A DNA stretch of 63,684 bases from Aureococcus anophagefferens (taxonomy: Eukaryota > Sar > Pelagophyceae > Pelagomonadales > Pelagomonadaceae): positions 2,022,618 to 2,086,301 of the forward strand of contig NW_008705561.1 of NCBI RefSeq assembly GCF_000186865.1, written 5' to 3'. A program made the position numbers and the translations under genes. Positions 1-63,684 of this stretch are shown here, one piece after another. The first letter of the stretch is position 1; each line of letters opens with the position of its first letter. Under the pieces are notes generated by a model that ran no database searches, was not told where the DNA came from, and saw only the letters and a program-made list of their open reading frames with translations.

Positions 1-213
1 GGGAGAGCATGTTTGGTCTGGAAAGGTCGTCCTGAACCCGCGCCCCCCTTCTGATTAATGCAGTGATGCGACGCGCGCGACGGGATCGAACTAGACCAAG
101 GACTTTGCAGTGGGTGGCAGTGGCAATTTTTTAGCGAGCTCCCGCGCCTCCTCCCGGGAGTCCCACCGGCGCCTAGTCTATAGGTCCTACTTTTAAAAGA
201 CTCGGAGACGCAT

Positions 214-1245
214 TCAGGCGATCGCCAGATGAGCCGGGTCCGCCCTGAGTTCTGCCGGCCGAGAGGACGACGACAGCCTCGCGCCGCCCCACCTTTCAGA
301 GGCGACGTCGTCGATGCCGAGGCGCACGCGCGCCCGGCCCCGCCAAAGGTAGACGTTGGCGACACAGCAACCGGTCGGCAACGCCTTCGCCAGCGCCGCC
401 TCCAAAATCACGACTGAGCCGCAGGTATCCAGCACGCTCCTCCCGTCCGCGCGCTCGAGCGTGAGCATCTGCTCGCTCTCGAGGTCCGGGCCGTCGAGCG
501 CACGCGCGAGCGCGTCGTCGTCGCCGCTCGCCGCGAGGACCCGACTGACCTCGTACACCTGATGCGCGCCCGAGTCCTTGATCTCCTTGATGCTCTGGAA
601 TGTGAGCTGCAGCTCGCCGACGAAGCCGTCCAGCGCCACGTTGAGCTTGACGTCGCGGTAGCCCGACTCGCTTTCCCGCAGGTTGTCCTTGCATCGTATA
701 ATGACCAGCTCCCCGCCGCGCGCCGCGGCGCGCAGCTTCGAGATCGCCGCGTTGAAGTCGTTCGCCGTGTCGTAGACGCCGGTCGCGCGCTCGACGTCGA
801 CGACTCGCCTTACGTCGCCCTCGTAGTCCGCCTCGGCCTTTTCCTTGATGCGCAGCGTCCCCTTGCGCGGGCCTTGATAGTAGGCGCCACCGGACTCCTT
901 GACGGGCCGCTCGAGCGCCGCGTGCATCGCCTCGGCGTGCTCGCTGGCCAGCGCGACGAGCGCCTCGACGGTCGCTCCCTCGGGGAGCGCGCACCGCGGC
1001 GGGTCCGCGGGCGAGAACTCATCCTGGAGCTCAGCGGTCGCCAGCAGCAGGTCATCCGCCACGCAGGTGGCCCACGCCGCTTCGTAGAACGCTTTGACGT
1101 TCCCCTCCGCACGGGAGATCTCCTCCTGGAGTTTGGTTCGATCGCAATTCTTGACGTCGCGGTCGCCTGCTGGCGTTCGGGGCACGGCCCGCTCCACGTT
1201 GCTGCAGATGATCTGCACCTGGTCGATGCTCGCGCTGGCGCCCAT
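214..1245 (-). CDS. RelA/SpoT-like domain protein, N-myristoylation-type start
   Basis: A 343-residue protein. The core, about residues 125-235, resembles the nucleotidyltransferase fold of RelA/SpoT: VVDVERATGVYDT near 148, GYRDVKLNV at 195-203 and GELQLTFQSIKEIK from 210. These match the family's DxxR-type, GYRD and E-x-Q elements. Eukaryotic relatives with this shortened core often have no proven (p)ppGpp synthase activity, so catalysis is not claimed. The ATG at 1245 is preferred because it gives MGASAS, which fits the Gly2/Ser6 myristoylation consensus, and because the copy at 46.9 kb keeps the same start. The first ~100 residues look helical and are unassigned. The first ~290 coding bases and ~55 bp upstream are duplicated in truncated form at 46671-47022. 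Confidence 0.7.
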   Translation of the reverse strand: MGASASIDQVQIICSNVERAVPRTPAGDRDVKNCDRTKLQEEISRAEGNVKAFYEAAWATCVADDLLLATAELQDEFSPADPPRCALPEGATVEALVALASEHAEAMHAALERPVKESGGAYYQGPRKGTLRIKEKAEADYEGDVRRVVDVERATGVYDTANDFNAAISKLRAAARGGELVIIRCKDNLRESESGYRDVKLNVALDGFVGELQLTFQSIKEIKDSGAHQVYEVSRVLAASGDDDALARALDGPDLESEQMLTLERADGRSVLDTCGSVVILEAALAKALPTGCCVANVYLWRGRARVRLGIDDVASERWGGARLSSSSRPAELRADPAHLAIA

Positions 1246-1595
1246 GGTTCGTCGCAGCTCCACGTCACGGATCACGGTGGCCAGCCACACTCATCATAAT
1301 GCTCACCCAGCAACGCGGGAAGCCCTTCAACATTGCACGTTGGACTAGCTATTGAAGGGGGTGCGCACCGAGAATCCCGCCGGGATAAGCTCAGGCAGAG
1401 GTATAGCCACGTTGCCCCGCAAGAAACCCCTGCCCGGGTAAGTCCCCCCCCGCCGAGCATGCTCTAAAACGTCGAGGCAGTGTGGTTGCCGTTCCGCATA
1501 TGCTTCAATGGCGCCATGCGCCAGCTAATCGGCCCACCGCTGTGAGCGACCGCGGATACAAATGGCAATTCCAAGCTTGTTAGCTCGGTCACAGC
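1246..1595. other. intergenic spacer with duplicated 5' flank
   Basis: No gene is seen. The stretch 1246-1301 belongs to the duplicated block also found at 46966-47022, and similarity ends at a shared cactcatcataatgc. The remainder separates the 5' end of the RelA-like gene from the 3' end of the giant kinase-HECT gene, so it probably carries the RelA-like promoter and a 3' UTR. No motif was recognised. Confidence 0.5.
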
Positions 1596-4500
1596 TCAGG
1601 GCAGCTCGATGTCGTCCTCGAAGTCCTCGAAGTCCTCGTCGCCGTAGCCCTCGCTCTCGGCCTCGGACTTGCGGGGGCTGCCGCGGGACCGGCGCGTCGT
1701 CGGCGAGGGCGACGGGAGCTTGGGCGACGGCTCGCCGAGGTCGAGGCCGGAGATGTCGAGGCTGTCGTCCTGCGTCGGCGTCGCCGGCGCGCGCACGGCG
1801 TCGGCGTCGGGCCGGGGCGACGACTCGAGGGGCTCGAGGTCGTCGTCGGGCGCCGCGCGCGCGTCGTCGAGCGCGGGGATCGCGTCGTCGTCGTCGTCGA
1901 GCGCCGGGATGTCCGGCGGCGCCTCGTCGTCGAGCGCCGGGATGTCGTCGTCGAGCGCCGGGATGGCGTCGTCGAGCGCCGGGATGGACTCGTCGAGGCC
2001 GCCGCCGTCGCCGTCGCCGAGCGACGGGATCGCGGGGATGTCGCCGTCGTCGTCGTCGTCGAAGAGGTAGTCGCAGGCGTAGTCGCCGTCGGCGCCGTGG
2101 GCCGCGTCGCGCGCGTCGAGGAGGACGCCGTGGGCCAGGAGCGCCGCGGCCGCGGCGTCGTCCTCGGCCGCGCACGCCAACGCGTGCGACACGTGGGGCT
2201 CGAGCGCGTCGAGCCCGTAGCCCGTGGCGTTGTCGATGGCCACGAGGAGCTTCGTGCGCACGACGTGGCGCAGCTCGCGCTCGAGGGCGTTCGACTCCGG
2301 CGACCCGCGCGGCGGCGCGGCGCCGCCGTCGACGACGCGCGTCTTGAGGAGCGCCTCCCAGTAGTTGGGCAGCTCCAAGATGTTGTCGCAGGTGTGGGAC
2401 TGGGGGATCATGGCGAGCATGCGCCGCTGCTCGTCGACCCCAAAGGGCAGGAACGGCAGCTCGATGGTGAGGAACTCCGTGTGCCGCGCGGGCAGGCGCT
2501 CGACGCCCGTGACGAACTTGAGCAGCTTCCGCCGCTGCGCCGCGTCGAGCGGCTCGCAGTGGCGCGCGCCCGGCATGGGCTCCGCCTCGTCCAGGATGTC
2601 GCCGTCGCCCAACGAGTCGTCCTCGCCGTCGATGACGGCCCAGAGCGCGTCGTGGAGCGGCCGGCAGTCGCGGAGCTCCGCGTCCATGACGATGCGGAAG
2701 ACGTCGCGGAACTTGAAGTCGCCGCGGAACTCGGGCGCGCCGCAGACGATGCGCTGCAGGTCCCGCGCCGACGGCCGCACGCTCCGGCGCACGCGCCGCG
2801 GCATGGCGCGCTCGAAGCCCCGCCGGAGCGCGCGGAACTGCCACTCGAGCGCGCGGCACCGGCCCGCGGCGGACAGGCGCGCGTAGCCGACGCGCGCGCG
2901 GTGGCCCGCCTCGCCCGGCGCGCCGCCCGCCGCCCCGACGAGGTCCGCGGTCGACCAGCCCTCGAGCGCCGCCATGGCGTCGAGCGACGCGTCGTCGAGC
3001 TTCAGCGACGCCGCGACGGTCTCCGCGTAGCCGCCGTCGAGCAGCTCGAGGTGGCCCGGCGCCTTGGCGAGGAACGCGTCGACGAGGCCCGGCGCGCGCC
3101 GCGGCGAAACGTCCGCGCGGTCCTCGGCGACGCCCAAGACCTCGAAGAAGAGCGGCGGCAGCTCCAGGGGCAGCTGGCACTGGTTCGGCACCGCGGATCC
3201 GACGAGGAGCCCGAGCATGGCCAGCTTCCGCGCGTTCGCCGCGGTCCGCGGCAGCGCCGGGTTCAGCCACAGCGCCTCGAGGTCGCCGCGGTGCACGAGC
3301 ATGGCCTGGCACCGCGCGCGCGGCTCGACGTGGCACCGCTCCAGCGACGCGAAGAAGGCGCCGAGCGCGTCGTCGCCCGAGCCGCCCGCGGCCGCCGCGG
3401 CCGCGCGGAGCGCGGTGGAGGACGTGGACACGCGCGCGACGATCTCCGCGCCGTCGCCGTCGAGGAGCCGCTCCACCACTAAATCCAGGGTCCGCGCGGC
3501 GCCGTCGCCGTCGTGGTAGTCCACGGCGAGCACGTGGCCCGGCTGGAGCGGCGGCGCCGCGAGCGCCGGCGCGGACCCGGAGCTCGCGCCCGAGTCGCCC
3601 GTGCCGTCGCGGAGCGCGCGCGCGACCCAGGGCTGCCCCGCCGCGCCGCTCTCCGCGGCGCCGCGCGACGCGTCGTCGTCGACGACGAGGCGGAGCACGT
3701 TGGGCCCGTCGCCCGCGCGCCGCGGCGCCACCCTCAGGCCGTGCTCGAAGCCGCCCGCCGGCGTCCAGTCGCGGCGCGCGGTCGCGCCCAGCAGCGAGAA
3801 GAGCTCCTTGCGCGGCCCCAGGCCCTCGCCCTCCTCGACGGCGACGCCCTCGACGTACTTCTGCCCAAAGGGCGCGCGGTAGTAGGGGCAGACGATGAAC
3901 GACGCGTGGCGCGCGACCTCGATGGCGAGCGCGGACCCCGGCTCGCCGTCCTCGCCCACGGGCCGCTCGCCGCGCGCCTCGACCTCCTCCCCCGAGCCCT
4001 CGACGTCCTCGTCGTAGTCGCAGTCGTCGAGGTCCAGGTCGCCGAGGTCGTCGCCGTCGCCGCCGTCGAGCCGCTCGACGACGGCCTTCGCGGCCGCGGC
4101 GTCGAGGCACGCCGTGTGCCGCGCGATGAGGTGCTCGCAGTCGCCCCAGACGGAGCCCCGCGCCGTCACCAGATTCAGGCGCCGCGCCGGGCGCCGCGCC
4201 AGGGCCACGTACAAGAGCGCGGCCTTGGACGCGGGCCGGAGGAGCGCCGCGTGGTCCCGGAGCGGCGGCAAACCCAAAAGCCCCTCGAGGCGCGACACGC
4301 CGCGCGTCTTCGCCGCCGACGCGACCTCCGAGTCCACGAGCATGGGCGTCACCACCGCCAGCGCCTCGTTGACGCTCCGCGCGTGGAACCGCTCCTCGAC
4401 AGCGCCCCGGAGCGCGTCCAGTAAGGACGCCTCGGACCGCTGCGCCGCGTCCTCGCCGCTCGGCGCGGCCCCCGCGGAGCCGACGTCGCTGCCCGCGCCC

Positions 4501-7500
4501 AGGTCGCCCGCGGCGCCGTCGCCGCCGTCGTCCGCCGCGCCGTCGTCCGCCGGCGGCGCGGACGCCGCGCGCTCGAAGACCGCGTCGGGCTCCGCGAGGT
4601 CGCCGAGGAACGTGGCCCGGTCGCCGCCGCGGTCCGGCGCCACCACCAACGCGTAGGCCCGCTGCAGCAGCCGCGCGGCGACGGCCGCGCGCGAGCTCGC
4701 GGCGACGTCGACCGCGCCGACCTGCGCCTCGACGGCGTCCACGGCCTGCGTGAGCGTGAGCTCGCCGCGCTGCTGCTGCGCTAAAACCCAGTCGCGGCAC
4801 TTGGCGACGCGCGGGACCACGGCCGCGTCGACGGTCCAGCGCAGCGCGCGGAGCGCCGCGCGGAGCGCGCCCCGCGGCGCTCCGTCGTCGCCGACGAGCG
4901 CGTCGAGCCACGCGTCCACATCGTCCGCGCCGACGGCGACGAGGGCGTCCGCGGCGCGCGGGAAGAGCGCCGCGGCGTCGCGCGCGGACGGCGCCGCGCG
5001 CGCGGCGACGTCGGGCGCCGCGTCCGCCAAGGCGTCGCGCGCGGCGCGCGCGCCGCAGCGCAGCACGGGCTCCCAGGCCGCGCGGAGCGGGCCCGGGTCC
5101 GCGGCCCAGCACTCGAGGCTCGCGACGGCCGCGTCGGGCTCCGCCGCGCGGTGGAAGGCCCGCGGCGACGGCTCCGCGTCGCGCGGCGGCGGCGCCGCGT
5201 GCGCGGCGCCGTCGCCCGCGGCGGCCGCGGCGTCGCCGCCGGCCGCGCCCCCCCCGAGCGCCGCGTGGTCGAGGCACGCCGACGCCGAGAGCCGCGCCGC
5301 GGCGTCGGGCCGCAGCATGGCCCCGAGCAGGTCGAGCCCCGCGTCGCCGAGCTTCGCGAGTAAAGCGCCGCGCTGCGCGGCGCGGAGGCCGACGGCGGGC
5401 CCCGCGTCGAGGCAGCGCTTCGGCACGCCGAGCCGCGCGAGGTGCTTCGCCGGCGCCGGCGGCAGCGGGCCCAGCAGGCTCGCGATCTGGCGCAACACGC
5501 CGTGCTCCTCGTCGCCCGGGAAGAGGGGCTCGCCCGTCGCGAGCTCGGCCGTGATGCACGCCGCGCCCCAGACGTCGACGCGCAAGCCGTAGGTCGTGCT
5601 CGACGCCATCATCTCCGGCGCGCGGTACCAGCGGCTGCCGATGTAGTGCGTGAGCTCGCCCGCCGCCGCCTGGGGCGCGAGCCCCACGCCGTCGGGCCCC
5701 AGGTCGCCCTCGAGCTGCCGCGCGGCGCCGAAGTCGCAGAGCTTGAGCTCGCACCGCTGGCCGCCCGGCGCGCCGCTCAGCAGCACGTTCTCGGGCTTGA
5801 TGTCGCGGTGGACGATGCGGAGCGCGTGGATGTGGGCCAGGGCCGCGCAGAGGTCCCTCGTGAGGGCGAGGCACAGCCCGCGGCCGAACGCGCCGGGCCC
5901 GCGGTCCTCCAACGCGTGCAGGGCCGTCATCGCCAGGAGCTCGAAGCAGAGCACGGGCGCGACGACGGCGATGGACCCGGCCACCAAATCCTCCTGCCAG
6001 CTGTCCGTGAAGCGCACGACGTTCGCGTGGTCGCCCATGGCCCGCAGCAGCGCGAGCTCGCGCTCCGCGGTGAGCACCGCGTAGCGCGCCATCTCCGCGT
6101 CCTCGTCGGCGCCGTCGGCGACGATCTTGAGCTTCTTGACGGCGACGGACGCGCCGGAAGCGCGGTGGCGCCCGCGGTAGACCTCGCCGTAGGCGCCCTC
6201 GCCCAGCAGCGCGCCGAACTCGTAGCACGACGCCGCGCCGCGGTGCGGGTTCGTCTCGATGGTCTCGCGCACGGGCGACTCCGCGGCCTCGGCCGAGTCC
6301 TCGGCGAAGGCGTCCTCGTCCATGCTGTACTCCTCCGCGTCGTCCTCGTAGTCGTCGCCCGCCTCCTCGACGACGGCGCACTCCTCCTCGACGCCGCCGG
6401 CCGCGTCGTCCGACGGCTCCTCGGCGACGGGCTCGTCGAGCGGCTCGTCGGCCGCCGCCTCGGGGGTCTGGGGCCGCGCCGCGGCGGGCTCCGCGAGGAC
6501 CGGGGGGTCCGCCGCGACGACGACGGGCTCGTCCAAAACGGCGGGCTCGGCCGAGACGGCGACGGGCTCCTCCTCGACCGCGGGCTCGTCGACGACGGGC
6601 TCCTCCTCCACCGCGGGCTCGTCGACGGGCTCCTCCTCCACCGCGGGCTCGTCGGCGACGGGCTCGTCCTCCACCGCGGGCTCGTCGGCGACGGGCTCCT
6701 CCTCCACCGCGGGCTCGTCGGCGACGGGCTCGTCGAGCGCCGCGGCGGGCTCGGGCGCGTCGTCGAGCGCCGACGCCGACGCGGAGGGCTCGCCGGCCGC
6801 GGGCTCGTCGGCGAAGGCGCGCGGGCTCGCGGCGGCCGACGCCGGCGACCGCGTCTCCGGCACGGCCTCCTCCTCGTCGACGATGGAGTCGTCGTCGACC
6901 GCGACGGCCGGCGGCGCGTCGCCGGGCGACGTCGCCGGCTCCGCGGCCGCGGGCTCGACCATGGCCTCGCGGACCTTGTCCTCCTCGTCGCCGTCGTCGT
7001 AGGTGATGTAGTAGGTGCCGTCGGCGTTGACGCGGGCCACCGTGCCCGGGTAGTACTCGCCCTCCTCGTTGAAGTCCGCGTCGACGCGGTCGCCGACCGC
7101 GAAGCGCGCGGCGGCGGCCGCCGCGGGCACCGCGGCCGCCGCGGGCACGGGCGACGGCCCGCGCGGGGCCGCCGCGGGCCGCGGCGACGGCCGCGGCGAC
7201 TTGGCCTTGGGCGTCTTCGGCGGCGTCTTCGGCGGCGTCGGCCGCGCGTCCGGCGGCGCGCGCGCCGCGGGCGGCGTCCGCGCGCGCGGCGGCGTCCGCG
7301 CCGCGGGCCGGCCGCGCGGCACGGGCGTCGGGTCCGCGGCGCCGCCGGTTTCCGCGGCGTCGAAGGCGATGGCCCGGGCCTTGACGGCGCGCGCGCCGCG
7401 CGCGCCCGCGCCCGCGGCGCTCGCGGGGCTCTCGACCGCGGGGCCCTCGGGCTCCGCGGCGGCGCCGCCGCGGTCGGGCGTCGCGGCGCGCGAGCCCTCG

Positions 7501-8261
7501 GAGCCGCGGGAGCCGCGCTTGGCCTTGGGCGGCGCGCGGCGGTAGACGCCGCCGGCGTGCTCGAGCTTCTCCGCCGCGCGCGAGTTCGCGACGGCCCGCG
7601 CCGCGCGGTGCCGTTCCGCGGCGGACGCGCGGTGGCGCCGGACGACGTCCAAAATGACGACGGACGCGGCCTGGAGCCGGCCGACGCGGCCCGGCGCGCC
7701 GACGCCGTTGATCTCGTCGCGCGTGAGGAGCAGGGGGTTGCCCGGGCAGAAGCAGGCCGCGCGCCACGCCTCGGCGCCGAGCGCGTCCGACACGAAGTCG
7801 AGGTCGTCGGCCATTTTTCTGAGGTAGTCCTTTCCATTCCATAAGAAGGCCGCCGGCGCCGCGGCGTCGGCGGACTCGTGGAGCACCCAGGCCACGATCT
7901 TCTCGACGCACCGCAGGCCCGCGTGGCGCAGCTCGGCCGCGATGTTCCGCAGGAGCCGCGCGGCTTCCGCGAGCGCGCGCGCGCCCATGTCGCTCGCGGC
8001 GGCCTGCGTCGACTTGCGCGGCCAGTGGAGCACGACGGCGTTGAGCTGCATGAGCAGCGTCTCGCGGTAGCCCACGGCCCGCGCCGCGTCGACCTTGAGC
8101 TGGTAGGCCCGCTCCTTGGGGCCCGGCGCGCCCTCGCCGGGCAGGGCCACCTTCGCCGGGGGCTTCGGCTGGGCCGGGGCCGCGTGGGGCGGCTTGTGGC
8201 GCTTGAACTTGTCGCCGTGCCGCTTAGGCATCTTCACGGGGTCCGACGGGGCGAACCGCAT
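1596..8261 (-). CDS. Tudor / CMGC-type protein kinase / HECT E3 ubiquitin ligase fusion
   Basis: One uninterrupted 2221-residue frame. In order: a basic N-terminus; a helical region (~60-230); Pro/Ala-rich linker; a Tudor/Agenet-like segment (~388-435, GDRVDADF...GTYYITYDDGD); an acidic repeat of EPVADEPAVEEEPV-like units (~510-570); and a kinase domain (~680-1000). The kinase has GEGAYGEV, the VAVKK lysine near 709, HRDIKPEN with Asp820, DFG at 843-845 and SRWYRAPE, so it looks active and CDK/MAPK-like. A HECT domain follows (~1620-1975), with SHTCDNILELPNYW placing the catalytic Cys near 1958. The last 250 residues are acidic, with about six IPALDD repeats. HECT enzymes transfer ubiquitin through that Cys and normally end soon after it, so the long tail is unusual. 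Boundaries are estimates from counting. Confidence 0.8.
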   Translation of the reverse strand: MRFAPSDPVKMPKRHGDKFKRHKPPHAAPAQPKPPAKVALPGEGAPGPKERAYQLKVDAARAVGYRETLLMQLNAVVLHWPRKSTQAAASDMGARALAEAARLLRNIAAELRHAGLRCVEKIVAWVLHESADAAAPAAFLWNGKDYLRKMADDLDFVSDALGAEAWRAACFCPGNPLLLTRDEINGVGAPGRVGRLQAASVVILDVVRRHRASAAERHRAARAVANSRAAEKLEHAGGVYRRAPPKAKRGSRGSEGSRAATPDRGGAAAEPEGPAVESPASAAGAGARGARAVKARAIAFDAAETGGAADPTPVPRGRPAARTPPRARTPPAARAPPDARPTPPKTPPKTPKAKSPRPSPRPAAAPRGPSPVPAAAAVPAAAAAARFAVGDRVDADFNEEGEYYPGTVARVNADGTYYITYDDGDEEDKVREAMVEPAAAEPATSPGDAPPAVAVDDDSIVDEEEAVPETRSPASAAASPRAFADEPAAGEPSASASALDDAPEPAAALDEPVADEPAVEEEPVADEPAVEDEPVADEPAVEEEPVDEPAVEEEPVVDEPAVEEEPVAVSAEPAVLDEPVVVAADPPVLAEPAAARPQTPEAAADEPLDEPVAEEPSDDAAGGVEEECAVVEEAGDDYEDDAEEYSMDEDAFAEDSAEAAESPVRETIETNPHRGAASCYEFGALLGEGAYGEVYRGRHRASGASVAVKKLKIVADGADEDAEMARYAVLTAERELALLRAMGDHANVVRFTDSWQEDLVAGSIAVVAPVLCFELLAMTALHALEDRGPGAFGRGLCLALTRDLCAALAHIHALRIVHRDIKPENVLLSGAPGGQRCELKLCDFGAARQLEGDLGPDGVGLAPQAAAGELTHYIGSRWYRAPEMMASSTTYGLRVDVWGAACITAELATGEPLFPGDEEHGVLRQIASLLGPLPPAPAKHLARLGVPKRCLDAGPAVGLRAAQRGALLAKLGDAGLDLLGAMLRPDAAARLSASACLDHAALGGGAAGGDAAAAAGDGAAHAAPPPRDAEPSPRAFHRAAEPDAAVASLECWAADPGPLRAAWEPVLRCGARAARDALADAAPDVAARAAPSARDAAALFPRAADALVAVGADDVDAWLDALVGDDGAPRGALRAALRALRWTVDAAVVPRVAKCRDWVLAQQQRGELTLTQAVDAVEAQVGAVDVAASSRAAVAARLLQRAYALVVAPDRGGDRATFLGDLAEPDAVFERAASAPPADDGAADDGGDGAAGDLGAGSDVGSAGAAPSGEDAAQRSEASLLDALRGAVEERFHARSVNEALAVVTPMLVDSEVASAAKTRGVSRLEGLLGLPPLRDHAALLRPASKAALLYVALARRPARRLNLVTARGSVWGDCEHLIARHTACLDAAAAKAVVERLDGGDGDDLGDLDLDDCDYDEDVEGSGEEVEARGERPVGEDGEPGSALAIEVARHASFIVCPYYRAPFGQKYVEGVAVEEGEGLGPRKELFSLLGATARRDWTPAGGFEHGLRVAPRRAGDGPNVLRLVVDDDASRGAAESGAAGQPWVARALRDGTGDSGASSGSAPALAAPPLQPGHVLAVDYHDGDGAARTLDLVVERLLDGDGAEIVARVSTSSTALRAAAAAAGGSGDDALGAFFASLERCHVEPRARCQAMLVHRGDLEALWLNPALPRTAANARKLAMLGLLVGSAVPNQCQLPLELPPLFFEVLGVAEDRADVSPRRAPGLVDAFLAKAPGHLELLDGGYAETVAASLKLDDASLDAMAALEGWSTADLVGAAGGAPGEAGHRARVGYARLSAAGRCRALEWQFRALRRGFERAMPRRVRRSVRPSARDLQRIVCGAPEFRGDFKFRDVFRIVMDAELRDCRPLHDALWAVIDGEDDSLGDGDILDEAEPMPGARHCEPLDAAQRRKLLKFVTGVERLPARHTEFLTIELPFLPFGVDEQRRMLAMIPQSHTCDNILELPNYWEALLKTRVVDGGAAPPRGSPESNALERELRHVVRTKLLVAIDNATGYGLDALEPHVSHALACAAEDDAAAAALLAHGVLLDARDAAHGADGDYACDYLFDDDDDGDIPAIPSLGDGDGGGLDESIPALDDAIPALDDDIPALDDEAPPDIPALDDDDDAIPALDDARAAPDDDLEPLESSPRPDADAVRAPATPTQDDSLDISGLDLGEPSPKLPSPSPTTRRSRGSPRKSEAESEGYGDEDFEDFEDDIELP

Positions 8262-8617
8262 GGCTCCACCGGCGGCCGGGAGCAGCCCCGATGCGCGGTT
8301 GGCAGCCCGACTAATAACTCTCGCGGCAACATCCTTTGCTTGATGGTCAATCGTGCCTTTTTTTTAAAAGCCGCGGGGCGGTCCAGCGGGCTCGACAACG
8401 CGCACGAGAGCTTCGGCAGCGCGGTCACGCTGGCCCTCTACGGCGGCGACTGGGAGGTGCGCTTTTTGGAATCATCGTTTGTTGAACTTCAACATCAAGA
8501 TGTGGCCTTTGTTGAACTTCAACATCGGGCATCTTCTCGCTCGAGGGCGGGGTCTGCCTCGTCCCCGCGGGCGCCCGGCGGGCAGGCACATGGAACAAGG
8601 TACGCGACCCCCCTCTC
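8262..8617. other. spacer with orphan exon-like segments
   Basis: No complete gene is seen. On the + strand, about 8376-8455 reads as a clean peptide containing GLDNAHESFGSAVTLALYGG and is followed by GAG|GTGCGC, a plausible splice donor. About 8528-8600 reads IFSLEGGVCLVPAGARRA and is followed by AAG|GTACGC...CTCTCTCAG, a donor/acceptor-like pair. The first peptide faintly recalls the pore segment of voltage-gated channels. These may be relics of a degraded gene. The spacer also contains a 19-bp direct repeat. Confidence 0.35.
8478..8526. repeat. 19-bp direct repeat, two copies, 30-bp period
   Basis: TTTGTTGAACTTCAACATC occurs at 8478-8496 and again at 8508-8526. Each copy contains the near-palindrome GTTGAACTTCAAC. 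Nothing links it to a known element. Confidence 0.75.
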
Positions 8618-9412
8618 TCAGAGGCACGCGCTCCGCGCGGCGTCCGCGCGGTCCGCGACGGCCGCGACGTCCGCGACGCTCACGCAGAGGTAGCTCTCCT
8701 CGGCGAGGCCCGCGGCGTGGGCGGCGACGTCGGCGACGGCGCCGCCGCAGGCCGCGCGCGCCTCGGCGCCGCGGTCGCGGTCGTCCGCGGCCGCGCGCGC
8801 GGCCGCGGCGAGCCTGCGCGCGGCGGCCGCCGCGCGGCGGTCGCGCTTGCGCGCGCCGCCCGCGGCGACGTGCACGGCGCCGCCGAGGGCGGCGAGGGCG
8901 GCGACGAGGAGCGCGACGAGGAGCGCCGCGCGGCGCTCCGAGCGCCGCGCGGCTTTCGCCTCCGCGTCCGCGCGGCGGACCTCGCGGTCCGCGCGGTCCG
9001 CCTCCTCGGCGGCGCGGCCCTCGGCGCGGCGCGCATGGGCCTTGGCCTCGGCGACGGCCGCCGCGACGCGGTCGTCGGTCTCCGCGGCGCACGCGGCGCG
9101 TAATTCCGCGACGCGCATCGCGTACGTCGACCGCGCGTTGATGAGCTCCGTCTTCGTCGCCTCGGCGGCGCGCGCCGCGGCGAGGGCCTCGGCCTCGGCG
9201 GCGTCCACCGCCGCGCGGCCCCGCCGGATCTCCTGCTGCTGGGCCTCGACGGTCTGCTCGAGGGCCCGCGCGTAGCAGGCCGGGTCGCCCCGCAGGGCTT
9301 TCGTGTCGCGCTCGGGCGAGACGGCCGGCGGCGCGAGGTCGCCGGCGGGCTCGCGGAGGGCGAGGTCGCCGTCGGCGCCGCGCAGGACGAGCTCCGTGGA
9401 CACGAGGGCCAT
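8618..9412 (-). CDS. Ala/Glu-rich coiled-coil protein with one membrane segment
   Basis: A 264-residue protein from the ATG at 9412 (MALVSTELVLRGADG). Residues ~50-165 are rich in Ala, Glu and Arg with heptad-like spacing, suggesting a coiled coil. One hydrophobic stretch (ALLVALLVAALAALGG, about residue 170) would be a single transmembrane helix. A charged Ala/Arg-rich tail follows and ends EESYLCVSVADV... No signal peptide or family was recognised. It could be an organelle or endomembrane tether, but that is only inference. The next upstream gene ends at 9540 on the same strand. Confidence 0.5.
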   Translation of the reverse strand: MALVSTELVLRGADGDLALREPAGDLAPPAVSPERDTKALRGDPACYARALEQTVEAQQQEIRRGRAAVDAAEAEALAAARAAEATKTELINARSTYAMRVAELRAACAAETDDRVAAAVAEAKAHARRAEGRAAEEADRADREVRRADAEAKAARRSERRAALLVALLVAALAALGGAVHVAAGGARKRDRRAAAAARRLAAAARAAADDRDRGAEARAACGGAVADVAAHAAGLAEESYLCVSVADVAAVADRADAARSACL

Positions 9413-9539
9413 CCTCGAGGGTCGATCGAGTCTCGGCCGCCCTGGAACGATCCTGGAATCGGCATCTATTACGATGCAAGTTGAGGTGCAACGCACGTGG
9501 GCGTTTTTTTCCTATTACTTAGTAACCGGCAATTTTCTG

Positions 9540-11090
9540 TTAAAGCCGCGCGCTGTTCGGCGCCGCGGGCCGCTCGCGCCGCGGCGGCGCGGCGCGCGAC
9601 GCGGACGACGGGCGGCTCGGCGCCGCGGCGTCCGGCGGCGCGTCGAGCTTCCGGACGACGGCGCACCAGTCGTAGGGCCGCGGCTCCGCGCGCGGGATGC
9701 GGACGTCGTTGAGCTCCGTGTCCCAGGGGTAGAAGACGCGGTCGACGCGCTCGACCTCGACGTCGTGGGGCGCCGCGAAGACGAAGTCGCGGAGGGCCGC
9801 GAGCGTGTAGCACTGCGTGCGCACGCCCCAGCGCTTCCACACCGAGTTCGCGACGTCGACGGCGTCGAGCGTCCGGAAGTCGTTCCGGCGGTCCGAGGGG
9901 CCCAGCTTCTTCTTCTTCGCTCGGTATTTCGCGTAGGTGTTCGCGACCATGCGCGCGCTCTCGTTCGACGGCACGAGCAGCACGAGGTAGCCGCCGGGCC
10001 GCAGCGCGTCGAGCGTCGTCGCCAGGATCTTCCCGCAGGTGCCGAGGTCCGGCGCGATGAGCACGTTCGCGGACACGCAGAGGTGCGCCGCGGGGAACGC
10101 CGCGAGCGACTCGCGCCTCGTCAGATCCGCGACGGCGAACGCGCAGGGCGGCGCGCCGTCGTAGTCCCGCCGGGCGCAGTCGAGCAGCTTCGGCGACACG
10201 TCGACGGCCGTCAGGTCGTCGCAGCAGCCCGCGAGGAAGGGCAGCCACTTGCCGACGCCGCAGCCCGCGTCGAGGCCGACGAGCACGCCGCCGGGCTCCA
10301 GTTCCCTCCGGAGCTTCCGCGCGCACTCGCGGACGCGCTTGCGCAGGACCTTCGTGACGTCCTCGGCGAGCGTGTCCATGATCTCCTCGTCGTAGTCGTC
10401 GGCGACGTCGTCCCAGTACTGGGGGTTCGTCGCGCCGCCGACCATCATCTGGTCCGCGCCCTCGCCGCGGCCGGCCGGAACGGGCGGCGGCGGCGGCGCG
10501 GGCTTGGGCTCGCTACCGCGGCCCCGGCGCTCCGCGGGCTTGGCCGGCGCGGAGATGGGCCGCGGCGCCTTGAGGCGCTTGCTCTGCGACGAGTACTTTG
10601 GGAGCTCGGGCTCGTTCTCCTTCTCGCGCGACGGCCGCCTTCTCGCGGCGGGAGCGGCCGCGCGGCCGGACGCGGCCGCCGCGGGCGTCGCCAGGGCCCA
10701 CTTCTTCGGCCGCGGCGGCTTCGGCGCGCTCGTTGGTGTTGTTTTCTTCCGGGGCCTCCGACACCGAGACGCGGAGTCGCGCTCGCGCCGGAGCTCCCGC
10801 AGCTTCCCCTCCGCGGCGGTCTGCGCGCGCAGGCGCGCGCCCCGCGGCATGGCCGCGCCCTCCTCGCGCCGCGCGGCCTCGACGAGCACCTCGTGGCGGT
10901 GGCGCCGCGGCGCCAGGGGCTCCGGCGGCGGCAGGGCCCGCCAGGACTCGCGCTCGCCGCCGACGACGCGCAGCAGGTCGTCGGTTTTTGGGGGTGCAGC
11001 GTCCCGGGCCCAGGTGTTGTTCGAGGATAATCGCAGGGCCAAGTCGCCGCCGCCGCGCCAGGCGCTCAGCTGACGGCCGGACCAGACCAT
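9540..11090 (-). CDS. class I SAM-dependent methyltransferase with long basic N-terminus
   Basis: 516 residues. The first ~210 are low-complexity, rich in Arg, Pro and Ala. The catalytic domain (~220-480) has motif I VGLDAGCGVGKW at 271-282, an acidic motif II in LTAVDVSPKLL, and later beta strands LCVSANVLIAPD and YLVLLVPSNES. This is the seven-strand methyltransferase fold; substrate is not identifiable, and no NPPY or other DNA/RNA-type motif IV was seen. The ATG at 11090 is the first in the frame, but the N-terminus is poorly conserved-looking, so a shorter start is possible. The gene diverges from the SPxK/SNAP locus starting at 11188. Confidence 0.75.
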   Translation of the reverse strand: MVWSGRQLSAWRGGGDLALRLSSNNTWARDAAPPKTDDLLRVVGGERESWRALPPPEPLAPRRHRHEVLVEAARREEGAAMPRGARLRAQTAAEGKLRELRRERDSASRCRRPRKKTTPTSAPKPPRPKKWALATPAAAASGRAAAPAARRRPSREKENEPELPKYSSQSKRLKAPRPISAPAKPAERRGRGSEPKPAPPPPPVPAGRGEGADQMMVGGATNPQYWDDVADDYDEEIMDTLAEDVTKVLRKRVRECARKLRRELEPGGVLVGLDAGCGVGKWLPFLAGCCDDLTAVDVSPKLLDCARRDYDGAPPCAFAVADLTRRESLAAFPAAHLCVSANVLIAPDLGTCGKILATTLDALRPGGYLVLLVPSNESARMVANTYAKYRAKKKKLGPSDRRNDFRTLDAVDVANSVWKRWGVRTQCYTLAALRDFVFAAPHDVEVERVDRVFYPWDTELNDVRIPRAEPRPYDWCAVVRKLDAPPDAAAPSRPSSASRAAPPRRERPAAPNSARL

Positions 11091-11187
11091 GGGGGGCAGC
11101 TAGCCGACACGGCAACGTCCACTGCTCCATTGACGTTCGACGCGAGTTGAGGGCCGACAAGACGAGCTTGGGGGATCAACGCAGAGC

Positions 11188-11526
11188 ATGTCCAGCACGC
11201 CCACCAAGGCCATCAAGATCCCCGGGTCCGAGTGCGAGGAGCGCAAGTCCCCGAAAGCGCCCCGCACGCCGTCCCAGGAGGCCCGCGACGCGACGGCCGA
11301 GATCCTGTCCTCGTACACATCCGGCGCCCCTCCCGACACTCGAATCTTGGCGGGAGAACGAAACCCCACCCCGAACCGCGAACCCCGCCCCCGACCCCCG
11401 AACTCCGGCAGGTCCCCGAGCAAGCGCGCGGCGCCGTCGTCCGACGCCGGCAAGTCGCCCAAGAGCCCCAAGGTCGCGAGCGAGGCGCCGAAAGCCGTGC
11501 GGAGCCCCAAGCCCTTCAGCCTCTAG
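11188..11526 (+). CDS. SPxK-rich ORF, in frame with and 3 nt upstream of the SNAP gene
   Basis: 112 residues from ATG 11188 to TAG 11524-11526. It contains repeated S/T-P basic motifs (KSPKAPRTP, GRSPSKRAAP, GKSPKSPKV, VRSPKPF) reminiscent of phosphorylated or DNA-binding tails. The reading frame is the same as the SNAP frame that follows, and the TAG sits in CCTTCAGCCTCTAG|AAC, which looks like a 3' splice acceptor. It may therefore be a 5' exon plus intron of the SNAP gene rather than a separate gene, or simply its 5' leader. Protein status is uncertain. Confidence 0.4.
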   Translation: MSSTPTKAIKIPGSECEERKSPKAPRTPSQEARDATAEILSSYTSGAPPDTRILAGERNPTPNREPRPRPPNSGRSPSKRAAPSSDAGKSPKSPKVASEAPKAVRSPKPFSL

Positions 11527-11529
11527 AAC

Positions 11530-12594
11530 ATGTCGTCCATGGGCGCGCGGCGCCAGCTCGCCGAGGCGACGCGCTGCGCGGACCTGGCGCTCAAGGTGCT
11601 CAAGCGGTTCCGCGTCGACAACGCGCCGGGCATGAAGTACATTGAGGCGCGCGAGTACTACGACCGCGCCGCGCGGGCCTTCGCCGCCGCGGGCAAGCCC
11701 GAGTACTGCGCCGACGCCTTCGACAAGTGCGCGGACATGTCCGCGCGGCTCTCGCGCGGCGCCACTTTAGAGGCCGTCTACTTCCACGTCCGCTGCGGCG
11801 AGCTGCTCGAGGAGAACGACCCGACGGAGGCCTGCGAGCACTACGCGGACGCCTGCGACGGCTGCTGCGACCTGGGCGAGTGGGGCACGGCGGCGGAGCT
11901 GCGCTACCGCATCGCGCACCTCACGGAGTACGCCGACGACGCCGTGGGCCAGGACGAGCGCGTGCTCGCGCTCCGCGGCGCCGCGGACATGTACGGCGCG
12001 GCCGCGCAGCGTCTGAACGACGAGACGAAGCACTGCCGGCGCCGCGAGTGCACGCTCGAGGCCGCGCGCATCGAGGCGCTGGAGCTCGAGCGCTACGACA
12101 AGGCCGCGGACGTCTTCGAGAAGGTCGCGACGGAGTGCCTCCAGGACAACCTGCTCCAGGCGAACGCGACGCGCCTCTTCTTCAAGAGCGCGCTCTGCTC
12201 CCTCGTCGCCGGCGAGAACGACCTCGTGCGGGGCAAGCTCGAGATCTTCGGCGACCGGTTCCTCGAGTTCGGCGCGTCGCCCGAGCGCCAGTTCCTCCTC
12301 GACGTCAACGCGTGCATCCAGCGGGAGCCGCTGGGCGACTACGACGGCTTCTGCGACGCCTGCTACAACTTCAACACGGTCCGCGAGCTCGACGTCTGGG
12401 ACCTCAAGATGCTCAAGGTCCTCGACGACCGCATGAAGGACGAGTACGAGACGCACCTCTACGAGGAGGAGCGGCGCCGCGCGCGCCGCGCGCGCAAGGA
12501 GAAGAAGGCCCTCGAGGAGAAGGAGCGGCAGAAGCGCATCGCGCGCGACGAGGAGCGCCGCGTCAGGGACAAGCAGTCCACGGACTTCCTCTGA
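11530..12594 (+). CDS. soluble NSF attachment protein (alpha/gamma-SNAP family)
   Basis: 354 residues. A TPR-like alpha-solenoid from the N-terminus (Y-D-R-A-A-R-A-F-A-A-A-G-K around residues 43-55, and repeated AAxMYxxAA-type helices) matches SNAPs, which bind SNARE complexes and recruit NSF for disassembly in vesicle fusion. Near residues 275-300 the segment RELDVWDLKMLKVLDDRM corresponds to the conserved C-terminal Leu-rich end of alpha-SNAP that stimulates NSF. About 50 extra residues follow, highly charged and helical (EEERRRARRARKEKKALEEK), an extension not typical of the ~295-residue family. The start at 11530 is the first ATG after the in-frame TAG. Confidence 0.8.
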   Translation: MSSMGARRQLAEATRCADLALKVLKRFRVDNAPGMKYIEAREYYDRAARAFAAAGKPEYCADAFDKCADMSARLSRGATLEAVYFHVRCGELLEENDPTEACEHYADACDGCCDLGEWGTAAELRYRIAHLTEYADDAVGQDERVLALRGAADMYGAAAQRLNDETKHCRRRECTLEAARIEALELERYDKAADVFEKVATECLQDNLLQANATRLFFKSALCSLVAGENDLVRGKLEIFGDRFLEFGASPERQFLLDVNACIQREPLGDYDGFCDACYNFNTVRELDVWDLKMLKVLDDRMKDEYETHLYEEERRRARRARKEKKALEEKERQKRIARDEERRVRDKQSTDFL

Positions 12595-12788
12595 GCGGGC
12601 GCGCGACGAGGAGCACCCCCTCGCTGTGTTGCGCAGGACGAGCCGTCCACGTGCGCGGCCAACCCCTCGCTGCCCACGTGCGCGTCGCACCCTCCTCGCT
12701 GTCCCATTGTTCACCGCGCGCGCTGTTAATCGCCGCATTGTTGTGCGTGTGCGTCGGGGCGGGAGGGGGGGTAAAAAAGGGCGGGAGC

Positions 12789-15365
12789 CTAGAGCGCGGC
12801 GAGCTTCGCCTCCATCTCGGCCTGCCAGCGCTCGAACTCGGAGAGGTGCTCCGGCGCGGGCTCGTCGGCCGCGGCGGCGTTCTCGCCGTTGTTGGCCGGC
12901 GGCGCGGGGCTCTTGGCGGGCTCCGCGCGGGGCTTGGCGGGTGCGCCGTTGGGGCCGTTGGACCGGCCGAGCGGCCGCGAGGGCGAGTCGCGGCCGCGCG
13001 CGGCGCGGCCCGCGCCCTTGGGCGTCGCGTCGCGGCCCCGCGTCGGCGGCGGCGGCGGCGGGGTGGCGCCGCGGCCCGGCGCGGGCGACGGCGCGCGCCG
13101 GGGCGCCGGGCTCGGCGCGCGCGCGGGCGACGCGCCGCGCGCGGACCGCGCGGGCGACGCGGACCGCGAGTTGTGCCCGCCGGCCCCAAAGGTCGGCGCG
13201 GACCCGCCGACGGCGCGGGGCCGCTTGTCGCGCTCCTCGCGCGCGCGTTTCTCCGCCGCGAGGCGCGCGGGGTTGACGCCGCGCGGCGGCTTCGAGAGCT
13301 CGTCGAGGCGCCGCGGGTCGAGCTTCTCCGCGACGGGCACGGCCTTCTCTTTTCGCTCCGCCAGGTCCTCGGCGCGCGCGCGGCGCCGGCGCTCGACCGA
13401 CGCCTCGCGGCGCCGCGCGACCTCGCGGTCCATGCGCGCGAGAACGTCGCCGCCGCGCGAAGAAGCCGCCGAGCCCGCGACGGAGGTCGCGTCGTCGTCC
13501 GCGGGCGGCCGCCCGATCTCGGGCCGGAACGTGCAGCCCTCGAGCTCGCGCTCCGCCGCGAGCAGCGCGCGCGCCTCGGCCGCGACGGCGCGGTCGCCCG
13601 CGACGAGCCGGAGGTGCGCGGGCCGCGGGTCCGATATCGCGGGCTCGCGGCCCACGACGGGCGCGAAGGTGCAGCCCTCGAGCTCCCGCGCCGTTTTGAG
13701 TGCTTCCTGCATCCTGCGCACCTCCCGGCGGTCGTCGAGGACGCGCGCCTCCGACGGCGCCTGCTCGCGCGCGCGCCGGGGCAGCGCGGGCTCGAAGCTG
13801 CACTGGCTCAGCTCCAAATCACGATAAGCCTCGCGCAGGTCGCGCTCCTTGGCCTCCTTGGCCCTGCCCTCGTCGTAGAGGCGCTCGTGGCAGGGCGCGG
13901 GCGACGCGTCGCGCCGCGGCGTCGCGCGGCGCGGGATCGCGGGCGCGAACGAGTAGCGCGCCATCTCCGCCTGCAGCGCCGCCTCGCGCGCCGCGGCCTG
14001 CTTGGAAGCCGTCGACGTGCCCGCGAGCCGGTCGAAGGCCGAGTCGTCGGGGTCGCGGCCGTGGTCGACGCTCTCGCAGCCCTCGGAGTCGCGGCCGCGG
14101 CGCGTGATTTTGGGCCGGAAGGGCGCGTCGCGTTTCAGCGACGCCTCCTTGGCCTCGCGCTTGCACCGCAGCTTGTCCAGGCGGTCCCGCTCGAAGGCCG
14201 CGGACCGCTGGGCCACGGCCTCGGCGCCGCGCGCGGCCGACGGCGACCGCTCGCGGAGCCGCGTCGCGGACTCGGACCGGCCGCGGCCGCGCCGGGAGAT
14301 CTTGGGCGTGAAGGAGCAGGCGTCGACCTCCTGCTGGAGCCGCGCCTCGCGCTGGCGCACCTTGTTCTCGCGGCTCGCCGCCGCGGCCGCGTGGAGCCGG
14401 TCGTGGGCCTTGGCGCCGCCGGGCGACGCGGACCGCGCGCGGCGCCCTTGGGACGGCAGCGCGGGCGCGAAGGTGCAGCCACTGGGCCGCTCGTGCTCCG
14501 CGGCGCGCTGCGCCTCGAGGCGGTCCGCCAGCGCGCCCGCGTGGGCGTACAACGCGTCCGCGCGGGCCTGCTGCCGCTCGCCGCGCGTCGCGGATCCGTC
14601 GGCCGTCGACGACCGGCGGCCGCGCGGCGTGATCTGCGGCGCGTGGCCGGACTTCTCCAGGCGCGTCTTCGCCGCGGCGGCCCGGGCGCGCGCGTCGCGG
14701 CGCCGCGCGGCGTCGCCGTAGAGCCGCTCGCGCGTCGCGTCCGCGGCCTCGGCGGCCACGGGCCGCGCGCCGTTGACGCCGATCTTCGGGCGGAACGTGC
14801 AGTCGCCGGGCACCTCCGCGCGGCGCTTCTCGAGGCGCCCGCGCATCTCCGCGGCGCGCTCGTAGAGGCGGCTCGCGGCGGCGGCGTCGCTCGTGCGCCG
14901 CGCGGGCGTCGACGACGCCGCGGGCGCGCCGCGGCGCGGCGTCGCGCCCCCCGGCGACGCGGACCGCGCGGGCGCCTTCCGCGCGCTCTGGGGCCGCGGC
15001 GACGGCGCGCGGGCCTTGGTTTGCGGCGGCGCGCGCGCGCTCTGGGGCCGCGGCGACGGCGCGCGGGCCTTGGGCGGCGTCGGCGCGGCCTTGGCCGGCT
15101 TGGGCTTGGGCTCGGGTTCCGGCGCGGGCGGCGGCGCCGCGGGCGCGGACGCGGCCGGCGGCGGCGGCGGCGGCGCTTCGCTTCTGGGCGCCAGTGGTGC
15201 CGGCGCCGGTGGCGCCGGCGCCGGCGCCGGCGGCGCCGCGGGCGCCTCCTCCTCGGGCTCGGGCGCGATCTCGAGCGGCTCGTCCGTAGAGATGGAACTG
15301 CGCGTCAGCGACGCGCTCCGCGCCATGACGGCCTTGATCTTCGCCTCGAGGTCGTCGAGCGGCAT
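12789..15365 (-). CDS. CTFxPxI-repeat protein, Pro/Ser-rich, probably cytoskeletal
   Basis: 858 residues from ATG 15365 (MPLDDLEAKIKAVMARSAS). After a Pro/Ala-rich N-terminus it contains at least eight spaced copies of a short motif C[ST]FxPxI/L (for example DCTFRPKIG, GCTFAPALP, ACSFTPKIS, QCSFEPALP, GCTFRPEIG), each preceded by charged helical stretches with RLY/RLH signatures. Similar repeats are common in protist proteins associated with the cytoskeleton or flagellum, but their function is not established. The C-terminus is again Pro/Arg/Ser-rich with SPAR-type repeats and ends in EFERWQAEMEAKLAAL. The frame is open further upstream, but that part looks non-coding and would run towards the divergent gene at 15632. 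Confidence 0.65.
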   Translation of the reverse strand: MPLDDLEAKIKAVMARSASLTRSSISTDEPLEIAPEPEEEAPAAPPAPAPAPPAPAPLAPRSEAPPPPPPAASAPAAPPPAPEPEPKPKPAKAAPTPPKARAPSPRPQSARAPPQTKARAPSPRPQSARKAPARSASPGGATPRRGAPAASSTPARRTSDAAAASRLYERAAEMRGRLEKRRAEVPGDCTFRPKIGVNGARPVAAEAADATRERLYGDAARRRDARARAAAAKTRLEKSGHAPQITPRGRRSSTADGSATRGERQQARADALYAHAGALADRLEAQRAAEHERPSGCTFAPALPSQGRRARSASPGGAKAHDRLHAAAAASRENKVRQREARLQQEVDACSFTPKISRRGRGRSESATRLRERSPSAARGAEAVAQRSAAFERDRLDKLRCKREAKEASLKRDAPFRPKITRRGRDSEGCESVDHGRDPDDSAFDRLAGTSTASKQAAAREAALQAEMARYSFAPAIPRRATPRRDASPAPCHERLYDEGRAKEAKERDLREAYRDLELSQCSFEPALPRRAREQAPSEARVLDDRREVRRMQEALKTARELEGCTFAPVVGREPAISDPRPAHLRLVAGDRAVAAEARALLAAERELEGCTFRPEIGRPPADDDATSVAGSAASSRGGDVLARMDREVARRREASVERRRRARAEDLAERKEKAVPVAEKLDPRRLDELSKPPRGVNPARLAAEKRAREERDKRPRAVGGSAPTFGAGGHNSRSASPARSARGASPARAPSPAPRRAPSPAPGRGATPPPPPPTRGRDATPKGAGRAARGRDSPSRPLGRSNGPNGAPAKPRAEPAKSPAPPANNGENAAAADEPAPEHLSEFERWQAEMEAKLAAL

Positions 15366-15631
15366 GGTGCGGTCGCTCTCGAGGACGCGGGCCCTCGCGA
15401 CGCGCCGCCTGGCGGGCACGTTGGCAGCTCTGCCGCCGATCACCGCTTGGCCGATGCCCGCAAAAATCGATTTGCCACACTTTTTGGTCCGTTCGCCGAT
15501 CGGCCAAAGCCCCGAGACGACGCCGGAGTCTGGCGGAGCATTCAAGCGCCGCGCCTGTACAGCTGCGTCGCGCCGCGCCCGCGCAAACTCGCGCGCGCCG
15601 AACAGATCGTCAACACCACCGCACCGCAACG

Positions 15632-16135
15632 ATGCGCGCCGCCGTCGTCCTGCTCGCCTGCGCCGTCGCGGTCGCGTCGGCCACGCCGCCCGCCACCGAC
15701 TACGCCGCCAAGCTGCGGTCGCTGGGCTACCGCGCCTCGGAGATCGCCGAGATCCGCCCGTCCGTCGCGCGCGTCGTCGCGCACCGCGGCCTGCCGCGGC
15801 CGCGCGCGGGCATGCCCGAGAGCTGGCGCGAGGTGGACCAGTCGGCGCCGAAGCCGAACCCCTTCGCCGGCCTCGTCGCCCGCGCGAAGGCGCTCGGCGC
15901 GGCCGCGGCGTCCCTGTTCCGCAAGGCCGCCGTGCCCGTCGCCGTCGTCGTGGCCGGGGCCAAGCTCTCCGACGCCGTCGAGGCCGCCAAGCTCGCCGCG
16001 CCGGCGCGCGCGCCGCGGCCCGCGCCGGTCCGCGCGCCGCGGCCGCCGCCGGCCAAGCGGCCGCGGCCGGCCAAGGGCGACGACTGCGGCTACCTCTTCG
16101 ACGGGCCCAACGAGCGGTTCCCCCGCTTCGCGTAA
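15632..16135 (+). CDS. small secreted or organelle-targeted protein, UBA-like motif
   Basis: 167 residues. The N-terminus MRAAVVLLACAVAVASA is a clear signal peptide. It is followed by DYAAKLRSLGYRASEIAEIR, which resembles a UBA-like three-helix start, then a hydrophobic segment around residues 100-112 (AVPVAVVVAGAKL) that could be a membrane helix. The tail is Pro/Arg-rich and ends GYLFDGPNERFPRFA. No family was recognised. It diverges from the CTFxPxI gene, with about 265 bp between starts. Confidence 0.55.
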   Translation: MRAAVVLLACAVAVASATPPATDYAAKLRSLGYRASEIAEIRPSVARVVAHRGLPRPRAGMPESWREVDQSAPKPNPFAGLVARAKALGAAAASLFRKAAVPVAVVVAGAKLSDAVEAAKLAAPARAPRPAPVRAPRPPPAKRPRPAKGDDCGYLFDGPNERFPRFA

Positions 16136-16281
16136 GCGCCCGTGAAAGCAGCGTTAGGCGCTCGCGGCGGCCGCGGCGTTCGCCTCCGCGAGCTCCTTCT
16201 TCTTCTTCCGCGTCGCGCGGCCCCAGGAGACGACGACGAGGCGCGTGACCCTGCGAGCGACGAAGCGTCACGCAGGAAACA

Positions 16282-16993
16282 TCAAAAGAGGGACGCCGGC
16301 GAGCCGCGCTGGTTCATGAGCGTCAGCCCCAGCGACCGGCGCCACTCCGGGAGCTCGGAGAGCATCTTCTCCGTGACGTCGATGACGGGCTGCATGAGCT
16401 CGTCCGGGAGGCCGTCCTTGGACACGGCGTCGCCCATGAGCCGCGCGAAGTGGTTGCAGTTCTTGTCGAAGACGTTGTAGTCCTCGGGCTGCCACTGCGC
16501 GTTGAGCTCGTCGCTCGCGACCCACGCGGCGACCTCGGCCTCGGTCATCGTCGGCGGGCCGAGGTCGAAGGTGACCTGGGGGAAGGACTCGAGCATCTCC
16601 GCCATGACGGCCACGGGCCGCGACTCGATGCAGTCGCTGTAGAAGTACTCGGTGCCGTAGACGCGCACGCCGACGTGCGGGATCATCGGCAGCTCCTTGC
16701 TGCACGTCGTCGACAGCACCTGCGTCAGCCCGCCGCCGATGTCGTAGACCGTGCACTTGACCGTGTCGCCTACGGTGCTTCTGTGAACCGCGTGTTTTGT
16801 TTCGAGGGACGCGGCGGTCCCGACTCGACTCGTCGACGTCGTCGAAGGCGTCGCGGCCCCAGAGCGGCTGGGCGAAGGGCGCCGTCGCGCGCAGCGATAC
16901 TTCGGTGCGTCGCGGCGCGGCCGTTGGCGTCTGGAAGGCGCGCACCGTCGACGCCATCGCAAGGGCGGCGAGCATCTTTCGCAGCAGATCCAT
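16282..16993 (-). CDS. PPPDE (DeSI-like) thiol peptidase, plastid-type presequence
   Basis: Two exons are inferred: 16993-16825 and 16769-16282, with a 55-nt GT-AG intron (an alternative acceptor at 16781 gives 49 nt). This yields about 218 residues. Exon 1 encodes a signal peptide ending in STVRAF|QTP, which looks like the Phe-containing cleavage motif of secondary-plastid preproteins. Exon 2 has the PPPDE core: VYDIGGGLTQ, the catalytic His in IPHVGVRVYGTEYFY, and the catalytic Cys in VFDKNCNHFARLMGD. DeSI proteins cleave SUMO or ubiquitin in other eukaryotes, or act as thioesterases; plastid location would be unusual. Without the intron the two parts lie in different frames. Confidence 0.7.
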
Positions 16994-17104
16994 CGGCTCA
17001 GTGGCTCGTGCGGCAACCAAGCTTGGCCAAGGTGCTCGCTGAGGCGTTGCAGCCGACGATGAGGCTGCCCGGCTCTCATATGGCAAAGAAGGAATGGTGA
17101 GCTC

Positions 17105-18133
17105 ATGGCGCGCGCCTGGCTCGAGCCGCTCGACGACGACTGCGTCTCGGCCGTGCTGGCCTTCGCGAACGGCCTGTCGGCGCCGGCGTGCGCGGCGACC
17201 TGCCGCGGCGGGCGGGCGGCCGTCGCGGCCCTCGACGACGGCGTCTGGGGCGGCATCGTGAGGCACCACTTCGGCGCCGCGCTCTGGCGGCGCGCGTCGG
17301 CGCCGCACGCCTGCGCGAGCTGGGCCCGGCTCTGGCGGTCGCTCACGCGGCGGAGCTGCGACTGCGGCTGCGGGTTGGCCGTCGCGCCGTGCCACCCGCT
17401 CCAGCTCTCTACGACGGCGACGGACCACGCGCGGAGCTTCGACGCCGTGCGCTGCCGCGCGAAGGCGCGCTTCGACGGCGACGCGGCCTGGGCGCACGCG
17501 CCGCTCCGGAAGCACCCGCGGGCGCTGATGGCCGTCGAGTCGTGGACTCGAACGGTACGCGGCGCGCCGACCGCGGCGCTCCGCCTCACCTTCGACTTCT
17601 CCGCGGCGCGGGTCGAGGGCGCGGGCGTCGTCGGCGCCGCGGGCACCGTGCGCTGGTTCTCCGCGGTCGGCCCGTGGCAGCTGTCCTTCGCGCTGAACCC
17701 GCAGACGACGTCGGCCGAGGGCGAGCCGTCGCGGTGGCCCGTCGTCGACGTCTGGCTCGCCAAGTTCGAGGAGCGGCGCGGCGCGGCGGCGACGACGGCG
17801 AGCTCCGACGCGGAACCGACGGCGCTGCGGCTCGGGTCCTACTACGACGCGGGCTGCGCGGACTTTTACCCGAAGCAGCCCAAGACGGGCCGCCGCGTCG
17901 CGCCGCTCGACGAGCTCCGCAGCTACGCGCGGGACCCCAAACGGTTCCGGGAGACCGCGGCCGCGCGCCTCGCGGAGCTCCGGTACCGCGTCGACGACGC
18001 GTCCGGCGGCAACGCGGCCGCGCTCGCGCGGATCGACGCCATGGCGGCCGCCGCGGACGGGCGCGGGGACGCGTTCCACGCCGCGCTCGTCGACGCGCTC
18101 CGCGTCTGCTGCCCCGACGCGCTCCCGGGGTAA
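17105..18133 (+). CDS. F-box-like protein
   Basis: 342 residues. The first ~60 (LEPLDDDCVSAVLAF...PACAATCRGGRAAV...VWGGIVRHHFG) follow the F-box pattern LPxD...IL.F....L......C..W....W, suggesting a substrate-binding subunit of an SCF ubiquitin ligase. The remainder contains beta-rich stretches (TAALRLTFDFSAARV, GPWQLSFALNP) without a recognised fold. Start chosen at the first ATG, 111 bp from the divergent peptidase start. Its stop is 24 bp from that of the convergent RING gene. Confidence 0.55.
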   Translation: MARAWLEPLDDDCVSAVLAFANGLSAPACAATCRGGRAAVAALDDGVWGGIVRHHFGAALWRRASAPHACASWARLWRSLTRRSCDCGCGLAVAPCHPLQLSTTATDHARSFDAVRCRAKARFDGDAAWAHAPLRKHPRALMAVESWTRTVRGAPTAALRLTFDFSAARVEGAGVVGAAGTVRWFSAVGPWQLSFALNPQTTSAEGEPSRWPVVDVWLAKFEERRGAAATTASSDAEPTALRLGSYYDAGCADFYPKQPKTGRRVAPLDELRSYARDPKRFRETAAARLAELRYRVDDASGGNAAALARIDAMAAAADGRGDAFHAALVDALRVCCPDALPG

Positions 18134-18157
18134 CATGGTTCTGTGGCTACGAAGCGG

Positions 18158-19318
18158 TCACTCGTGCGCCGCGGGCGGCAGATCGTCCTCCGACTCGGGC
18201 GCGTCCGGCGAAGTGTCCGGCGGGTCCCGCAGGGGCGGCAGCCGCGCGCGCGCGGGCGCCGGCGCGGCGAGGAGCTGGTGCCCGTGGAGCCCGAGGACGT
18301 CGCGCGGCGCCGGCGCCGGCGGTGGCGCCGCCCCTCGTGGCGGCGCGCTCGCGGGCGCCGGCGCGGTCGCGCGCGCGGCCGAGGCCGCGGCCCGCGTCGC
18401 CGCGTTCGCGGCCGCCGCGGCGGCGGCCGCCGCGGGCTCGGCGTAGGCGTCGCGGGGCGCGTCGGCCGCGTCGCGCGCGGCCTCCTCCTCGTCCGTCGGG
18501 AGCTCCGCGCGGCAGACGGGGCACGTTCGCTGCTCCGAGAGCCACGTGTTGATGGCCTCCTCGCCGAAGACGTGGCCGCAGGGGAGCCGCATGGCCCGGT
18601 CGCCGGGCACGAAGGCCTCCTTGTGGATGGCGCACTCCCAGCCCGCGGCGATCTCCGCGTCGCCGCAGTCGACGACGTCGCAGAGCCGCGCGAGCGCTCT
18701 TTTCGACGCGGGCTTGGGCCGCGCCTGGTCCGCGTTGACGAGCTGCTCGATGACGTCGCTCAGGTTGCCCACGGCGTAGTCGCCGAGGGCGATGCCGCCG
18801 CCGCCGGCGCCGATGGTCGTCGCGAAGAGCGGCCGCATCGCGCCCAGGACCTGGACGTTCGCCTCGCCGCCGCCGGACGCCTGGCCGCCCGCGAGCACCT
18901 GGCTCAGGATCTGCTGGATCGCGCCGGCGACGAGCTCGCCGGGCGGCTCGCCGGTCGTCGGCGCCGCGCCGGCGGGCGCGGGCGCGGGCGCGCCGGCCGG
19001 CGCCGCCGCGGCGGGCGCGGGCGCGGGCGCCAAGAAGTCCGAGAGGCCCCGGTCGTCGCTCGCCGGATTCACCTCCACGAAGGTGCCCGAGCACCGCATG
19101 CACTCGACCTCGCAGGTCTCCTCGTCGACGCGCGTGCGCACGGAGGCGGCGCAGGTGTGGCACCAGCCCATGATCGGCTCGCAGGGCTCGTCGTCCTCCG
19201 TCGAGCTGCCGGCGTCGGCTGCGTCGAGCCGCTCCGCGACGACCTCCGACGCGTCGAGGAGCGGGGGCAGCTCCTCCATGATCACCTCCGCCTCGCGTCC
19301 TGCGAGGGCGTCCAGCAT
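18158..19318 (-). CDS. RING-type E3 ubiquitin ligase, RNF126/RNF115-like
   Basis: 386 residues. An N-terminal zinc ribbon has Cys53, Cys56, Cys73 and Cys76 (WCHTC...CMRC), as in the RNF126/RNF115 family. A RING domain spans ~229-270 (ECAIHKEAF...RLPCGHVFGEEAINTWL...CPVC). The second metal ligand is His232 where most members have Cys; His can still bind zinc, but this is atypical. Before the RING there are Gly/Ala-rich linkers and a helical stretch (DVIEQLVNADQ) matching the segment that precedes the RING in this family. The C-terminus is Ala/Pro-rich. It likely ubiquitinates client proteins in the cytosol. Confidence 0.8.
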   Translation of the reverse strand: MLDALAGREAEVIMEELPPLLDASEVVAERLDAADAGSSTEDDEPCEPIMGWCHTCAASVRTRVDEETCEVECMRCSGTFVEVNPASDDRGLSDFLAPAPAPAAAAPAGAPAPAPAGAAPTTGEPPGELVAGAIQQILSQVLAGGQASGGGEANVQVLGAMRPLFATTIGAGGGGIALGDYAVGNLSDVIEQLVNADQARPKPASKRALARLCDVVDCGDAEIAAGWECAIHKEAFVPGDRAMRLPCGHVFGEEAINTWLSEQRTCPVCRAELPTDEEEAARDAADAPRDAYAEPAAAAAAAAANAATRAAASAARATAPAPASAPPRGAAPPPAPAPRDVLGLHGHQLLAAPAPARARLPPLRDPPDTSPDAPESEDDLPPAAHE

Positions 19319-19569
19319 GGCGCCCAGCTCCGCGCCGGCGGCGGCGGAGTAGCACTCCGGTGAGCACCAGCACCTGTGTTAATTTTGTTGGCCGGGGGTC
19401 GACGGAAGCGCGCCCGAGGACCCCGCGCGGGTAGCGATCATGTGCGCCATTACGCGGCGGGAAGGAGCTTTTTGGGGGGGGGGGGATCGAAAGGGGGCGC
19501 CGCGCGGCGGGAATGTGCGATGGGGCGCCGCGCGGGCGCGCCGCGCGCGGCCCGCGGGCGCGCGCGCGC

Positions 19570-21782
19570 CTAGTCGTCGAGCTGCGGGCACCAGTCCTTC
19601 ATCATCGCGGGCATCTCCTCCTTGTCCTCCTCGTAGTTGTCGAAGTTGGACGCGTCGGCGTCGTCGGCGACCTTGACCTCGATGGGCGGCTTGATCTTCT
19701 TCGTGACGAGGTCCTCCCAGCCGAAGCCGGAGAAGAAGCGGTGCTTCTTGATGGCGCCGCAGCCGCCCTTGCCGTTGCCGAGGCGCTTCGACTGGCAGAG
19801 CTTGAGGAGCTTGCGGACGATGTCGTTGAGGTACTTGCCGAAGTGGGACGGGAACGACATGGACCCCGACAGGATCTTCTCGTAGACCTCCATGGGGTCG
19901 TCCGCGTAGAAGGGGGGCACGCCCGCGACGAGCTCGTACATGAGGACGCCGAGCGCCCAGTAGTCGACGGCCTTGTCGTGGCCCTCGTTGAGGATGATCT
20001 CCGGCGCGAGGTAGTCGGGCGTGCCGCAGAGCGTCCACGTCTTCCCGTGGACGACCTTGGCGAGGCCCAGGTCGACGATCTTCAGGTAGCCCTCCTTGTC
20101 CAGCACCAGATTCTCGGGCTTGAGGTCGCGGTAGGCGATCTTCTTGCTGTGCATGTGCTCGAAGCCGAGGACGACGCCCGCGGCGTAGATCTTCATCGTC
20201 GGCTCCGAGAACCGCTGGTGCTTCCGGAGGAAGGTGAAGAGCTCGCCGCCGATGAGCAGCTCGAGGAGGAAGTAGATGAAGTAGTCGTCCTGGAAGGCGC
20301 AGATGAGCTTCAGGATGAAGGGGTGGTCGAGCTGCATCAAGATCTCGCGCTCCATGAGCACGTGGTCCTGCAAATTGTTGTCGATGATCGCGGCCTTGGC
20401 CTGCGACTTGAGCGCGTAGGCGATGCCGCTCTTCGTCTCCTTGACGAGCTTGACGCGGCCGAAGGCGCCGTGGCCCAGCGTCTTGATGACCGTGATCTGC
20501 TCCATGCCGAGGCGCTCGGCCTTGCGCTTCGACGTGTCCACGGCCTCCTCCTTGTTCGAGCCGTTCTTGATGAGCTCCTCGATGGAGCCCAAAAGCGCGA
20601 CGAAGTCCTCGCGGTCCACGGCGAGCACCTTCGTCGCCGAGCCCTTGGCCGTGCACGTCGCCGCGCGCTTCTCGTCCGACACGAGCGCGCGGTCCCCAAA
20701 GTAGTCGCCCTTCTTGAGGGACGCGACCTTGCCCGCCTTGGCCGTGCTCACCTCGACCTCGCCGTTGGCGATGATGTAGAAGGTGTGGCCGTCCTCGCCC
20801 TCCTTGATGATGTCGACGCCGTCGTCGACGTCCTCCTCGTCCATGCAGTCCGCGAGCTTCGTGAGCTGGTCGTCGGTGATGCACTCCCGCAGGAACGCAC
20901 TCTTGCCGTCGGCCGTCTCCGGCGCCTTCTTCTTGTTCAGCTCGATCTCCATGAGCAGCGCCTTGTACTGCTCACTCCGCGCCTTCGCGTGGTTCGCGAG
21001 CACGAGGCGGAACCGCTCGCGGTCGATCTTCCACGCGATGATGTCCGTCTTCGCGAGCACGGTAGCCGCCCGGGGCGTGTTGTACATCAAAGCGAGCTCG
21101 CCGAAGCCCTTGCCGGACCCGCAGGCGCCCACGGCCTTCTTGTTGCCCTCGATGTAGAACTCGACCGTGCCCATCTCCATGACGAAGAAGTCGTCGCCGC
21201 GGTCGCCCTGCTTGATGATCGTCGTGCCCTTGCCGTACTTGACGGCCTCGAAGCTGTCGAGGAGCTCCTCCTTCTCCGGGGCCTGCGGGGCGCGCGCGCG
21301 CCGTCTTCCGCGGCGCGGTCGCGCCGAGGGACCCGGCGGAACGCGCGCGGCAGCGCTTGAAGAGCGAGTTCGACGTCATGGCCTGGCGGATGAGCTTCTT
21401 GACGGCGTCGGTCTTGGCGACGACCTTCTTCGTGTAGTTGCCGAAGTTGATGCTGTCGCCGCAGATGCGCTTGTGGTCGTGCTTCGCGTTGACGCACGTG
21501 AGCGCGAGCTGCGGGGGAGGTGTCGTCGGATCGACCAAACCAGCGGTTGCGCGAGGCGCCGGGCGCGCGCCTGCCGCAGGCGCTTGATCTCGTCGCGCAG
21601 CTCCTGCTCGCTCATGTTGGCGCACGACGACCACTCGTCCCCCGTGTGGATCTCGAAGGCCGAGTGGATCTGCGGAGGGGGCAGCGGACGTCGGCCTCCC
21701 CGGTCCCCGGCCGGCCCCGGTGATCGGCGCCGCGATTTACCTTCTGCTTCATCTCCGCGGGCACGGACGCGCCTCCGCCCAT
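19570..21782 (-). CDS. cyclic-nucleotide-dependent protein kinase (PKG-like)
   Basis: Multi-exon. Exon 1 (21782-21741) starts MGGGAS, a myristoylation-type N-terminus. Intron 1 is 21740-21670 (71 nt, GT-AG) and intron 2 is 21540-21509 (32 nt). The frame changes again within ~21280-21350, where no in-phase GT donor is obvious, so a GC donor or an assembly indel is possible. The product has two cyclic-nucleotide-binding domains (phosphate cassettes FGELALMYNTPRAATV and FGDRALVSDEKRAATC) and an AGC kinase domain: GHGAFGRV, YALK, YRDLKPEN, CGTPDYLAPE, and an acidic tail ending DWCPQLDD. The metal-binding motif reads DLG rather than DFG. The fused layout matches PKG, not PKA, which keeps regulatory and catalytic chains separate. 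Confidence 0.85.
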
Positions 21783-21904
21783 GGTTACGGCCGCTCCTCT
21801 TTAGCTGCCCAGCGGCGGGGACGCGTTGTCCACCCAGGCGCGGATACAAAATAAAACTGATCGCGAGCGGGGGAAGGTGATGTCATACATTGTCATGTTG
21901 ACGA

Positions 21905-22444
21905 GGTGTTGCCCCCGTCGTCTACCCGCTCGACTTCCTGCGCACGCAGTTCGTGCTCTGCAAGAACCCCGACGGCACGCCGCGCTACGAGACGCTCGCC
22001 GACGTCTTCGACGACCTCGTGGCGAAACCGGCCGACCTCCCGACGCTCTACTCGGGCTTCGCCGTCTCCGTCGCGGGCATCGTGCCCTTCCGCGCGATCT
22101 ACTTCACGGTCAACGACACGCTCGTGTCCATCAACCCCTACCAGCAGGACAAGGGCGTCGTCGGCCTCCTCTCCAAGTTCTGCTGCGCCCAGGCCGCCGC
22201 CCTTAGCGCGGCCTACGCGTCCTACCCCCTGGACACCGTGCGCCGGCGCCTCCAGGCCGACGCGCGGCGGCCGCCGGGCGAGCGCCGCTACAAGGGCACC
22301 CTCGACTGCCTCACGAAGATCTACCGCGTCGAGGGCGTCGGCGCGCTCTTCAAGGGCGCGGGCTACAACGCGCTCCGCACGATCACGGCCGCGCTCTCGC
22401 TCGTCGTCTACGGCGAGGCGACGAAGAAGAAGAAGCGCGGGTGA
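21905..22444 (+). pseudogene. 5'-truncated ADP/ATP-carrier-like mitochondrial carrier
   Basis: The frame encodes the second and third carrier repeats only. VVYPLDFLRTQF is a PxDxxR signature; then GFAVSVAGIVPFRAIYFTVND, YPLDTVRRRLQ, YKGTLDCLTKI and LFKGAGYNALR closely follow ADP/ATP translocases. The first ~100 residues are missing and the preceding ~120 bp only reach the 5' end of the kinase gene. No in-frame ATG precedes it. The diagnostic RRRMMM of true ADP/ATP carriers is RRRLQA here. The stop at 22442-22444 overlaps the sequence TGAATAAAATAAG, which supplies an AATAAA signal. It is either a truncated copy or lacks an unrecognised first exon. Confidence 0.6.
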
Positions 22445-22456
22445 ATAAAATAAGTC

Positions 22457-22945
22457 CTAGCGCACGTCCATGGCGTCGTCGGGCCGCCGCGGGCTCGCGG
22501 CCGCGTCGCACGCGAAGCAGAAGACGCGCTCGTAGCGCGCGGCGTAGTTCGTCGTCGCGCAGGTGCCGCAGAAGGCGCCGCCGCAGCCCTCGCAGGACCG
22601 CGCGCAGGACGCGCAGGTCGCGCGCTCGCAGTGCGCGCACGCGGTCGCGGCGGCCGACGTCCGCGCGCACGTCGCGCACGTCGCCGCGAAGAGCACGGCG
22701 GGCGCGGCGGCGGCGGACTGCACCGACGCGCCGCGGGGGCATTTCAGGGCGTCGAAGGCGTTGCGCTGGCCCGGCGACAGGCCCGGCGACCGCAGGCCCG
22801 CGCCGCGCATGAGCGGCGTCAGCGACGACACGCCCGGGTGCGCCCGCTTCGCGGGAATCATGTCGACGTCGTCGTCGCGCTGCTTGCGCTTCGGCGTCGG
22901 CGCGTAGGCGGCGTTGTACGAACTGCCGAAGTTGAAGCCCTCCAT
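22457..22945 (-). CDS. Siva-like Cys-rich protein
   Basis: 162 residues. The C-terminal ~65 residues hold a chain of zinc-binding CxxC pairs (CATCART, CAHCERATCASCARSC, CGGAFCGTC, YERVFCFAC) whose order and spacing follow the C-terminus of Siva, the animal CD27-binding apoptosis regulator, including the ...YE[RK]V.C..C ending. The N-terminus has AAYAPTPKRKQ and a basic patch and is otherwise disordered. In protists the role is unknown, so no apoptotic function is implied. Its stop lies 12 bp from that of the convergent carrier fragment. Confidence 0.7.
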   Translation of the reverse strand: MEGFNFGSSYNAAYAPTPKRKQRDDDVDMIPAKRAHPGVSSLTPLMRGAGLRSPGLSPGQRNAFDALKCPRGASVQSAAAAPAVLFAATCATCARTSAAATACAHCERATCASCARSCEGCGGAFCGTCATTNYAARYERVFCFACDAAASPRRPDDAMDVR

Positions 22946-23113
22946 CGCGCGCGGGACTAGCAGCGCGTCGACATTTTGAACTCCATGCTCTCCTTGCGAT
23001 GCTCTCCGAGTCGGGCCGAAGCGCGATGCGCGCCGCCCCGCGACGTCGTCCCGACGCGTCCTCGGACGCCTCCTCGGGCGGGCACGCGGCGGCTTAGGGG
23101 GCGTCCCCCCTGC

Positions 23114-23943
23114 CTAGGCCCCCTGCTTCGTGATGGCGTTCTTGTCGACGTCGAAGGTCAGCTCGAGGCCCTTGTTCGCGGCCTGGACGCCGCGGAGCTT
23201 CGACGTCAGCGCGTCCATGTCGTGGCCCCGGGGCACGTGGACGGCCGCCTCCATGTGGAACATGACGACGCCGTCGCGCACGGACGTGAACGTCTCCATC
23301 TTCGGGATCTTGCAGCCCTCGACGCCGAGCAGCTGCGTCACGGCCATGATGAGGCCCGGCCGCTGCGGGCACTCGATGACGAGCCGCCGCTCGACGGGGC
23401 CGAGGCCCAGGTAGGCCTGGAGGCTCGCCTGTGGCGTCCTCGAGTGACCGAAAAGCAACGCGCGCGCTCGCAAACGTCGACGTCGCGCGTCGACCGAGAC
23501 GAACCTCGCGCGCTCGCGAAGCGTCAAAAAGCTTCGACGCCGGGCGCGCGCGTGGTCCAGCGGCTTCACGCGGACCTCGGAGGACGCCCCCAGCGCGCGG
23601 CGCACCTCGTCGGAGATGGCCTCGGCGTGGCCCTCGCCGTCCGGGTGGAACGCGTGGAGCACCATCGCGTACTCGGTGCCCAGCGCGACCTTTTGCGTCG
23701 CCGCGATGGACACGCCCGCCTCGGCGAGGATGCCCGCGACGTCCTTGAGGATGCCCGTGCGGTGGACGCCGTGCGTTTTGATGACGTATTGGGGGACCTT
23801 TGGGGGGAATTTTCACGTAACATTTTTTCAAGCGACGCTGTTGTGACATCGCCGACGTTCATCGATGACAGGCAGGCACGGGGCCCGGCGAGTCGCAGAG
23901 CCTTAGCGGCGCGCGGCGCGGCGCGGGCGAGGCGCGCGAGCAT
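23114..23943 (-). CDS. two-ACT-domain protein, GcvR-like (paralogue A)
   Basis: At least three exons are needed. The start at 23943 gives a mitochondrial-type presequence (MLARLARAAPRAAKALRL). An AT-richer intron precedes AAAG|GTCCCCCAATAC at about 23802, where the first ACT domain begins (VPQYVIKTHGVHRTGILKDV). A second intron of roughly 100 nt lies around 23430-23545, because the paralogue lacks the Arg-rich insert encoded there. The second ACT domain has ERRLVIECPQRPGLIMAV and ends at KNAITKQGA. ACT domains bind small ligands such as amino acids. The order and spacing resemble GcvR-type proteins; the ligand is unknown. It is head-to-head with paralogue B, with 99 bp between starts. Confidence 0.7.
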
Positions 23944-24042
23944 GGTGATCTCGCTCGTGCAACGCGAGCTTCACTCGGAGCGTCCGTGAGAGCGCGGATC
24001 TTGCTTGTGGCGATTCCTCAGGCTCAGAGCCCTCGGTGCGCC

Positions 24043-24681
24043 ATGTTCTCACTCGGCCGCGTCGCGCGACGTCTCGGGAACCGCTTCGGTCACCGCTGGA
24101 CCCATTCGGAGCAGGTCATCCCTTTGAAGCCGGGCGCTATCCCCCAATACATTGTCAAGTGCCACGGCACGCACCGCCAGGGCCTGGTAAAGGACGTCTC
24201 CACCATCATTGCATCGCGCGGCGCGAGCGTCGCCGCGCTGCAGAAGGTCGGCCTCGGGACCGAGTACGTCATGCTCATGCACGTCTATTCCGTCGACGGC
24301 GGCGGCTACGACGAGGTGCTCGCGACGGACCTCCGCCGCGCGATCGGCATGTCGTCGACGGTCCACATCGCGCCGTTGGACAACGCGAGCCGGAAGATGT
24401 ACGAGACGACCGAGTCGTCCTGGCAGCTCGTCTTCGAGTGCCCGCAGCGGCCGGGTCTGGTCTTTGAGATGGCGACGGCCCTCGCGGACTACGGCGCGAT
24501 GCTACCGAAGATCGAGACTCGCACGGTCACCCGCGACGGAACCGTCTTCTTCCGCCTCACGGGCATCGTCGAGGCGCTCGCCTCGCGCGACGCGCAGGCG
24601 CTCCGCACCAAGCTCGAAGCCATGCACCCGACGGCGGACGTCCTCCTCGAGGAGACGACGAACGCGATGGTCTTCGAGTGA
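24043..24681 (+). CDS. two-ACT-domain protein, GcvR-like (paralogue B)
   Basis: 212 residues, intronless from ATG 24043. The N-terminus MFSLGRVARRLGNRFGHRW is Arg-rich and amphipathic, suggesting a mitochondrial presequence. ACT domain 1 is ~42-100 (QYIVKCHGTHRQGLVKDV...GTEYVMLMHVYS) and ACT domain 2 is ~130-200 (WQLVFECPQRPGLVFEMATA...GTVFFRLTG). It aligns along its length with paralogue A, most strikingly in the CPQRPGL core. The divergent arrangement suggests an inverted duplication sharing one promoter region (23944-24042). Confidence 0.75.
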   Translation: MFSLGRVARRLGNRFGHRWTHSEQVIPLKPGAIPQYIVKCHGTHRQGLVKDVSTIIASRGASVAALQKVGLGTEYVMLMHVYSVDGGGYDEVLATDLRRAIGMSSTVHIAPLDNASRKMYETTESSWQLVFECPQRPGLVFEMATALADYGAMLPKIETRTVTRDGTVFFRLTGIVEALASRDAQALRTKLEAMHPTADVLLEETTNAMVFE

Positions 24682-24777
24682 CGAAACGGCGCTCGGGCAT
24701 CGTATAGACGGGAGGAGCAGCTTCAACTATCGCTACTAGTAGAGCTCCTAAGACGAGAAGTCAAAACTGTCCAGGAG

Positions 24778-26013
24778 CTAGAGCTCGCCCTCGGCGGCGG
24801 CGAGCCGTCGCTTCGCGGGCTCGCTGCCGAGCGCCGCCGCACGCCGGAGCCACGCGTCCGCGGCCTCGTCGTCGCCGAGGCGCGCGAAGGCCTTGCTCGC
24901 GGCGTTGAGCGACTGGGGAAGCCGCGCCTCGAGGAAGTGGCGGATGGCGACGCGGTCATCCTTCGGTCGCCCGCCGACGCCGCGCGCCGACGCATGGCCG
25001 AGGTTGTGGTGCGCCTCGCGGTTGCTCGCCGCCGCGGCGACTTCGAAGTGGCGCACGGCCTCCTCGACGCGGCCCTGGTCGAGGCGGAGCTGGCCCAGGT
25101 TCAGCTCCGGCTCGAGGTCCGCCTCGTCCGCGCGCCCCGCGGCTTCCACGAAGAGCGCCTCCGCCGCGGCCCGGTCGACCTCGACGCCGTCGCCCAAAAC
25201 GTGCGCGACGCCCAATTGCGTCGCCGCGCGGCCAAAGCCCAGCGCCGCGGACCGCTTCAAAAGAGACGCCCGCTCCGCGCGCGACGACACGCGGTACGAG
25301 TGTAAGAACAGCGACAGCGCGTCGTCCGCGCCCGCGGACCACTGTTTGCTGTCCGCGTCGCACGCGGGCGAGTCCTCGAACCAGACGATCAAACTCCAGC
25401 GCTTGCCCCGGGTCACGTCGACGCCGTGGAAGAGGTCCGACTGGTGGACGACGGCGTCGCCGAGGGCCAGGTCGGCGAAGCGTCTAGCGCCCGTGTTCGT
25501 CTCGAAATACAAGCCGCCGTCGTAGTCCGCCGGGTCCGAGAGGCTGACGACGACGGTGACGAACGCGTCGTGGTCGAAGTGCGTCGGATGCCGCGTCCGC
25601 TCCTCCGCGCGGTACCGCCGCACGAGCGAGGCGCACGGCGCGCAGCGGCCGCCGCACGCGCTGAAGCGCTCGTTCACGTAGCTAGAGATCGCATCTAGGG
25701 CGGGACCGAACGCGTCGACGGCGTTCGCGCGTACGTCGGCCGCGCCGAGGCGTCGGCGCGGGCCGGCTTTGAAGAGGTAGAGCTCGAAGGCCGGCATGTC
25801 GTCGACGCTGTCGAGCGCCTCGTCGAACTTGACGCGCGAGAGGATGGTTCGTAATTTTTGCACCGATGTCTCGTCCAAGGCGTTGCGTAGCGTGGCGTAC
25901 CGCGACACGACGCCCTCCATGGCACCGACCCACGCCATGGAGCCCTCCTCGACGGCGAACTCATGAGCTTTGAGCGCGATGGCGCTGAGGAGGAGGAGAC
26001 GACGTAGGCTCAT
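24778..26013 (-). CDS. prolyl 4-hydroxylase-type 2OG/Fe(II) dioxygenase fused to Sel1 repeats
   Basis: 411 residues. A signal peptide (MSLRRLLLLSAIALKA) is followed by a P4Hc domain, ~65-212. The iron triad is visible as His145-x-Asp147 (HFDHDAF) and His196 (DLFHGVDV), with Arg202 or Lys204 as the 2-oxoglutarate-binding basic residue. YDGGLYFE is the expected strand between them. Residues ~245-400 contain Sel1/TPR-type repeats (GFGRAATQLGVAHVLGDG, REAHHNLGHASARGVGG). It probably hydroxylates proline or a related residue in the secretory pathway, with the repeats binding partner proteins. Divergent from the MYND gene, 78 bp between starts. Confidence 0.8.
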   Translation of the reverse strand: MSLRRLLLLSAIALKAHEFAVEEGSMAWVGAMEGVVSRYATLRNALDETSVQKLRTILSRVKFDEALDSVDDMPAFELYLFKAGPRRRLGAADVRANAVDAFGPALDAISSYVNERFSACGGRCAPCASLVRRYRAEERTRHPTHFDHDAFVTVVVSLSDPADYDGGLYFETNTGARRFADLALGDAVVHQSDLFHGVDVTRGKRWSLIVWFEDSPACDADSKQWSAGADDALSLFLHSYRVSSRAERASLLKRSAALGFGRAATQLGVAHVLGDGVEVDRAAAEALFVEAAGRADEADLEPELNLGQLRLDQGRVEEAVRHFEVAAAASNREAHHNLGHASARGVGGRPKDDRVAIRHFLEARLPQSLNAASKAFARLGDDEAADAWLRRAAALGSEPAKRRLAAAEGEL

Positions 26014-26091
26014 TTTATCATCTCTAATGCGCGGGCTTTTGTGGCTTTTAGCGACTTTTTTAGTGGCGAGCCCGGGAGTCAGAGGAGAGAG

Positions 26092-27195
26092 ATGGACCCG
26101 GCATTAGAGGCGAAAAAGCGCGCATTTGAGGCACAAAAAGCCCGTACAAAACTGGCTCTGAATCTCTGCACAATTTGCGGTAAAGGAAACGCGAAGCTTT
26201 GCCAAGGTTGCGGGACGACGGCTTACTGCTCAACAGCCTGTCAAAGAATTGATTGGCGCGACCGGGGCCACCGGAAGGCGTGTAAGAAGATCCGCGACGA
26301 GCGAGCGGCGGAGGCGGCGCGGGCGGAGGCCCCGGCGCCTTCGCCGTCGCCCCCGCCGGAGGTGTTCTACGGCCCCGCGCCGCGGTCGCACGCCGACGAG
26401 GTCCGCGCGCGCATCGCCGCGGAGCACGAGGCCGCTCGGGCGCGGCGCGAGGCGGAGCCGGAGGCGACGTCGATGACTGGACGTTTAGGATCGCGGTGCC
26501 CGATCTGCATGGAGGACTGGGACGTGAATGCTCAGCGCGTGATTCGCGTCTGTTGCTGCCGGTTTACCTGTCAGTTGTGCGACCAGAAAACTCAACGCAT
26601 GCCTTGTCCTCTCTGTCGTTCGCAACCTGCAAAATCGGACGCGGAGGAGCTGGCTCGACTTCGTCGCCACGTGGAGAACGAGCAGCCGGAGGCAATAACT
26701 TATTTGGCTCAATCATACGTCAACGGTAGCCATTACCTCGTAAAATCTGGGAAGAAAGCCGCGAAGCTCTACAAACGTGCCATGGAGCTTGGAAACACCG
26801 ACGCGATGTATCATCTCGGGTACCTATGTTCTGCTGGATATGGTGTCAAGCGGGACACGAAGAAGGCAGAAAAGTTGTGGAAAAAGGCCGCAGACCGGGG
26901 ACACGCGGGCGCTCAGCTCGTATTTGGACTTAGTATTCAGAATCAGGCACACGCCACTTCAGGCATCATCGGCGAGCAATACGATGAAGCTTTTCGTTAT
27001 TTCTCATTGGCTGCCGATAAGGGACATGCCGCGGCGATGTGGAAGGTCGGCGGCTGCTACGAGGGAGGCCTCGCGGGTGGCTACGGCGTCGAAGCCGACC
27101 TCGACGAAGCGAAGCGCTGGTACGCGCGCGCCGCCGCCAGGGGCTATGAAGAAGCCAAAAAGGATCTCGCCCGCCTCGCCCAGTCAGATCCTTAA
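26092..27195 (+). CDS. MYND zinc finger / RING-like / Sel1-repeat protein
   Basis: 367 residues from ATG 26092. The MYND finger spans Cys26-Cys64 (CTICGKG...CQGC...YCSTAC...HRKAC). A RING-like finger follows at about 140-185 (CPICMEDWD...CCCRFTCQLC...CPLCRSQ). The C-terminal half has about four Sel1 repeats (AITYLAQSYVNG, DAMYHLGYLCSAGYGVKRD, AAMWKVGGCYEGG). This is likely a ubiquitin-ligase or adaptor protein. Base composition of 26480-27000 is visibly less GC-rich than neighbouring genes, suggesting a different history. Its stop is only 5 bp from the convergent PH-domain gene. Confidence 0.75.
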   Translation: MDPALEAKKRAFEAQKARTKLALNLCTICGKGNAKLCQGCGTTAYCSTACQRIDWRDRGHRKACKKIRDERAAEAARAEAPAPSPSPPPEVFYGPAPRSHADEVRARIAAEHEAARARREAEPEATSMTGRLGSRCPICMEDWDVNAQRVIRVCCCRFTCQLCDQKTQRMPCPLCRSQPAKSDAEELARLRRHVENEQPEAITYLAQSYVNGSHYLVKSGKKAAKLYKRAMELGNTDAMYHLGYLCSAGYGVKRDTKKAEKLWKKAADRGHAGAQLVFGLSIQNQAHATSGIIGEQYDEAFRYFSLAADKGHAAAMWKVGGCYEGGLAGGYGVEADLDEAKRWYARAAARGYEEAKKDLARLAQSDP

Positions 27196-27199
27196 TATT

Positions 27200-28639
27200 T
27201 CAGTCCGCGGGCGGCGGCGGCGGCGGCCGCGGCGCGAGGAGGTCCTTGAAGAGCGTCTCCCCGATGGCCGCCCAGGCGTCGACGACGCCGTGGGCGAAGA
27301 CGAGGCAGTTGTCGTGGGTCTCGCCCGCGTCGTAGGCCGCGCGGAACTCGGTCCAGGTCGCCGGCCCCTGCTGCGCGCCCGACGCGTCCTGGTAGTACAC
27401 GAAGCAGTCGCGGATCTCGGCGGGCACGGCGTCCCCGGGCTCCTCAGAGGGCGCCGCCGCGATATCCTCCGCGTCCTGGGACGGTTCTGCGAGCGAGTCG
27501 CGCGCCGCCGCGATATCCTCCGCGTCCTCGGACGGCTCCGCGAGCGAGTCGCGCGCCGCCGCGGCCTCCTCCGCGTCCTCGGACGGCGCCGCGAGCGACT
27601 CGAGCGCGGCCGCGAGCTCCGCCGCGTGCTGCCCGGCCGCGAGCGCCGCCTCGCGCTCCGCGACGAGCGCCGCCTCGCGCCGCTGAAGCGCCGCCTCGCT
27701 CTGTCCAGCCGCGAGCGCGGCCGCGAGGTCGCCTCGCAGCTTCGGCGCGGCGCCCGCGGTGAAGGAGCTCACGCGCTCGCGCGGCGGCGGGTCGTCCGTG
27801 AGGCGGCGCGGGACGGCCATCTCGAACTCCTCGTCGCTGAGCTCGTAGGCGTCCTCGCCCGCGACGCGCGGCGGCGGCGGCGCGGCCGACGGCTGGAGCG
27901 ACGCGACGCACTCCTTGATGCTCAGGATCCACTCGCCGAAGTCGCGCTTCGCGAGCGCGCGCACGGCGAAGTGGTCCCGCGGCGCGCCGTCCCCGTCGAG
28001 CGCGTCGGCGATCTCGAAGTAGAGCGGCTCCGCGTCGTCGGGCAGCGCGGCGGCCGTCCGGCCCCGGAGCGACACGGACGCGGGCGTCGCGACGGTCGTC
28101 TTCGCCGTCAGCTTCACGACGCCTTTCAGCGCGCCGGCGTCGTCGCGGTAGGCGAGCTCGCCCTTCGCAAAGTCCAAGGAAAAGGTCCGCTCGCTCCAGT
28201 TGCGCCGCGTGCCGAACGAGAGGCGGCGGCCGGCGGCCCTGAGTCCCGCGACGGAGCCGCGGCTGCCGCCCTTCTTGAGCAGCGGCCCGCGGACGCGGAG
28301 CGGCGCGCGCGTCCGGCGGCACAGGGCCGCGCCGTAGTCGGGCGCGAGGGGGCGCGCGCCGATGGCCGCGGCGAGCGCGGCGCGCCAGTCTTCCAAAGAC
28401 GGGCCGCCGGCGTTCTCGACCGCGCGGCAGAAGTGGAGCCGGATGGCGCCGTGCTCCGCGATCAAGAGCTCGCCGTCGGCGACGACGGCGGCGCCCAGGG
28501 CGGCGATGGCGATGGTCGCGCGCACGCGCTTGCCCTGGCGGACCTCCTCGTAGGCGAGGGTCGAGTCGCTGAGCTCGAAGGCGCGCGGCCGCCAGGTCCC
28601 CGCGGCGGACTTTTTGTCCAGGAGACCGCGCAGGACCAT
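27200..28639 (-). CDS. PH-PH-GYF_2-like protein with Ser/Glu/Asp repeats
   Basis: 479 residues. The N-terminus (MVLRGLLDKKSAAGTWRPRAF...) is a first PH-like domain. A second PH-like domain (~115-245) begins GPLLKKGGSRGS and ends DFGEWILSIKECV. Residues ~335-400 hold three near-identical repeats around RDSLAEPSEDAEDIAAA. The C-terminal ~65 residues (CFVYYQDASGAQQGPATWTE...) match the GYF_2 pattern WYY.D..G.QQGP, a proline-motif-binding domain. The layout suggests a membrane-phosphoinositide adaptor. No catalytic domain was seen. Confidence 0.65.
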   Translation of the reverse strand: MVLRGLLDKKSAAGTWRPRAFELSDSTLAYEEVRQGKRVRATIAIAALGAAVVADGELLIAEHGAIRLHFCRAVENAGGPSLEDWRAALAAAIGARPLAPDYGAALCRRTRAPLRVRGPLLKKGGSRGSVAGLRAAGRRLSFGTRRNWSERTFSLDFAKGELAYRDDAGALKGVVKLTAKTTVATPASVSLRGRTAAALPDDAEPLYFEIADALDGDGAPRDHFAVRALAKRDFGEWILSIKECVASLQPSAAPPPPRVAGEDAYELSDEEFEMAVPRRLTDDPPPRERVSSFTAGAAPKLRGDLAAALAAGQSEAALQRREAALVAEREAALAAGQHAAELAAALESLAAPSEDAEEAAAARDSLAEPSEDAEDIAAARDSLAEPSQDAEDIAAAPSEEPGDAVPAEIRDCFVYYQDASGAQQGPATWTEFRAAYDAGETHDNCLVFAHGVVDAWAAIGETLFKDLLAPRPPPPPPAD

Positions 28640-28876
28640 GGTCGAGGTGGGGCGGCGTTCGATGTGTCGTTCAAAACAAGGCGTGTTCGGCTAGAGCTCT
28701 CAGACCATGGGGCTGCCGGACTGTGCCCGGAATCGCAAAAACCTTCTTGTTGAACCGGCGTTGCCGTTCGAGTAAACCGTTCAAACGTCAAAGCTCGGAG
28801 AGCAGCCCCGCGTCCGTCGTCGTCGTCGTCCGTGCGGTTTTGCTGCAAAGCCGCCGCCGCCGGCGCCAAAGAAAGA

Positions 28877-31800
28877 ATGGAGCCGGAGAACGCGCAGATC
28901 CTGCAGCTCCAGCGGGACCTCGCCGCGGAGCTGGGCAGCGGCCTCGGCGAGGGCGGCGAGTTCGAGCTCGAGCGCGCGAAGATGGTGGCGCAGTTCGGCG
29001 AGCGCTGCGACGCGTTCCGGCGCTACGAGGAGCGGCTCGAGCGGCGCGCCAGGGCCGCCGAGCGGCGCTGGAAGCGCGACCGCTCGGAGTCCGACGGCCT
29101 CGCGGCCGAGAACTCGCGGCTCCTCCGGGAGCTCGACGTCGCGCGCGCGTACATCGAGACGCTGCAGCGGTCCCAGCGCGAGCGGCTCGACGAGAGCCTG
29201 CGGGGCGACACCGGCGACGACGGCGGCTACGTCGTGTCGCCCGTGTCCGACCTCGACGACTCCTTCGACCGCGAGGACGCGGGCGCGCCGCCGCCGCCGC
29301 CGCCGCTGCCGCGCGCGGGCGTCGGGCTCGTGGGCTGCGCCGTCGAGCGCGAGCTCGTGGACCTGCGGCGCCACGCGGCGGCCCTGGCCGCGGCCCTCGA
29401 CCGCGCGAAGCGGCCCCGGGCCGAGGCCGCGACGCCGCCCGCGCGGCGGCCGCTCGACGACGACGAGCGCGGGGCGCCGCAGCTCGAGTTCGACGTCGCG
29501 GCGGCGGAGGAGGAGAGCCGCCTCGAGCAGGCGCTGGAACGCGAGCGCGCGCGGACCGCCGAGGCGAAGCGCGACGGCGCGCGGCTCGCGGCCGACGCCG
29601 ACGCCGCGGCGCGCGCGCGGTGCCGGCGCGCCGGCGCGGCCTGGGCGTCGCGCCTCGTCGCGCGCGCGCGCCGCGGCGACCTGCGGCGCGCCCTCGGCCG
29701 CTGGCGCGGCGCGCGCGTCTTCCTGCGGGACCGCGAAACCGCCGTCGGCCGCGGCGCGGCCGCGGCCGCCCGCGCGCTTCGCGCGGCGGGCCGGCGACGG
29801 GCGGCGCGCGCGCTCGCGCGCTGGACCGCCGCCGCCGCAACAGCGCGCGCGCGCGCGGCGGCGGCGGACGCGACGGCGCGGGACGTCGCGCGCGTCCGCG
29901 ACGCGGCGGCCGCGGCGCTCGCGCGGGTCGCGCCCGGCGCCGCGCTCGGCGCGGCGCCCGCGTCCGTCCGCGACCTCGCGGGCGACGTCGCCCGCTTCGC
30001 CGCGGCGGCGGACGCGACGGCGGCGCGCCACGCGCGCTGCGCCGCCGCGGCCGCGGACAGCGCGCGCGCCGAGGTCGCCGCGGAGCGCCGCGCCGCGNNN
30101 NNNNNNNNNNNNNNNNNNNNNNNNNNNNNNNNNNNNNNNNNNNNNNNGGGCGCGCGCGACGCGCTGCGAAGCGCCGACGACGCGCTCGCCGCCGCGTCGG
30201 CGGCCTTCGCCGCGCGCGCGCGCGAGGCCGAGCGGGGCGCCGCGGCGCGGCGCGCCGCGGCCGACGACGCGCGGCGCGCGGTCGACCGCGCGCGCCGCGC
30301 GGAGGTGCGCCTCGGCGGCGAGGAGCTGGAGCGGAGCGTCGACGCGGACCGCTCTGCGGCGGCGCTGGCCGCGGCGGAGGCGCGGCGCGCGGCCGACGCG
30401 GCCGCCGCGGCCGCCGCGCTCGGCGCCGCGGAGCGGCGCGCGCGGAGCGAGAAGTCGCGGCGCGTCACCGCCGAGGTCGGCCTCGAGGAGTCGGCGGCCG
30501 CGCGGCGCGGCGTGTTCGCGGCCAAGGAGGCCGCCGAGGCCGCCGCGCGCGACGCGACCGCGCGCCTCGACGCGCTCGAGGTCGAGGCCGCGCGGGCCAA
30601 GTACCGCGGCGAGGCCCTCGAGGAGGCGCTCGGCGCGAGCGAGCGGCGCCTCGCGGCGGCGGACCAGGCGGCGCGCGAGGCGCGCGCCGACGCCGACGCG
30701 CGCGGCGCGAAGCTCGAGGCCCGCGCGGCCGTCGCGCTCCGTTTGGGCGCGCGGTGCGCCGTCGTCGAGGCCCGGCTCGAGGAGGCGTCGCGGCGCGCCG
30801 ACGACGAGCGGCGGCTCCGCGCCGCCGCGGACGCGCGCGCCGACGACGCCGCCGCGGCGGCGCAAAGGGCCGAGGCCGCGCGCGACGCCGCCGTGGCCAC
30901 GCACGGCGCCGCGGCCGCGCGCGCGCGCGACGCCGCCGCGCGCGCGCGCGTCGAGGTCGAGGCCGCGGCGGCCGCGAGCCGCGCGGCCGTCGCGGGGGCC
31001 GCGGCGGCGACGTCCGAGGTCGTCGCCGAGGCCGAGTCGACCGTCGCCGCCCTCGAGGGCCGCGTCGAGGCCGCCCGGGCCGACGCCGCGACCGCCAAGG
31101 CCGCGGCCGCGGCCGCCAAGGCCGACGCCGCGGCGCTCCGCCGCGCGCTCGACGAGGCGCGCGAGGCCGCCGCGGAGGCGACGTTCCTCGCCAAGCTCGA
31201 CCCCGCGGGCGCCTACGACGACCGGAGCGTCGGCGCGCTCGTCGCGCGCGTCTCCGCGCTCGAGGAGTCGCTCGCGGTCGCGGACGCGACGCGGCGGCGG
31301 CTCCACAACGCGCTCCAGGAGCTCCGGGGCAGCGTGCGCGTCGTCGCGCGGCTCCGCCCACCGTCGAGCCTGCTCCGCGACGACGCGCCGGCGCCCGCGG
31401 TCCGCGCGGGCGGCGCGGACGGCCGGACCGTCGTCCTCGCGGCGCCACCGCGCGACGGCGTCGACGGCGGCGCCAAGCCGCGAAAACTGGAGACGCTGCG
31501 CTTCGACCGCGTCTTCGACGGCGACGCGACGCAGGCCGACGTCTACGGCGAGATCGACGACCTCGTCGCGTCCGCGGCCGACGGCTTCGACGTCTGCGTC
31601 CTGGCCTACGGCGCGACGGGCTCCGGCAAGACGCACACGATGCACGGGCCCGCGTCCGGCGGCGACGAGGCCGGCGTCGTGCCCCGCGCGACGCGGGCCC
31701 TCGCGGAGGCCGCGCGGCGGCGCGGCGACGGCGGCTGGTCCTTCGCGTGCGAGGCGTCGTCCGTCGAGATCTACGACGAGAAGGTCTACGACCTGCTCGC

Positions 31801-32440
31801 GCCCGGCGGCGCGGCGCTCGAGGTCAAGGACGACGCCGACGACCCCGTGCCCGGCGCCGCGGCGCTGCCCCTGGATTTCGGCGACGACGGCAGGGGCGCC
31901 GCGCAACTCGCGAAGCGCGCCGCGCGGAGCCGGCGCACGGCCGCGACGCTCCTCAACGACCGGTCGTCGCGGTCCCACGCCCTCTTCACGCTGCGCATCG
32001 TCGGCCACCACGAGGCCAAGAACCTGAAGACGCGCGGGTCCCTCGTGCTCGTGGACCTCGCGGGCTCCGAGCGGCTCAAGCGGAGCGGCGCCGCGGACCC
32101 GGGCGCGGACCCGGGCCGCCTCCGCGAGGCCTGCGCCATCAACCGGTCCCTGTCGTGCCTCGTCGACGTCTTCGCCGCGTTGGGCCGCCGCGGCGACGGC
32201 CGGGGCAGGGGCGTCCACGTGCCCTACCGCAACTCCGCGCTCACGCGGATCCTCCAGCGGCCCCTCAGCGGCGACGGCAAGGCGCTCCTCCTCGCGACCT
32301 GCAACCCCCACGAGGCCGAGTCCCTCGGCACGCTCAAGTTCGCCCACCAGGTCGCGGCCATCGAGACGGGGCGCATCGCGCGCCGCGTGTCGTCCGCGGC
32401 GAAGCGCGCGCCGCTCGGCGCGCAGAATAAGCGGCGCTAG
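28877..32440 (+). CDS. kinesin-14 (C-terminal motor), interrupted by assembly gap
   Basis: About 1187 residues. The first ~810 are coiled coil, extremely Ala/Arg/Glu-rich, with Arg/Trp-containing helices near residues 255-320 that recall SFI1/IQ-type repeats. The motor domain is at the C-terminus (~815-1165), following ELRGSVRVVARLRPP, the neck-motor junction of kinesin-14. Its P-loop is GATGSGKTHTM at ~912, switch I is NDRSSRSHALF and switch II is DLAGSERLKRSGA. Kinesin-14s are minus-end-directed microtubule motors. A 50-N gap at 30098-30147 lies in the coiled coil; coding quality is good in the same frame on both sides, so gap size may be right or a placeholder. Start chosen at MEPENAQILQLQ. 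Confidence 0.85.
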   Translation: MEPENAQILQLQRDLAAELGSGLGEGGEFELERAKMVAQFGERCDAFRRYEERLERRARAAERRWKRDRSESDGLAAENSRLLRELDVARAYIETLQRSQRERLDESLRGDTGDDGGYVVSPVSDLDDSFDREDAGAPPPPPPLPRAGVGLVGCAVERELVDLRRHAAALAAALDRAKRPRAEAATPPARRPLDDDERGAPQLEFDVAAAEEESRLEQALERERARTAEAKRDGARLAADADAAARARCRRAGAAWASRLVARARRGDLRRALGRWRGARVFLRDRETAVGRGAAAAARALRAAGRRRAARALARWTAAAATARARAAAADATARDVARVRDAAAAALARVAPGAALGAAPASVRDLAGDVARFAAAADATAARHARCAAAAADSARAEVAAERRAAXXXXXXXXXXXXXXXXXGARDALRSADDALAAASAAFAARAREAERGAAARRAAADDARRAVDRARRAEVRLGGEELERSVDADRSAAALAAAEARRAADAAAAAAALGAAERRARSEKSRRVTAEVGLEESAAARRGVFAAKEAAEAAARDATARLDALEVEAARAKYRGEALEEALGASERRLAAADQAAREARADADARGAKLEARAAVALRLGARCAVVEARLEEASRRADDERRLRAAADARADDAAAAAQRAEAARDAAVATHGAAAARARDAAARARVEVEAAAAASRAAVAGAAAATSEVVAEAESTVAALEGRVEAARADAATAKAAAAAAKADAAALRRALDEAREAAAEATFLAKLDPAGAYDDRSVGALVARVSALEESLAVADATRRRLHNALQELRGSVRVVARLRPPSSLLRDDAPAPAVRAGGADGRTVVLAAPPRDGVDGGAKPRKLETLRFDRVFDGDATQADVYGEIDDLVASAADGFDVCVLAYGATGSGKTHTMHGPASGGDEAGVVPRATRALAEAARRRGDGGWSFACEASSVEIYDEKVYDLLAPGGAALEVKDDADDPVPGAAALPLDFGDDGRGAAQLAKRAARSRRTAATLLNDRSSRSHALFTLRIVGHHEAKNLKTRGSLVLVDLAGSERLKRSGAADPGADPGRLREACAINRSLSCLVDVFAALGRRGDGRGRGVHVPYRNSALTRILQRPLSGDGKALLLATCNPHEAESLGTLKFAHQVAAIETGRIARRVSSAAKRAPLGAQNKRR
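30098..30147. other. assembly gap (50 N)
   Basis: Fifty undetermined bases within the kinesin coiled-coil region. The surrounding sequence is extremely GC-rich and repetitive, which explains the failure to sequence it. A round length of 50 may not be the true size. Confidence 0.99.
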
Positions 32441-32451
32441 GGCGGGCGTGC

Positions 32452-33333
32452 TTACGCGACGGCGACGTTGTCCCGGTGGCCCGCCTGGGCGGCGCTGAAC
32501 TCCTTCTCGAGCTGGCCGAACGCGCGGTCGTCGCCGAGGACGCCGCCGGCGCCGTCGTCGAGGCCCAGCGAGCCCGCGGGCGCGACGAGGTCGCGCACGC
32601 CTTTGGCGGCGCCGCCGCTCACGGTCTCGCCGTCGAAGCGGCGCAGGCGCGGCAGGGCGCCGCGCGCGGCCTCGCGGTACCGCCTGCCCCGCGCGTCGCC
32701 GAGCGGCGAGTCCGAGAGGTCGAGCTCCTCGAGGCCCGGGCACGCCGCGAGCGCGGCGAAGGTCGCGTCGAGGTCGTCCTCCGCGAAGGCGTTCTCCGGC
32801 GCGAGGAAGGCCACGAGCTCGGCGCAGGGCGCGAGGCCCGCGAGCGCGGCCGCGCCGAGGTCGCAGCCGGCGCACGCGAGGCGCCGGAGCGCGCGCGGGC
32901 ACGCGAGCGCGGCCGTGAGCGCCGCGAGGTCGAGGCCCGCGCAGTAGGACACGTCCACGTCCATGAGCCGCGGGCAGGCGACGAGCCACGTCGGCGGCGC
33001 CCAGGCGACGCCGTCGAGCGCGAGGCGCCGGAGGCTCGTCGGCGCGGGCGACTCGTCGCCCGCGTTGACCGCGGAGCCCACGCTCGCCGTCAGCGTCAGG
33101 GAGACGATGCGCGGCACGGCCGAGCCCAGCCGCAGGCACGCCGCGTCGTCCTCGGCGCTCAGGAAGATGGCCCCGCTCGCGCGGTCGTAGACGCTCGCGC
33201 CGACGTCGCTCGCGTCGACGACGAGGCCATCCTCGCGCCGCAGGCGCTCGGCGACCTCGTCGGGAAAGACGTTCGCCCAGACGTCGTAGAGCGGGCTCGC
33301 CGCGTAGTCGCTCGTGCTCGCGCCGGCGCCCAT
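32452..33333 (-). CDS. leucine-rich-repeat-type protein with myristoylation-type start
   Basis: 293 residues from ATG 33333, giving MGAGASTSDY, which fits the Gly2/Ser6 myristoylation consensus. Several LRR-like units are visible: VSLTLTASVGSAV, SLRRLALDGVAW, CPRLMDVDVSYCAGLDL, CPGLEELDLSDSPLGDA, of the ribonuclease-inhibitor/cysteine-containing type. No other domain was recognised, so it is a probable protein-interaction scaffold at membranes. Its stop is 11 bp from that of the convergent kinesin gene. Confidence 0.65.
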   Translation of the reverse strand: MGAGASTSDYAASPLYDVWANVFPDEVAERLRREDGLVVDASDVGASVYDRASGAIFLSAEDDAACLRLGSAVPRIVSLTLTASVGSAVNAGDESPAPTSLRRLALDGVAWAPPTWLVACPRLMDVDVSYCAGLDLAALTAALACPRALRRLACAGCDLGAAALAGLAPCAELVAFLAPENAFAEDDLDATFAALAACPGLEELDLSDSPLGDARGRRYREAARGALPRLRRFDGETVSGGAAKGVRDLVAPAGSLGLDDGAGGVLGDDRAFGQLEKEFSAAQAGHRDNVAVA

Positions 33334-33559
33334 GGCGACGACCGGGACGCCAGTGGAGCGAGTGGGGGCTGCCCCGTCGCGGTTGGGAAATTTCAAACAC
33401 ATTGAGGCGAAGGTCGGCCTCACTCACCTGGCCCCGAGGGACGGCGTCGCCGTGGAGGCGAACCAGGACCTCCGCGTCACGGTCATGCGGCCATGAGGCC
33501 GCGCCGTGCGCGCCCGAGCCCCCGACGTTCGCGCGCCGGGGCCCGCGGCGCGGCGCGCC

Positions 33560-34045
33560 TCACTTATGTCGTCGCTGCGCGGCCTTGGCCTTGAGGTTCT
33601 TCGCCCACGTCTCGAAGCTGTCGACCTCCAGCAGCAGGGACACGACCTCCTTGGCGCCGTCGCGCGCCCAGGTCCAGCCCTCGCGGCCCTCGATGTCCTC
33701 GAGGCGCTTCGCGAAGGACGCGACCGTGTGTTTCCGCATTTCGAGGACAGCCTCGACGTGGCCCTCGACGAGCGCCGCGAAGCGCTCGTGCAGCGCCGTG
33801 AGCCGCAGCGGGTACTCGTCGCCGTCCCAGGCGTCGGCGGCGATGGCGTCCATGGCGCGCGCCTCGAAGTCTTCGATGTCCTCCCGCAGATTCGCGCCGT
33901 GCTTGCTCTCGCAGGAATTCCACTCGTCGGCGCCGCCGTCTTCCGCGGCCAGCGTCACGGACTCGTAGAGCATGTCCTCGAGGGCCTCCAGCACGGACAT
34001 GACGATCTCGTCCTCCTCGCCGTCGATCTCCTCGCACGGCGGCAT
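33560..34045 (-). CDS. BART-domain protein (ARL2-binding protein / CFAP36-like)
   Basis: 161 residues from ATG 34045. The whole protein follows the all-helical BART domain: VMSVLEALEDMLYESV at the start, then YPLRLTALHERFAALVEGHV, FAKRLEDIEGREGW, and LLLEVDSFETWAKNL near the end, matching the Y/F...F..LVE..V...L and L..L.DF..F patterns. BART proteins bind ARL2/ARL3 GTPases; CFAP36 is cilium-associated. The frame is open upstream of this ATG but in a region overlapping the next gene, so the ATG after the Cys-rich CTGCQSEGRP segment is preferred; an upstream exon is possible. Confidence 0.7.
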   Translation of the reverse strand: MPPCEEIDGEEDEIVMSVLEALEDMLYESVTLAAEDGGADEWNSCESKHGANLREDIEDFEARAMDAIAADAWDGDEYPLRLTALHERFAALVEGHVEAVLEMRKHTVASFAKRLEDIEGREGWTWARDGAKEVVSLLLEVDSFETWAKNLKAKAAQRRHK

Positions 34046-34152
34046 CGGGCGGCCCTCAGACTGGCAGCCCGTGCACTCTCGTTGTTTTAACTTCAAGGTG
34101 CCGCTCTTTCCTTTACTACCTCTAGCGGCCGTGCCGCCCGGGACGGCGCCTC

Positions 34153-36249
34153 TTACGAGTCTTCCATCCGGAAGCGGCAGCGGACGGTCTTGGATAGAGC
34201 ACAATGCGTATTGCCGAACTCCGCGACGACCTGGCACGCCGCGTCGGCGCGCCACTCGCCGGCGACGGTGGCGCCGCCGTCGAAGCGCTGCGGGTCGACA
34301 AGGTCCGTCGCCAAGCCGCCGCTTTGCAGCCGGAGCAGCCGGAACCCGAGGTCGTACGCCTCGACGCGGAACTCCCACCGCAGCGTGCCGTGCTTCGGCA
34401 GATCGAATCGCCCCGCCACGCGGGCGACGCGCGGCGGGATCTCAAAGACGTCGCCGCCCCGCCCGATGACGTCGGCGAAGGTCTGGCCGTCGAAGTCCTC
34501 GACGACGGTCTGCTTGGCTTTGGAGTAGAACGTCCGCGTCGCCGCGTCGCCGCGTCCGCTCAGCGCCGCGAAGCCGCCGCCGCGGGCCTCCAGAATTTGG
34601 TCCGTCGCCGCGAAGCCGCCGCCGCCGCGGGCCACGAGAATCATGAGGTCCGCGGTGACGCGCTTCTCGAGCACGCCGTCGTCGTAGCGCACGTCGTAGG
34701 TCCCGTCGTCGCGGGCCTCCGCGATGGTGCCCGGGAAGTGCTTGGCGCGGCCGCGGTACCGCGCCTCGACGCGGTCGCCCGCGCGGAACTCGTCGGGCGG
34801 CGCGTCGCCAGGAGCCCGCGTCGCCGCGTCGCCGCGTCCGCTCAGCGCCGCGAAGCCGCCGCGGGCCTCGAGATGCGGGGCGCGGCCGATGCCGCTCGGC
34901 GGCGCGTTCGGCTTCTCCAGGGCCCACGCGGGGTGCTTCTCCACCCGGAATCGGTAGCGGACGACCTTGGACCGCAACACCGAATAGGAATTGTCGAACT
35001 CCGCGAGGACCTGGCACGCCGCGTCGGCGCGCCACTCGCCGGTGAAGGTGGCGACGGCGCCGAAGCGTTGCGCCTCGACGAGATCCGTCTCGACGCCGCC
35101 GCCCATGAATCCGCGCCGTCGCAGTGAGAACCCGAGGTCGTACGCCTCGACGCGGAACGCCCACCGCAGCGTGCTGCCCCTCGCCAGATGGAACGGTTCG
35201 AGCGCGCGGGCGACGCGCGGCGCGATCTCCAAGACGTCGCCGTCCCCGCAGGGGTCGTCAGTTACGGCCTGCCCGTCGAGGCCCTCGACGGCCGACTGCT
35301 GCGCGCCGGAGCGCAACGTCCGCGTCGCCGCGCCCGCGCCGCCGCCCGGGGGGCGGCCGAGCAGCTCCCAGCACCGCTGCGCCTTCTGGATCAGGTCGCC
35401 CTGCGTCGCGTCGACGCCGAGCTCTGCGCACGCACGGTCGACCGCCTCTTTCACGTTGAGTTTGCCGTCGATGCCGAGATCGCGCTCGAAGATGTCGACC
35501 ATCGCGGGCAGCGACGGAAAGACCTCGTCGACGGAGATGCACGTCGCCGATTCGACCAGCGGCTGGCTGGCGCCGCCGGGCGGCACCGCGACCTGGATCT
35601 GCTCCATCTGGACCGCCGCAGGGACCTGCCGCATCTGGACCGCCGCCGCCGCGGGGACCGGCGGCGCCCACTTGCACGTCGCCGATTCGACCAGCGGCTG
35701 GCTGGCGCCGCCGGGCGGCACCGCGACCTGGATCTGCTTCATCTGGACCGCCGCCGCCGCGGGGACCTGCTGCATCTGGACCGCCGCGGAGACCGGCGGC
35801 GCCCACTCGTACGGGTTCGGCCTCGCCGCCGTCACCGTCTCCGGGTTCGGCCTGCTCATCTCATACGGCGCGGGAGCCGGCGTCACCTCGTACGGGTTCG
35901 GCCTGATGTCATACCACTGGATGGTCTTGGTCCCTTTGCCCCTTCTCCCCTTGGTCTCCACGATTTTGATCTGTTGCCACATCACGAGCCCGCGCTCGCG
36001 GAAGCGCGGGCTCCATCGCCGATAGATGTCGCCAAAGGCTGCCTCCACCCGCGACTTGATCAAACAGAAGGTCACAAGCATGAGAACGATACAAAAAATC
36101 GAAATGATCGGGACTGCAATGTCGTGTGCGGCCTGCGGTATGACGTGAAGCAAGGCCAGCCAGATCAGCGGCACCGAAATCCAGGCGAGTTTGTGCTTGT
36201 CGTACTTCGCCAGGTCACGTTTGCACTCCGTCAAGAACTCGGTCCACAT
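34153..36249 (-). CDS. membrane protein with duplicated GOLD-like domains and a Tudor segment
   Basis: About 698 residues from ATG 36249. Two transmembrane helices near the N-terminus (LAWISVPLIWLALLHVI and VPIISIFCIVLMLVTFCLI) are followed by Pro-rich repeats, including two copies of a ~30-residue unit ending in QVAVPPGGASQPLVESATC. Two GOLD-like beta domains follow. The first has STLRWAFRVEAYDLGFSL and ends with a classic EFDNSYSVLRSKVVRYRF; the second has TLRWEFRVEAYDLGFRL but a decayed end, EFGNTHCALSKTVRCRF. Between them is a Tudor-like segment (GDRVEARYRG...GTYDVRYDDG). GOLD domains occur in Golgi/lipid-trafficking proteins such as p24 and SEC14-like proteins. The duplication is also visible in the DNA around 34540-34620 and 34810-34880. 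Confidence 0.65.
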   Translation of the reverse strand: MWTEFLTECKRDLAKYDKHKLAWISVPLIWLALLHVIPQAAHDIAVPIISIFCIVLMLVTFCLIKSRVEAAFGDIYRRWSPRFRERGLVMWQQIKIVETKGRRGKGTKTIQWYDIRPNPYEVTPAPAPYEMSRPNPETVTAARPNPYEWAPPVSAAVQMQQVPAAAAVQMKQIQVAVPPGGASQPLVESATCKWAPPVPAAAAVQMRQVPAAVQMEQIQVAVPPGGASQPLVESATCISVDEVFPSLPAMVDIFERDLGIDGKLNVKEAVDRACAELGVDATQGDLIQKAQRCWELLGRPPGGGAGAATRTLRSGAQQSAVEGLDGQAVTDDPCGDGDVLEIAPRVARALEPFHLARGSTLRWAFRVEAYDLGFSLRRRGFMGGGVETDLVEAQRFGAVATFTGEWRADAACQVLAEFDNSYSVLRSKVVRYRFRVEKHPAWALEKPNAPPSGIGRAPHLEARGGFAALSGRGDAATRAPGDAPPDEFRAGDRVEARYRGRAKHFPGTIAEARDDGTYDVRYDDGVLEKRVTADLMILVARGGGGFAATDQILEARGGGFAALSGRGDAATRTFYSKAKQTVVEDFDGQTFADVIGRGGDVFEIPPRVARVAGRFDLPKHGTLRWEFRVEAYDLGFRLLRLQSGGLATDLVDPQRFDGGATVAGEWRADAACQVVAEFGNTHCALSKTVRCRFRMEDS

Positions 36250-36812
36250 CTCCTGCGAGACGCGCCCTTGGAGCGCCAGCGGCGGGCTCTCCTGGCTGGT
36301 GGGTCCATCTGCACGGTCCGCCTTCACAGCAGAGGTTTACCCTCATGACAACGTTCTCGTCGTTCTCGAGCCAGCTTGTGCCATCAGGGGGGGGCATGCG
36401 GTGCCCGCGGGCTGCGACGGCAGCGGGAATGCCCAATGCTGTGTCAAATGATTTTGCGCTCTATGTTTACCTCACCTTGACCTCAATTTGCCACTCGACG
36501 CTCTCCTGAGACTTAATTCTACTCGACCTATCAAACTCGACCTGTGCGGCGCCCGCAGCGTCGCGCGCAGCGCAGCCTGCCCAGCGAGTAGGGCAAGACT
36601 CGACGCTCGCTTCGACTGCTGCGTTGCTGCGACAGCTCGAGCGAGTAGGGCAAGACTCGATCGCTCGCTTCGACTGCTGCATTGCTGCGACAGCTCGACC
36701 AACAGCTGACACCAACATTCGGCTCGGGTTCGCCGCCGCGGCGGTCGCCGTGGGCCTGGGCCTGCGGCGGCGCATCCGCCAGCGGCGCAAGACGAACACG
36801 CAACACAGCAGC
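36250..36812. other. divergent intergenic region with 57-bp tandem repeat
   Basis: No gene is recognised. The frame of the GOLD gene is open for another ~80 bp beyond its chosen ATG, and an ATG followed by AG|GTAAAC at 36346 could be a short upstream exon. The middle is lower in GC. The right part contains two copies of a 57-bp tandem repeat and then an open frame with a hydrophobic stretch leading into the TrxR-Grx gene. Confidence 0.5.
36583..36698. repeat. 57-bp tandem repeat, two copies
   Basis: Copy 1 starts at 36583 and copy 2 at 36640, both with AGCGAGTAGGGCAAGACTCG and then TTCGACTGCTGC[GA]TTGCTGCGACA. They differ by a few bases. The repeat lies ~115 bp upstream of the TrxR-Grx start and may be part of its promoter or 5' UTR. 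Confidence 0.85.
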
Positions 36813-38285
36813 ATGGGCGTGTCGCGCATGGCGCCGTCGCGACACCTCGAGCGGCTGGCCGCGGCCATTTTTGGCGTCTTCCTGATGATCACGGGCGTCG
36901 GCCTCTACGGCGCCCGGCGCGGCGGCGCCGCGCCGCCGCCGCCGCCGCGGTACGCGACGCTCGACGCCGAGGTCTGGGACGTGCTCGTCGCCGGCGCGGG
37001 CCCCGCGGGCCTGACGGCGGCGCTCTTCGCGGCGCGCGCCGGGCTCCGCGTCGCCGTGCTCGGCAGCGACGCGGGCGCGCTCGCCGAGGCGCCCTCGCTC
37101 GACAACTTCCCCGGCTGGCGCGGCGCCGACGGCGGCGAGGCCTGGCTGGGCGACGCCAAGGCGCAGGCCGCGGGCGCGGGCGCGGCCTTTGCGCCGCCGG
37201 GCCTCCTCGCGGAGCGCCTGCGGCGCGACGGCGACGCCTGGGCGCTCGACCACGAGGACGGAACCGCGCGCGCGCGCGCCGTCGTCGTCGCGTCCGGGTC
37301 CGCGCCGCGCCGCCTCGGCGCGGCGGGCGAGGCCGAGCTCTGGGGGGCGGGCGTGCACTCCTGCGCCGTCTGCGACGGGTCGCTCTACGCGGGCAGGACC
37401 GTTTTGGTCGTCGGCGGCGGCGACGCGGCCGTCGACGCCGCCTGCTTGCTCGCGCGCCACGCGAGCCGGATCGTCGTCGTCCACCGCCGCGCGGAGCTCC
37501 GGGCAAACAATGCGCCGGCGCTGGCGGCCATGGAAGCGGCGGCGAACGTCGAGGTGATGACCCCCTACGTCGTCGAGGCCTGGCGGGGCCAAAAAACGCT
37601 CGCGGGCGCGGCGCTGCGGCACGCGGAGACCGGCGCGACGCGGGACGTCGCCGCCGACGGCGCCTTCGTGCTCATCGGCGACGTCCCGGCCACGGCCTGG
37701 CTCGCCGGCGGCCCCGTGGCGCTCTCGGAGAGCGGCCACGTCGTCCTTAGCCCCGGGTCGCAGGGCACTTCAGCGCCGGGCGTGTTCGCAGCCGGCGCCT
37801 CGCACGACGCGACGTACCGACAGGCCATCACGGCCGCGGCCGCGGGCGCCGCGGCCGCCATGGACGCGGAGCGCTGGCTGCGGAGCCACGGGGCGCCGCC
37901 GAAGCCGCGCGCCGCGCCGCCCCTCTCCGAGAGCGCCACGGGGCCGCCGGCGCCGCCGCCGCCGGCCGCGGACGACTGCGCGCTCGAGACCGTCGCGTGC
38001 CTCCGAAGCGTCGTCGCCGCCCACGACGTCGTCGTCTTCCACAAGCCCCGCTGCCCCTACTGCCGCAAGGCGTTCGAAGCGCTGCGGCGCGCCGGCGCGG
38101 AGCCGCGCGCGATCGACGTGTCGCGCCGGCCCGGCGTCCAGGACGCGCTCGCGGCGATGACGGGCCGGCGGACGGTGCCGAACGTCTTCATCGGCGGCGC
38201 GTCCGTCGGCGGCGGCGACGAGACCGTCGCCCTGCGGCGCAACGGCGAGCTCCGGCCCCTCCTAGACGCCGCGCGGGCGTCCTAG
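36813..38285 (+). CDS. thioredoxin reductase (NTR type)-glutaredoxin fusion
   Basis: 490 residues. A basic N-terminus and signal anchor (RLAAAIFGVFLMITGVGLYG, ~13-32) precede a low-molecular-weight NTR domain: FAD motif GAGPAG at 61-66, LDNFPG, the redox CAVC at 184-187, NADPH motif GGGDAAVDAA at 201, and YRQAITAAAAG near 335. Residues ~385-490 form a glutaredoxin with active site CPYC at 414-417, cis-Pro motif TVPNVFIGG and GGGDE. The reductase should pass electrons from NADPH to its CAVC pair and perhaps to the attached glutaredoxin. The GD motif that binds FAD near the C-terminus reads GVFAAGAS, lacking the Asp. The stop codon shares CTAG with the convergent filamin gene. Confidence 0.8.
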   Translation: MGVSRMAPSRHLERLAAAIFGVFLMITGVGLYGARRGGAAPPPPPRYATLDAEVWDVLVAGAGPAGLTAALFAARAGLRVAVLGSDAGALAEAPSLDNFPGWRGADGGEAWLGDAKAQAAGAGAAFAPPGLLAERLRRDGDAWALDHEDGTARARAVVVASGSAPRRLGAAGEAELWGAGVHSCAVCDGSLYAGRTVLVVGGGDAAVDAACLLARHASRIVVVHRRAELRANNAPALAAMEAAANVEVMTPYVVEAWRGQKTLAGAALRHAETGATRDVAADGAFVLIGDVPATAWLAGGPVALSESGHVVLSPGSQGTSAPGVFAAGASHDATYRQAITAAAAGAAAAMDAERWLRSHGAPPKPRAAPPLSESATGPPAPPPPAADDCALETVACLRSVVAAHDVVVFHKPRCPYCRKAFEALRRAGAEPRAIDVSRRPGVQDALAAMTGRRTVPNVFIGGASVGGGDETVALRRNGELRPLLDAARAS

Positions 38286-40375
38286 GCGCGGTTGCGGATG
38301 ATCTCGAGGCGGACGGGGTCGGCGAGGCCCCAGCGCTCGAGGAGGACGCTGAGCTTGGCGGCGTTGGTCGTGTAGAGCGCCTGGTAGTGGGGCTTGTCGA
38401 AGGCCGCGCGGCCGAGCACGGCGACGAGGTCGAGGAACTGCGCGTAGGTGAGGCCGTAGGGGTTGGAGCCGTGCTGGTTCGCGACGGCGGAGTAGCACTT
38501 GTGGAGGGCGGACTTGGGCAGGAGGTGGGGGCAGATCTCGAAGTCGCGGCCGAGGTTCACGAGGCCCTTGCCCCGGTCGTCGTCGAAGACGAGGTACTTG
38601 TCGACGGCGATGGACGTCGACGCGTCGGGCAGGTGCGCGTAGTGGAGGAAGACCTCGCGGAGCTGGCCCTCGGAGGCCTGGAGCGCGTCGTGGACCGCGC
38701 GGTCGCGGTGCGTGGCCTTGAGCATGTCGCCCGGCGAGAGCAGCGGCCGCGCGGCGAGCTTGAGCTTGTCGGGCGTGCGCGCCGTCGCCGCGGGCGGCGG
38801 CGGCAGCGGCTCCGGCGACGCGTCGGACCGGTTCGACGACGCGGGGCTCTTGCGCGGCGTGTAGTCCGCGTGCGTGAGGCGCGGCGTGCCCGCGGGCGAC
38901 GGCGCGTCGCGGGGCGACGCGGCCCGCTTCGGCGGCGGCGGCGCCTGCTCGGGCGCGGCCGCGGGCACGATCTCCGGCGCGAAGGGCGAGCCGGCGACGT
39001 GCTTCGAGTCGAGGAGCACGTGGACGAGGACTTTGCTGTCGAGGGGGTGGGACGCGGCCGGGAGCCGCGCGTCCGCTTTTCCGCGCGCCGCGACCCACGC
39101 GTCGGGCCGCTCGCCGAGCGCGTCGCCGGAGCCCGTCGCGTCCTCGACCTCGTAGCAGCACGTGTAGGACCCGTCGCCGTCGTCCGTCAAAGCGACGACG
39201 GCCGCGGGCCCGTCGATGCGGACCTCGACGGCCGCGCCGCCCGCTTGGAGGTCGTGGCCGTGCGCGTCGCGCGCTTGAAGGCAGAAGTGGGCCTCGTCGC
39301 CCGGCGCCGCGCGGGCGACGCCGTCGCCGCGGAGCGCCGAATTGTGGGCGACGGCGGGGCCCGGCGCGACCGTGCACGTGAAGGGGCTGCCCTCGACGTG
39401 GAACTCGTCGTTCAGCAGGATGCTAAGCTCGTAGAGGCCCGGCGGCGGCGCGACGCGGTACTCGCAGGCGTAGGTGCCCGAGTTCTCGTCGACGACGTCG
39501 AGCTTGAAGAGGTGCGACTCGTTCTCGAGGGTCGCGGTGAAGGACAGGCCGCCGGAGTCCAGCGGGTCGCCGCGCTCGTCGAGCGTCTCGACGACGAACG
39601 CCGCGGGCGACCCGCACGTCGCGTTGAAGAGGCCCGCGCCCGTCGGGTAGCAGCGCTTCGCGTCCTCGTCGCCGAGGTCCCAGGACTGCTTCGCGAGCCA
39701 GGACGCGCGCCGCCGGCCGAACTGGGACCCGCGGCGCTGCGGCGCCGCGCCCTGCTCCTCCTCGACTTTGTCGCGCTTCGCGGCGAGGAGCGGGTGGAGC
39801 CGCGTGCGCACGCGGCTCGCGTACTGGCCCGCGAGGGCGAGGGACTCCCGCCAGGCCTCGGACGCGTCCTCGGACGCCGCGCAGAGCCTGAGGGTCCTCG
39901 TCGGCGTCGACAGGAGCCACGTCCACGTCACGTCCCGGTCCTTGTGGGACCCCGGGTCCTCCTGGACGAAGCTCTCGAAGAGGTCCAGCGACCCCTCGGG
40001 GTCCATGGCGTCGGCGTCGAGGTACCAGAGCAGCTCGACGCGGTCCTGCGGGTGCACGAGCTCCGTCTTGAGCACGAAGAAGTAGTCCGCCCAGCGCCGC
40101 TGGCCCCGGAGCCGCGACCCCTCGCTCTTGAGCTTGAGCGTGCCCGACGACACGCGGAGCTGCGCGGCGACGCCCTCGCGCAGGCTCGCGAGGATCGGGC
40201 CCGCGTCCTCCTCCTCCTCCGACTCCGCCGCCTCGTCGTCGGGCGCCTCGTCGTCGCTCGCCTCGGCGTCGCTGCCGCCGTCGAGGATCGTCGCGCGCGC
40301 CTGCATCTCGTCGAGCTCGAGCATCTGCTGCAGCGACTTGCGCCGCGCCGCCGGCTTGCGGCGGAGGAACACCAT
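38282..40375 (-). CDS. PH domain plus filamin-type Ig repeats protein
   Basis: 697 residues. An acidic, Asp/Glu-rich N-terminus is followed by a PH-like domain (~75-190; SGTLKLKSEGSRLRGQRRW...ASEAWRESLALAG). Two filamin/ABP280-type immunoglobulin repeats follow (~245-345 and ~350-480), each ending in the diagnostic pattern: DEFHVEGSPFTCTV and SKHVAGSPFAPEIV. After a Pro/Ser-rich linker, a C-terminal ~160-residue helical domain (LREVFLHYAHLPDAS...YGLTYAQFLDLVAVLG) looks EF-hand-like but lacks clear calcium loops. Filamin repeats usually cross-link actin or bind receptors, so a cytoskeletal adaptor at membranes is likely. The C-terminal stop overlaps the opposite-strand stop. Confidence 0.75.
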   Translation of the reverse strand: MVFLRRKPAARRKSLQQMLELDEMQARATILDGGSDAEASDDEAPDDEAAESEEEEDAGPILASLREGVAAQLRVSSGTLKLKSEGSRLRGQRRWADYFFVLKTELVHPQDRVELLWYLDADAMDPEGSLDLFESFVQEDPGSHKDRDVTWTWLLSTPTRTLRLCAASEDASEAWRESLALAGQYASRVRTRLHPLLAAKRDKVEEEQGAAPQRRGSQFGRRRASWLAKQSWDLGDEDAKRCYPTGAGLFNATCGSPAAFVVETLDERGDPLDSGGLSFTATLENESHLFKLDVVDENSGTYACEYRVAPPPGLYELSILLNDEFHVEGSPFTCTVAPGPAVAHNSALRGDGVARAAPGDEAHFCLQARDAHGHDLQAGGAAVEVRIDGPAAVVALTDDGDGSYTCCYEVEDATGSGDALGERPDAWVAARGKADARLPAASHPLDSKVLVHVLLDSKHVAGSPFAPEIVPAAAPEQAPPPPKRAASPRDAPSPAGTPRLTHADYTPRKSPASSNRSDASPEPLPPPPAATARTPDKLKLAARPLLSPGDMLKATHRDRAVHDALQASEGQLREVFLHYAHLPDASTSIAVDKYLVFDDDRGKGLVNLGRDFEICPHLLPKSALHKCYSAVANQHGSNPYGLTYAQFLDLVAVLGRAAFDKPHYQALYTTNAAKLSVLLERWGLADPVRLEIIRNRA

Positions 40376-40534
40376 GCTTTTTGTGGGAGCTGCCGCCGCG
40401 GCTCGCGGCTGCCACAGCTCTCGAGCAACAGACAGTGTCCGATCGAGCGCGCTTGGGCCGCCGATCTAGATCCACGGCAGCGCAAACCGCACCACGCTGA
40501 TCGTTTTGGCTAGCGCGGCCTGTAGCCCGGCACG

Positions 40535-43500
40535 ATGCCCATCTCCATGGGCCACAAGTCGCTGAACGTGGTGAAGATCAAGGCCGTGGAGACGACGCGG
40601 CCGAAGCCCTTCAAGCGCGTCGAGGTCGGGGAGAAGGCGGACCTCGTCGCCGAGCTCGCGCGCACGGTGGGCTTCGACAACTGGAACGCGCTCGACATGG
40701 CCATCAACCTGCGCAAGTTCGAGGAGCACCAGCGGCTCGCCGAGGACTGCGCCGCGGCCGACGAGGAGGCCGCCGCCGGCGCCCGGGCGCGGGCCAAGGA
40801 GGAGGAGCGGCGGCGCCACCTCGAGCGGGCCCAGGACTGCGTCCAGTTCATGAACTCGTGGATGGACGCGGGCTACCAGAACTGGAAGTCGAACCAGCTC
40901 GTGAAGCGGAACCGCGTGCGCTTCGACCTGCGCTACGAGCTCGCGCTGATGAAGCGCGACGAGGTGCGGCGCACGGGCGAGCGGCTGCGGCACGAGGAAG
41001 ACGGCGGCGAGGGCGTCGCGTGGTTCGACCGGAACATGAAGCGCCTGGGCATCTCGTCGGCTTCCGCGGCCGACGGCGCCGACGGGTTGCTCAAGAGCGG
41101 CATGAGCGAGTCGGCCATGATTTATCTGCAGCGCATCGAGGCGCAGGTGTCGTCCGTGACGCGGAACCCGGAGGAGGCCGCGGAGCTCATGCTCACGCTG
41201 CGCAAGAAGGCGCACCAGAACCGCAGCGCCCGCGCGGAGCGCGAGCGGCGCCGGCGCAAGATGGTGCTGGACCAGCAGCGCGCCCAGCAGCAGCTCGAGG
41301 CGACGAAGCTCGAGGAGAAGGCGCTCGGCACCTATTTGACGATCGCGCGCGAGCAGCGCGCGCTGTCCATGGGCCGCTGGGAGGGCGCGCACCGCAAGCG
41401 CGAGGAGCACGCCAAGCGCGCGAAGAAGGCGTCCGAGCTCCACGCGCGCTACCTCGAGGGCTGCGCCAGGGCCTTCGAGGAGTTCTCCGCGCGCGCGCGC
41501 GCGGATCGCGACGAGGCCGCGCTCGAGGCGACGGCCGCGGCCATCCGCGAGGCGCGCGACGAGTCGGCGAAGCGCAAGGCCTTGCGGGCCCAGGAGACCT
41601 GCGCCGAGGCCGTGGCGAAGCTCGTCGACATGGCCTGCGTCGTCCTCAAGGTCCGCGAGACGGAGGGCCGACAGCCCATGGACGTGCCCACGTGGCGGAA
41701 GATCAAGGAGCGCTACCTGTCGTCCGAGCCCTTCTTCGAGCGGCGCCGGCGGGCGCTGGCGCCCGTCGACGCCGCCGCGACGGCGGAGCGGGCGGCCCTC
41801 GAGGCCGAGGCCTACGCGACCGCGTCGGGCGCCTGGGACGTGACCGACGCGGGCGACGGGTCGCCGTCGTCGTCGTCGTCGTCGTCCCAGAGCCTCGGCG
41901 CGGACCCCGCCGTCGCGGCGACGGCGACCATGGAGGCGCTCCTCGCCGAGGAGCCGCCGTCGACGCGGCCGCCGCGGGACGCGGGGCTCGACGTCTGCGG
42001 GCCCATGCGCGTCGTCGTTATAGGCCCGGGCGCGGTCGCCGCGGCGGCGGCCGCCGCGCCGCTCCACGGCCTCCCCGTGGCGTCGCCGGCGCTCGCCATC
42101 GCCCGGGCGCTGGAGCTCGCGGACAAGGTCGAGGAGGAGGACGAGGAGAAGAAGGGCGACAAGGAGAAGCGGTCGAGCTTGATCGTCGTCCGGAGCGCCG
42201 CGGCGACGCTCGAGGAGAAGGGCCTGGAGATCCGGAAGCTCCGCGAGGACCAGGGCGACGACGCGGCGCTGCCGGACGCGCTGCTGGCCGAGACACTCGC
42301 GGCCTACTGCGGCGCGCTCGACGACGAGGGCCCGAAGCCGAGGCCGAGGCCGACGGCGGCGCCCGCCGAGGCCGCGGGCGACGACGACGAGGCCGCCGCG
42401 GCGCCGGCCGACGACGACGGCGGCGCGCCGCCGCCGGCCGTCGAGGGCCGCGGCTGGGTCGTCGCGGGCTTCCCGGAGACGGTGCTCCAGGCGAAGCTCC
42501 TCGAGAGCTTCCTGAGCGGCTACGGCGACGCGGACGTCGACGCGGCCCTGGCCGGCGGCGGCAAGAAGGGCAAGAAGGCCGACGCGAAGAAGGACAAGAA
42601 GGGCAAGGGCGACGAGGCCGAGGAGGAGCCCTTCGCGTCCGTGCTCGAGGCTCTGGTCGTCGTCACGGACCGGCCGCCGCCGGCCGCCGCGGCGCCGCCG
42701 CCCGCGGCCGAGGCGGGCGACGACGAGGGGTCGGCGGCGCCGGCGGAGGCGCCGCCGGCGGACGGGGCGCCCGCGGCGCCCCTCGAGGGCGCCGACGCCG
42801 TCGCCGACTGGTGGAAGACCATCGCGGCGACGACGCTGTTCTGGGCCCCGGCGACGGAGGCGGGCCTCGAGGAGCGCCTCGACGTCGCCGTGGAGCTGCT
42901 CTACGAGCGCAACGCCGTGCCGCCGCCGGCGCCGCCGGCGCCGGAGCCGGAGCCGGGCGAGGGCGGCGACGAGCCGCCGGCCGACGACGCGGCGGCGCGA
43001 CGAGCCCGCGGACGACGCGGAGGAGCCCCCGGCGCCGGACCTCGACGCGGAGATCGACGACCGCGTCGCGCGGCGCGTCGGGAACCTGGCGCCGGCGGCG
43101 CGCATCTGGCGGTCCCACCTCACGCGGGAGCGCGTGCTCGACCTCGACCGCGTCGCCGCGGCGCTCGTCGCCTGGACGAAGGACGGCGTCGAGCACGGCG
43201 ACGCCTTCGGGAGCCTGGTCAAGGCCTTCGACGACCAGACGCGCCTCGTGAAGCAGGAGTGCGCCCAGTGCTACGACGACTTCCTGCGGCGGCTCCGGGT
43301 CAAGGACGCGCGCTGGGACCGCGTCGTGCGCCACTGCGTGCTCAAGATGACGGCGAAGCACCGGGAGGTGTCCGGCGAGATGCGGCTCCAGTACCTCGAC
43401 GACATGGAGCTCCAGCTCGGCGACGTCGTCGACGCGCGGACGAAGACCGCGCACGACATCGTCGCGGACATGTGCGAGGCGTCGCGGCTCACGGTCGCGT

Positions 43501-44060
43501 CGGCGACGGAGCAGTTCGCCGTTTTGGCAGCGGCGCTCGCGTCGGCGGAGGCGAGCCGCTTCTCCACGGGCGCGCTGACCCTCGACGACTACCAGCAGGC
43601 CGTCGACGCGCGGCCCGTCGTCCCTTCGACGGGCGACCTCTCGAAGAAGCTGAGCCACGCGCTGGCCGCGCTGGAGGCGGCCCTCGCGTCCTGCTCGTCG
43701 CCGGACGTCGCCCACAAGGTCCAGGACGCCGCGGCCCTCGTCGCGGGGCTCGCCGCGCGGCCCGCGTCCGCGACGCGGCGCGGCAAGCGCAAGTCGCCGG
43801 ACGTGCTCCTCCAGGCGAGCCACCTCGTGCGCCGCCTCCACGCCATCCTCGCGCGCTTCCGCCGCGTCGAGGACGAGCTCAAGCACATCATCGCGGGCCT
43901 GGGGCAGAACCTGCGCGAGATGGCCGCCGCGCGCATGCGCGTCGAGCACCGCGCGGTCGCGAACCACGGCAAGCACTTCCGCGCGGACCTGCGCGCGGGC
44001 CAGATCGTCGTGCGCGACATCGAGGTCGAGGACGATGCCATCACCATCCCCGAAGTGTAG
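40535..44060 (+). CDS. SPEF2/CPC1-like axonemal protein with a frame break
   Basis: Two overlapping frames form one product of about 1175 residues. Frame one runs from ATG 40535; the C-terminal 310+ residues are in the +1 frame, and the switch lies at ~42990-43000 in GC-repeats (GGCGGCGCGACGAGC), where one extra base would restore a single frame. The coiled-coil first half includes DVPTWRKIKERYLSSEPFFE, like the SPEF2 segment before its adenylate-kinase region. At ~490-680 is a degenerate adenylate kinase: VVVIGPGAVAA in place of the P-loop, and GWVVAGFPETVLQAKLLE. SPEF2/CPC1 builds the central-pair projection of motile cilia. The N-terminal CH domain is not recognised. The break may be an assembly error, a tiny intron or inactivation. 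Confidence 0.7.
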
Positions 44061-44062
44061 TA

Positions 44063-44086
44063 ACAGAGCCCGCCGGCGGGGTCTGT
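44063..44086. repeat. 24-bp palindrome just after the SPEF2-like stop
   Basis: ACAGAGCCCGCCGGCGGGGTCTGT is an inverted repeat with only a central-side G/G mismatch. It lies 3 bp after the stop codon at 44060, between two convergent genes. It could form a hairpin in either 3' UTR. No function is claimed. Confidence 0.8.
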
Positions 44087-44106
44087 TCATTACGAGAGGT
44101 CTTTTT

Positions 44107-44173
44107 GCGCGCGCTTCGTCGGCCGCCGGGGAGTTTCGGGAACCCCGCGGCGGCGTCATATTTTCGCGCGCGC
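44107..44173 (-). promoter_or_regulatory. candidate SECIS element in the 3' UTR of the YHS gene
   Basis: Starting 2 nt after the stop of the YHS gene, the minus strand can fold as: GCGCGCG stem, internal loop AAAAT, then ATGA (44159-44156), a second stem GCCGCC-GC-GGGG pairing with CCCCGGCGGC, apical loop TTCCCGAAACT containing AAA, then CGAC supplying the opposing GA (44020-type sheared pairs at 44120-44119), then CGCGCGC closing the first stem. This is the order required of a eukaryotic SECIS: stem, ATGA/GA quartet, stem, loop with AA. The AA lies on the 3' side of the loop and a C/C mismatch follows the quartet, so the fit is imperfect. Confidence 0.4.
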
Positions 44174-44175
44174 TT

Positions 44176-44758
44176 CTAGGCGACGAGGTTCGTGTTGTAG
44201 CAGTGGGGCGCCCACTGGGATGTCGCCGCGATGTCGGGCCAGAACTTCTCGGCGAGCGCGTAGTCCGCGGCGCCGGCGAGCTGCATGACGGCCTACATTG
44301 TCATTGTTTCCCAGGCTGAAACCTAGATCATGGACGCTGTCGCTCGCCTTCGCGCCGGCGTTGAAGTACCAGTATGAGTCGTCTTCGCGGAGCTCGTAGC
44401 AGCCCGCGGACTCGGTGCAGCCCTTCCAGAGTCCGCCGTTCGTCGCGTTTTCGTTGCCGTGCGCCGCGACGGCCAGGGCTCAGTAGCCGCCGTATTTCGG
44501 TGCATATTTTGTTCGGTTCGCGCGGAACGCGTCCAGGTTCGCTTCGTTATCGAAAAAGAAGGTGTAGCCGCCGAGGGCGCTGTCGTTGAAGGCCGACGAG
44601 CCCATGGTCGGCGCGGCCTTGGGATGGCCTGACATCATGGTCGCGACGAAATCGACGCCGCCGAGCACGGGTCCTAGCGAAGGGTCGCCACACTCGTGGC
44701 TGGCCGCCGCCAGGCCGACCGCCAGGAGCTGCGTGGGCAGCCTCCGCCGCGTTCTCAT
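44176..44758 (-). CDS. YHS-domain protein, candidate selenoprotein (in-frame TGA)
   Basis: Exon 1 is 44758-44336 and exon 2 44292-44176, with an inferred 43-nt GT-AG intron, giving 179 residues if TGA at 44482-44480 is read through. The N-terminus RRRLPTQLLAVGLAAA is signal-like. GPVLGGVDFVA...GGYTFFFDNEANLDAF...KYAPKYGGY matches the YHS domain. In homologues the next residue is Cys (YGGYCA); here it is TGA followed by ALAVAAHGNENATNG, which continues the family pattern, and good coding runs on to YALAEKFWPDIAAT and NTNLVA before TAG. Cys-to-TGA replacement followed by conserved sequence is the hallmark of selenocysteine. A simple nonsense mutation is the alternative. It diverges from the EF-hand gene, 94 bp apart. 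Confidence 0.65.
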
Positions 44759-44852
44759 CGTCGGCCGCACACTGCCCCCAGGCGGCACCATCGTGTGCAA
44801 GAAGTGCCATCGTTGGGCTGGGCAATCGCATCGGGGCCGCTGCTGTGTGACC

Positions 44853-46184
44853 ATGCCGACGGGGGCGGAGCTCAAGGCGCGCGCCTCGGTGGCGGCGACG
44901 GGCATGAAACGCAACCTCTTCAACCGGGAAAAACCCGACAAGCCCGTGAAGCCGCGCCAGTCGTCGCCGTCGCGCCTCGCGTCGGGCATGAGCGACCTCG
45001 CGGCGCGCGTGGGCAGCCTCTTCCGGGGCGGGGGCGGCCTCGACGACGAGGAGGCGAACCCCATGGACAAGATGGCGGCCATGCGCCTCGTCGACGCCGG
45101 CCTCTGGGAGGCCCGGGAGGTCGATGCGCTCTACAAGGCGTTCAACCGGATCCGCGCGAAGGACGGCCACCGGAGGAAGGCGACGAACAGGTACCGCCTG
45201 CCGACCATCGCCGACTTCTACCGCTACTTCCGGCTCGAGACGTCCGTCTTCTGCACGCAGGTGCTCCTCCTGCCCAAGGCCGTGCCCCTCGGGGGCATGC
45301 CCGTCGAGGAGATCGAGAAGCTCGAGCTCTCGTTCTGCGAGTTCGCGCTGTCGACGTGGGTCCTCTGCTCCTTCGAGCTCGGCACGCTGGCCTTCTCCAT
45401 GATGGACGGCGACCAGAAGGGCTACCTCACGCGCGGCGAGGTCCGCGAGGCCGTCGCGCGGATCTACAGCGTCCACAACGCGGGCGGCCGGGGCCTCTTC
45501 GACGGCACGAAGCCCGTCGACAAGAAGCTCGACAAGGTCATGGAGGGCCTCGACTGCAACGCGTCGGGCTTCGTGAGCCGCGACGAGTTCCTGAGCTTCT
45601 CGCACCGCCACCACCACCTGCTCCTGCCCGCGTTCGGCGTGCAACGGTCCGTGCGCGAGCGCGTCTTCGGCCCGACGGTGCGCTGGGCGGCGAACGAGCG
45701 GAGGCGCCAGCGCCTCGTCCAGCAGCGCACGGTCCAGCAGGTCGTCGCCGACATCGCCAAGCTCGTGCCCGAGCTCGGCGGCGGCGCCGCGCCGCGGCCC
45801 GGCGAGGGGGACTACTACCGGCACGAGCCCGACGGCGACAAGGTCATGGACCACGCGGCCATGGCCTACCGCAACGGCGACATGGACCAGGCGCGCAGGA
45901 TCTACGACTACCACGCGCGCGGCGACCAGGAGTCCGTCTTCCAGGGCGACGTCGTGCGCAAGAACGTCGCCGTCGCGGGCCTCGCGATGGACGGCACGGA
46001 CGCGGCCGCCGCGGCGAACCTCCGGCGCAAGCCCAACCCCAAGGACAAGGCCGCCAACGGCAAGCAGTCCGACAAGCCCTTCGGCGGCCGGCGCTACAAC
46101 GACGACTACGCCAAGGAGCAGAAGGCGAAGCGCAACGCGGGCAAGCGCGCGCGCGCCGTGGGCCAGGACCCGGGGAGCACGTAA
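44853..46184 (+). CDS. EF-hand calcium-binding protein
   Basis: 443 residues from ATG 44853 (MPTGAELKARASVAATG). Two canonical EF-hand loops are visible: DGDQKGYLTRGE (about residues 189-200) and DCNASGFVSRDE (about 233-244), each with the acidic or Asn ligands and Gly6/Glu12. The flanking helices (LCSFELGTLAFSMM before the first loop) resemble those in calcineurin-B-like and EFCAB-type proteins. The C-terminus is long, charged and helical (RRRQRLVQQRTVQQVVADI) and ends in Lys/Arg-rich repeats. It is probably a calcium sensor or structural calcium-binding protein; partner unknown. Confidence 0.75.
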   Translation: MPTGAELKARASVAATGMKRNLFNREKPDKPVKPRQSSPSRLASGMSDLAARVGSLFRGGGGLDDEEANPMDKMAAMRLVDAGLWEAREVDALYKAFNRIRAKDGHRRKATNRYRLPTIADFYRYFRLETSVFCTQVLLLPKAVPLGGMPVEEIEKLELSFCEFALSTWVLCSFELGTLAFSMMDGDQKGYLTRGEVREAVARIYSVHNAGGRGLFDGTKPVDKKLDKVMEGLDCNASGFVSRDEFLSFSHRHHHLLLPAFGVQRSVRERVFGPTVRWAANERRRQRLVQQRTVQQVVADIAKLVPELGGGAAPRPGEGDYYRHEPDGDKVMDHAAMAYRNGDMDQARRIYDYHARGDQESVFQGDVVRKNVAVAGLAMDGTDAAAAANLRRKPNPKDKAANGKQSDKPFGGRRYNDDYAKEQKAKRNAGKRARAVGQDPGST

Positions 46185-46411
46185 GAGCTCGCAGGGCAAA
46201 CATCGCCTTCAGGAGCACGTGCGAGCTCGCGGAGGCGCTCGCGGGCAGGCCTCTAAGGCATCGCTGGCCTCTTGGAAAAAAAACCTAAATCTACCTTAAC
46301 AGCCCCACACCTTCACCAACGCCGTCTTGTCGAACGACCCGGGAAACAGTGGGCGATCCGAGCAATTCTCGGTCCGTTGAGAATCCGTTAGACAGCACTA
46401 ATTCTATAACA

Positions 46412-46668
46412 TTTTTTTTTTTTTTTTTTTTTTTTTTTCGGATGAAATAATACCCATCTCTTGCGACCTTTCAGAAGGGTATTCCATGCATGCGTTCCAA
46501 GTGGGTCTATGTGTAGGGATGACCCACTCCTTGGGATGCCGATTATAATCCAAACAAAGTGTGGTCTTTTATCGTTTGGCAAAATAGATAATTCGTCTTC
46601 TTCGAACCATGTGGGAACTGTGAAATCTTTCATTAAGTCAGATGTACCTGGTCTCGTATTGAATTGGC
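46412..46668 (-). pseudogene. JmjC-domain fragment ending in a 27-nt poly(A)
   Basis: In one minus-strand frame, 46668-46439 encodes DFTVPTWFEEDELSILPN, then WIIIGIPRSGSSLHIDP and GTHAWNTLLKGRKRWVLFHP. This matches the first half of a JMJD6-like JmjC domain, including the iron-binding His-x-Asp (HID). It stops abruptly at ...FHP and runs into 27 consecutive A (T run at 46412-46438 on the + strand). The second iron His and the rest of the fold are absent. The fragment is AT-rich compared with its surroundings. It is joined at its 5' side to the truncated RelA-like copy. A retro-copied or captured fragment is the simplest reading. Confidence 0.7.
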
Positions 46669-46965
46669 CAGCGCGACGAGCGCCTCGACGGTCGCTCCCT
46701 CGGGGAGCGCGCACCGCGGCGGGTCCGCGGGCGAGAACTCATCCTGGAGCTCAGCGGTCTCCCGGAGCAGGTCATCCGCCACGCAGGCGGCCCACGCCGC
46801 TTCGTAGAACGCTTTGACCTCCCCCTCCGCACGGGAGATCTCCTCCTGGAGTTTGGTTCGATCGCAATTCTTGACGTCGCGGTCGCCTGCTGGCGTTCGC
46901 GGCACGGCCCGTTCCACGTTGCTGCAGATTATCTGCACCTGGTCGATGCTCGCGCTGGCGCCCAT
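46633..46965 (-). pseudogene. truncated copy of the RelA/SpoT-like gene
   Basis: From ATG 46965 the first ~100 residues (MGASASIDQVQIICSNVERA...) are almost identical to those of the gene at 214-1245. At about 46671, within GGCCAGCGCGACGAG, similarity stops and the frame ends 12 residues later at 46633. The nucleotidyltransferase core is missing, so it cannot be functional as such. Homology extends ~55 bp upstream of the ATG, so promoter-proximal DNA was copied too. The two copies are ~45.7 kb apart in the same orientation. Confidence 0.85.
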
Positions 46966-47133
46966 GGTTCGTCGCACCTCCGTGTCACGGACCGGTGCGG
47001 GCAGCCACACTCATCATAATGCAAGCACCTGGCATGGGAGGTCCAAGGCTTCAGCATTGTGTGCATCGAGAGCGGCTGTGGAGGCCTTGAGGCGAGCCGC
47101 GGTCTCCTTGCGCATCTCCGACGCCGGCTCACA

Positions 47134-47574
47134 ATGGCCCGCACGGTCGCCCTGATCGCCGCACTCGCCGCGACGGCCTCGGCCTTCGTCGCGCCCGGCG
47201 CCGCCGCGCCGCGATTGTCGCCGCGCCGCGCCGGCGACGACGTCGAGCCGCCGCCGGACGCCACGACCAAACGCATCCAGTCCATGGTCGACGACAACAC
47301 GGTCATGCTCTTCATGAAGGGCACGAAGATCTTCCCCCAGTGCGGCTTCAGCAACATGGCGGTCCAGATCCTCAACGCCATCGGCCAGGACTTCGAGACC
47401 TACGACTGCCTCTCGGACGAGAACGTGCGGTCGACGATCAAGGAGTTCTCGGACTGGCCGACGATCCCCCAGCTCTACGTCGACGGCGAGTTCGTCGGCG
47501 GCTCCGACATCATGCTCGAGATGTACGAGGCGGGCGAGCTCCAGGAGATGATCGAGGTCGCGGCCGCGTCCTAG
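47134..47574 (+). CDS. plastid-targeted monothiol CGFS glutaredoxin
   Basis: 146 residues. The N-terminus MARTVALIAALAATASAF|VAPG is a signal peptide with the SAF-VAP cleavage motif typical of secondary plastids, followed by an Arg/Pro-rich transit peptide. The mature domain (~43-140) has MKGTKIFPQCGFS with active Cys70 in CGFS, WPTIPQLYVDGEFVGGSDI for glutathione binding, and LQEMIEVA at the end. CGFS glutaredoxins carry and transfer [2Fe-2S] clusters (GrxS14/Grx5 type). Length is normal for a precursor. Confidence 0.9.
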   Translation: MARTVALIAALAATASAFVAPGAAAPRLSPRRAGDDVEPPPDATTKRIQSMVDDNTVMLFMKGTKIFPQCGFSNMAVQILNAIGQDFETYDCLSDENVRSTIKEFSDWPTIPQLYVDGEFVGGSDIMLEMYEAGELQEMIEVAAAS

Positions 47575-47624
47575 GCCGAGGGGGGCTGAAGTAAGCGGAT
47601 GTGAACAAAATCGCGCGGAGAAGC

Positions 47625-47760
47625 GAACCGAGCCTCGCGACCGTCGCCTCGCGACCGTCGCCTCGCGACCGTCGCCTCGCCGACCGTCGCCTCGCGACCC
47701 TCGCCCCGCGACCCTCGCCTGGCGGCCCGAGCCTCGCGGCCCTCGACCTCGGACGTCGAG
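47625..47760. repeat. degenerate ~13-14-bp tandem repeat
   Basis: Units of the form CCTCGCGACCGTCG recur about eight times with drift (CCGTCG to CCCTCG, then GGCCCTCG). It lies between the glutaredoxin 3' end and the enolase-PGM 3' end. There are no unique spacers, so it is not a CRISPR array. Confidence 0.75.
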
Positions 47761-47867
47761 TTAGGCGGAGGAGCGGGGGGCGGTCGCGGCGGAGGACGGG
47801 ACACGCGCTCGGGCGTCGAATTCGGCGGGCGCGCGCGCGCGCGGCCGCGGCGGGCGAACTAACGCGC

Positions 47868-50078
47868 TCACTTCTTCTCCGTCTGCGCGGCGACGGCCGC
47901 GGCCTTGGCGGCGACCTCCGCGGCGTCGCCGAGGTAGGCGCCGTTGAGCGGCGCGACGGCGCCGGCCTTGGGGATGACCTTGAGGCTCGCGTCGAGGTCG
48001 TAGACGAGGGGCGTGCCCGTGGGGATGTTGATGCCCGGGATCGTCTCCTTGTCGACGCCGTCGAGCTCCATGAGGAGCGCGCGGAGCGAGTTGCCGTGGG
48101 CGCAGACGAGCACGGTCTTGCCGCCCGTCGCGAGGACGGGCTTGATCGTGCCGTTCCAGTAGGGCAGCACGCGCGCGCGCGTCATCTCGAGCGACTCGGC
48201 CGCGGGCAGCTTCGCGGGCGGCACGTGGCAGTACTTGGCGTCGTTGGCCGGGTGGTGCTCGCTGTCGCCGGCGACGTCCGGCGGCGGGACGTCGTAGGAG
48301 CGGCGCCAGACCTGGACCTGGTCCTTGCCGTGCTTCTCCACGGTCTCGGCCTTGTCGAGGCCCTGGAGCGAGCCGTAGTGGCGCTCGTTGAGGCGCCACG
48401 ACGACGCGACGGGCATCTCGCACAAGCCCGCGGTCTTGGACGCGAGCTGGAGCGTGCGCTGCGCGCGCTGCAGCGCCGACGTGAAGGCCATGTCGGGCGC
48501 GAGGCCCGCGGCCTTGAGGAGCTCGCCCGCGCCCTCGCCCTCCTTCTCGCCGTCGGGCGTCAGCGCGACGTCGACCCAGCCCGTGAACAGGTTCTTCTTG
48601 TTCCACTCCGACTCGCCGTGGCGCATGAGGATGAGCTTCCCGAAGGGCGCGGCCGCCGCGGGCGGCCGCGGCGGCCGCGGCGACGCGGGCGCGGCGCCGC
48701 CCCAGGGCTCGGCCTTGAAGAGGGGCGTGCCCGCCGGGTAGACGGCGCCGGCGCCCGCGCCGAGGCGCTCCTCGATGCGCAGGAGCTGGTTGTACTTGGC
48801 CGTGCGGTCCGACCGGCACGGCGCGCCCGTCTTGATCTGGCCGCACGAGAGGCCCACGGCCAGGTCCGCGATGGACGTGTCCTCCGTCTCCCCCGAGCGG
48901 TGGCTGCACATGATGCCCCAGCCGGAAGACTTGGCGAGGCGCACGGCGTCGATGGACTCCGTGACGGAGCCGATCTGGTTCACCTTGAGCAGGAGGCAGT
49001 TGCACGCCTTCTTCTCGACGGCCGTCTTGATGCGCGCGACGTTCGTCACCGTCAGGTCGTCGCCGACGATCTGGCACTCGGCCTCGGGCGTCGCCGCCGT
49101 CATCTCCGTCCAGCCGTCCCAGTCGTCCTGGTCGAAGGGGTCCTCGATGGTGACGATGGGGAAGTCCTTGCGGAGCTCCGCGTAGAACGCCGCGAGCTCC
49201 TTCGACGTCATCTTCAGCTTCGGGTCGCCCCGCTCGGCCTCGGGGTACCACATGCCCAGGTCGTAGCAGTCCTGGCCCTCGACCTTGAACTCGGACGCCG
49301 CGACGTCCATGCCGACGGTGCACTTGCCCTCGTAGCCCGCGGCCTTGACGGCCTCCATGACGAGCTCGACGCCGCCGCGCGCGTCGCAGGGCGGCGCGAA
49401 GCCGCCCTCGTCGCCGATGAGGGTCGCGTCGCCGCCGAACTTCTTCTTGATGATCTTCTTCAGGTTGTGGTAGACCTCCGTCGCGATCTGTAAACCGTCG
49501 GCCATCGACGCCGCGCCCGTGGGGATGACGAAGTACTCCTGGAAGGCGAGCTTGTTGCCCGCGTGGGAGCCGCCGTTGATGACGTTGAAGCAGGGCATGG
49601 GCAGCGTGAAGATCTTGTTCGTGTTGCCCGCGAGCTCCGCAAAGTGCTCGTAGAGCGGCAGGCCCCGGGCCGCGGCGCCGGCCTTGGCCGCGGCGAGCGA
49701 CACGCCGAGGATCGCGTTGGCGCCGAGCTTCGACTTGTTCGGCGTGCCGTCGGCGGCGATCATCGCCTCGTCGAGCGCCTTCTGGTCCGTGCAGTCCATG
49801 CCCTTGACGAGCGGGCCGAGCACGTCGACGACGTTCTTGACGGCCGTGAGCACGCCCTTGCCCATGAAGGCCTTGCCGCCGTCGCGCAGCTCGCAGGCCT
49901 CGTAGATGCCCGTCGACGCGCCGCTGGGGACGATGGCGCTGAACATGGCGCCCGTCGCCACGGTGACCTCCACCTCCACCGTGGGGTTGCCCCGGGAGTC
50001 GTAGACCTGGCGCGCGTGCGTGCGCTCGATGCGCGCGCTCGGCGGCACCACGGGGCCGCTCGACGCGCCGGCGCCCAT
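47868..50078 (-). CDS. enolase-phosphoglycerate mutase fusion (bifunctional glycolytic enzyme)
   Basis: 736 residues from ATG 50078, starting [14 protein letters not shown] (Gly2/Ser6). Residues ~15-445 are a complete enolase: [10 protein letters not shown] loop, GDEGGFAPP at 222-230, [10 protein letters not shown] at 311-320, catalytic Lys365 in [10 protein letters not shown] and [19 protein letters not shown] Pro/Ala linker (~456-479) leads to a complete cofactor-dependent phosphoglycerate mutase: [12 protein letters not shown] with His487 as phospho-acceptor, [16 protein letters not shown], and [12 protein letters not shown] with His671. Together they convert 3-phosphoglycerate to phosphoenolpyruvate, two successive steps. 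No organelle presequence is evident; a myristoylated, membrane-tethered cytosolic enzyme is possible but unproven. Confidence 0.9.
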
Positions 50079-50309
50079 GGTGTGCAAAAAGGTGCTGTGG
50101 AAGGAAACGAGCCGGAGAGCGCGTCGACAATAACGCGAGACGTCTGCGAGGACTTGTCAGCGCTTGAAAAGGCAGCCCCGGTTGATGCAGTCGGAGAAGG
50201 TGATATTTACCACATGTTACCCCCTCAAAGCAGGCGGAGCTGCTCGCGCCTCGCGGTGCGCAAGTCGTCGTCCGACGCCCTCGACGCGTCAAGAACTGGT
50301 TCCCCGCCG

Positions 50310-50924
50310 ATGTCCCACGAGGCGGCGCGCGAGGCGTGCCTCGTGACGGCGTCGCGCGTGGCGCGGCAGCTCGGCTTCGAGTACGCCGAGGACAGCGCCC
50401 TCGAGGCCCTGGCCGACGTCGTGCGCTACTACGTCAACGGCGTCGCGCGGCGGTCGGCCGCGAACGCGCGCCACGCGCAGCGGAGCGATTTGGCGCTCAA
50501 CGACGTCCTCGCGGGCCTGCGCCAGACGCCCGCGAGCCCCGTCACGTGGTCCGAGCTCCGGGACTTTGCGTTCCGCGGCGACGGCGGCGGCTGGACGGCG
50601 CCCGACGGCGGCCCGGGCGGCGCGAGCTGCCTGCCCGCGGCGAAGCGGCGCCGCGCGGCGCACTACGGGGCCTTGGGCGCCGCGGACGCGCCCCGGCCGC
50701 CGCGGAGCGTCCACATACCCAAGTTCCTGCCGCCCTTCCCGCCCAAGGTCGCCGCGGCGGCCCGGCGGAAGCGCGACCGCGGCGACGGCGGCGGCGGCGA
50801 CGACCGGAGCCCCGCGGAGGTCGAGGCGCTCCAGCTCGCGCTGAACCGCATCGGCGGCGCGCGGGCCCGCGACGGCGCCGCGGCGCCGGGGAGCTCCTAC
50901 GGCGCGCCCATCGACCTCGCCTAA
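50310..50924 (+). CDS. TAF8-like subunit of TFIID
   Basis: 204 residues. Residues ~10-80 form a histone-fold domain of the bromodomain-associated type (VARQLGFEYAEDSALEALAD...YYVNGVARRSAANARHAQRS...LNDVLAGL). A separate downstream motif, HIPKFLPPFPPK around residue 133, matches the conserved proline-rich TAF8 C-terminal element (.PxxLPxFP). TAF8 pairs with TAF10 in TFIID. The C-terminus is short and Gly/Asp-rich. Start at 50310 is the first ATG that precedes the histone fold in frame. Its stop is 2 bp from that of the convergent glycosyltransferase gene. Confidence 0.75.
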   Translation: MSHEAAREACLVTASRVARQLGFEYAEDSALEALADVVRYYVNGVARRSAANARHAQRSDLALNDVLAGLRQTPASPVTWSELRDFAFRGDGGGWTAPDGGPGGASCLPAAKRRRAAHYGALGAADAPRPPRSVHIPKFLPPFPPKVAAAARRKRDRGDGGGGDDRSPAEVEALQLALNRIGGARARDGAAAPGSSYGAPIDLA

Positions 50925-50926
50925 CC

Positions 50927-52246
50927 CTAAGCCTCGGGCAGGGGCACGAACGGGAGCGCCGCGAGGCACCGCGCGTCGACCGCGTGCGGCCACCAGAGCT
51001 GGCGGTAGAGGCCGCGGCGCGCCCAGGGCTTCCGCGGCCCGGACCAGTGCCAGACGAAGGCGCCGGAACCGAGGCACGTCGGTTCCAGGTCCCCCGGCCG
51101 CTTCCAGCCGAGGCCGTCGCAGTTCCAGCGCGGGTCGAGCGCCTCGAAGCGGCCGCGCGCCGCGAGCAGGATCAGCGGCGGGTTGCTGCCCAGGCGCCAG
51201 AGCGGCGTCGCCGCGTGGGCGCGCATGAGGTCCTCGAAGCGCGCCGTGAGGCCGAGGCTCCGCCAGCGGCCGAGGTGGAGCGCGAGCACGCCCGCGTTGA
51301 AGGCCTCGAGGTCCGCCTCCGGGTCTGGGAAGCCGAGCGCCGCGAGCGCGGCCCTCGCGGCCGCGTCGTCGCAGTAGAAGACGCCCGGTCGGCTCGCGTT
51401 GCGGTCGTAGCAGACGCGCTGGTCCCGCGGCGCCGCGGCGACGACGGACGATGCGCTCCCGGAGAACGCGCCGTCGTACAGATCCGCGACGTCGCGGACC
51501 GCGACGGCGTCCGCGTCGAGGTAGACGACCCGGTCGGCGTCCGGGAGCAGGTCCGCGAGGTAGAAGCGCGCGAAGTTCAGCGGCGACCGCAGGTTGCCGT
51601 AGGACGGCCCCCGCGGCGCCGACAGCGTCACGTTCGCGAGGTACCGGTCCGCATCAAAGGGCACGACGGCCACCTGCGCGCCCCGGCCGGGCCCCGCGGC
51701 GCAGGCCAGGGCCGCGCGCAGCGCAGCGACCTCGTCGGACCCGCGCGCGGGCACGACGACGTGCGCGCGGAGCCTCGCCGGGTCCGCGGCCGCCGCGAAG
51801 AGCGACGCGACGGCGCCCGAGAGGCCCGCGTAGTGCGCGCGGTCGCCGGCGAGCGCGACGTGCACCGGCGCGGCGTCCGTCCGCGGCGCCTCGGCGGCGG
51901 CGTCGTCGTCGCGGCTCCGCGGCGCGTCCGTCGACGCGCGCGGCGCCGCGGCGAACGCGGCGAAGGAGCGGCGGTCGGACGCGCGCGCGACGCACGCGTC
52001 GTCCTTGCGCCGCCGGCAGGGCCGCCGCGTCGCGAGGACGCCGGAGATCGGGCAGCACGCGAGCGCGCCCGGTCTGGCCGTCCGGCACGCGTCCGTCTCC
52101 GCGCAGCCGCCGCAGCTGCCGGGGCAGCAGATGCGCCAGTCGCCGAAGGCCGCCGCGTGGCCGCCGAGGCAGAAGCGCGCTTTGGGAGCTTTGGGAGCTT
52201 TGTCCGCGAGAGCGAGCGAGAGCACGAGGAGCGACGCCAGCATCAT
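50927..52246 (-). CDS. GT8-family glycosyltransferase, secretory
   Basis: 439 residues. MMLASLLVLSLALADK is a signal peptide or anchor. Next comes a Cys-rich segment (~30-75: CLGGHAAAFGDWRICC, CGGC, CRTARPGALACC) of unknown role. The catalytic domain (~125-430) has the strand VHVALAGDRAHYAGL, NFARFYLADLLPDADRVVYL and the metal-binding DxD in YLDADAVAVRD, then EAFNAGVLALHLGRWR and a closing WNCDGLGW / FVWHWSG, where the His is the usual third metal ligand. These are GT8 features of Golgi retaining transferases. Sugar and acceptor are unknown. The Cys-rich insert is unusual for the family. Confidence 0.8.
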   Translation of the reverse strand: MMLASLLVLSLALADKAPKAPKARFCLGGHAAAFGDWRICCPGSCGGCAETDACRTARPGALACCPISGVLATRRPCRRRKDDACVARASDRRSFAAFAAAPRASTDAPRSRDDDAAAEAPRTDAAPVHVALAGDRAHYAGLSGAVASLFAAAADPARLRAHVVVPARGSDEVAALRAALACAAGPGRGAQVAVVPFDADRYLANVTLSAPRGPSYGNLRSPLNFARFYLADLLPDADRVVYLDADAVAVRDVADLYDGAFSGSASSVVAAAPRDQRVCYDRNASRPGVFYCDDAAARAALAALGFPDPEADLEAFNAGVLALHLGRWRSLGLTARFEDLMRAHAATPLWRLGSNPPLILLAARGRFEALDPRWNCDGLGWKRPGDLEPTCLGSGAFVWHWSGPRKPWARRGLYRQLWWPHAVDARCLAALPFVPLPEA

Positions 52247-52544
52247 GGTGTTCAAGGGCTGCCCTTGTACGCCTCACTTCTCTCCATTGTTGCTGACTTT
52301 TGACTTCCTACAGAGGTGTCCATCATACGCATCGTCTCGCCTTCAACAGTCTTCAACTCGGCTGATTGACCAGATGTTGACCAATGATAAAAACTCAAAC
52401 CAGGTGGGAGCTCTCTCGAACGCGCGTCGTGTTTGCAAGAACGTCAACGACTGATCGAACTGCGCGCGCGCGTCGACAACCTCTCGACAGCTGCGCTGCG
52501 CGCGCGTCAACAACAACAACCGCTGCGCGACGCACACAAACGGA

Positions 52545-52946
52545 ATGGAGCCGCGCGCCCTCACGCGACTCCAGGCCGCGGCGCGCGGCGCATCGACGCG
52601 CGCCGCCGTCATCGCGGCGACGCGGTCCGACTTCCTCGCGCTCTGCGAGCGCCTCGACGCCGGCGCGCCCGCGGGCCTCGCGACGCGGCCGAGATGGCCG
52701 TCCGCGACGCTCTGCGCGCCGCGCTTCGCCGCGGCCGCGGCCCCCGCGCCGCGTCCGCCGCCGCACGCGCCGACGCCGCCGAAGCCGCGGCGGAGCCCGG
52801 ACCGCCGGTCCCGGTCGCCGTCGCCGCCGCCGCCGTCGCCGCCGTCGCCGACCGCGGACGTCCGCCGCGAGCTCGACTGGGCCAGGGCCGCGCTCCGGAG
52901 CCGCCTCGCGTACCTCGAGCGGGACCCGTTTAACCTAGGAAGTTAG
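52545..52946 (+). CDS. small IQ-motif protein
   Basis: 133 residues. Residues ~4-20 (RALTRLQAAARGASTRAAV) resemble an IQ calmodulin-binding helix. The centre is Pro/Arg/Ser-rich. The C-terminus DVRRELDWARAALRSRLAYL recalls the conserved helix of IQCC-type proteins, but the match is weak. Its last 12 nt overlap the 3' end of the MATE transporter gene on the other strand. Three frames are open here, so assignment of the frame rests on the IQ-like start and the C-terminal helix. Confidence 0.45.
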   Translation: MEPRALTRLQAAARGASTRAAVIAATRSDFLALCERLDAGAPAGLATRPRWPSATLCAPRFAAAAAPAPRPPPHAPTPPKPRRSPDRRSRSPSPPPPSPPSPTADVRRELDWARAALRSRLAYLERDPFNLGS

Positions 52947-54544
52947 GAGCGGCGCGTCGAGCGCGCCGTCGTCCGACGACGCCTCCGCGAGGCGGTCCCG
53001 GGCGTCGGCGACGGACGCGTCCCAGTCGTGGCGCAGGATCGCGCGGAGCTGGACGAGGAACGACGCGGAGAGCGCCAACGCGCAGCCGTAGAGCAGCGTC
53101 GGCGCGGCGGCCTCGTCCAGACCCAGCCCGAACACGAGCCCGCAGGCCACGGGCGCGGCGACGACGTACCAGCCGAAGAGGTTCGCGTAGGCGATGACGC
53201 GCGGCAGGCCCGCGCCCGAGAGCGCGCCCTGGACGACGACGTTGAGGCCGTCGGCGAAGACCAGCGCCGCGAGCGCCGGCACGCACCGCTCCGCCAAACC
53301 GACGATGGCGTCGTCGCGCGCGTAGAGCCGCGCGACGTTGTGGCGAGCGGCGACGAGGGACGCGGCGACGACGGCGCCGATGAAGGCGGCGAGCGCGAGG
53401 CCCAAAGCCGCGAAGCGCTTCGCCGCAGCGACGTCTCTCGCGCCGACGCGCTCGCCGACCTTGACCGCGACGCCGACCATGAGCCCCAGCCAGCCCATCT
53501 CGAAGACGGCCTGGAGCGTCAGGCACGTCGCCAGCGCGCCGAGGACGGAGAATGACGACCGCCGCGTGCCGCCCAGCGAGATCACCAGCTCCATGCTCCA
53601 CCACTCCAGCCTACCAAGTGCGACGGGGTCGAATATTCTCACATATTCAGGCGAAATTCACGCGAAAAAACACTCCTGTCGCTCGACGCTGACTCCAGCG
53701 TCGTGAAAATCAACCCCGGCAGCGCCAACCCCAGGTAATCGCGCAAACCCTTGCGGTCCAGCACCTGCCGGAGCGGCCGCGGCGCGAAGACGTGCCCGAG
53801 TCCGCAGCGATACAAGTAGGGCACCTGGAGCAAGAGGTAGGTGCAGTTGTAGGCGCTGGAAGCCCAGGCCGCGCCGACGTAGCTGCCGAAGACCCGCTCG
53901 ATCAACACGTACTGCCACGCGGGCGCGGTGGCGCACACCGCGGCGCAGATCGCGAGGTTCGCCACCACGTGGCCTTCCGCGGTCATGATGCGCTGCAAGA
54001 TCGTCATGAGCGACACGCCCGCGAGCGACGGCAGCAACCCGACGCAGTAGCGGCGCGCGAGCTTCGCGAGCGACCGCTTCTGGCCGAGGACGTGCACGAG
54101 GACCGGCTCCGCGAAATAGATGGCCGCGCAGCCGCCCAGAGCGCCGACGGCGACGACGCAGAGCGCGCGCTGCGCGTAGAGGCCGTGGAGCTCTTTGCCC
54201 TTGCCCGCGCCCACGGCCTGCGGGCAGAGCGTCCGCATGGCGGAGATGAGGCCGTAGCTCACGGAGAAGCACGTGACGTTGAAATAGCTCCGGCCCAGAG
54301 ACATGGCATCGAGGTCCAAGCCGGCGTCGGCGGCGCGGCTGCGCCCGACGAACCACATGGCGAAGGACACGGGCAAGTACTCGCAGAGATTGGCGACGGC
54401 CGTCGGGACGGCGAGCTTCGTGAGTTGCCAGGCCTCCTGGCGCAGCGATGGTGGTGCTGCGGCTTTGCGCGGTGCCCTGGCAGACTCTTCGTGGCCTACA
54501 TCGCCCTCCTCCGCTGCCACGGCGGCGCTGAACGCGTCGGCCAT
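52935..54544 (-). CDS. MATE-family multidrug/organic-cation transporter
   Basis: Two exons (54544-53700 and 53610-52935) joined across an 89-nt intron give 506 residues. Exon 1 runs from MADAFSAAVAAEEGD through six or seven membrane helices (AVPTAVANLCEYLPVSFAMW, FNVTCFSVSYGLISAMRTLC, QAVGAGKGKELHG) to LALPGLIFTTLE; exon 2 continues EWWSMELVISLGGT, the expected LALPG...EWW..E.. signature, and the remaining helices. MATE transporters exchange H+ or Na+ for organic cations or flavonoids across plasma, vacuolar or plastid membranes. The junction is in phase only when the intron uses a GC-AG pair. Head-to-head with the RluA gene. Confidence 0.85.
53603..53699 (-). mobile_element. introner-like insertion with 8-bp direct repeat
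   Basis: The MATE intron is bounded by identical GCTGGAGT on both sides (53699-53692 at the donor and 53610-53603 at the acceptor, read on the minus strand). The inserted ~81 bp is lower in GC (contains TGTTTTTTCGCGTGAATTTC) than the exons. The outer repeat is what a target-site duplication would look like. The intron's usable splice pair is GC at the first repeat and TAG next to the second. Its ends carry weak inverted similarity (GCGACAGG and its near-complement). This fits introner elements, DNA-transposon-like insertions that create introns. Confidence 0.55.
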
Positions 54545-54607
54545 CGCGTCGTAGTCAGGGACAAGGTCGGCCCAGAAGTTCAGTTTCAGCGAGCTGTGGC
54601 AGTGCCG

Positions 54608-55543
54608 ATGTGCCGCGCCGCACTCGCAGCAGCTATGCTCGCCATCGCAGCGCGCGGCTTCCAATGCGTGCAGCGCCGCGTCGTCCACACGCGCTTGCTC
54701 GCAACGCCGTCGCAAAAATCGATGGCGGCGACGTTCCGCGCCGGCCTGCTCTACGCCGACAACCATGTCTTATGCCTCAACAAGCCCGCGGGCATGCTGT
54801 CGCAGCTGGACCGCACGGGCGACGCGAGCGTCAACGAGTACGCGCTGGCGTGGCTCGGCGAGGAGCGAAACACTAAGTTCGCCGCCGCGGTCCACCGCCT
54901 GGACCGGCCCGTGTCGGGGTGTTTGCTCGTGGCCGCGTCGAGCAAGGCCGCGAAGCGGCTCTCGAAGAGCCTCGCGGATGGCAAGGTCGAGAAGCGGTAC
55001 CTCGCGGTCGTCGCGCCGCGCGGCGACGGTTTCCGCGTCGGCGACGCGCGCTACTTGGTCGACGGCTTGCGGACCGTCGACGGCGGATCGAGCGCGAAGA
55101 AGGTCGAGCTGATGCCTCTGGCGTCTCTGGCGCGGCAACCGTCGCCGGCGGATCTCGCATCGTATGCCAAGAAGCTGAAGCCCGGCTTCAAGGTCGCGTC
55201 GACGCGCTACGAGGTGCTCGCGGCCGCGCGCGGCGAGGCGCTCGTCGCCGTCACGCTCCAGGCGACGGGCCGGCGCCACCAGATCCGCGCCGCCCTCGGC
55301 CAGCGGGGCGCGGCCATCGTCGGCGACGCCAAGTACGGGCCGCGGCCATCGGGGACGTCCGCGCGCGCGACGACGCCGGCCATCGCGCTCCACGCGGCCT
55401 CGCTCGTCGCGCCGCACCCCGTCGCGGACAAGCCGGCCATCGCCGTCGCCGCGCCCATCCCGGACGCCTGGCGCGACGCCCACGCGCCGGACCTCGCGCG
55501 CGCCGCCGACGCGTTCCTCGCCGAGGTCGCTGGACCGGGTTAA
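54608..55543 (+). CDS. RluA-type RNA pseudouridine synthase
   Basis: 311 residues from ATG 54608. N-terminus MCRAALAAAMLAIAARGFQC looks like a signal or organelle presequence; a second start at MAATFRAGLL would remove it. The catalytic core has LCLNKPAGMLSQ, then AAVHRLDRPVSGCLLVA, where HRLDRPVSG carries the catalytic Asp, KRYLAVVAP, and the C-terminal TGRRHQIRAALGQRGAAIVGDAKYG. These define the RluA/RluC/D family that converts uridine to pseudouridine in rRNA or tRNA. Divergent from the MATE gene, 63 bp apart. Confidence 0.9.
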   Translation: MCRAALAAAMLAIAARGFQCVQRRVVHTRLLATPSQKSMAATFRAGLLYADNHVLCLNKPAGMLSQLDRTGDASVNEYALAWLGEERNTKFAAAVHRLDRPVSGCLLVAASSKAAKRLSKSLADGKVEKRYLAVVAPRGDGFRVGDARYLVDGLRTVDGGSSAKKVELMPLASLARQPSPADLASYAKKLKPGFKVASTRYEVLAAARGEALVAVTLQATGRRHQIRAALGQRGAAIVGDAKYGPRPSGTSARATTPAIALHAASLVAPHPVADKPAIAVAAPIPDAWRDAHAPDLARAADAFLAEVAGPG

Positions 55544-55550
55544 TGGTGAC

Positions 55551-56474
55551 ATGTTCAACCCGTACGATGCAGCCAGCGTTGATGGGGCCCTCCGAGCAAA
55601 AGCCGAAAGCTCGAAGGTGGGGCAGGCCTCGAAGTCGACCGCCGCGCGCGCCGCATTCACCATGAGCGTCTTCAACAAGCGCAAGGAGAAGGATGTGGAC
55701 ATCGAGAAGCTCTGGGCGGAGAAGATGCGCAAGAACCCGAGCCTGAAGCGCCTGAACCCGCCGGGGTCCGCCGCCGACATCATGCAGGCCATCGAGTACG
55801 ACTGGGACCTCCACATCAAGAACAAGCAGAAGGCGGACCGCGAGGGGCCCGACGACCCGAACTGGCACAAGATGTTCATGACCGAGTCCGAGGACGACAC
55901 GCCCCTCAAGGAGATGGTGACGCAAACGTACCCGTACCTGAAGCGCGAGATGGTCCGGACGAAGAAGAAGAAGGGCGAGGCCTTCGTCGAGCTCCTCGTC
56001 AAGTACCAGGACCTGATGGTGCCCGAGGACAACAAGAAGTACCGCGACGCGGCCTACCGCATCGAGAAGGAGTACAACGCGCGCGGCGGCTGCGGGCCGT
56101 CCGAGGGCGAGGCCGCGGCGATCATGGCCCTCAAGATCTACCGCCAGATCCTCGAGGCGGACAAGGGGCCCGGCGGCTCCGACTACCGCACGGCCAACGC
56201 CGAGGACCAGTGCTGGCTCAAGTGCGTCGAGTACACGACGGCGTACGTCGAGGACGTCCGCGTCACGCCCGGCTCCGCGGAGAACATCACGGAGCCCGAG
56301 CCGGGCCGCGACTACTCCATCATCCTCCGCGACGACTTCGGCTCCTCCGGCGGCAACGGCGCGGCGGAGCCCAACGGGACCAACGGCGCGGACGACGAGG
56401 ACGCGACGGTCGCGCCGGCCGAGGACGCGCCGGCCGAGGACGCGCCCGCGGACGCGACCCTCGACCAGGAGTGA
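55551..56474 (+). CDS. hypothetical acidic protein
   Basis: 307 residues from ATG 55551, 7 bp after the RluA stop; an internal start at 55662 (MSVFNKRKEK) is possible. It is hydrophilic with no signal peptide or membrane segment. A central region (DNPxx-type helices: RYLKREMVRTKKKKGEAFV, DNKKYRDAAYRIEKEYNARG) is helical, and the end is acidic with APAEDAPAEDAPAD repeats. No family was recognised. Codon use and lack of stops in a lower-GC3 mix suggest a real protein. Very short spacing from the upstream gene is notable for a eukaryote. Confidence 0.6.
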   Translation: MFNPYDAASVDGALRAKAESSKVGQASKSTAARAAFTMSVFNKRKEKDVDIEKLWAEKMRKNPSLKRLNPPGSAADIMQAIEYDWDLHIKNKQKADREGPDDPNWHKMFMTESEDDTPLKEMVTQTYPYLKREMVRTKKKKGEAFVELLVKYQDLMVPEDNKKYRDAAYRIEKEYNARGGCGPSEGEAAAIMALKIYRQILEADKGPGGSDYRTANAEDQCWLKCVEYTTAYVEDVRVTPGSAENITEPEPGRDYSIILRDDFGSSGGNGAAEPNGTNGADDEDATVAPAEDAPAEDAPADATLDQE

Positions 56475-56610
56475 GGGGGCGTAACGGGACCTCGACGCGA
56501 GACCTGATGCGGGGGCACCGGGGCTGCCGAGCCGTCGCGGAATGTCGCAGAACGAGGCCTAGGAAGGGCTCGGTTGAAGCCTGTTGCACGCCTCGTTGAA
56601 GGGGCTCCGC

Positions 56611-58536
56611 ATGGCAAGTCACGCCACTCGCAGCGCGATGCCTCGGCGCGCTGTCTCCGCATGCGCAACGCTGCTGCTCATCGCCGTCGCACCGCGCGCG
56701 GCGGCGCTGCGCGCGGCGCCGCGCTGGCGGCGACCGACCGTGGCGCTGCGCGCCGCACCGCAGCCGCCACAAACGCGCCCGCTCGTGTCGCTGCAGTCGG
56801 AGACGATCCGCGTCGCCGGCCGGCCGCTCATCGAGGACCTCACGCTGACCATCTCCGCCGGCGACCGCTGGGCGCTCGTGGGGCCCAACGGCGCGGGCAA
56901 GACGACGCTCGCGACGCTCCTCGGGTCGCGCGTCGCCTGCGGCGGCTTCGACCAGGCGCCCGGCGCCGGCGCCGCGTCGAGCGTGGGCCGCGCGATGCTC
57001 GGCCGCGCGGAGCTCGGCCTGGGCGTCGACGAGCTCGCGGCGCGCTTCGGCGAATCCGGCGCGCCGACCGCGCCGACGCCCGAGGCCGCCGGCGCGCACC
57101 TCGTGAGCTTCGAGGGCCACCGCGCGCTGCTCGCCGCGGAGCGATCCGAGTTCGCCGAGTCGCGGTTCTCGAGCGTGCACAAGCGCGCGACGGTCGCGTC
57201 CTACCTCTTCCCCGAGCGCTACCCGTCGGCGAAGCGCTACGTCGGCTACGAGCCGCGGCGGACGCGGCTCGCGCCCCTGCCCGTCGCCGCGGACGCGACG
57301 CCCGCGGACGAGCCCGCGCTCGCGGGTTTGGAGGCCGCCGCCGCCGCCGCGGGCGCGGTGCTGGGCCGCTTCGGCCTCGACGGGCTGCACCACCAGCCGC
57401 TCTTCGCGCTGTCGACGGGCGAGGCGCGGAAGCTGTTGGTCGCGGACTACTTCCTCCGGACGCCTAGGCCGCCGCTCCTCATCCTCGACGAGGCCTTCGA
57501 CGGCCTGGACGAGGCGTCGCGGGACGCGCTCGCGGCCGCGCTCGCCGACGAGGCGCCGACGATCGTCCAGGTCGCGCACCGCCTCGAGGACGTCGAGGCC
57601 GTCGCGCCGACGAAGGCCGTCGTGCTCCGCGGCGACGGGTCCGCGGCCGTCGGCGACTGGGACGCGGTCCGGGGCGAGGCGCTCGCGGTCCTCGAGCGCG
57701 AGGGCGACGCGGTGAAGACCGCGCCGCCGCCGCGGCCGGACCCCAAGTCCGTCGGCCGCGGCGCGCGCAAGTCCTGGGGCCGGCGGAGGGGCGCGTTCGA
57801 CGGCGAGCCGTCGCGCGAGGTCGTGCGCTTCGACGGCGTCTCCGTCGACTACGGCGGCCGCCGCGTCTTCCCCGGCGGCCTCTCGTTCTCCCTGCGCGCG
57901 GGCGAGTGGATCGCGGTGACGGGCCCCAACGGCTGCGGCAAGTCGACGCTCGTCGACCTGATCACGGGCGACAACGTTTTAGGGTTCCGCCAGAACCTCA
58001 CGCTCTTCGGTCGCCGAAAGGGCTCGGGCGAGTCCATCTGGGACGTGAAGCGGCAGATCGGATTATTATTTCCGCGGTCCCACGAAGACTACCTCGCCTA
58101 CGCGGACCCCTCGGGCGGCCGCGGCCTCGGCAGGAGCGGCGCGGGCGCGTCGTCGAGGGACGTCGTCCTGTCGGGCTTCTACGACTCGGTGGGCCTCTAC
58201 GACGCGCCCGCGCCCGGCCACGCGGCCGTCGCCGACGCCTGGGTCGACCGCCTCGGCATCGGCGACCTCGTCTCCGACGAGCCGGGCTCCTTCGGGCGGC
58301 TGTCGCTGGGCCAGCAGAAGCTCGCGCTCCTCGCGCGCGCGCTCGTCAAAAGCCCGCGGCTCCTCGTGCTCGACGAGCCGACGCACGCGCTGTCGCGCAT
58401 GAGCCGCGGCCGGTTCCTTAGCGCGCTCGCGGCCGTGCGCGACGAGCCCGACGTCGCCGTCCTCTACGTGACGCACCGGCGCGACGAAATCGCCGCGCTC
58501 GCCGTGGACCGCGTCCTCGACCTTAAGACGAGCTGA
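56611..58536 (+). CDS. tandem ABC ATPase, ModF/PhrA-like, probably plastid
   Basis: 641 residues from ATG 56611. The N-terminus (ACATLLLIAVAPRAAALRAA) is signal-peptide-like followed by an Arg/Pro-rich transit-type region, suggesting a plastid address. First ATPase: Walker A GPNGAGKTT at 91-99, signature LSTGEARKL, Walker B LLILDEAFDGLDE. Second: GPNGCGKST near 438, signature LSLGQQKL, Walker B LLVLDEPTHALS, and a switch His in YVTHRRDE. No membrane domain. Two nucleotide-binding domains without transmembrane spans resemble ModF/PhrA, whose role is not settled. Convergent with the coiled-coil gene, 40 bp apart. Confidence 0.8.
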   Translation: MASHATRSAMPRRAVSACATLLLIAVAPRAAALRAAPRWRRPTVALRAAPQPPQTRPLVSLQSETIRVAGRPLIEDLTLTISAGDRWALVGPNGAGKTTLATLLGSRVACGGFDQAPGAGAASSVGRAMLGRAELGLGVDELAARFGESGAPTAPTPEAAGAHLVSFEGHRALLAAERSEFAESRFSSVHKRATVASYLFPERYPSAKRYVGYEPRRTRLAPLPVAADATPADEPALAGLEAAAAAAGAVLGRFGLDGLHHQPLFALSTGEARKLLVADYFLRTPRPPLLILDEAFDGLDEASRDALAAALADEAPTIVQVAHRLEDVEAVAPTKAVVLRGDGSAAVGDWDAVRGEALAVLEREGDAVKTAPPPRPDPKSVGRGARKSWGRRRGAFDGEPSREVVRFDGVSVDYGGRRVFPGGLSFSLRAGEWIAVTGPNGCGKSTLVDLITGDNVLGFRQNLTLFGRRKGSGESIWDVKRQIGLLFPRSHEDYLAYADPSGGRGLGRSGAGASSRDVVLSGFYDSVGLYDAPAPGHAAVADAWVDRLGIGDLVSDEPGSFGRLSLGQQKLALLARALVKSPRLLVLDEPTHALSRMSRGRFLSALAAVRDEPDVAVLYVTHRRDEIAALAVDRVLDLKTS

Positions 58537-58576
58537 GTGCCTCTTGCGACGAAGACAAGCCGCTCATGTGAGTGCC

Positions 58577-59527
58577 TTACGACGTCGCCTTCTCCGACGT
58601 GTTCGGCAGCTTGGCCACCATCAGCCCGACGCCGGCGAGGAAGCCGAAGAGGTCGATGCCGTCGAGGTGGAGCGCGTCGCAGAGGAGGAGGCCGCAGAGG
58701 CCGCCGGCGAGGGCCTGGGCCGCGGGCTCCGGCGCGGGCCGCGCGCGCCGGTCCCGCGCGGCCCGCTCGAGGGACGCCTCGACGCGCTGGATCGACGCGT
58801 CGACGGACGCGGCGGCCTCGGAGATCGCGAAGGTCCGCCGCTCCTCGGCGGCGCGCTGCTCCGCGAGCGCCTTGTCGCGCTCGGCCTCGGCCGAAGCCAC
58901 GTCGGCGGCGTTCGCCGCCGCGGCCTCTTCCACTTCTCTGGCGCGGCTCGCGACCACCTCCTCCGCGCGCGCGCGCGCCGCCGCCGCGCGCTTGTTCAAC
59001 TCGTCCTCCTCGGCCTCGGCGCCGGCGACGGCGGCCGCGACGGCGGCCGCGACGGCCTCCTTCGGCGCCGGGCCCCGCGCGTCCCGCGCCTCCTCGCGGA
59101 GGCGCGCGGCCGACGCCCGCGCGTCCTCCGCGCGCCGCTCCGCCTTCTCCGTCTCGCGCGCGCACTTGCGCCGCTGCGCCTCGAGCATGCGGATCTCGCG
59201 CGAGCACCGCGTCGCCGCCTCGTCGACGATCTGCTGGATGGACCGCGCCTCGCGCTTGAGCGCCGCCGCCGCGCCCGAGCCGTCGGACGGCTGGAAGATG
59301 TCCCAGAAGTTCTTCTCTTCCGCCGGTTCGACCTCGCCGTCGTCGACCTCGGCCCAGACGGGCAGGTCCCCACCGCGCAATGGATCGACCTCGGCCCAGA
59401 CGGGCACGTCCTTGGGCGCACCGCGCAGGGCGACGCGTGCGCCGCGCGCTGCGGGCGATGTCACGACATACGTGCGGCCGGCGTGCAATGCGGCGCAGCC
59501 GTGCGCTAGCAGCAGCGCGCGAATCAT
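58577..59527 (-). CDS. plastid-type coiled-coil protein with C-terminal membrane segment
   Basis: 316 residues from ATG 59527 (MIRALLLAHGCAALHAG), a signal-like N-terminus followed by a transit-type TYVVTSPAARGARVALRG. PVWAEVD is repeated twice near residues 42-62. A long Ala/Glu/Arg-rich coiled coil (~85-265) leads to a hydrophobic C-terminus (LCGLLLCDALHLDG and FGFLAGVGLMVAKL). No family was recognised. Possibly a plastid envelope or thylakoid tether, by inference from layout only. Confidence 0.5.
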   Translation of the reverse strand: MIRALLLAHGCAALHAGRTYVVTSPAARGARVALRGAPKDVPVWAEVDPLRGGDLPVWAEVDDGEVEPAEEKNFWDIFQPSDGSGAAAALKREARSIQQIVDEAATRCSREIRMLEAQRRKCARETEKAERRAEDARASAARLREEARDARGPAPKEAVAAAVAAAVAGAEAEEDELNKRAAAARARAEEVVASRAREVEEAAAANAADVASAEAERDKALAEQRAAEERRTFAISEAAASVDASIQRVEASLERAARDRRARPAPEPAAQALAGGLCGLLLCDALHLDGIDLFGFLAGVGLMVAKLPNTSEKATS

Positions 59528-59714
59528 CGTGCAGATCTGCGGCCGGCGTGCGAGGATCCTCTCCATCGCAAGCTCAAGCCTTTTTGGTCGGCCGAGAAGG
59601 GCAACATCCCCGCACTGGCAGTGGTTGAAGACGACGAGCTCTTTTTATTGAATAGTTATTGAAGCTTGGTCGACTGTTATGCGTGGGGGGCTGCGCGCCT
59701 GACCGTGGGAGTTC

Positions 59715-61930
59715 ATGACCTTCTACGTCTACTGGCACAACGCGGCCGCGGGCCAGCCGCCCTTCGCCAGCTGTGCGTACTTCTACCACGTGATGTCCTT
59801 GGCCAACTTCATCAACAATCTGATGGCCAAAGGTCGGAACATCGACGTCGTGATGTGGGTGCCGTGTCGCAGCACGCCGCGGTGCATCACCATGAACGGC
59901 TCTGGCGAGCGCACGTCCACGCGCCGCTTGATCCCGAGGGAGGCGCGCAGCAGCGAAGAAGACGAGGACGAGGACGTCATGGTCGACGAGGAGCCGGAGG
60001 CCGAGGAGGGCACGTGGGTCGAGGAGTGGGACGACGACGCGACGAAGGCGTTCGCCGACTACGACGTGGCGCTTCCGCGGTGGCTGGATGGTGCGTCTCC
60101 GCCGCCCTCGCGCGCGGACCCGCGCGCCGACCCCTTCCCCTTCCCCGCGCAGCGGGCAACCAGGTCGTCGCGACGCGCCGGAGCGACGCGGAGAGCTGGG
60201 CGCGCACGGCCCACGACGCCTGCGTCGCCGAGATCCAGGCCGCGCTGCTCTGGGCCGCGCGTCTCCGGGTCCGTCCCGCGCGCGTGGTCCACGGGCGAGC
60301 CGAGCGCGTAGGTCCGCGACGACGCGGGCATCCGGGAGCTCGTGCGGCGGCGCCATCGCGACGGCGATCCGCACCTCGGCGTGCAGGCGTGCTACGACGA
60401 GGTCATGCGGCGTGAGGAGTCGGGGGAGGCACTCGCGCACGACTGCGTGAAAACGCGGGGAACGCCCGACGACGAGGCCTGGGAACGAGCGCTCGAGCGC
60501 GATCGACGGGCGGCCGCCGAAGCCCTCCGCGCCGAGGTCGAGGCCAACGCCTTGGACGCGGCGCCGACGATCAGCTCGGTCTTCAACGAGATGCAGCAGC
60601 TGCTGCGGATGATGGGCGACGGCGACTATTTCGGCGACGCGCGCGCGAGGCTCAACGAGTGCTTGGGGCTCCGAGACGCGTTGGAGCCGCTCGACGGCGA
60701 CGCGCAGGGCGTGCAGGTCCAGGAGCGCCGCGCCCCGGGGCGCCACGAGCAGTCCGTGGAGTTCGTCGGCGGCGAGACCGGCGACGCCGTCGTCAACCTC
60801 GTGCAGCTCCTTCGGTTCATCGACGTCACGGAGCCTCGGGAGATATTCAAGATCAAGGCGCTCGTCGAGCCCGTCGACGACGAGGAGCTGTGCCCGGAGA
60901 CGGTCGAGGTCGCCGTCGTCGGGCCGACGCTCGCCGAGGTGCTGGCGCCCTGGTCCGAGCGCGCGCTCTCCGGCGTCGCGGCCTCGGTCGCGCTCACGAG
61001 GGACACCGCGCTCGTGATGGCGATCGCGCCCGACGAGATGCGCTACCTGCCTCCCCGGCGCGACGCGGCGTCCAACGATTTCTTTGCGAGCTTCTCGCGT
61101 CGCGACGTCGTTTTTTTGTAGGCGCGACGACCTCTGGTTCTGGTCCAAAAACCAGCGCGCGTGGATCGAGGTCCTCCTCCTCGACGAGGCCATCTTCCGC
61201 ATCGACCCCCAGCTCGTCCTGCACATCACGGGCGACAAGCCCAAGACCGACTGCGTCTTGGCGCCGGCCGGCAGCGTCGTCCGCCAGGACCGCCGCGCGA
61301 GCCTGCTGGACCCGCAGCGGCTACTCGGCGTCGGGCTCAAGGGCTCGCACTGCGGCAAGCGCAACGCGACCTGGTCCAAGCGGTGCTACATGCTCGAGGA
61401 GATCGAGGAACTGGGGCGGGCCGAGATCGTCATGGTCTTCGCCGAGTTGGGCAACAACGACCAGGGGCTGCCGAAATTTATGGCGCGGAGCCGCGTCGGA
61501 CTTCGGGGCGTGTTTGTTCGTCGACGTGGACCGGTTTTAGGTCGCGCTTCCTGATGATGCTCCAGCGGTTCGCCGGGCGGCCCAACGTGGGACCTCAACG
61601 TCAATTGCGTACGCGTGGCTCGAGGGCGAGGACCTCAGCTTCGGCTCCGCGGCGGACGCGGCGGCCAAGCTCGTCGAAGCGTACGGCCGTCACGCGACGC
61701 CGCAGAGTTTCCAGAAGTTCCTCGTAGCGACAGCGGGGATCGACGACAACCGGGGGAAGAACCTCGCCGCGCGCCAGTTCGACGAGTTCGCCTGGGCCCA
61801 GGCGGGCTATCATATCAGGTCCTTTCCCGGGGCCGGAAAGGCCCAATTCGAGGTGTCGCATCCCGACAACCCGGGCAAATTTGTACGTATTGGTCGCGCT
61901 TCCCGCGTCCGACGACTTGAAACAGAGAGT
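59715..61930 (+). CDS. unrecognised multi-exon protein or decaying gene
   Basis: Coding-like segments in several frames can be joined by short introns: exon from ATG 59715 (MTFYVYWHNAAAGQPPF) to ~60087 with donor GATG|GTGCGT; acceptor CGCGCAG at 60151; a ~28-nt intron ending GCGTAG at 60331; long exon with ISSVFNEMQQLLRMMGDGDY to ~61100; acceptor TTTTTTTGTAG at 61121; exon DDLWFWSKNQRAWIEVLLLD to ~61540; acceptor GGTTTTAG; then RFLMMLQRFAGRPNV, and YAWLEGEDLSFGSAADAAAK to FEVSHPDNPGKFVRIG. Each internal TAG stop coincides with an acceptor-like site, favouring introns over random decay. No domain was recognised. Exon limits are approximate. Confidence 0.45.
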
Positions 61931-61954
61931 ATTCGACGCCGCCGCGGCGCTGCG

Positions 61955-62450
61955 ACGAGGCGACGTCGTCGTCGCCGCCGTCCGCGGACCCCGCGACGCT
62001 CGCGTCGACGACGCTCGCGCGGACGACGGCGGCGCGCGACGGACGACGCCGCCGTGCGCCGACGCGTGCGTGCTCGCGCGGCTGCGCCGGCGGCACGACG
62101 AGCCGCGGCGCTGCGACGCGGAGACGTCGTCGTCGCCGCCGTCCGCGGACCTCGCGACGCTCGCGCCGCCGACGCTCGCGGCGGACGACGGCGGCGCCGC
62201 CGACGCTCGCGCCGACGACGGTCGCGCGCGACGGACGACGCCGCCGTGCGCCGACGCGTGCGTGCTCGCGCGGCTGCGCCGGCGGCACGACGAGCCGCGG
62301 CGCTGCGACGCGGAGACGTCGTCGTCGCCGCCGTCCGCGGACCCCGCGACGCTCGCGCCGCCGACGCTCGCGGCGGACGACGCTCGCGCGGACGACGCTC
62401 GCGGCGGACGACGGCCGCGCGCGACGGACGAACAGTTTCCCACCCCTCGC
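61955..62450. repeat. 192-bp tandem repeat, about 2.5 copies
   Basis: The unit (for example starting GGACGACGCCGCCGTGCGCC at 62041 and again at 62233, and GAGACGTCGTCGTCGCCGCC at 62121 and 62313) repeats with a 192-bp period; a partial, slightly diverged copy precedes it near 61961. Internally it is built from GACGCTCGCG-like submotifs. 192 is a multiple of three, so either strand stays open, which produces long shadow ORFs. It may be a low-complexity extension of the preceding gene or non-coding. Confidence 0.85.
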
Positions 62451-62460
62451 AGGCTGCTAC

Positions 62461-63006
62461 ATGAGCGTTGTTCGATCGCAGATCCCGGAATTGTGGAAGG
62501 ACGTAAGAATCAAGACTGTAATCGAGACGACGAAAAATGTCTACTCGGGTACGCACGTCGACTGTTCAGATATCTGGACACACTACTTTCTGATCAAAGA
62601 AGATAATCAATGGAAGGTCGCGACTGTTTTTTCTTCGACCACAAAGTTTTTGGCCGATTTAAAGTTCAGTTTATTTGGACCTGGGAGCCGCACCCGCAAT
62701 AATCGCATGATTCGAAAAGGGGTGTTTTACAGGACGCGGCATTCGAACCTTGTGCATATGGACTTTTTCTACTCGCACAGTCTCGACCCCGACGACCTCG
62801 AGCCCCCTACCCTGTCTTCTCAATTTCGGAATCTTGTCGTGTCGCCATCGCGCACTGTGTCAGAAATTTCCAGCCGCGTGGATGACACCGACCGGCTCTT
62901 CCGGCTCGCCGTCGGCGAGCCACACGACGATGATCTCGCCCATACACCGGCGGAGGAATACCTCCCGAATCCGAGCACGGTCAACAACCAGTACTGTCAT
63001 TGGTAA
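62461..63006 (+). CDS. orphan protein in an AT-richer island
   Basis: 181 residues from ATG 62461 (MSVVRSQIPELWKDVRIKTV). It is hydrophilic with aromatic-rich stretches (SDIWTHYFLIKEDNQWKVAT, GVFYRTRHSNLVHMDFFYSH) and an acidic C-terminus ending STVNNQYCHW. The amino-acid mix (Ile, Asn, Lys, Phe, Tyr) and bases differ strikingly from neighbours. No domain was recognised. The lack of stops in an AT-richer 546-bp stretch supports real coding. A recently acquired gene or virus-derived ORF is possible but unsupported by homology here. Confidence 0.55.
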   Translation: MSVVRSQIPELWKDVRIKTVIETTKNVYSGTHVDCSDIWTHYFLIKEDNQWKVATVFSSTTKFLADLKFSLFGPGSRTRNNRMIRKGVFYRTRHSNLVHMDFFYSHSLDPDDLEPPTLSSQFRNLVVSPSRTVSEISSRVDDTDRLFRLAVGEPHDDDLAHTPAEEYLPNPSTVNNQYCHW

Positions 63007-63035
63007 TGCTCGTTATAATTGTATGTACTTCGTTC

Positions 63036-63684
63036 TTACGGCATCTTGTGCTTTGGGCGCGCGGCGGCGGGCGCCTCCCAGGGGCAGCGCTTGGAGAGCA
63101 CCGCGGTCCAGAAGTCCTCGACGCCGACGCGGACCGGCGCCGCGCGGATGTTCACGAGGCTCGCGTCGAGGGGCGTCGCGGGGTCGCCGAGGAGCAGGAG
63201 CGCGCGGTCGCCGAGGGCGACGCGCGCCTTCGTCGGCGTCGCGAGCCAGACGCCGCCCGCGCACTCGACGATCTGCTTGAGCTCGCCGTCCTTGGGCAGC
63301 TTGGGCCCGCCGGCGCGGCGCGCGCGCGGGTCGAGGAGGACCGCGTAGTCCGCGAGCGCGCCGGCACCCTCGCCGTTGGCCGCGAGGGACGCGGCGAGGT
63401 CGAAGCGCCACGCGGCCTCGTTCTCCCGGTCGCGCACGGCGAAGGGCCGCTCGTCGGCGGCGCGGCCGAGCGCGTCGCTCTCCCAGAGCCAGCCGAGCGT
63501 GACGACGTGGCGCGCGACGGAGACCGCCGTGAGGAGCTTGGGCGTGCGCCGCAGGGGCACCGAGGACACGAGGTGCGTCGCGTCGCCCCAGCGCGCCGCG
63601 AGCGCGAAGCCCGCCGCGGAGACCGCCGCGCGGGCCTTGGCGTCGACGTCGATGCCCGTGAAGAGGACCACGACGTTCGTCCGC
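63036..63684 (-). CDS. tandem BRCT-domain protein, 5' end outside the window
   Basis: About 216 residues are visible; the frame continues off the right edge, so the N-terminus is missing. The first BRCT (TNVVVLFTGIDVDAKARAAV...ATHLVSSVPLRRTPKLLTAV...VVTLGWLWESDA) follows the FTG..., THLV..., K.L.A. and W..eS pattern of MDC1/PTIP/PAXIP-type tandem BRCTs, and a second, weaker one follows (LKQIVECAGGVWLA...DFWTAVLSKRCPWE). Such pairs bind phosphoserine peptides in DNA-damage signalling. Specific orthology is uncertain. Confidence 0.7.
   Translation of the reverse strand, partial: RTNVVVLFTGIDVDAKARAAVSAAGFALAARWGDATHLVSSVPLRRTPKLLTAVSVARHVVTLGWLWESDALGRAADERPFAVRDRENEAAWRFDLAASLAANGEGAGALADYAVLLDPRARRAGGPKLPKDGELKQIVECAGGVWLATPTKARVALGDRALLLLGDPATPLDASLVNIRAAPVRVGVEDFWTAVLSKRCPWEAPAAARPKHKMP

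Follow-up and report, generated by a model that had tools for sequence, protein, structure and literature searches.

Does the in-frame TGA codon within a YHS-type gene of this stretch end the protein, or is it read as selenocysteine (Sec)? The gene spans positions 44758-44176 on the minus strand of the window (the whole stretch of 63,684 bases that was analysed); the window lies on contig C1, the genome having a size of 49.05 Mb. The gene and the element that follows it are composed as listed here.

44336..44758, minus strand: exon 1, 141 codons, with a signal-peptide-like N-terminus, a YHS-like domain, TGA at codon 93 and the start of the C-terminal half
44480..44482, minus strand: in-frame TGA read as candidate Sec codon 93, from the translation and from comparison with the paralogues, the second candidate L019 and bacterial genes
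44293..44335, minus strand: predicted GT...AG intron of 43 nt, phase 0, called from sequence only, with a poor coding score compared to its flanks
44176..44292, minus strand: exon 2, 38 codons and the TAG stop (44178-44176), with a GC3 of 0.97 and a codon score of +0.51
44107..44173, minus strand: predicted SECIS element, with a helix I of 8 bp (44173-44166 paired with 44114-44107) and then an internal loop
44159-44156 (ATGA) and 44120-44119 (GA), minus strand: SECIS core, with helix II within a 33-nt hairpin

Exon 1 translates as MRTRRRLPTQLLAVGLAAASHECGDPSLGPVLGG...NRTKYAPKYGGY-TGA-ALAVAAHGNENATNGGLWKGCTESAGCYELREDDSYWYFNAGAKASDS, with the TGA as the sole interruption of the 141-codon frame, and exon 2 (44292-44176) encodes AVMQLAGAADYALAEKFWPDIAATSQWAPHCYNTNLVA and then TAG. 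Retranslation of the minus strand shows the coordinates and the translation of the earlier, sequence-only reading (KYAPKYGGY-TGA-ALAVAAHGNEN) to be exact. An alternative start is possible at an in-frame ATG upstream of the annotated M (in ...FLHTMVPPGGSVRPTMRTRRR). Elsewhere in the window, at 46388-46738 on the minus strand, there is a frame with IPRSGSSLHIDPLGTHAWNTLLKGRKRWVLFHP, a stretch that we take to be JmjC-like, running into an A-rich tract that codes for a run of Lys.

If the TGA were an ordinary stop, the gene would produce a truncated YHS protein of 92 residues, or it would be a decaying pseudogene with the downstream frame as a relic. We consider this improbable, in the first place because the sequence past the TGA looks coding, both by codon score and by GC3, as the sequence-only reading had proposed. 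With codon scores trained on two neighbouring plus-strand ORFs (1140 codons), the sense frame reaches a log-odds of +0.35 per codon in the part following the TGA and of +0.51 in exon 2. For these two parts, the remaining two sense frames lie between -1.0 and -1.3, and values of +0.11 and +0.25 for the best antisense frames correspond to the usual mirror effect. Exon 1 before the TGA reaches just +0.01, below the score of the part after it. The GC content at codon positions 1, 2 and 3 is 0.58/0.54/0.92 after the TGA and 0.63/0.50/0.97 in exon 2, and it is flat in the 3' region (0.64/0.67/0.66). Similarity is weaker evidence than codon usage for coding past the TGA, and the weak resemblance of this half to relatives speaks for an ordinary stop. 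Against a profile of the C-terminal halves of bacterial Sec-YHS proteins it scores 0.4 bits, the best of 1000 shuffles scoring 7.5 (the post-TGA half of L019 reaches 7.7 bits). A protein database search with the post-TGA part of the gene gave no match, and among the 14 paralogues the half beats shuffles for one only, L014 (2 of 500 shuffles as high).

These paralogues were found with exon 1 as query against the own genome, which gave 18 places: the gene itself, 14 stop-free YHS paralogues (L005-L018), the TGA-bearing L019, and L020 and L021, which are not YHS. At the column of the TGA, the TGA-free paralogues have Cys in 13 of 14 cases and Ser in the remaining one (L014, GGFS), so that the Cys presumed to be conserved at this position is indeed found there. 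The 14 stop-free genes form an expanded YHS-type family in a single eukaryotic genome, many of them with a Cys near the domain start, and L014 is the sole member with a C-terminal half that is closer to that of the window protein than shuffles are.

Three orthologues among metagenome proteins (P0003-P0005, with identities of 96, 69 and 51% between them and the window protein) all end at YGGY, these being protein records in which the type of stop codon is not visible. It had been anticipated that relatives would have no sense codon at the TGA site, and this holds for all three. That metagenome gene calls end at YGGY would also suit an ordinary stop, but orthologues down to 51% identity keep the stop at the same residue, unlike what random decay would give.

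A SECIS element is defined, in the available text of PMC11227280 and PMC3706390, as a 3' hairpin with a kink-turn core AUGA/GA between two stems, and a hairpin of this build is present at 44107..44173. It was found with a script that looks for the pattern [AG]TGA-N-hairpin-N-GA and then folds the hairpin; the strict setting (C after TGA, C before GA, energy -16) was chosen after known elements had been seen. A single element, ATGAC-GCCGCCGCGGGGTTCCCGAAACTCCCCGGCGGC-CGAC, lies downstream of the window gene. Its ATGA begins at 44159, after 16 nt of sequence 3' of the TAG stop, so that a SECIS-type hairpin, as demanded by the sequence-only reading, is present in the sequence past the stop. Folded with its flanks, the element consists of two helices around an internal loop that holds the ATGA and GA strands, with a minimum free energy of -40.0 kcal/mol (z -3.19), a value that none of 200 shuffles reaches. 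It is the sole match in a strict scan of both strands of the window and one of 7 matches in a loose scan of the same strands, and when the 300 nt downstream of the gene are shuffled, a strict element arises in 2 of 3000 cases. The presence of such a hairpin just past the later TAG argues against the TGA being an ordinary stop. The hairpin shows no clear AAR left unpaired in the 5' part of its apical loop or bulge, an AAA lying in the loop solely if this is opened further, and the Rfam SECIS_1 model gives no match on it.

Known selenoprotein families of the same genome can serve for comparison. Model searches for Rdx, GPx and SelM/Sep15 gave 16 loci, among which ten distinct genes have TGA at the Sec site: the Rdx genes L022-L025, the GPx genes L028, L030 and L034, and the SelM/Sep15 genes L036-L038. 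The TGA lies within the match in eight (L022, L023, L024, L028, L030, L034, L036 and L037) and in an upstream exon in L025 (IQYCGG-TGA-GYKK) and L038 (ISCNA-TGA-TLNRLPEV). In the same scan, each of the ten is followed by exactly one SECIS-type element; L031, a later exon of L034, shows the same element as L034. No such element was found at the five known-family loci without a visible TGA (L026, with the reading CFNC, L027, L029, L032 and L033), nor at any of the 14 TGA-free YHS paralogues. Over the 253,876 strand-bases of own-genome loci (overlapping loci included), all 14 strict rows fall in sense orientation to a gene with TGA. One of these rows, at position 1192 (plus strand) of L023, is an additional SECIS-like element that precedes the Rdx selenoprotein gene and may be part of another selenoprotein gene next to it.

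The SECIS-type hairpins of this genome, including that of the window gene, have the signature RTGAC...CGA in common. The AAR motif is called essential for SECIS in the available text of PMC3706390. Among the 12 elements (those of the ten known-family genes, the window gene and L019), no unpaired AAR is conserved in the 5' part of the apical loop; the predicted apical loops contain AA in one of the 12 (L022) and CC in seven. Some selenoprotein genes with a CC variant of the apical motif are known, and a high GC content of the genome makes chance occurrences of CC frequent. Since AAR is not conserved in the known elements of this genome, the window element is to be filed as the genome's own SECIS form and not as the AAR type. 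Rfam SECIS_1 misses the elements of L004, L019, L022-L025, L028, L030, L034 and L036-L038. It is suggested that the SECIS elements of this genome, those of GPx, SelM/Sep15 and Rdx included, are without a conserved apical AAR, and for this reason the selenoproteomes of such algae may be undercounted by searches based on Rfam or on AAR.

The arrangement of the window gene is not confined to it, as one of the YHS paralogues is built in the same manner.

1424-2216 of locus L019, own genome contig C14, plus strand: YHS paralogue with TGA at the same site and a SECIS hairpin of its own

L019 reads YAPRWGGF-TGA-GW, then a predicted intron, then GIATETGGDW. This frame fits the motif GGFC-SYGIATE of the paralogue L010 (GGFCSYGIATEYESDGFYW), which places the TGA exactly at the Cys. 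There is one downstream SECIS-type element, of the same kind as that of the window gene, and P0007 is a relative of the downstream exon (65% identical over 51% of the query). L019 is thus a second candidate YHS selenoprotein, and its repetition of the whole arrangement is a further argument against an ordinary stop in the window gene.

A TGA at a site that is Cys in 13 of 14 relatives, together with a downstream hairpin like those of known selenoprotein genes, points to a likely selenium-containing YHS protein. In our judgement, the gene very probably encodes a YHS-type selenoprotein of about 179 residues, likely secreted, in which TGA codon 93 would be read as Sec under the direction of the SECIS element. 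The Cys site, the hairpin and the ends of the orthologues all agree with Sec at residue 93 of a protein of this length, as the sequence-only reading had it. The genome has tRNA-Sec (73.9 bits, cut-off 47), SelD (266.4 bits, cut-off 125) and SepSecS (two exons over the cut-off). With the SelB/EFsec model, all matches in the genome are below the cut-off (best 189.4 versus 242.25), so that the Sec elongation factor was not identified there.

It is very improbable that the TGA is read as another residue, such as Cys or Trp, by general recoding, or that it is spliced out of the mRNA. The open frame would be accounted for in this way, but in the loci scanned the strict SECIS-type matches are confined to TGA-bearing genes, the site has a Cys codon in 13 of the 14 TGA-free YHS paralogues, the genome has a tRNA for Sec, and no plausible splice donor is seen by eye just before the TGA. 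Finally, an error of sequencing or assembly could have turned TGC or TGT into TGA, a single base making the difference to Cys, but this is extremely improbable in view of the stop at the same place in P0003 (96% identical to the window protein, with 6 member sequences) and in two more distant orthologues, and it would leave the SECIS unexplained.

If the TGA is indeed a Sec codon, ribosomes with Sec-tRNA would decode codon 93, the hairpin past the TAG would direct Sec to it, and TAG instead of TGA would end translation. The selenol would take the place of the thiol in the YGGYC motif of the family and might act as a redox nucleophile in an extracellular or endomembrane protein. The joined protein, with C put in for the TGA, scores 51.6 bits with NCBIfam NF041384, under the cut-off of 70, and 19.9 bits with Pfam YHS (PF04945), under the gathering cut-off of 30.3. 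The Cys/Sec directly after YGGY by which NF041384 is characterized is present, and the Sec site of the prokaryotic YHS selenoprotein falls in the same alignment column as the window TGA. Given scores below both cut-offs and the same Sec site, the protein is to be seen as a relative of the NF041384 family, not as a member by the curated cut-offs.

The Pfam YHS match covers residues 64-88, within which the window protein has no Cys, and the Sec at 93 lies past this core. Copper-sensing YHS/TRASH domains, as described in the available text of PMC4626032, use an Asp and three Cys as metal ligands; of these, D36 alone is kept in the window protein (by eye). The Sec lies past the Pfam core and is not among the ligands described in that text. 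In a good structure model of the bacterial relative L080, the corresponding residue is positioned just before a short helix (98-102). The place of the Sec past the Pfam core and before this helix, together with the general use of Sec, suggests a redox role, and the signal-peptide-like N-terminus (by eye) suggests a secreted or endomembrane protein. Most likely, the Sec would be a redox nucleophile, in peroxide or thiol/disulphide chemistry, rather than a classical YHS copper ligand. Least certain in the explanation are the redox role and the extracellular or endomembrane location.

In bacteria, Sec at this site is encountered repeatedly. The DNA pattern P-x-Y-G-G-Y/F-TGA-A, searched in prokaryotes with each species represented by a single genome, matched 55 loci, in 43 of which the sequence ahead of the TGA encodes the YHS stretch. 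The C-terminal half of the family follows in frame after the TGA in 42 of these 43 (for example AYAVSRGSTADIDPEAWSIVDGKLYLNLN), the exception being L067; 41 were found by a script motif and L078, which is cut by the locus end, by eye. By their titles, the loci belong mostly to Desulfobacterota-type, Nitrospirota and Rhodospirillaceae metagenome-assembled genomes, two being symbionts of Olavius worms, and some genomes have two Sec-YHS genes. For three bacterial Sec-YHS proteins taken as controls, NF041384 gives 145-172 bits. A prokaryotic 'YHS domain protein (OS)' is among the selenoproteins in the available text of PMC2398784, and a YHS selenoprotein is also listed in those of PMC9312934 and PMC13188914; the bacterial TGA loci agree with these published entries.

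In a tree of 31 domain rows, with 12 of the 41 bacterial ones, the bacterial Sec rows form one group (100/99) apart from the eukaryotic rows, and the window gene groups with its orthologues and, weakly (81/46), with L014. A single origin with the bacterial Sec rows is not rejected (p-AU 0.14-0.24), the value being 0.142 for all Sec forms, and neither is one for the eukaryotic ones (p-AU 0.212). It could be imagined that YHS proteins have turned into selenoproteins repeatedly, each time at the same Cys: independently in bacteria, and at least twice in this genome, where the window gene and L019 would stem from the expanded family of Cys/Ser paralogues. The host would decode them by a GC-rich SECIS form that is devoid of AAR throughout the selenoproteome. 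This is a tentative scenario, with somewhat less than an even chance of being right. A SECIS form without the apical AAR across the selenoproteome would explain why the Rfam model misses the elements.

In the full-text literature, no report of a YHS selenoprotein in eukaryotes was found, the matches covering prokaryotes or marine microbial reads. YHS is absent from the main text and abbreviation list of the algal selenoproteome survey PMC7539508, and from the searchable text of PMC5917014 on Aureococcus. As far as these searches of main texts go, a YHS selenoprotein therefore appears to be new for eukaryotes. The description of the protein as a novel selenoprotein, made before, can be retained for eukaryotes as far as searched, but not beyond them, as the prokaryotic YHS selenoprotein with the same Sec site was already listed. 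If true, the finding adds to eukaryotes a selenoprotein family otherwise listed for prokaryotes or marine microbial reads. Furthermore, two Sec copies beside 14 Cys/Ser paralogues would constitute a natural experiment on Sec versus Cys at one site.

Compared with known systems, the putative selenoprotein resembles the YHS/TRASH domains described in the available text of PMC4626032 in its YHS-like core and in the conserved Asp (D36 here, equated by eye), while it differs in not keeping the three ligand Cys and in having its Sec after the Pfam core. With the prokaryotic YHS (seleno)proteins of NF041384 it shares the YGGY-U motif, the column of the Sec, the short length and, for most of them, a hydrophobic N-terminus (by eye). 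It differs from them in scoring below the cut-off, in a gene with a predicted intron and a 3' SECIS, and in a position in the tree apart from the bacterial Sec rows. The Cys/Ser paralogues L005-L018 have the same domain, and all but one of the 14 carry Cys where the window gene has the putative Sec, but they are without TGA in the match and without the SECIS hairpin (0 of 14). The GPx, Rdx-type and SelM/Sep15 selenoprotein genes of the same genome belong to protein families other than YHS, yet they have in common with the window gene the TGA and a 3' hairpin with an ATGA/GA core and the signature RTGAC...CGA.
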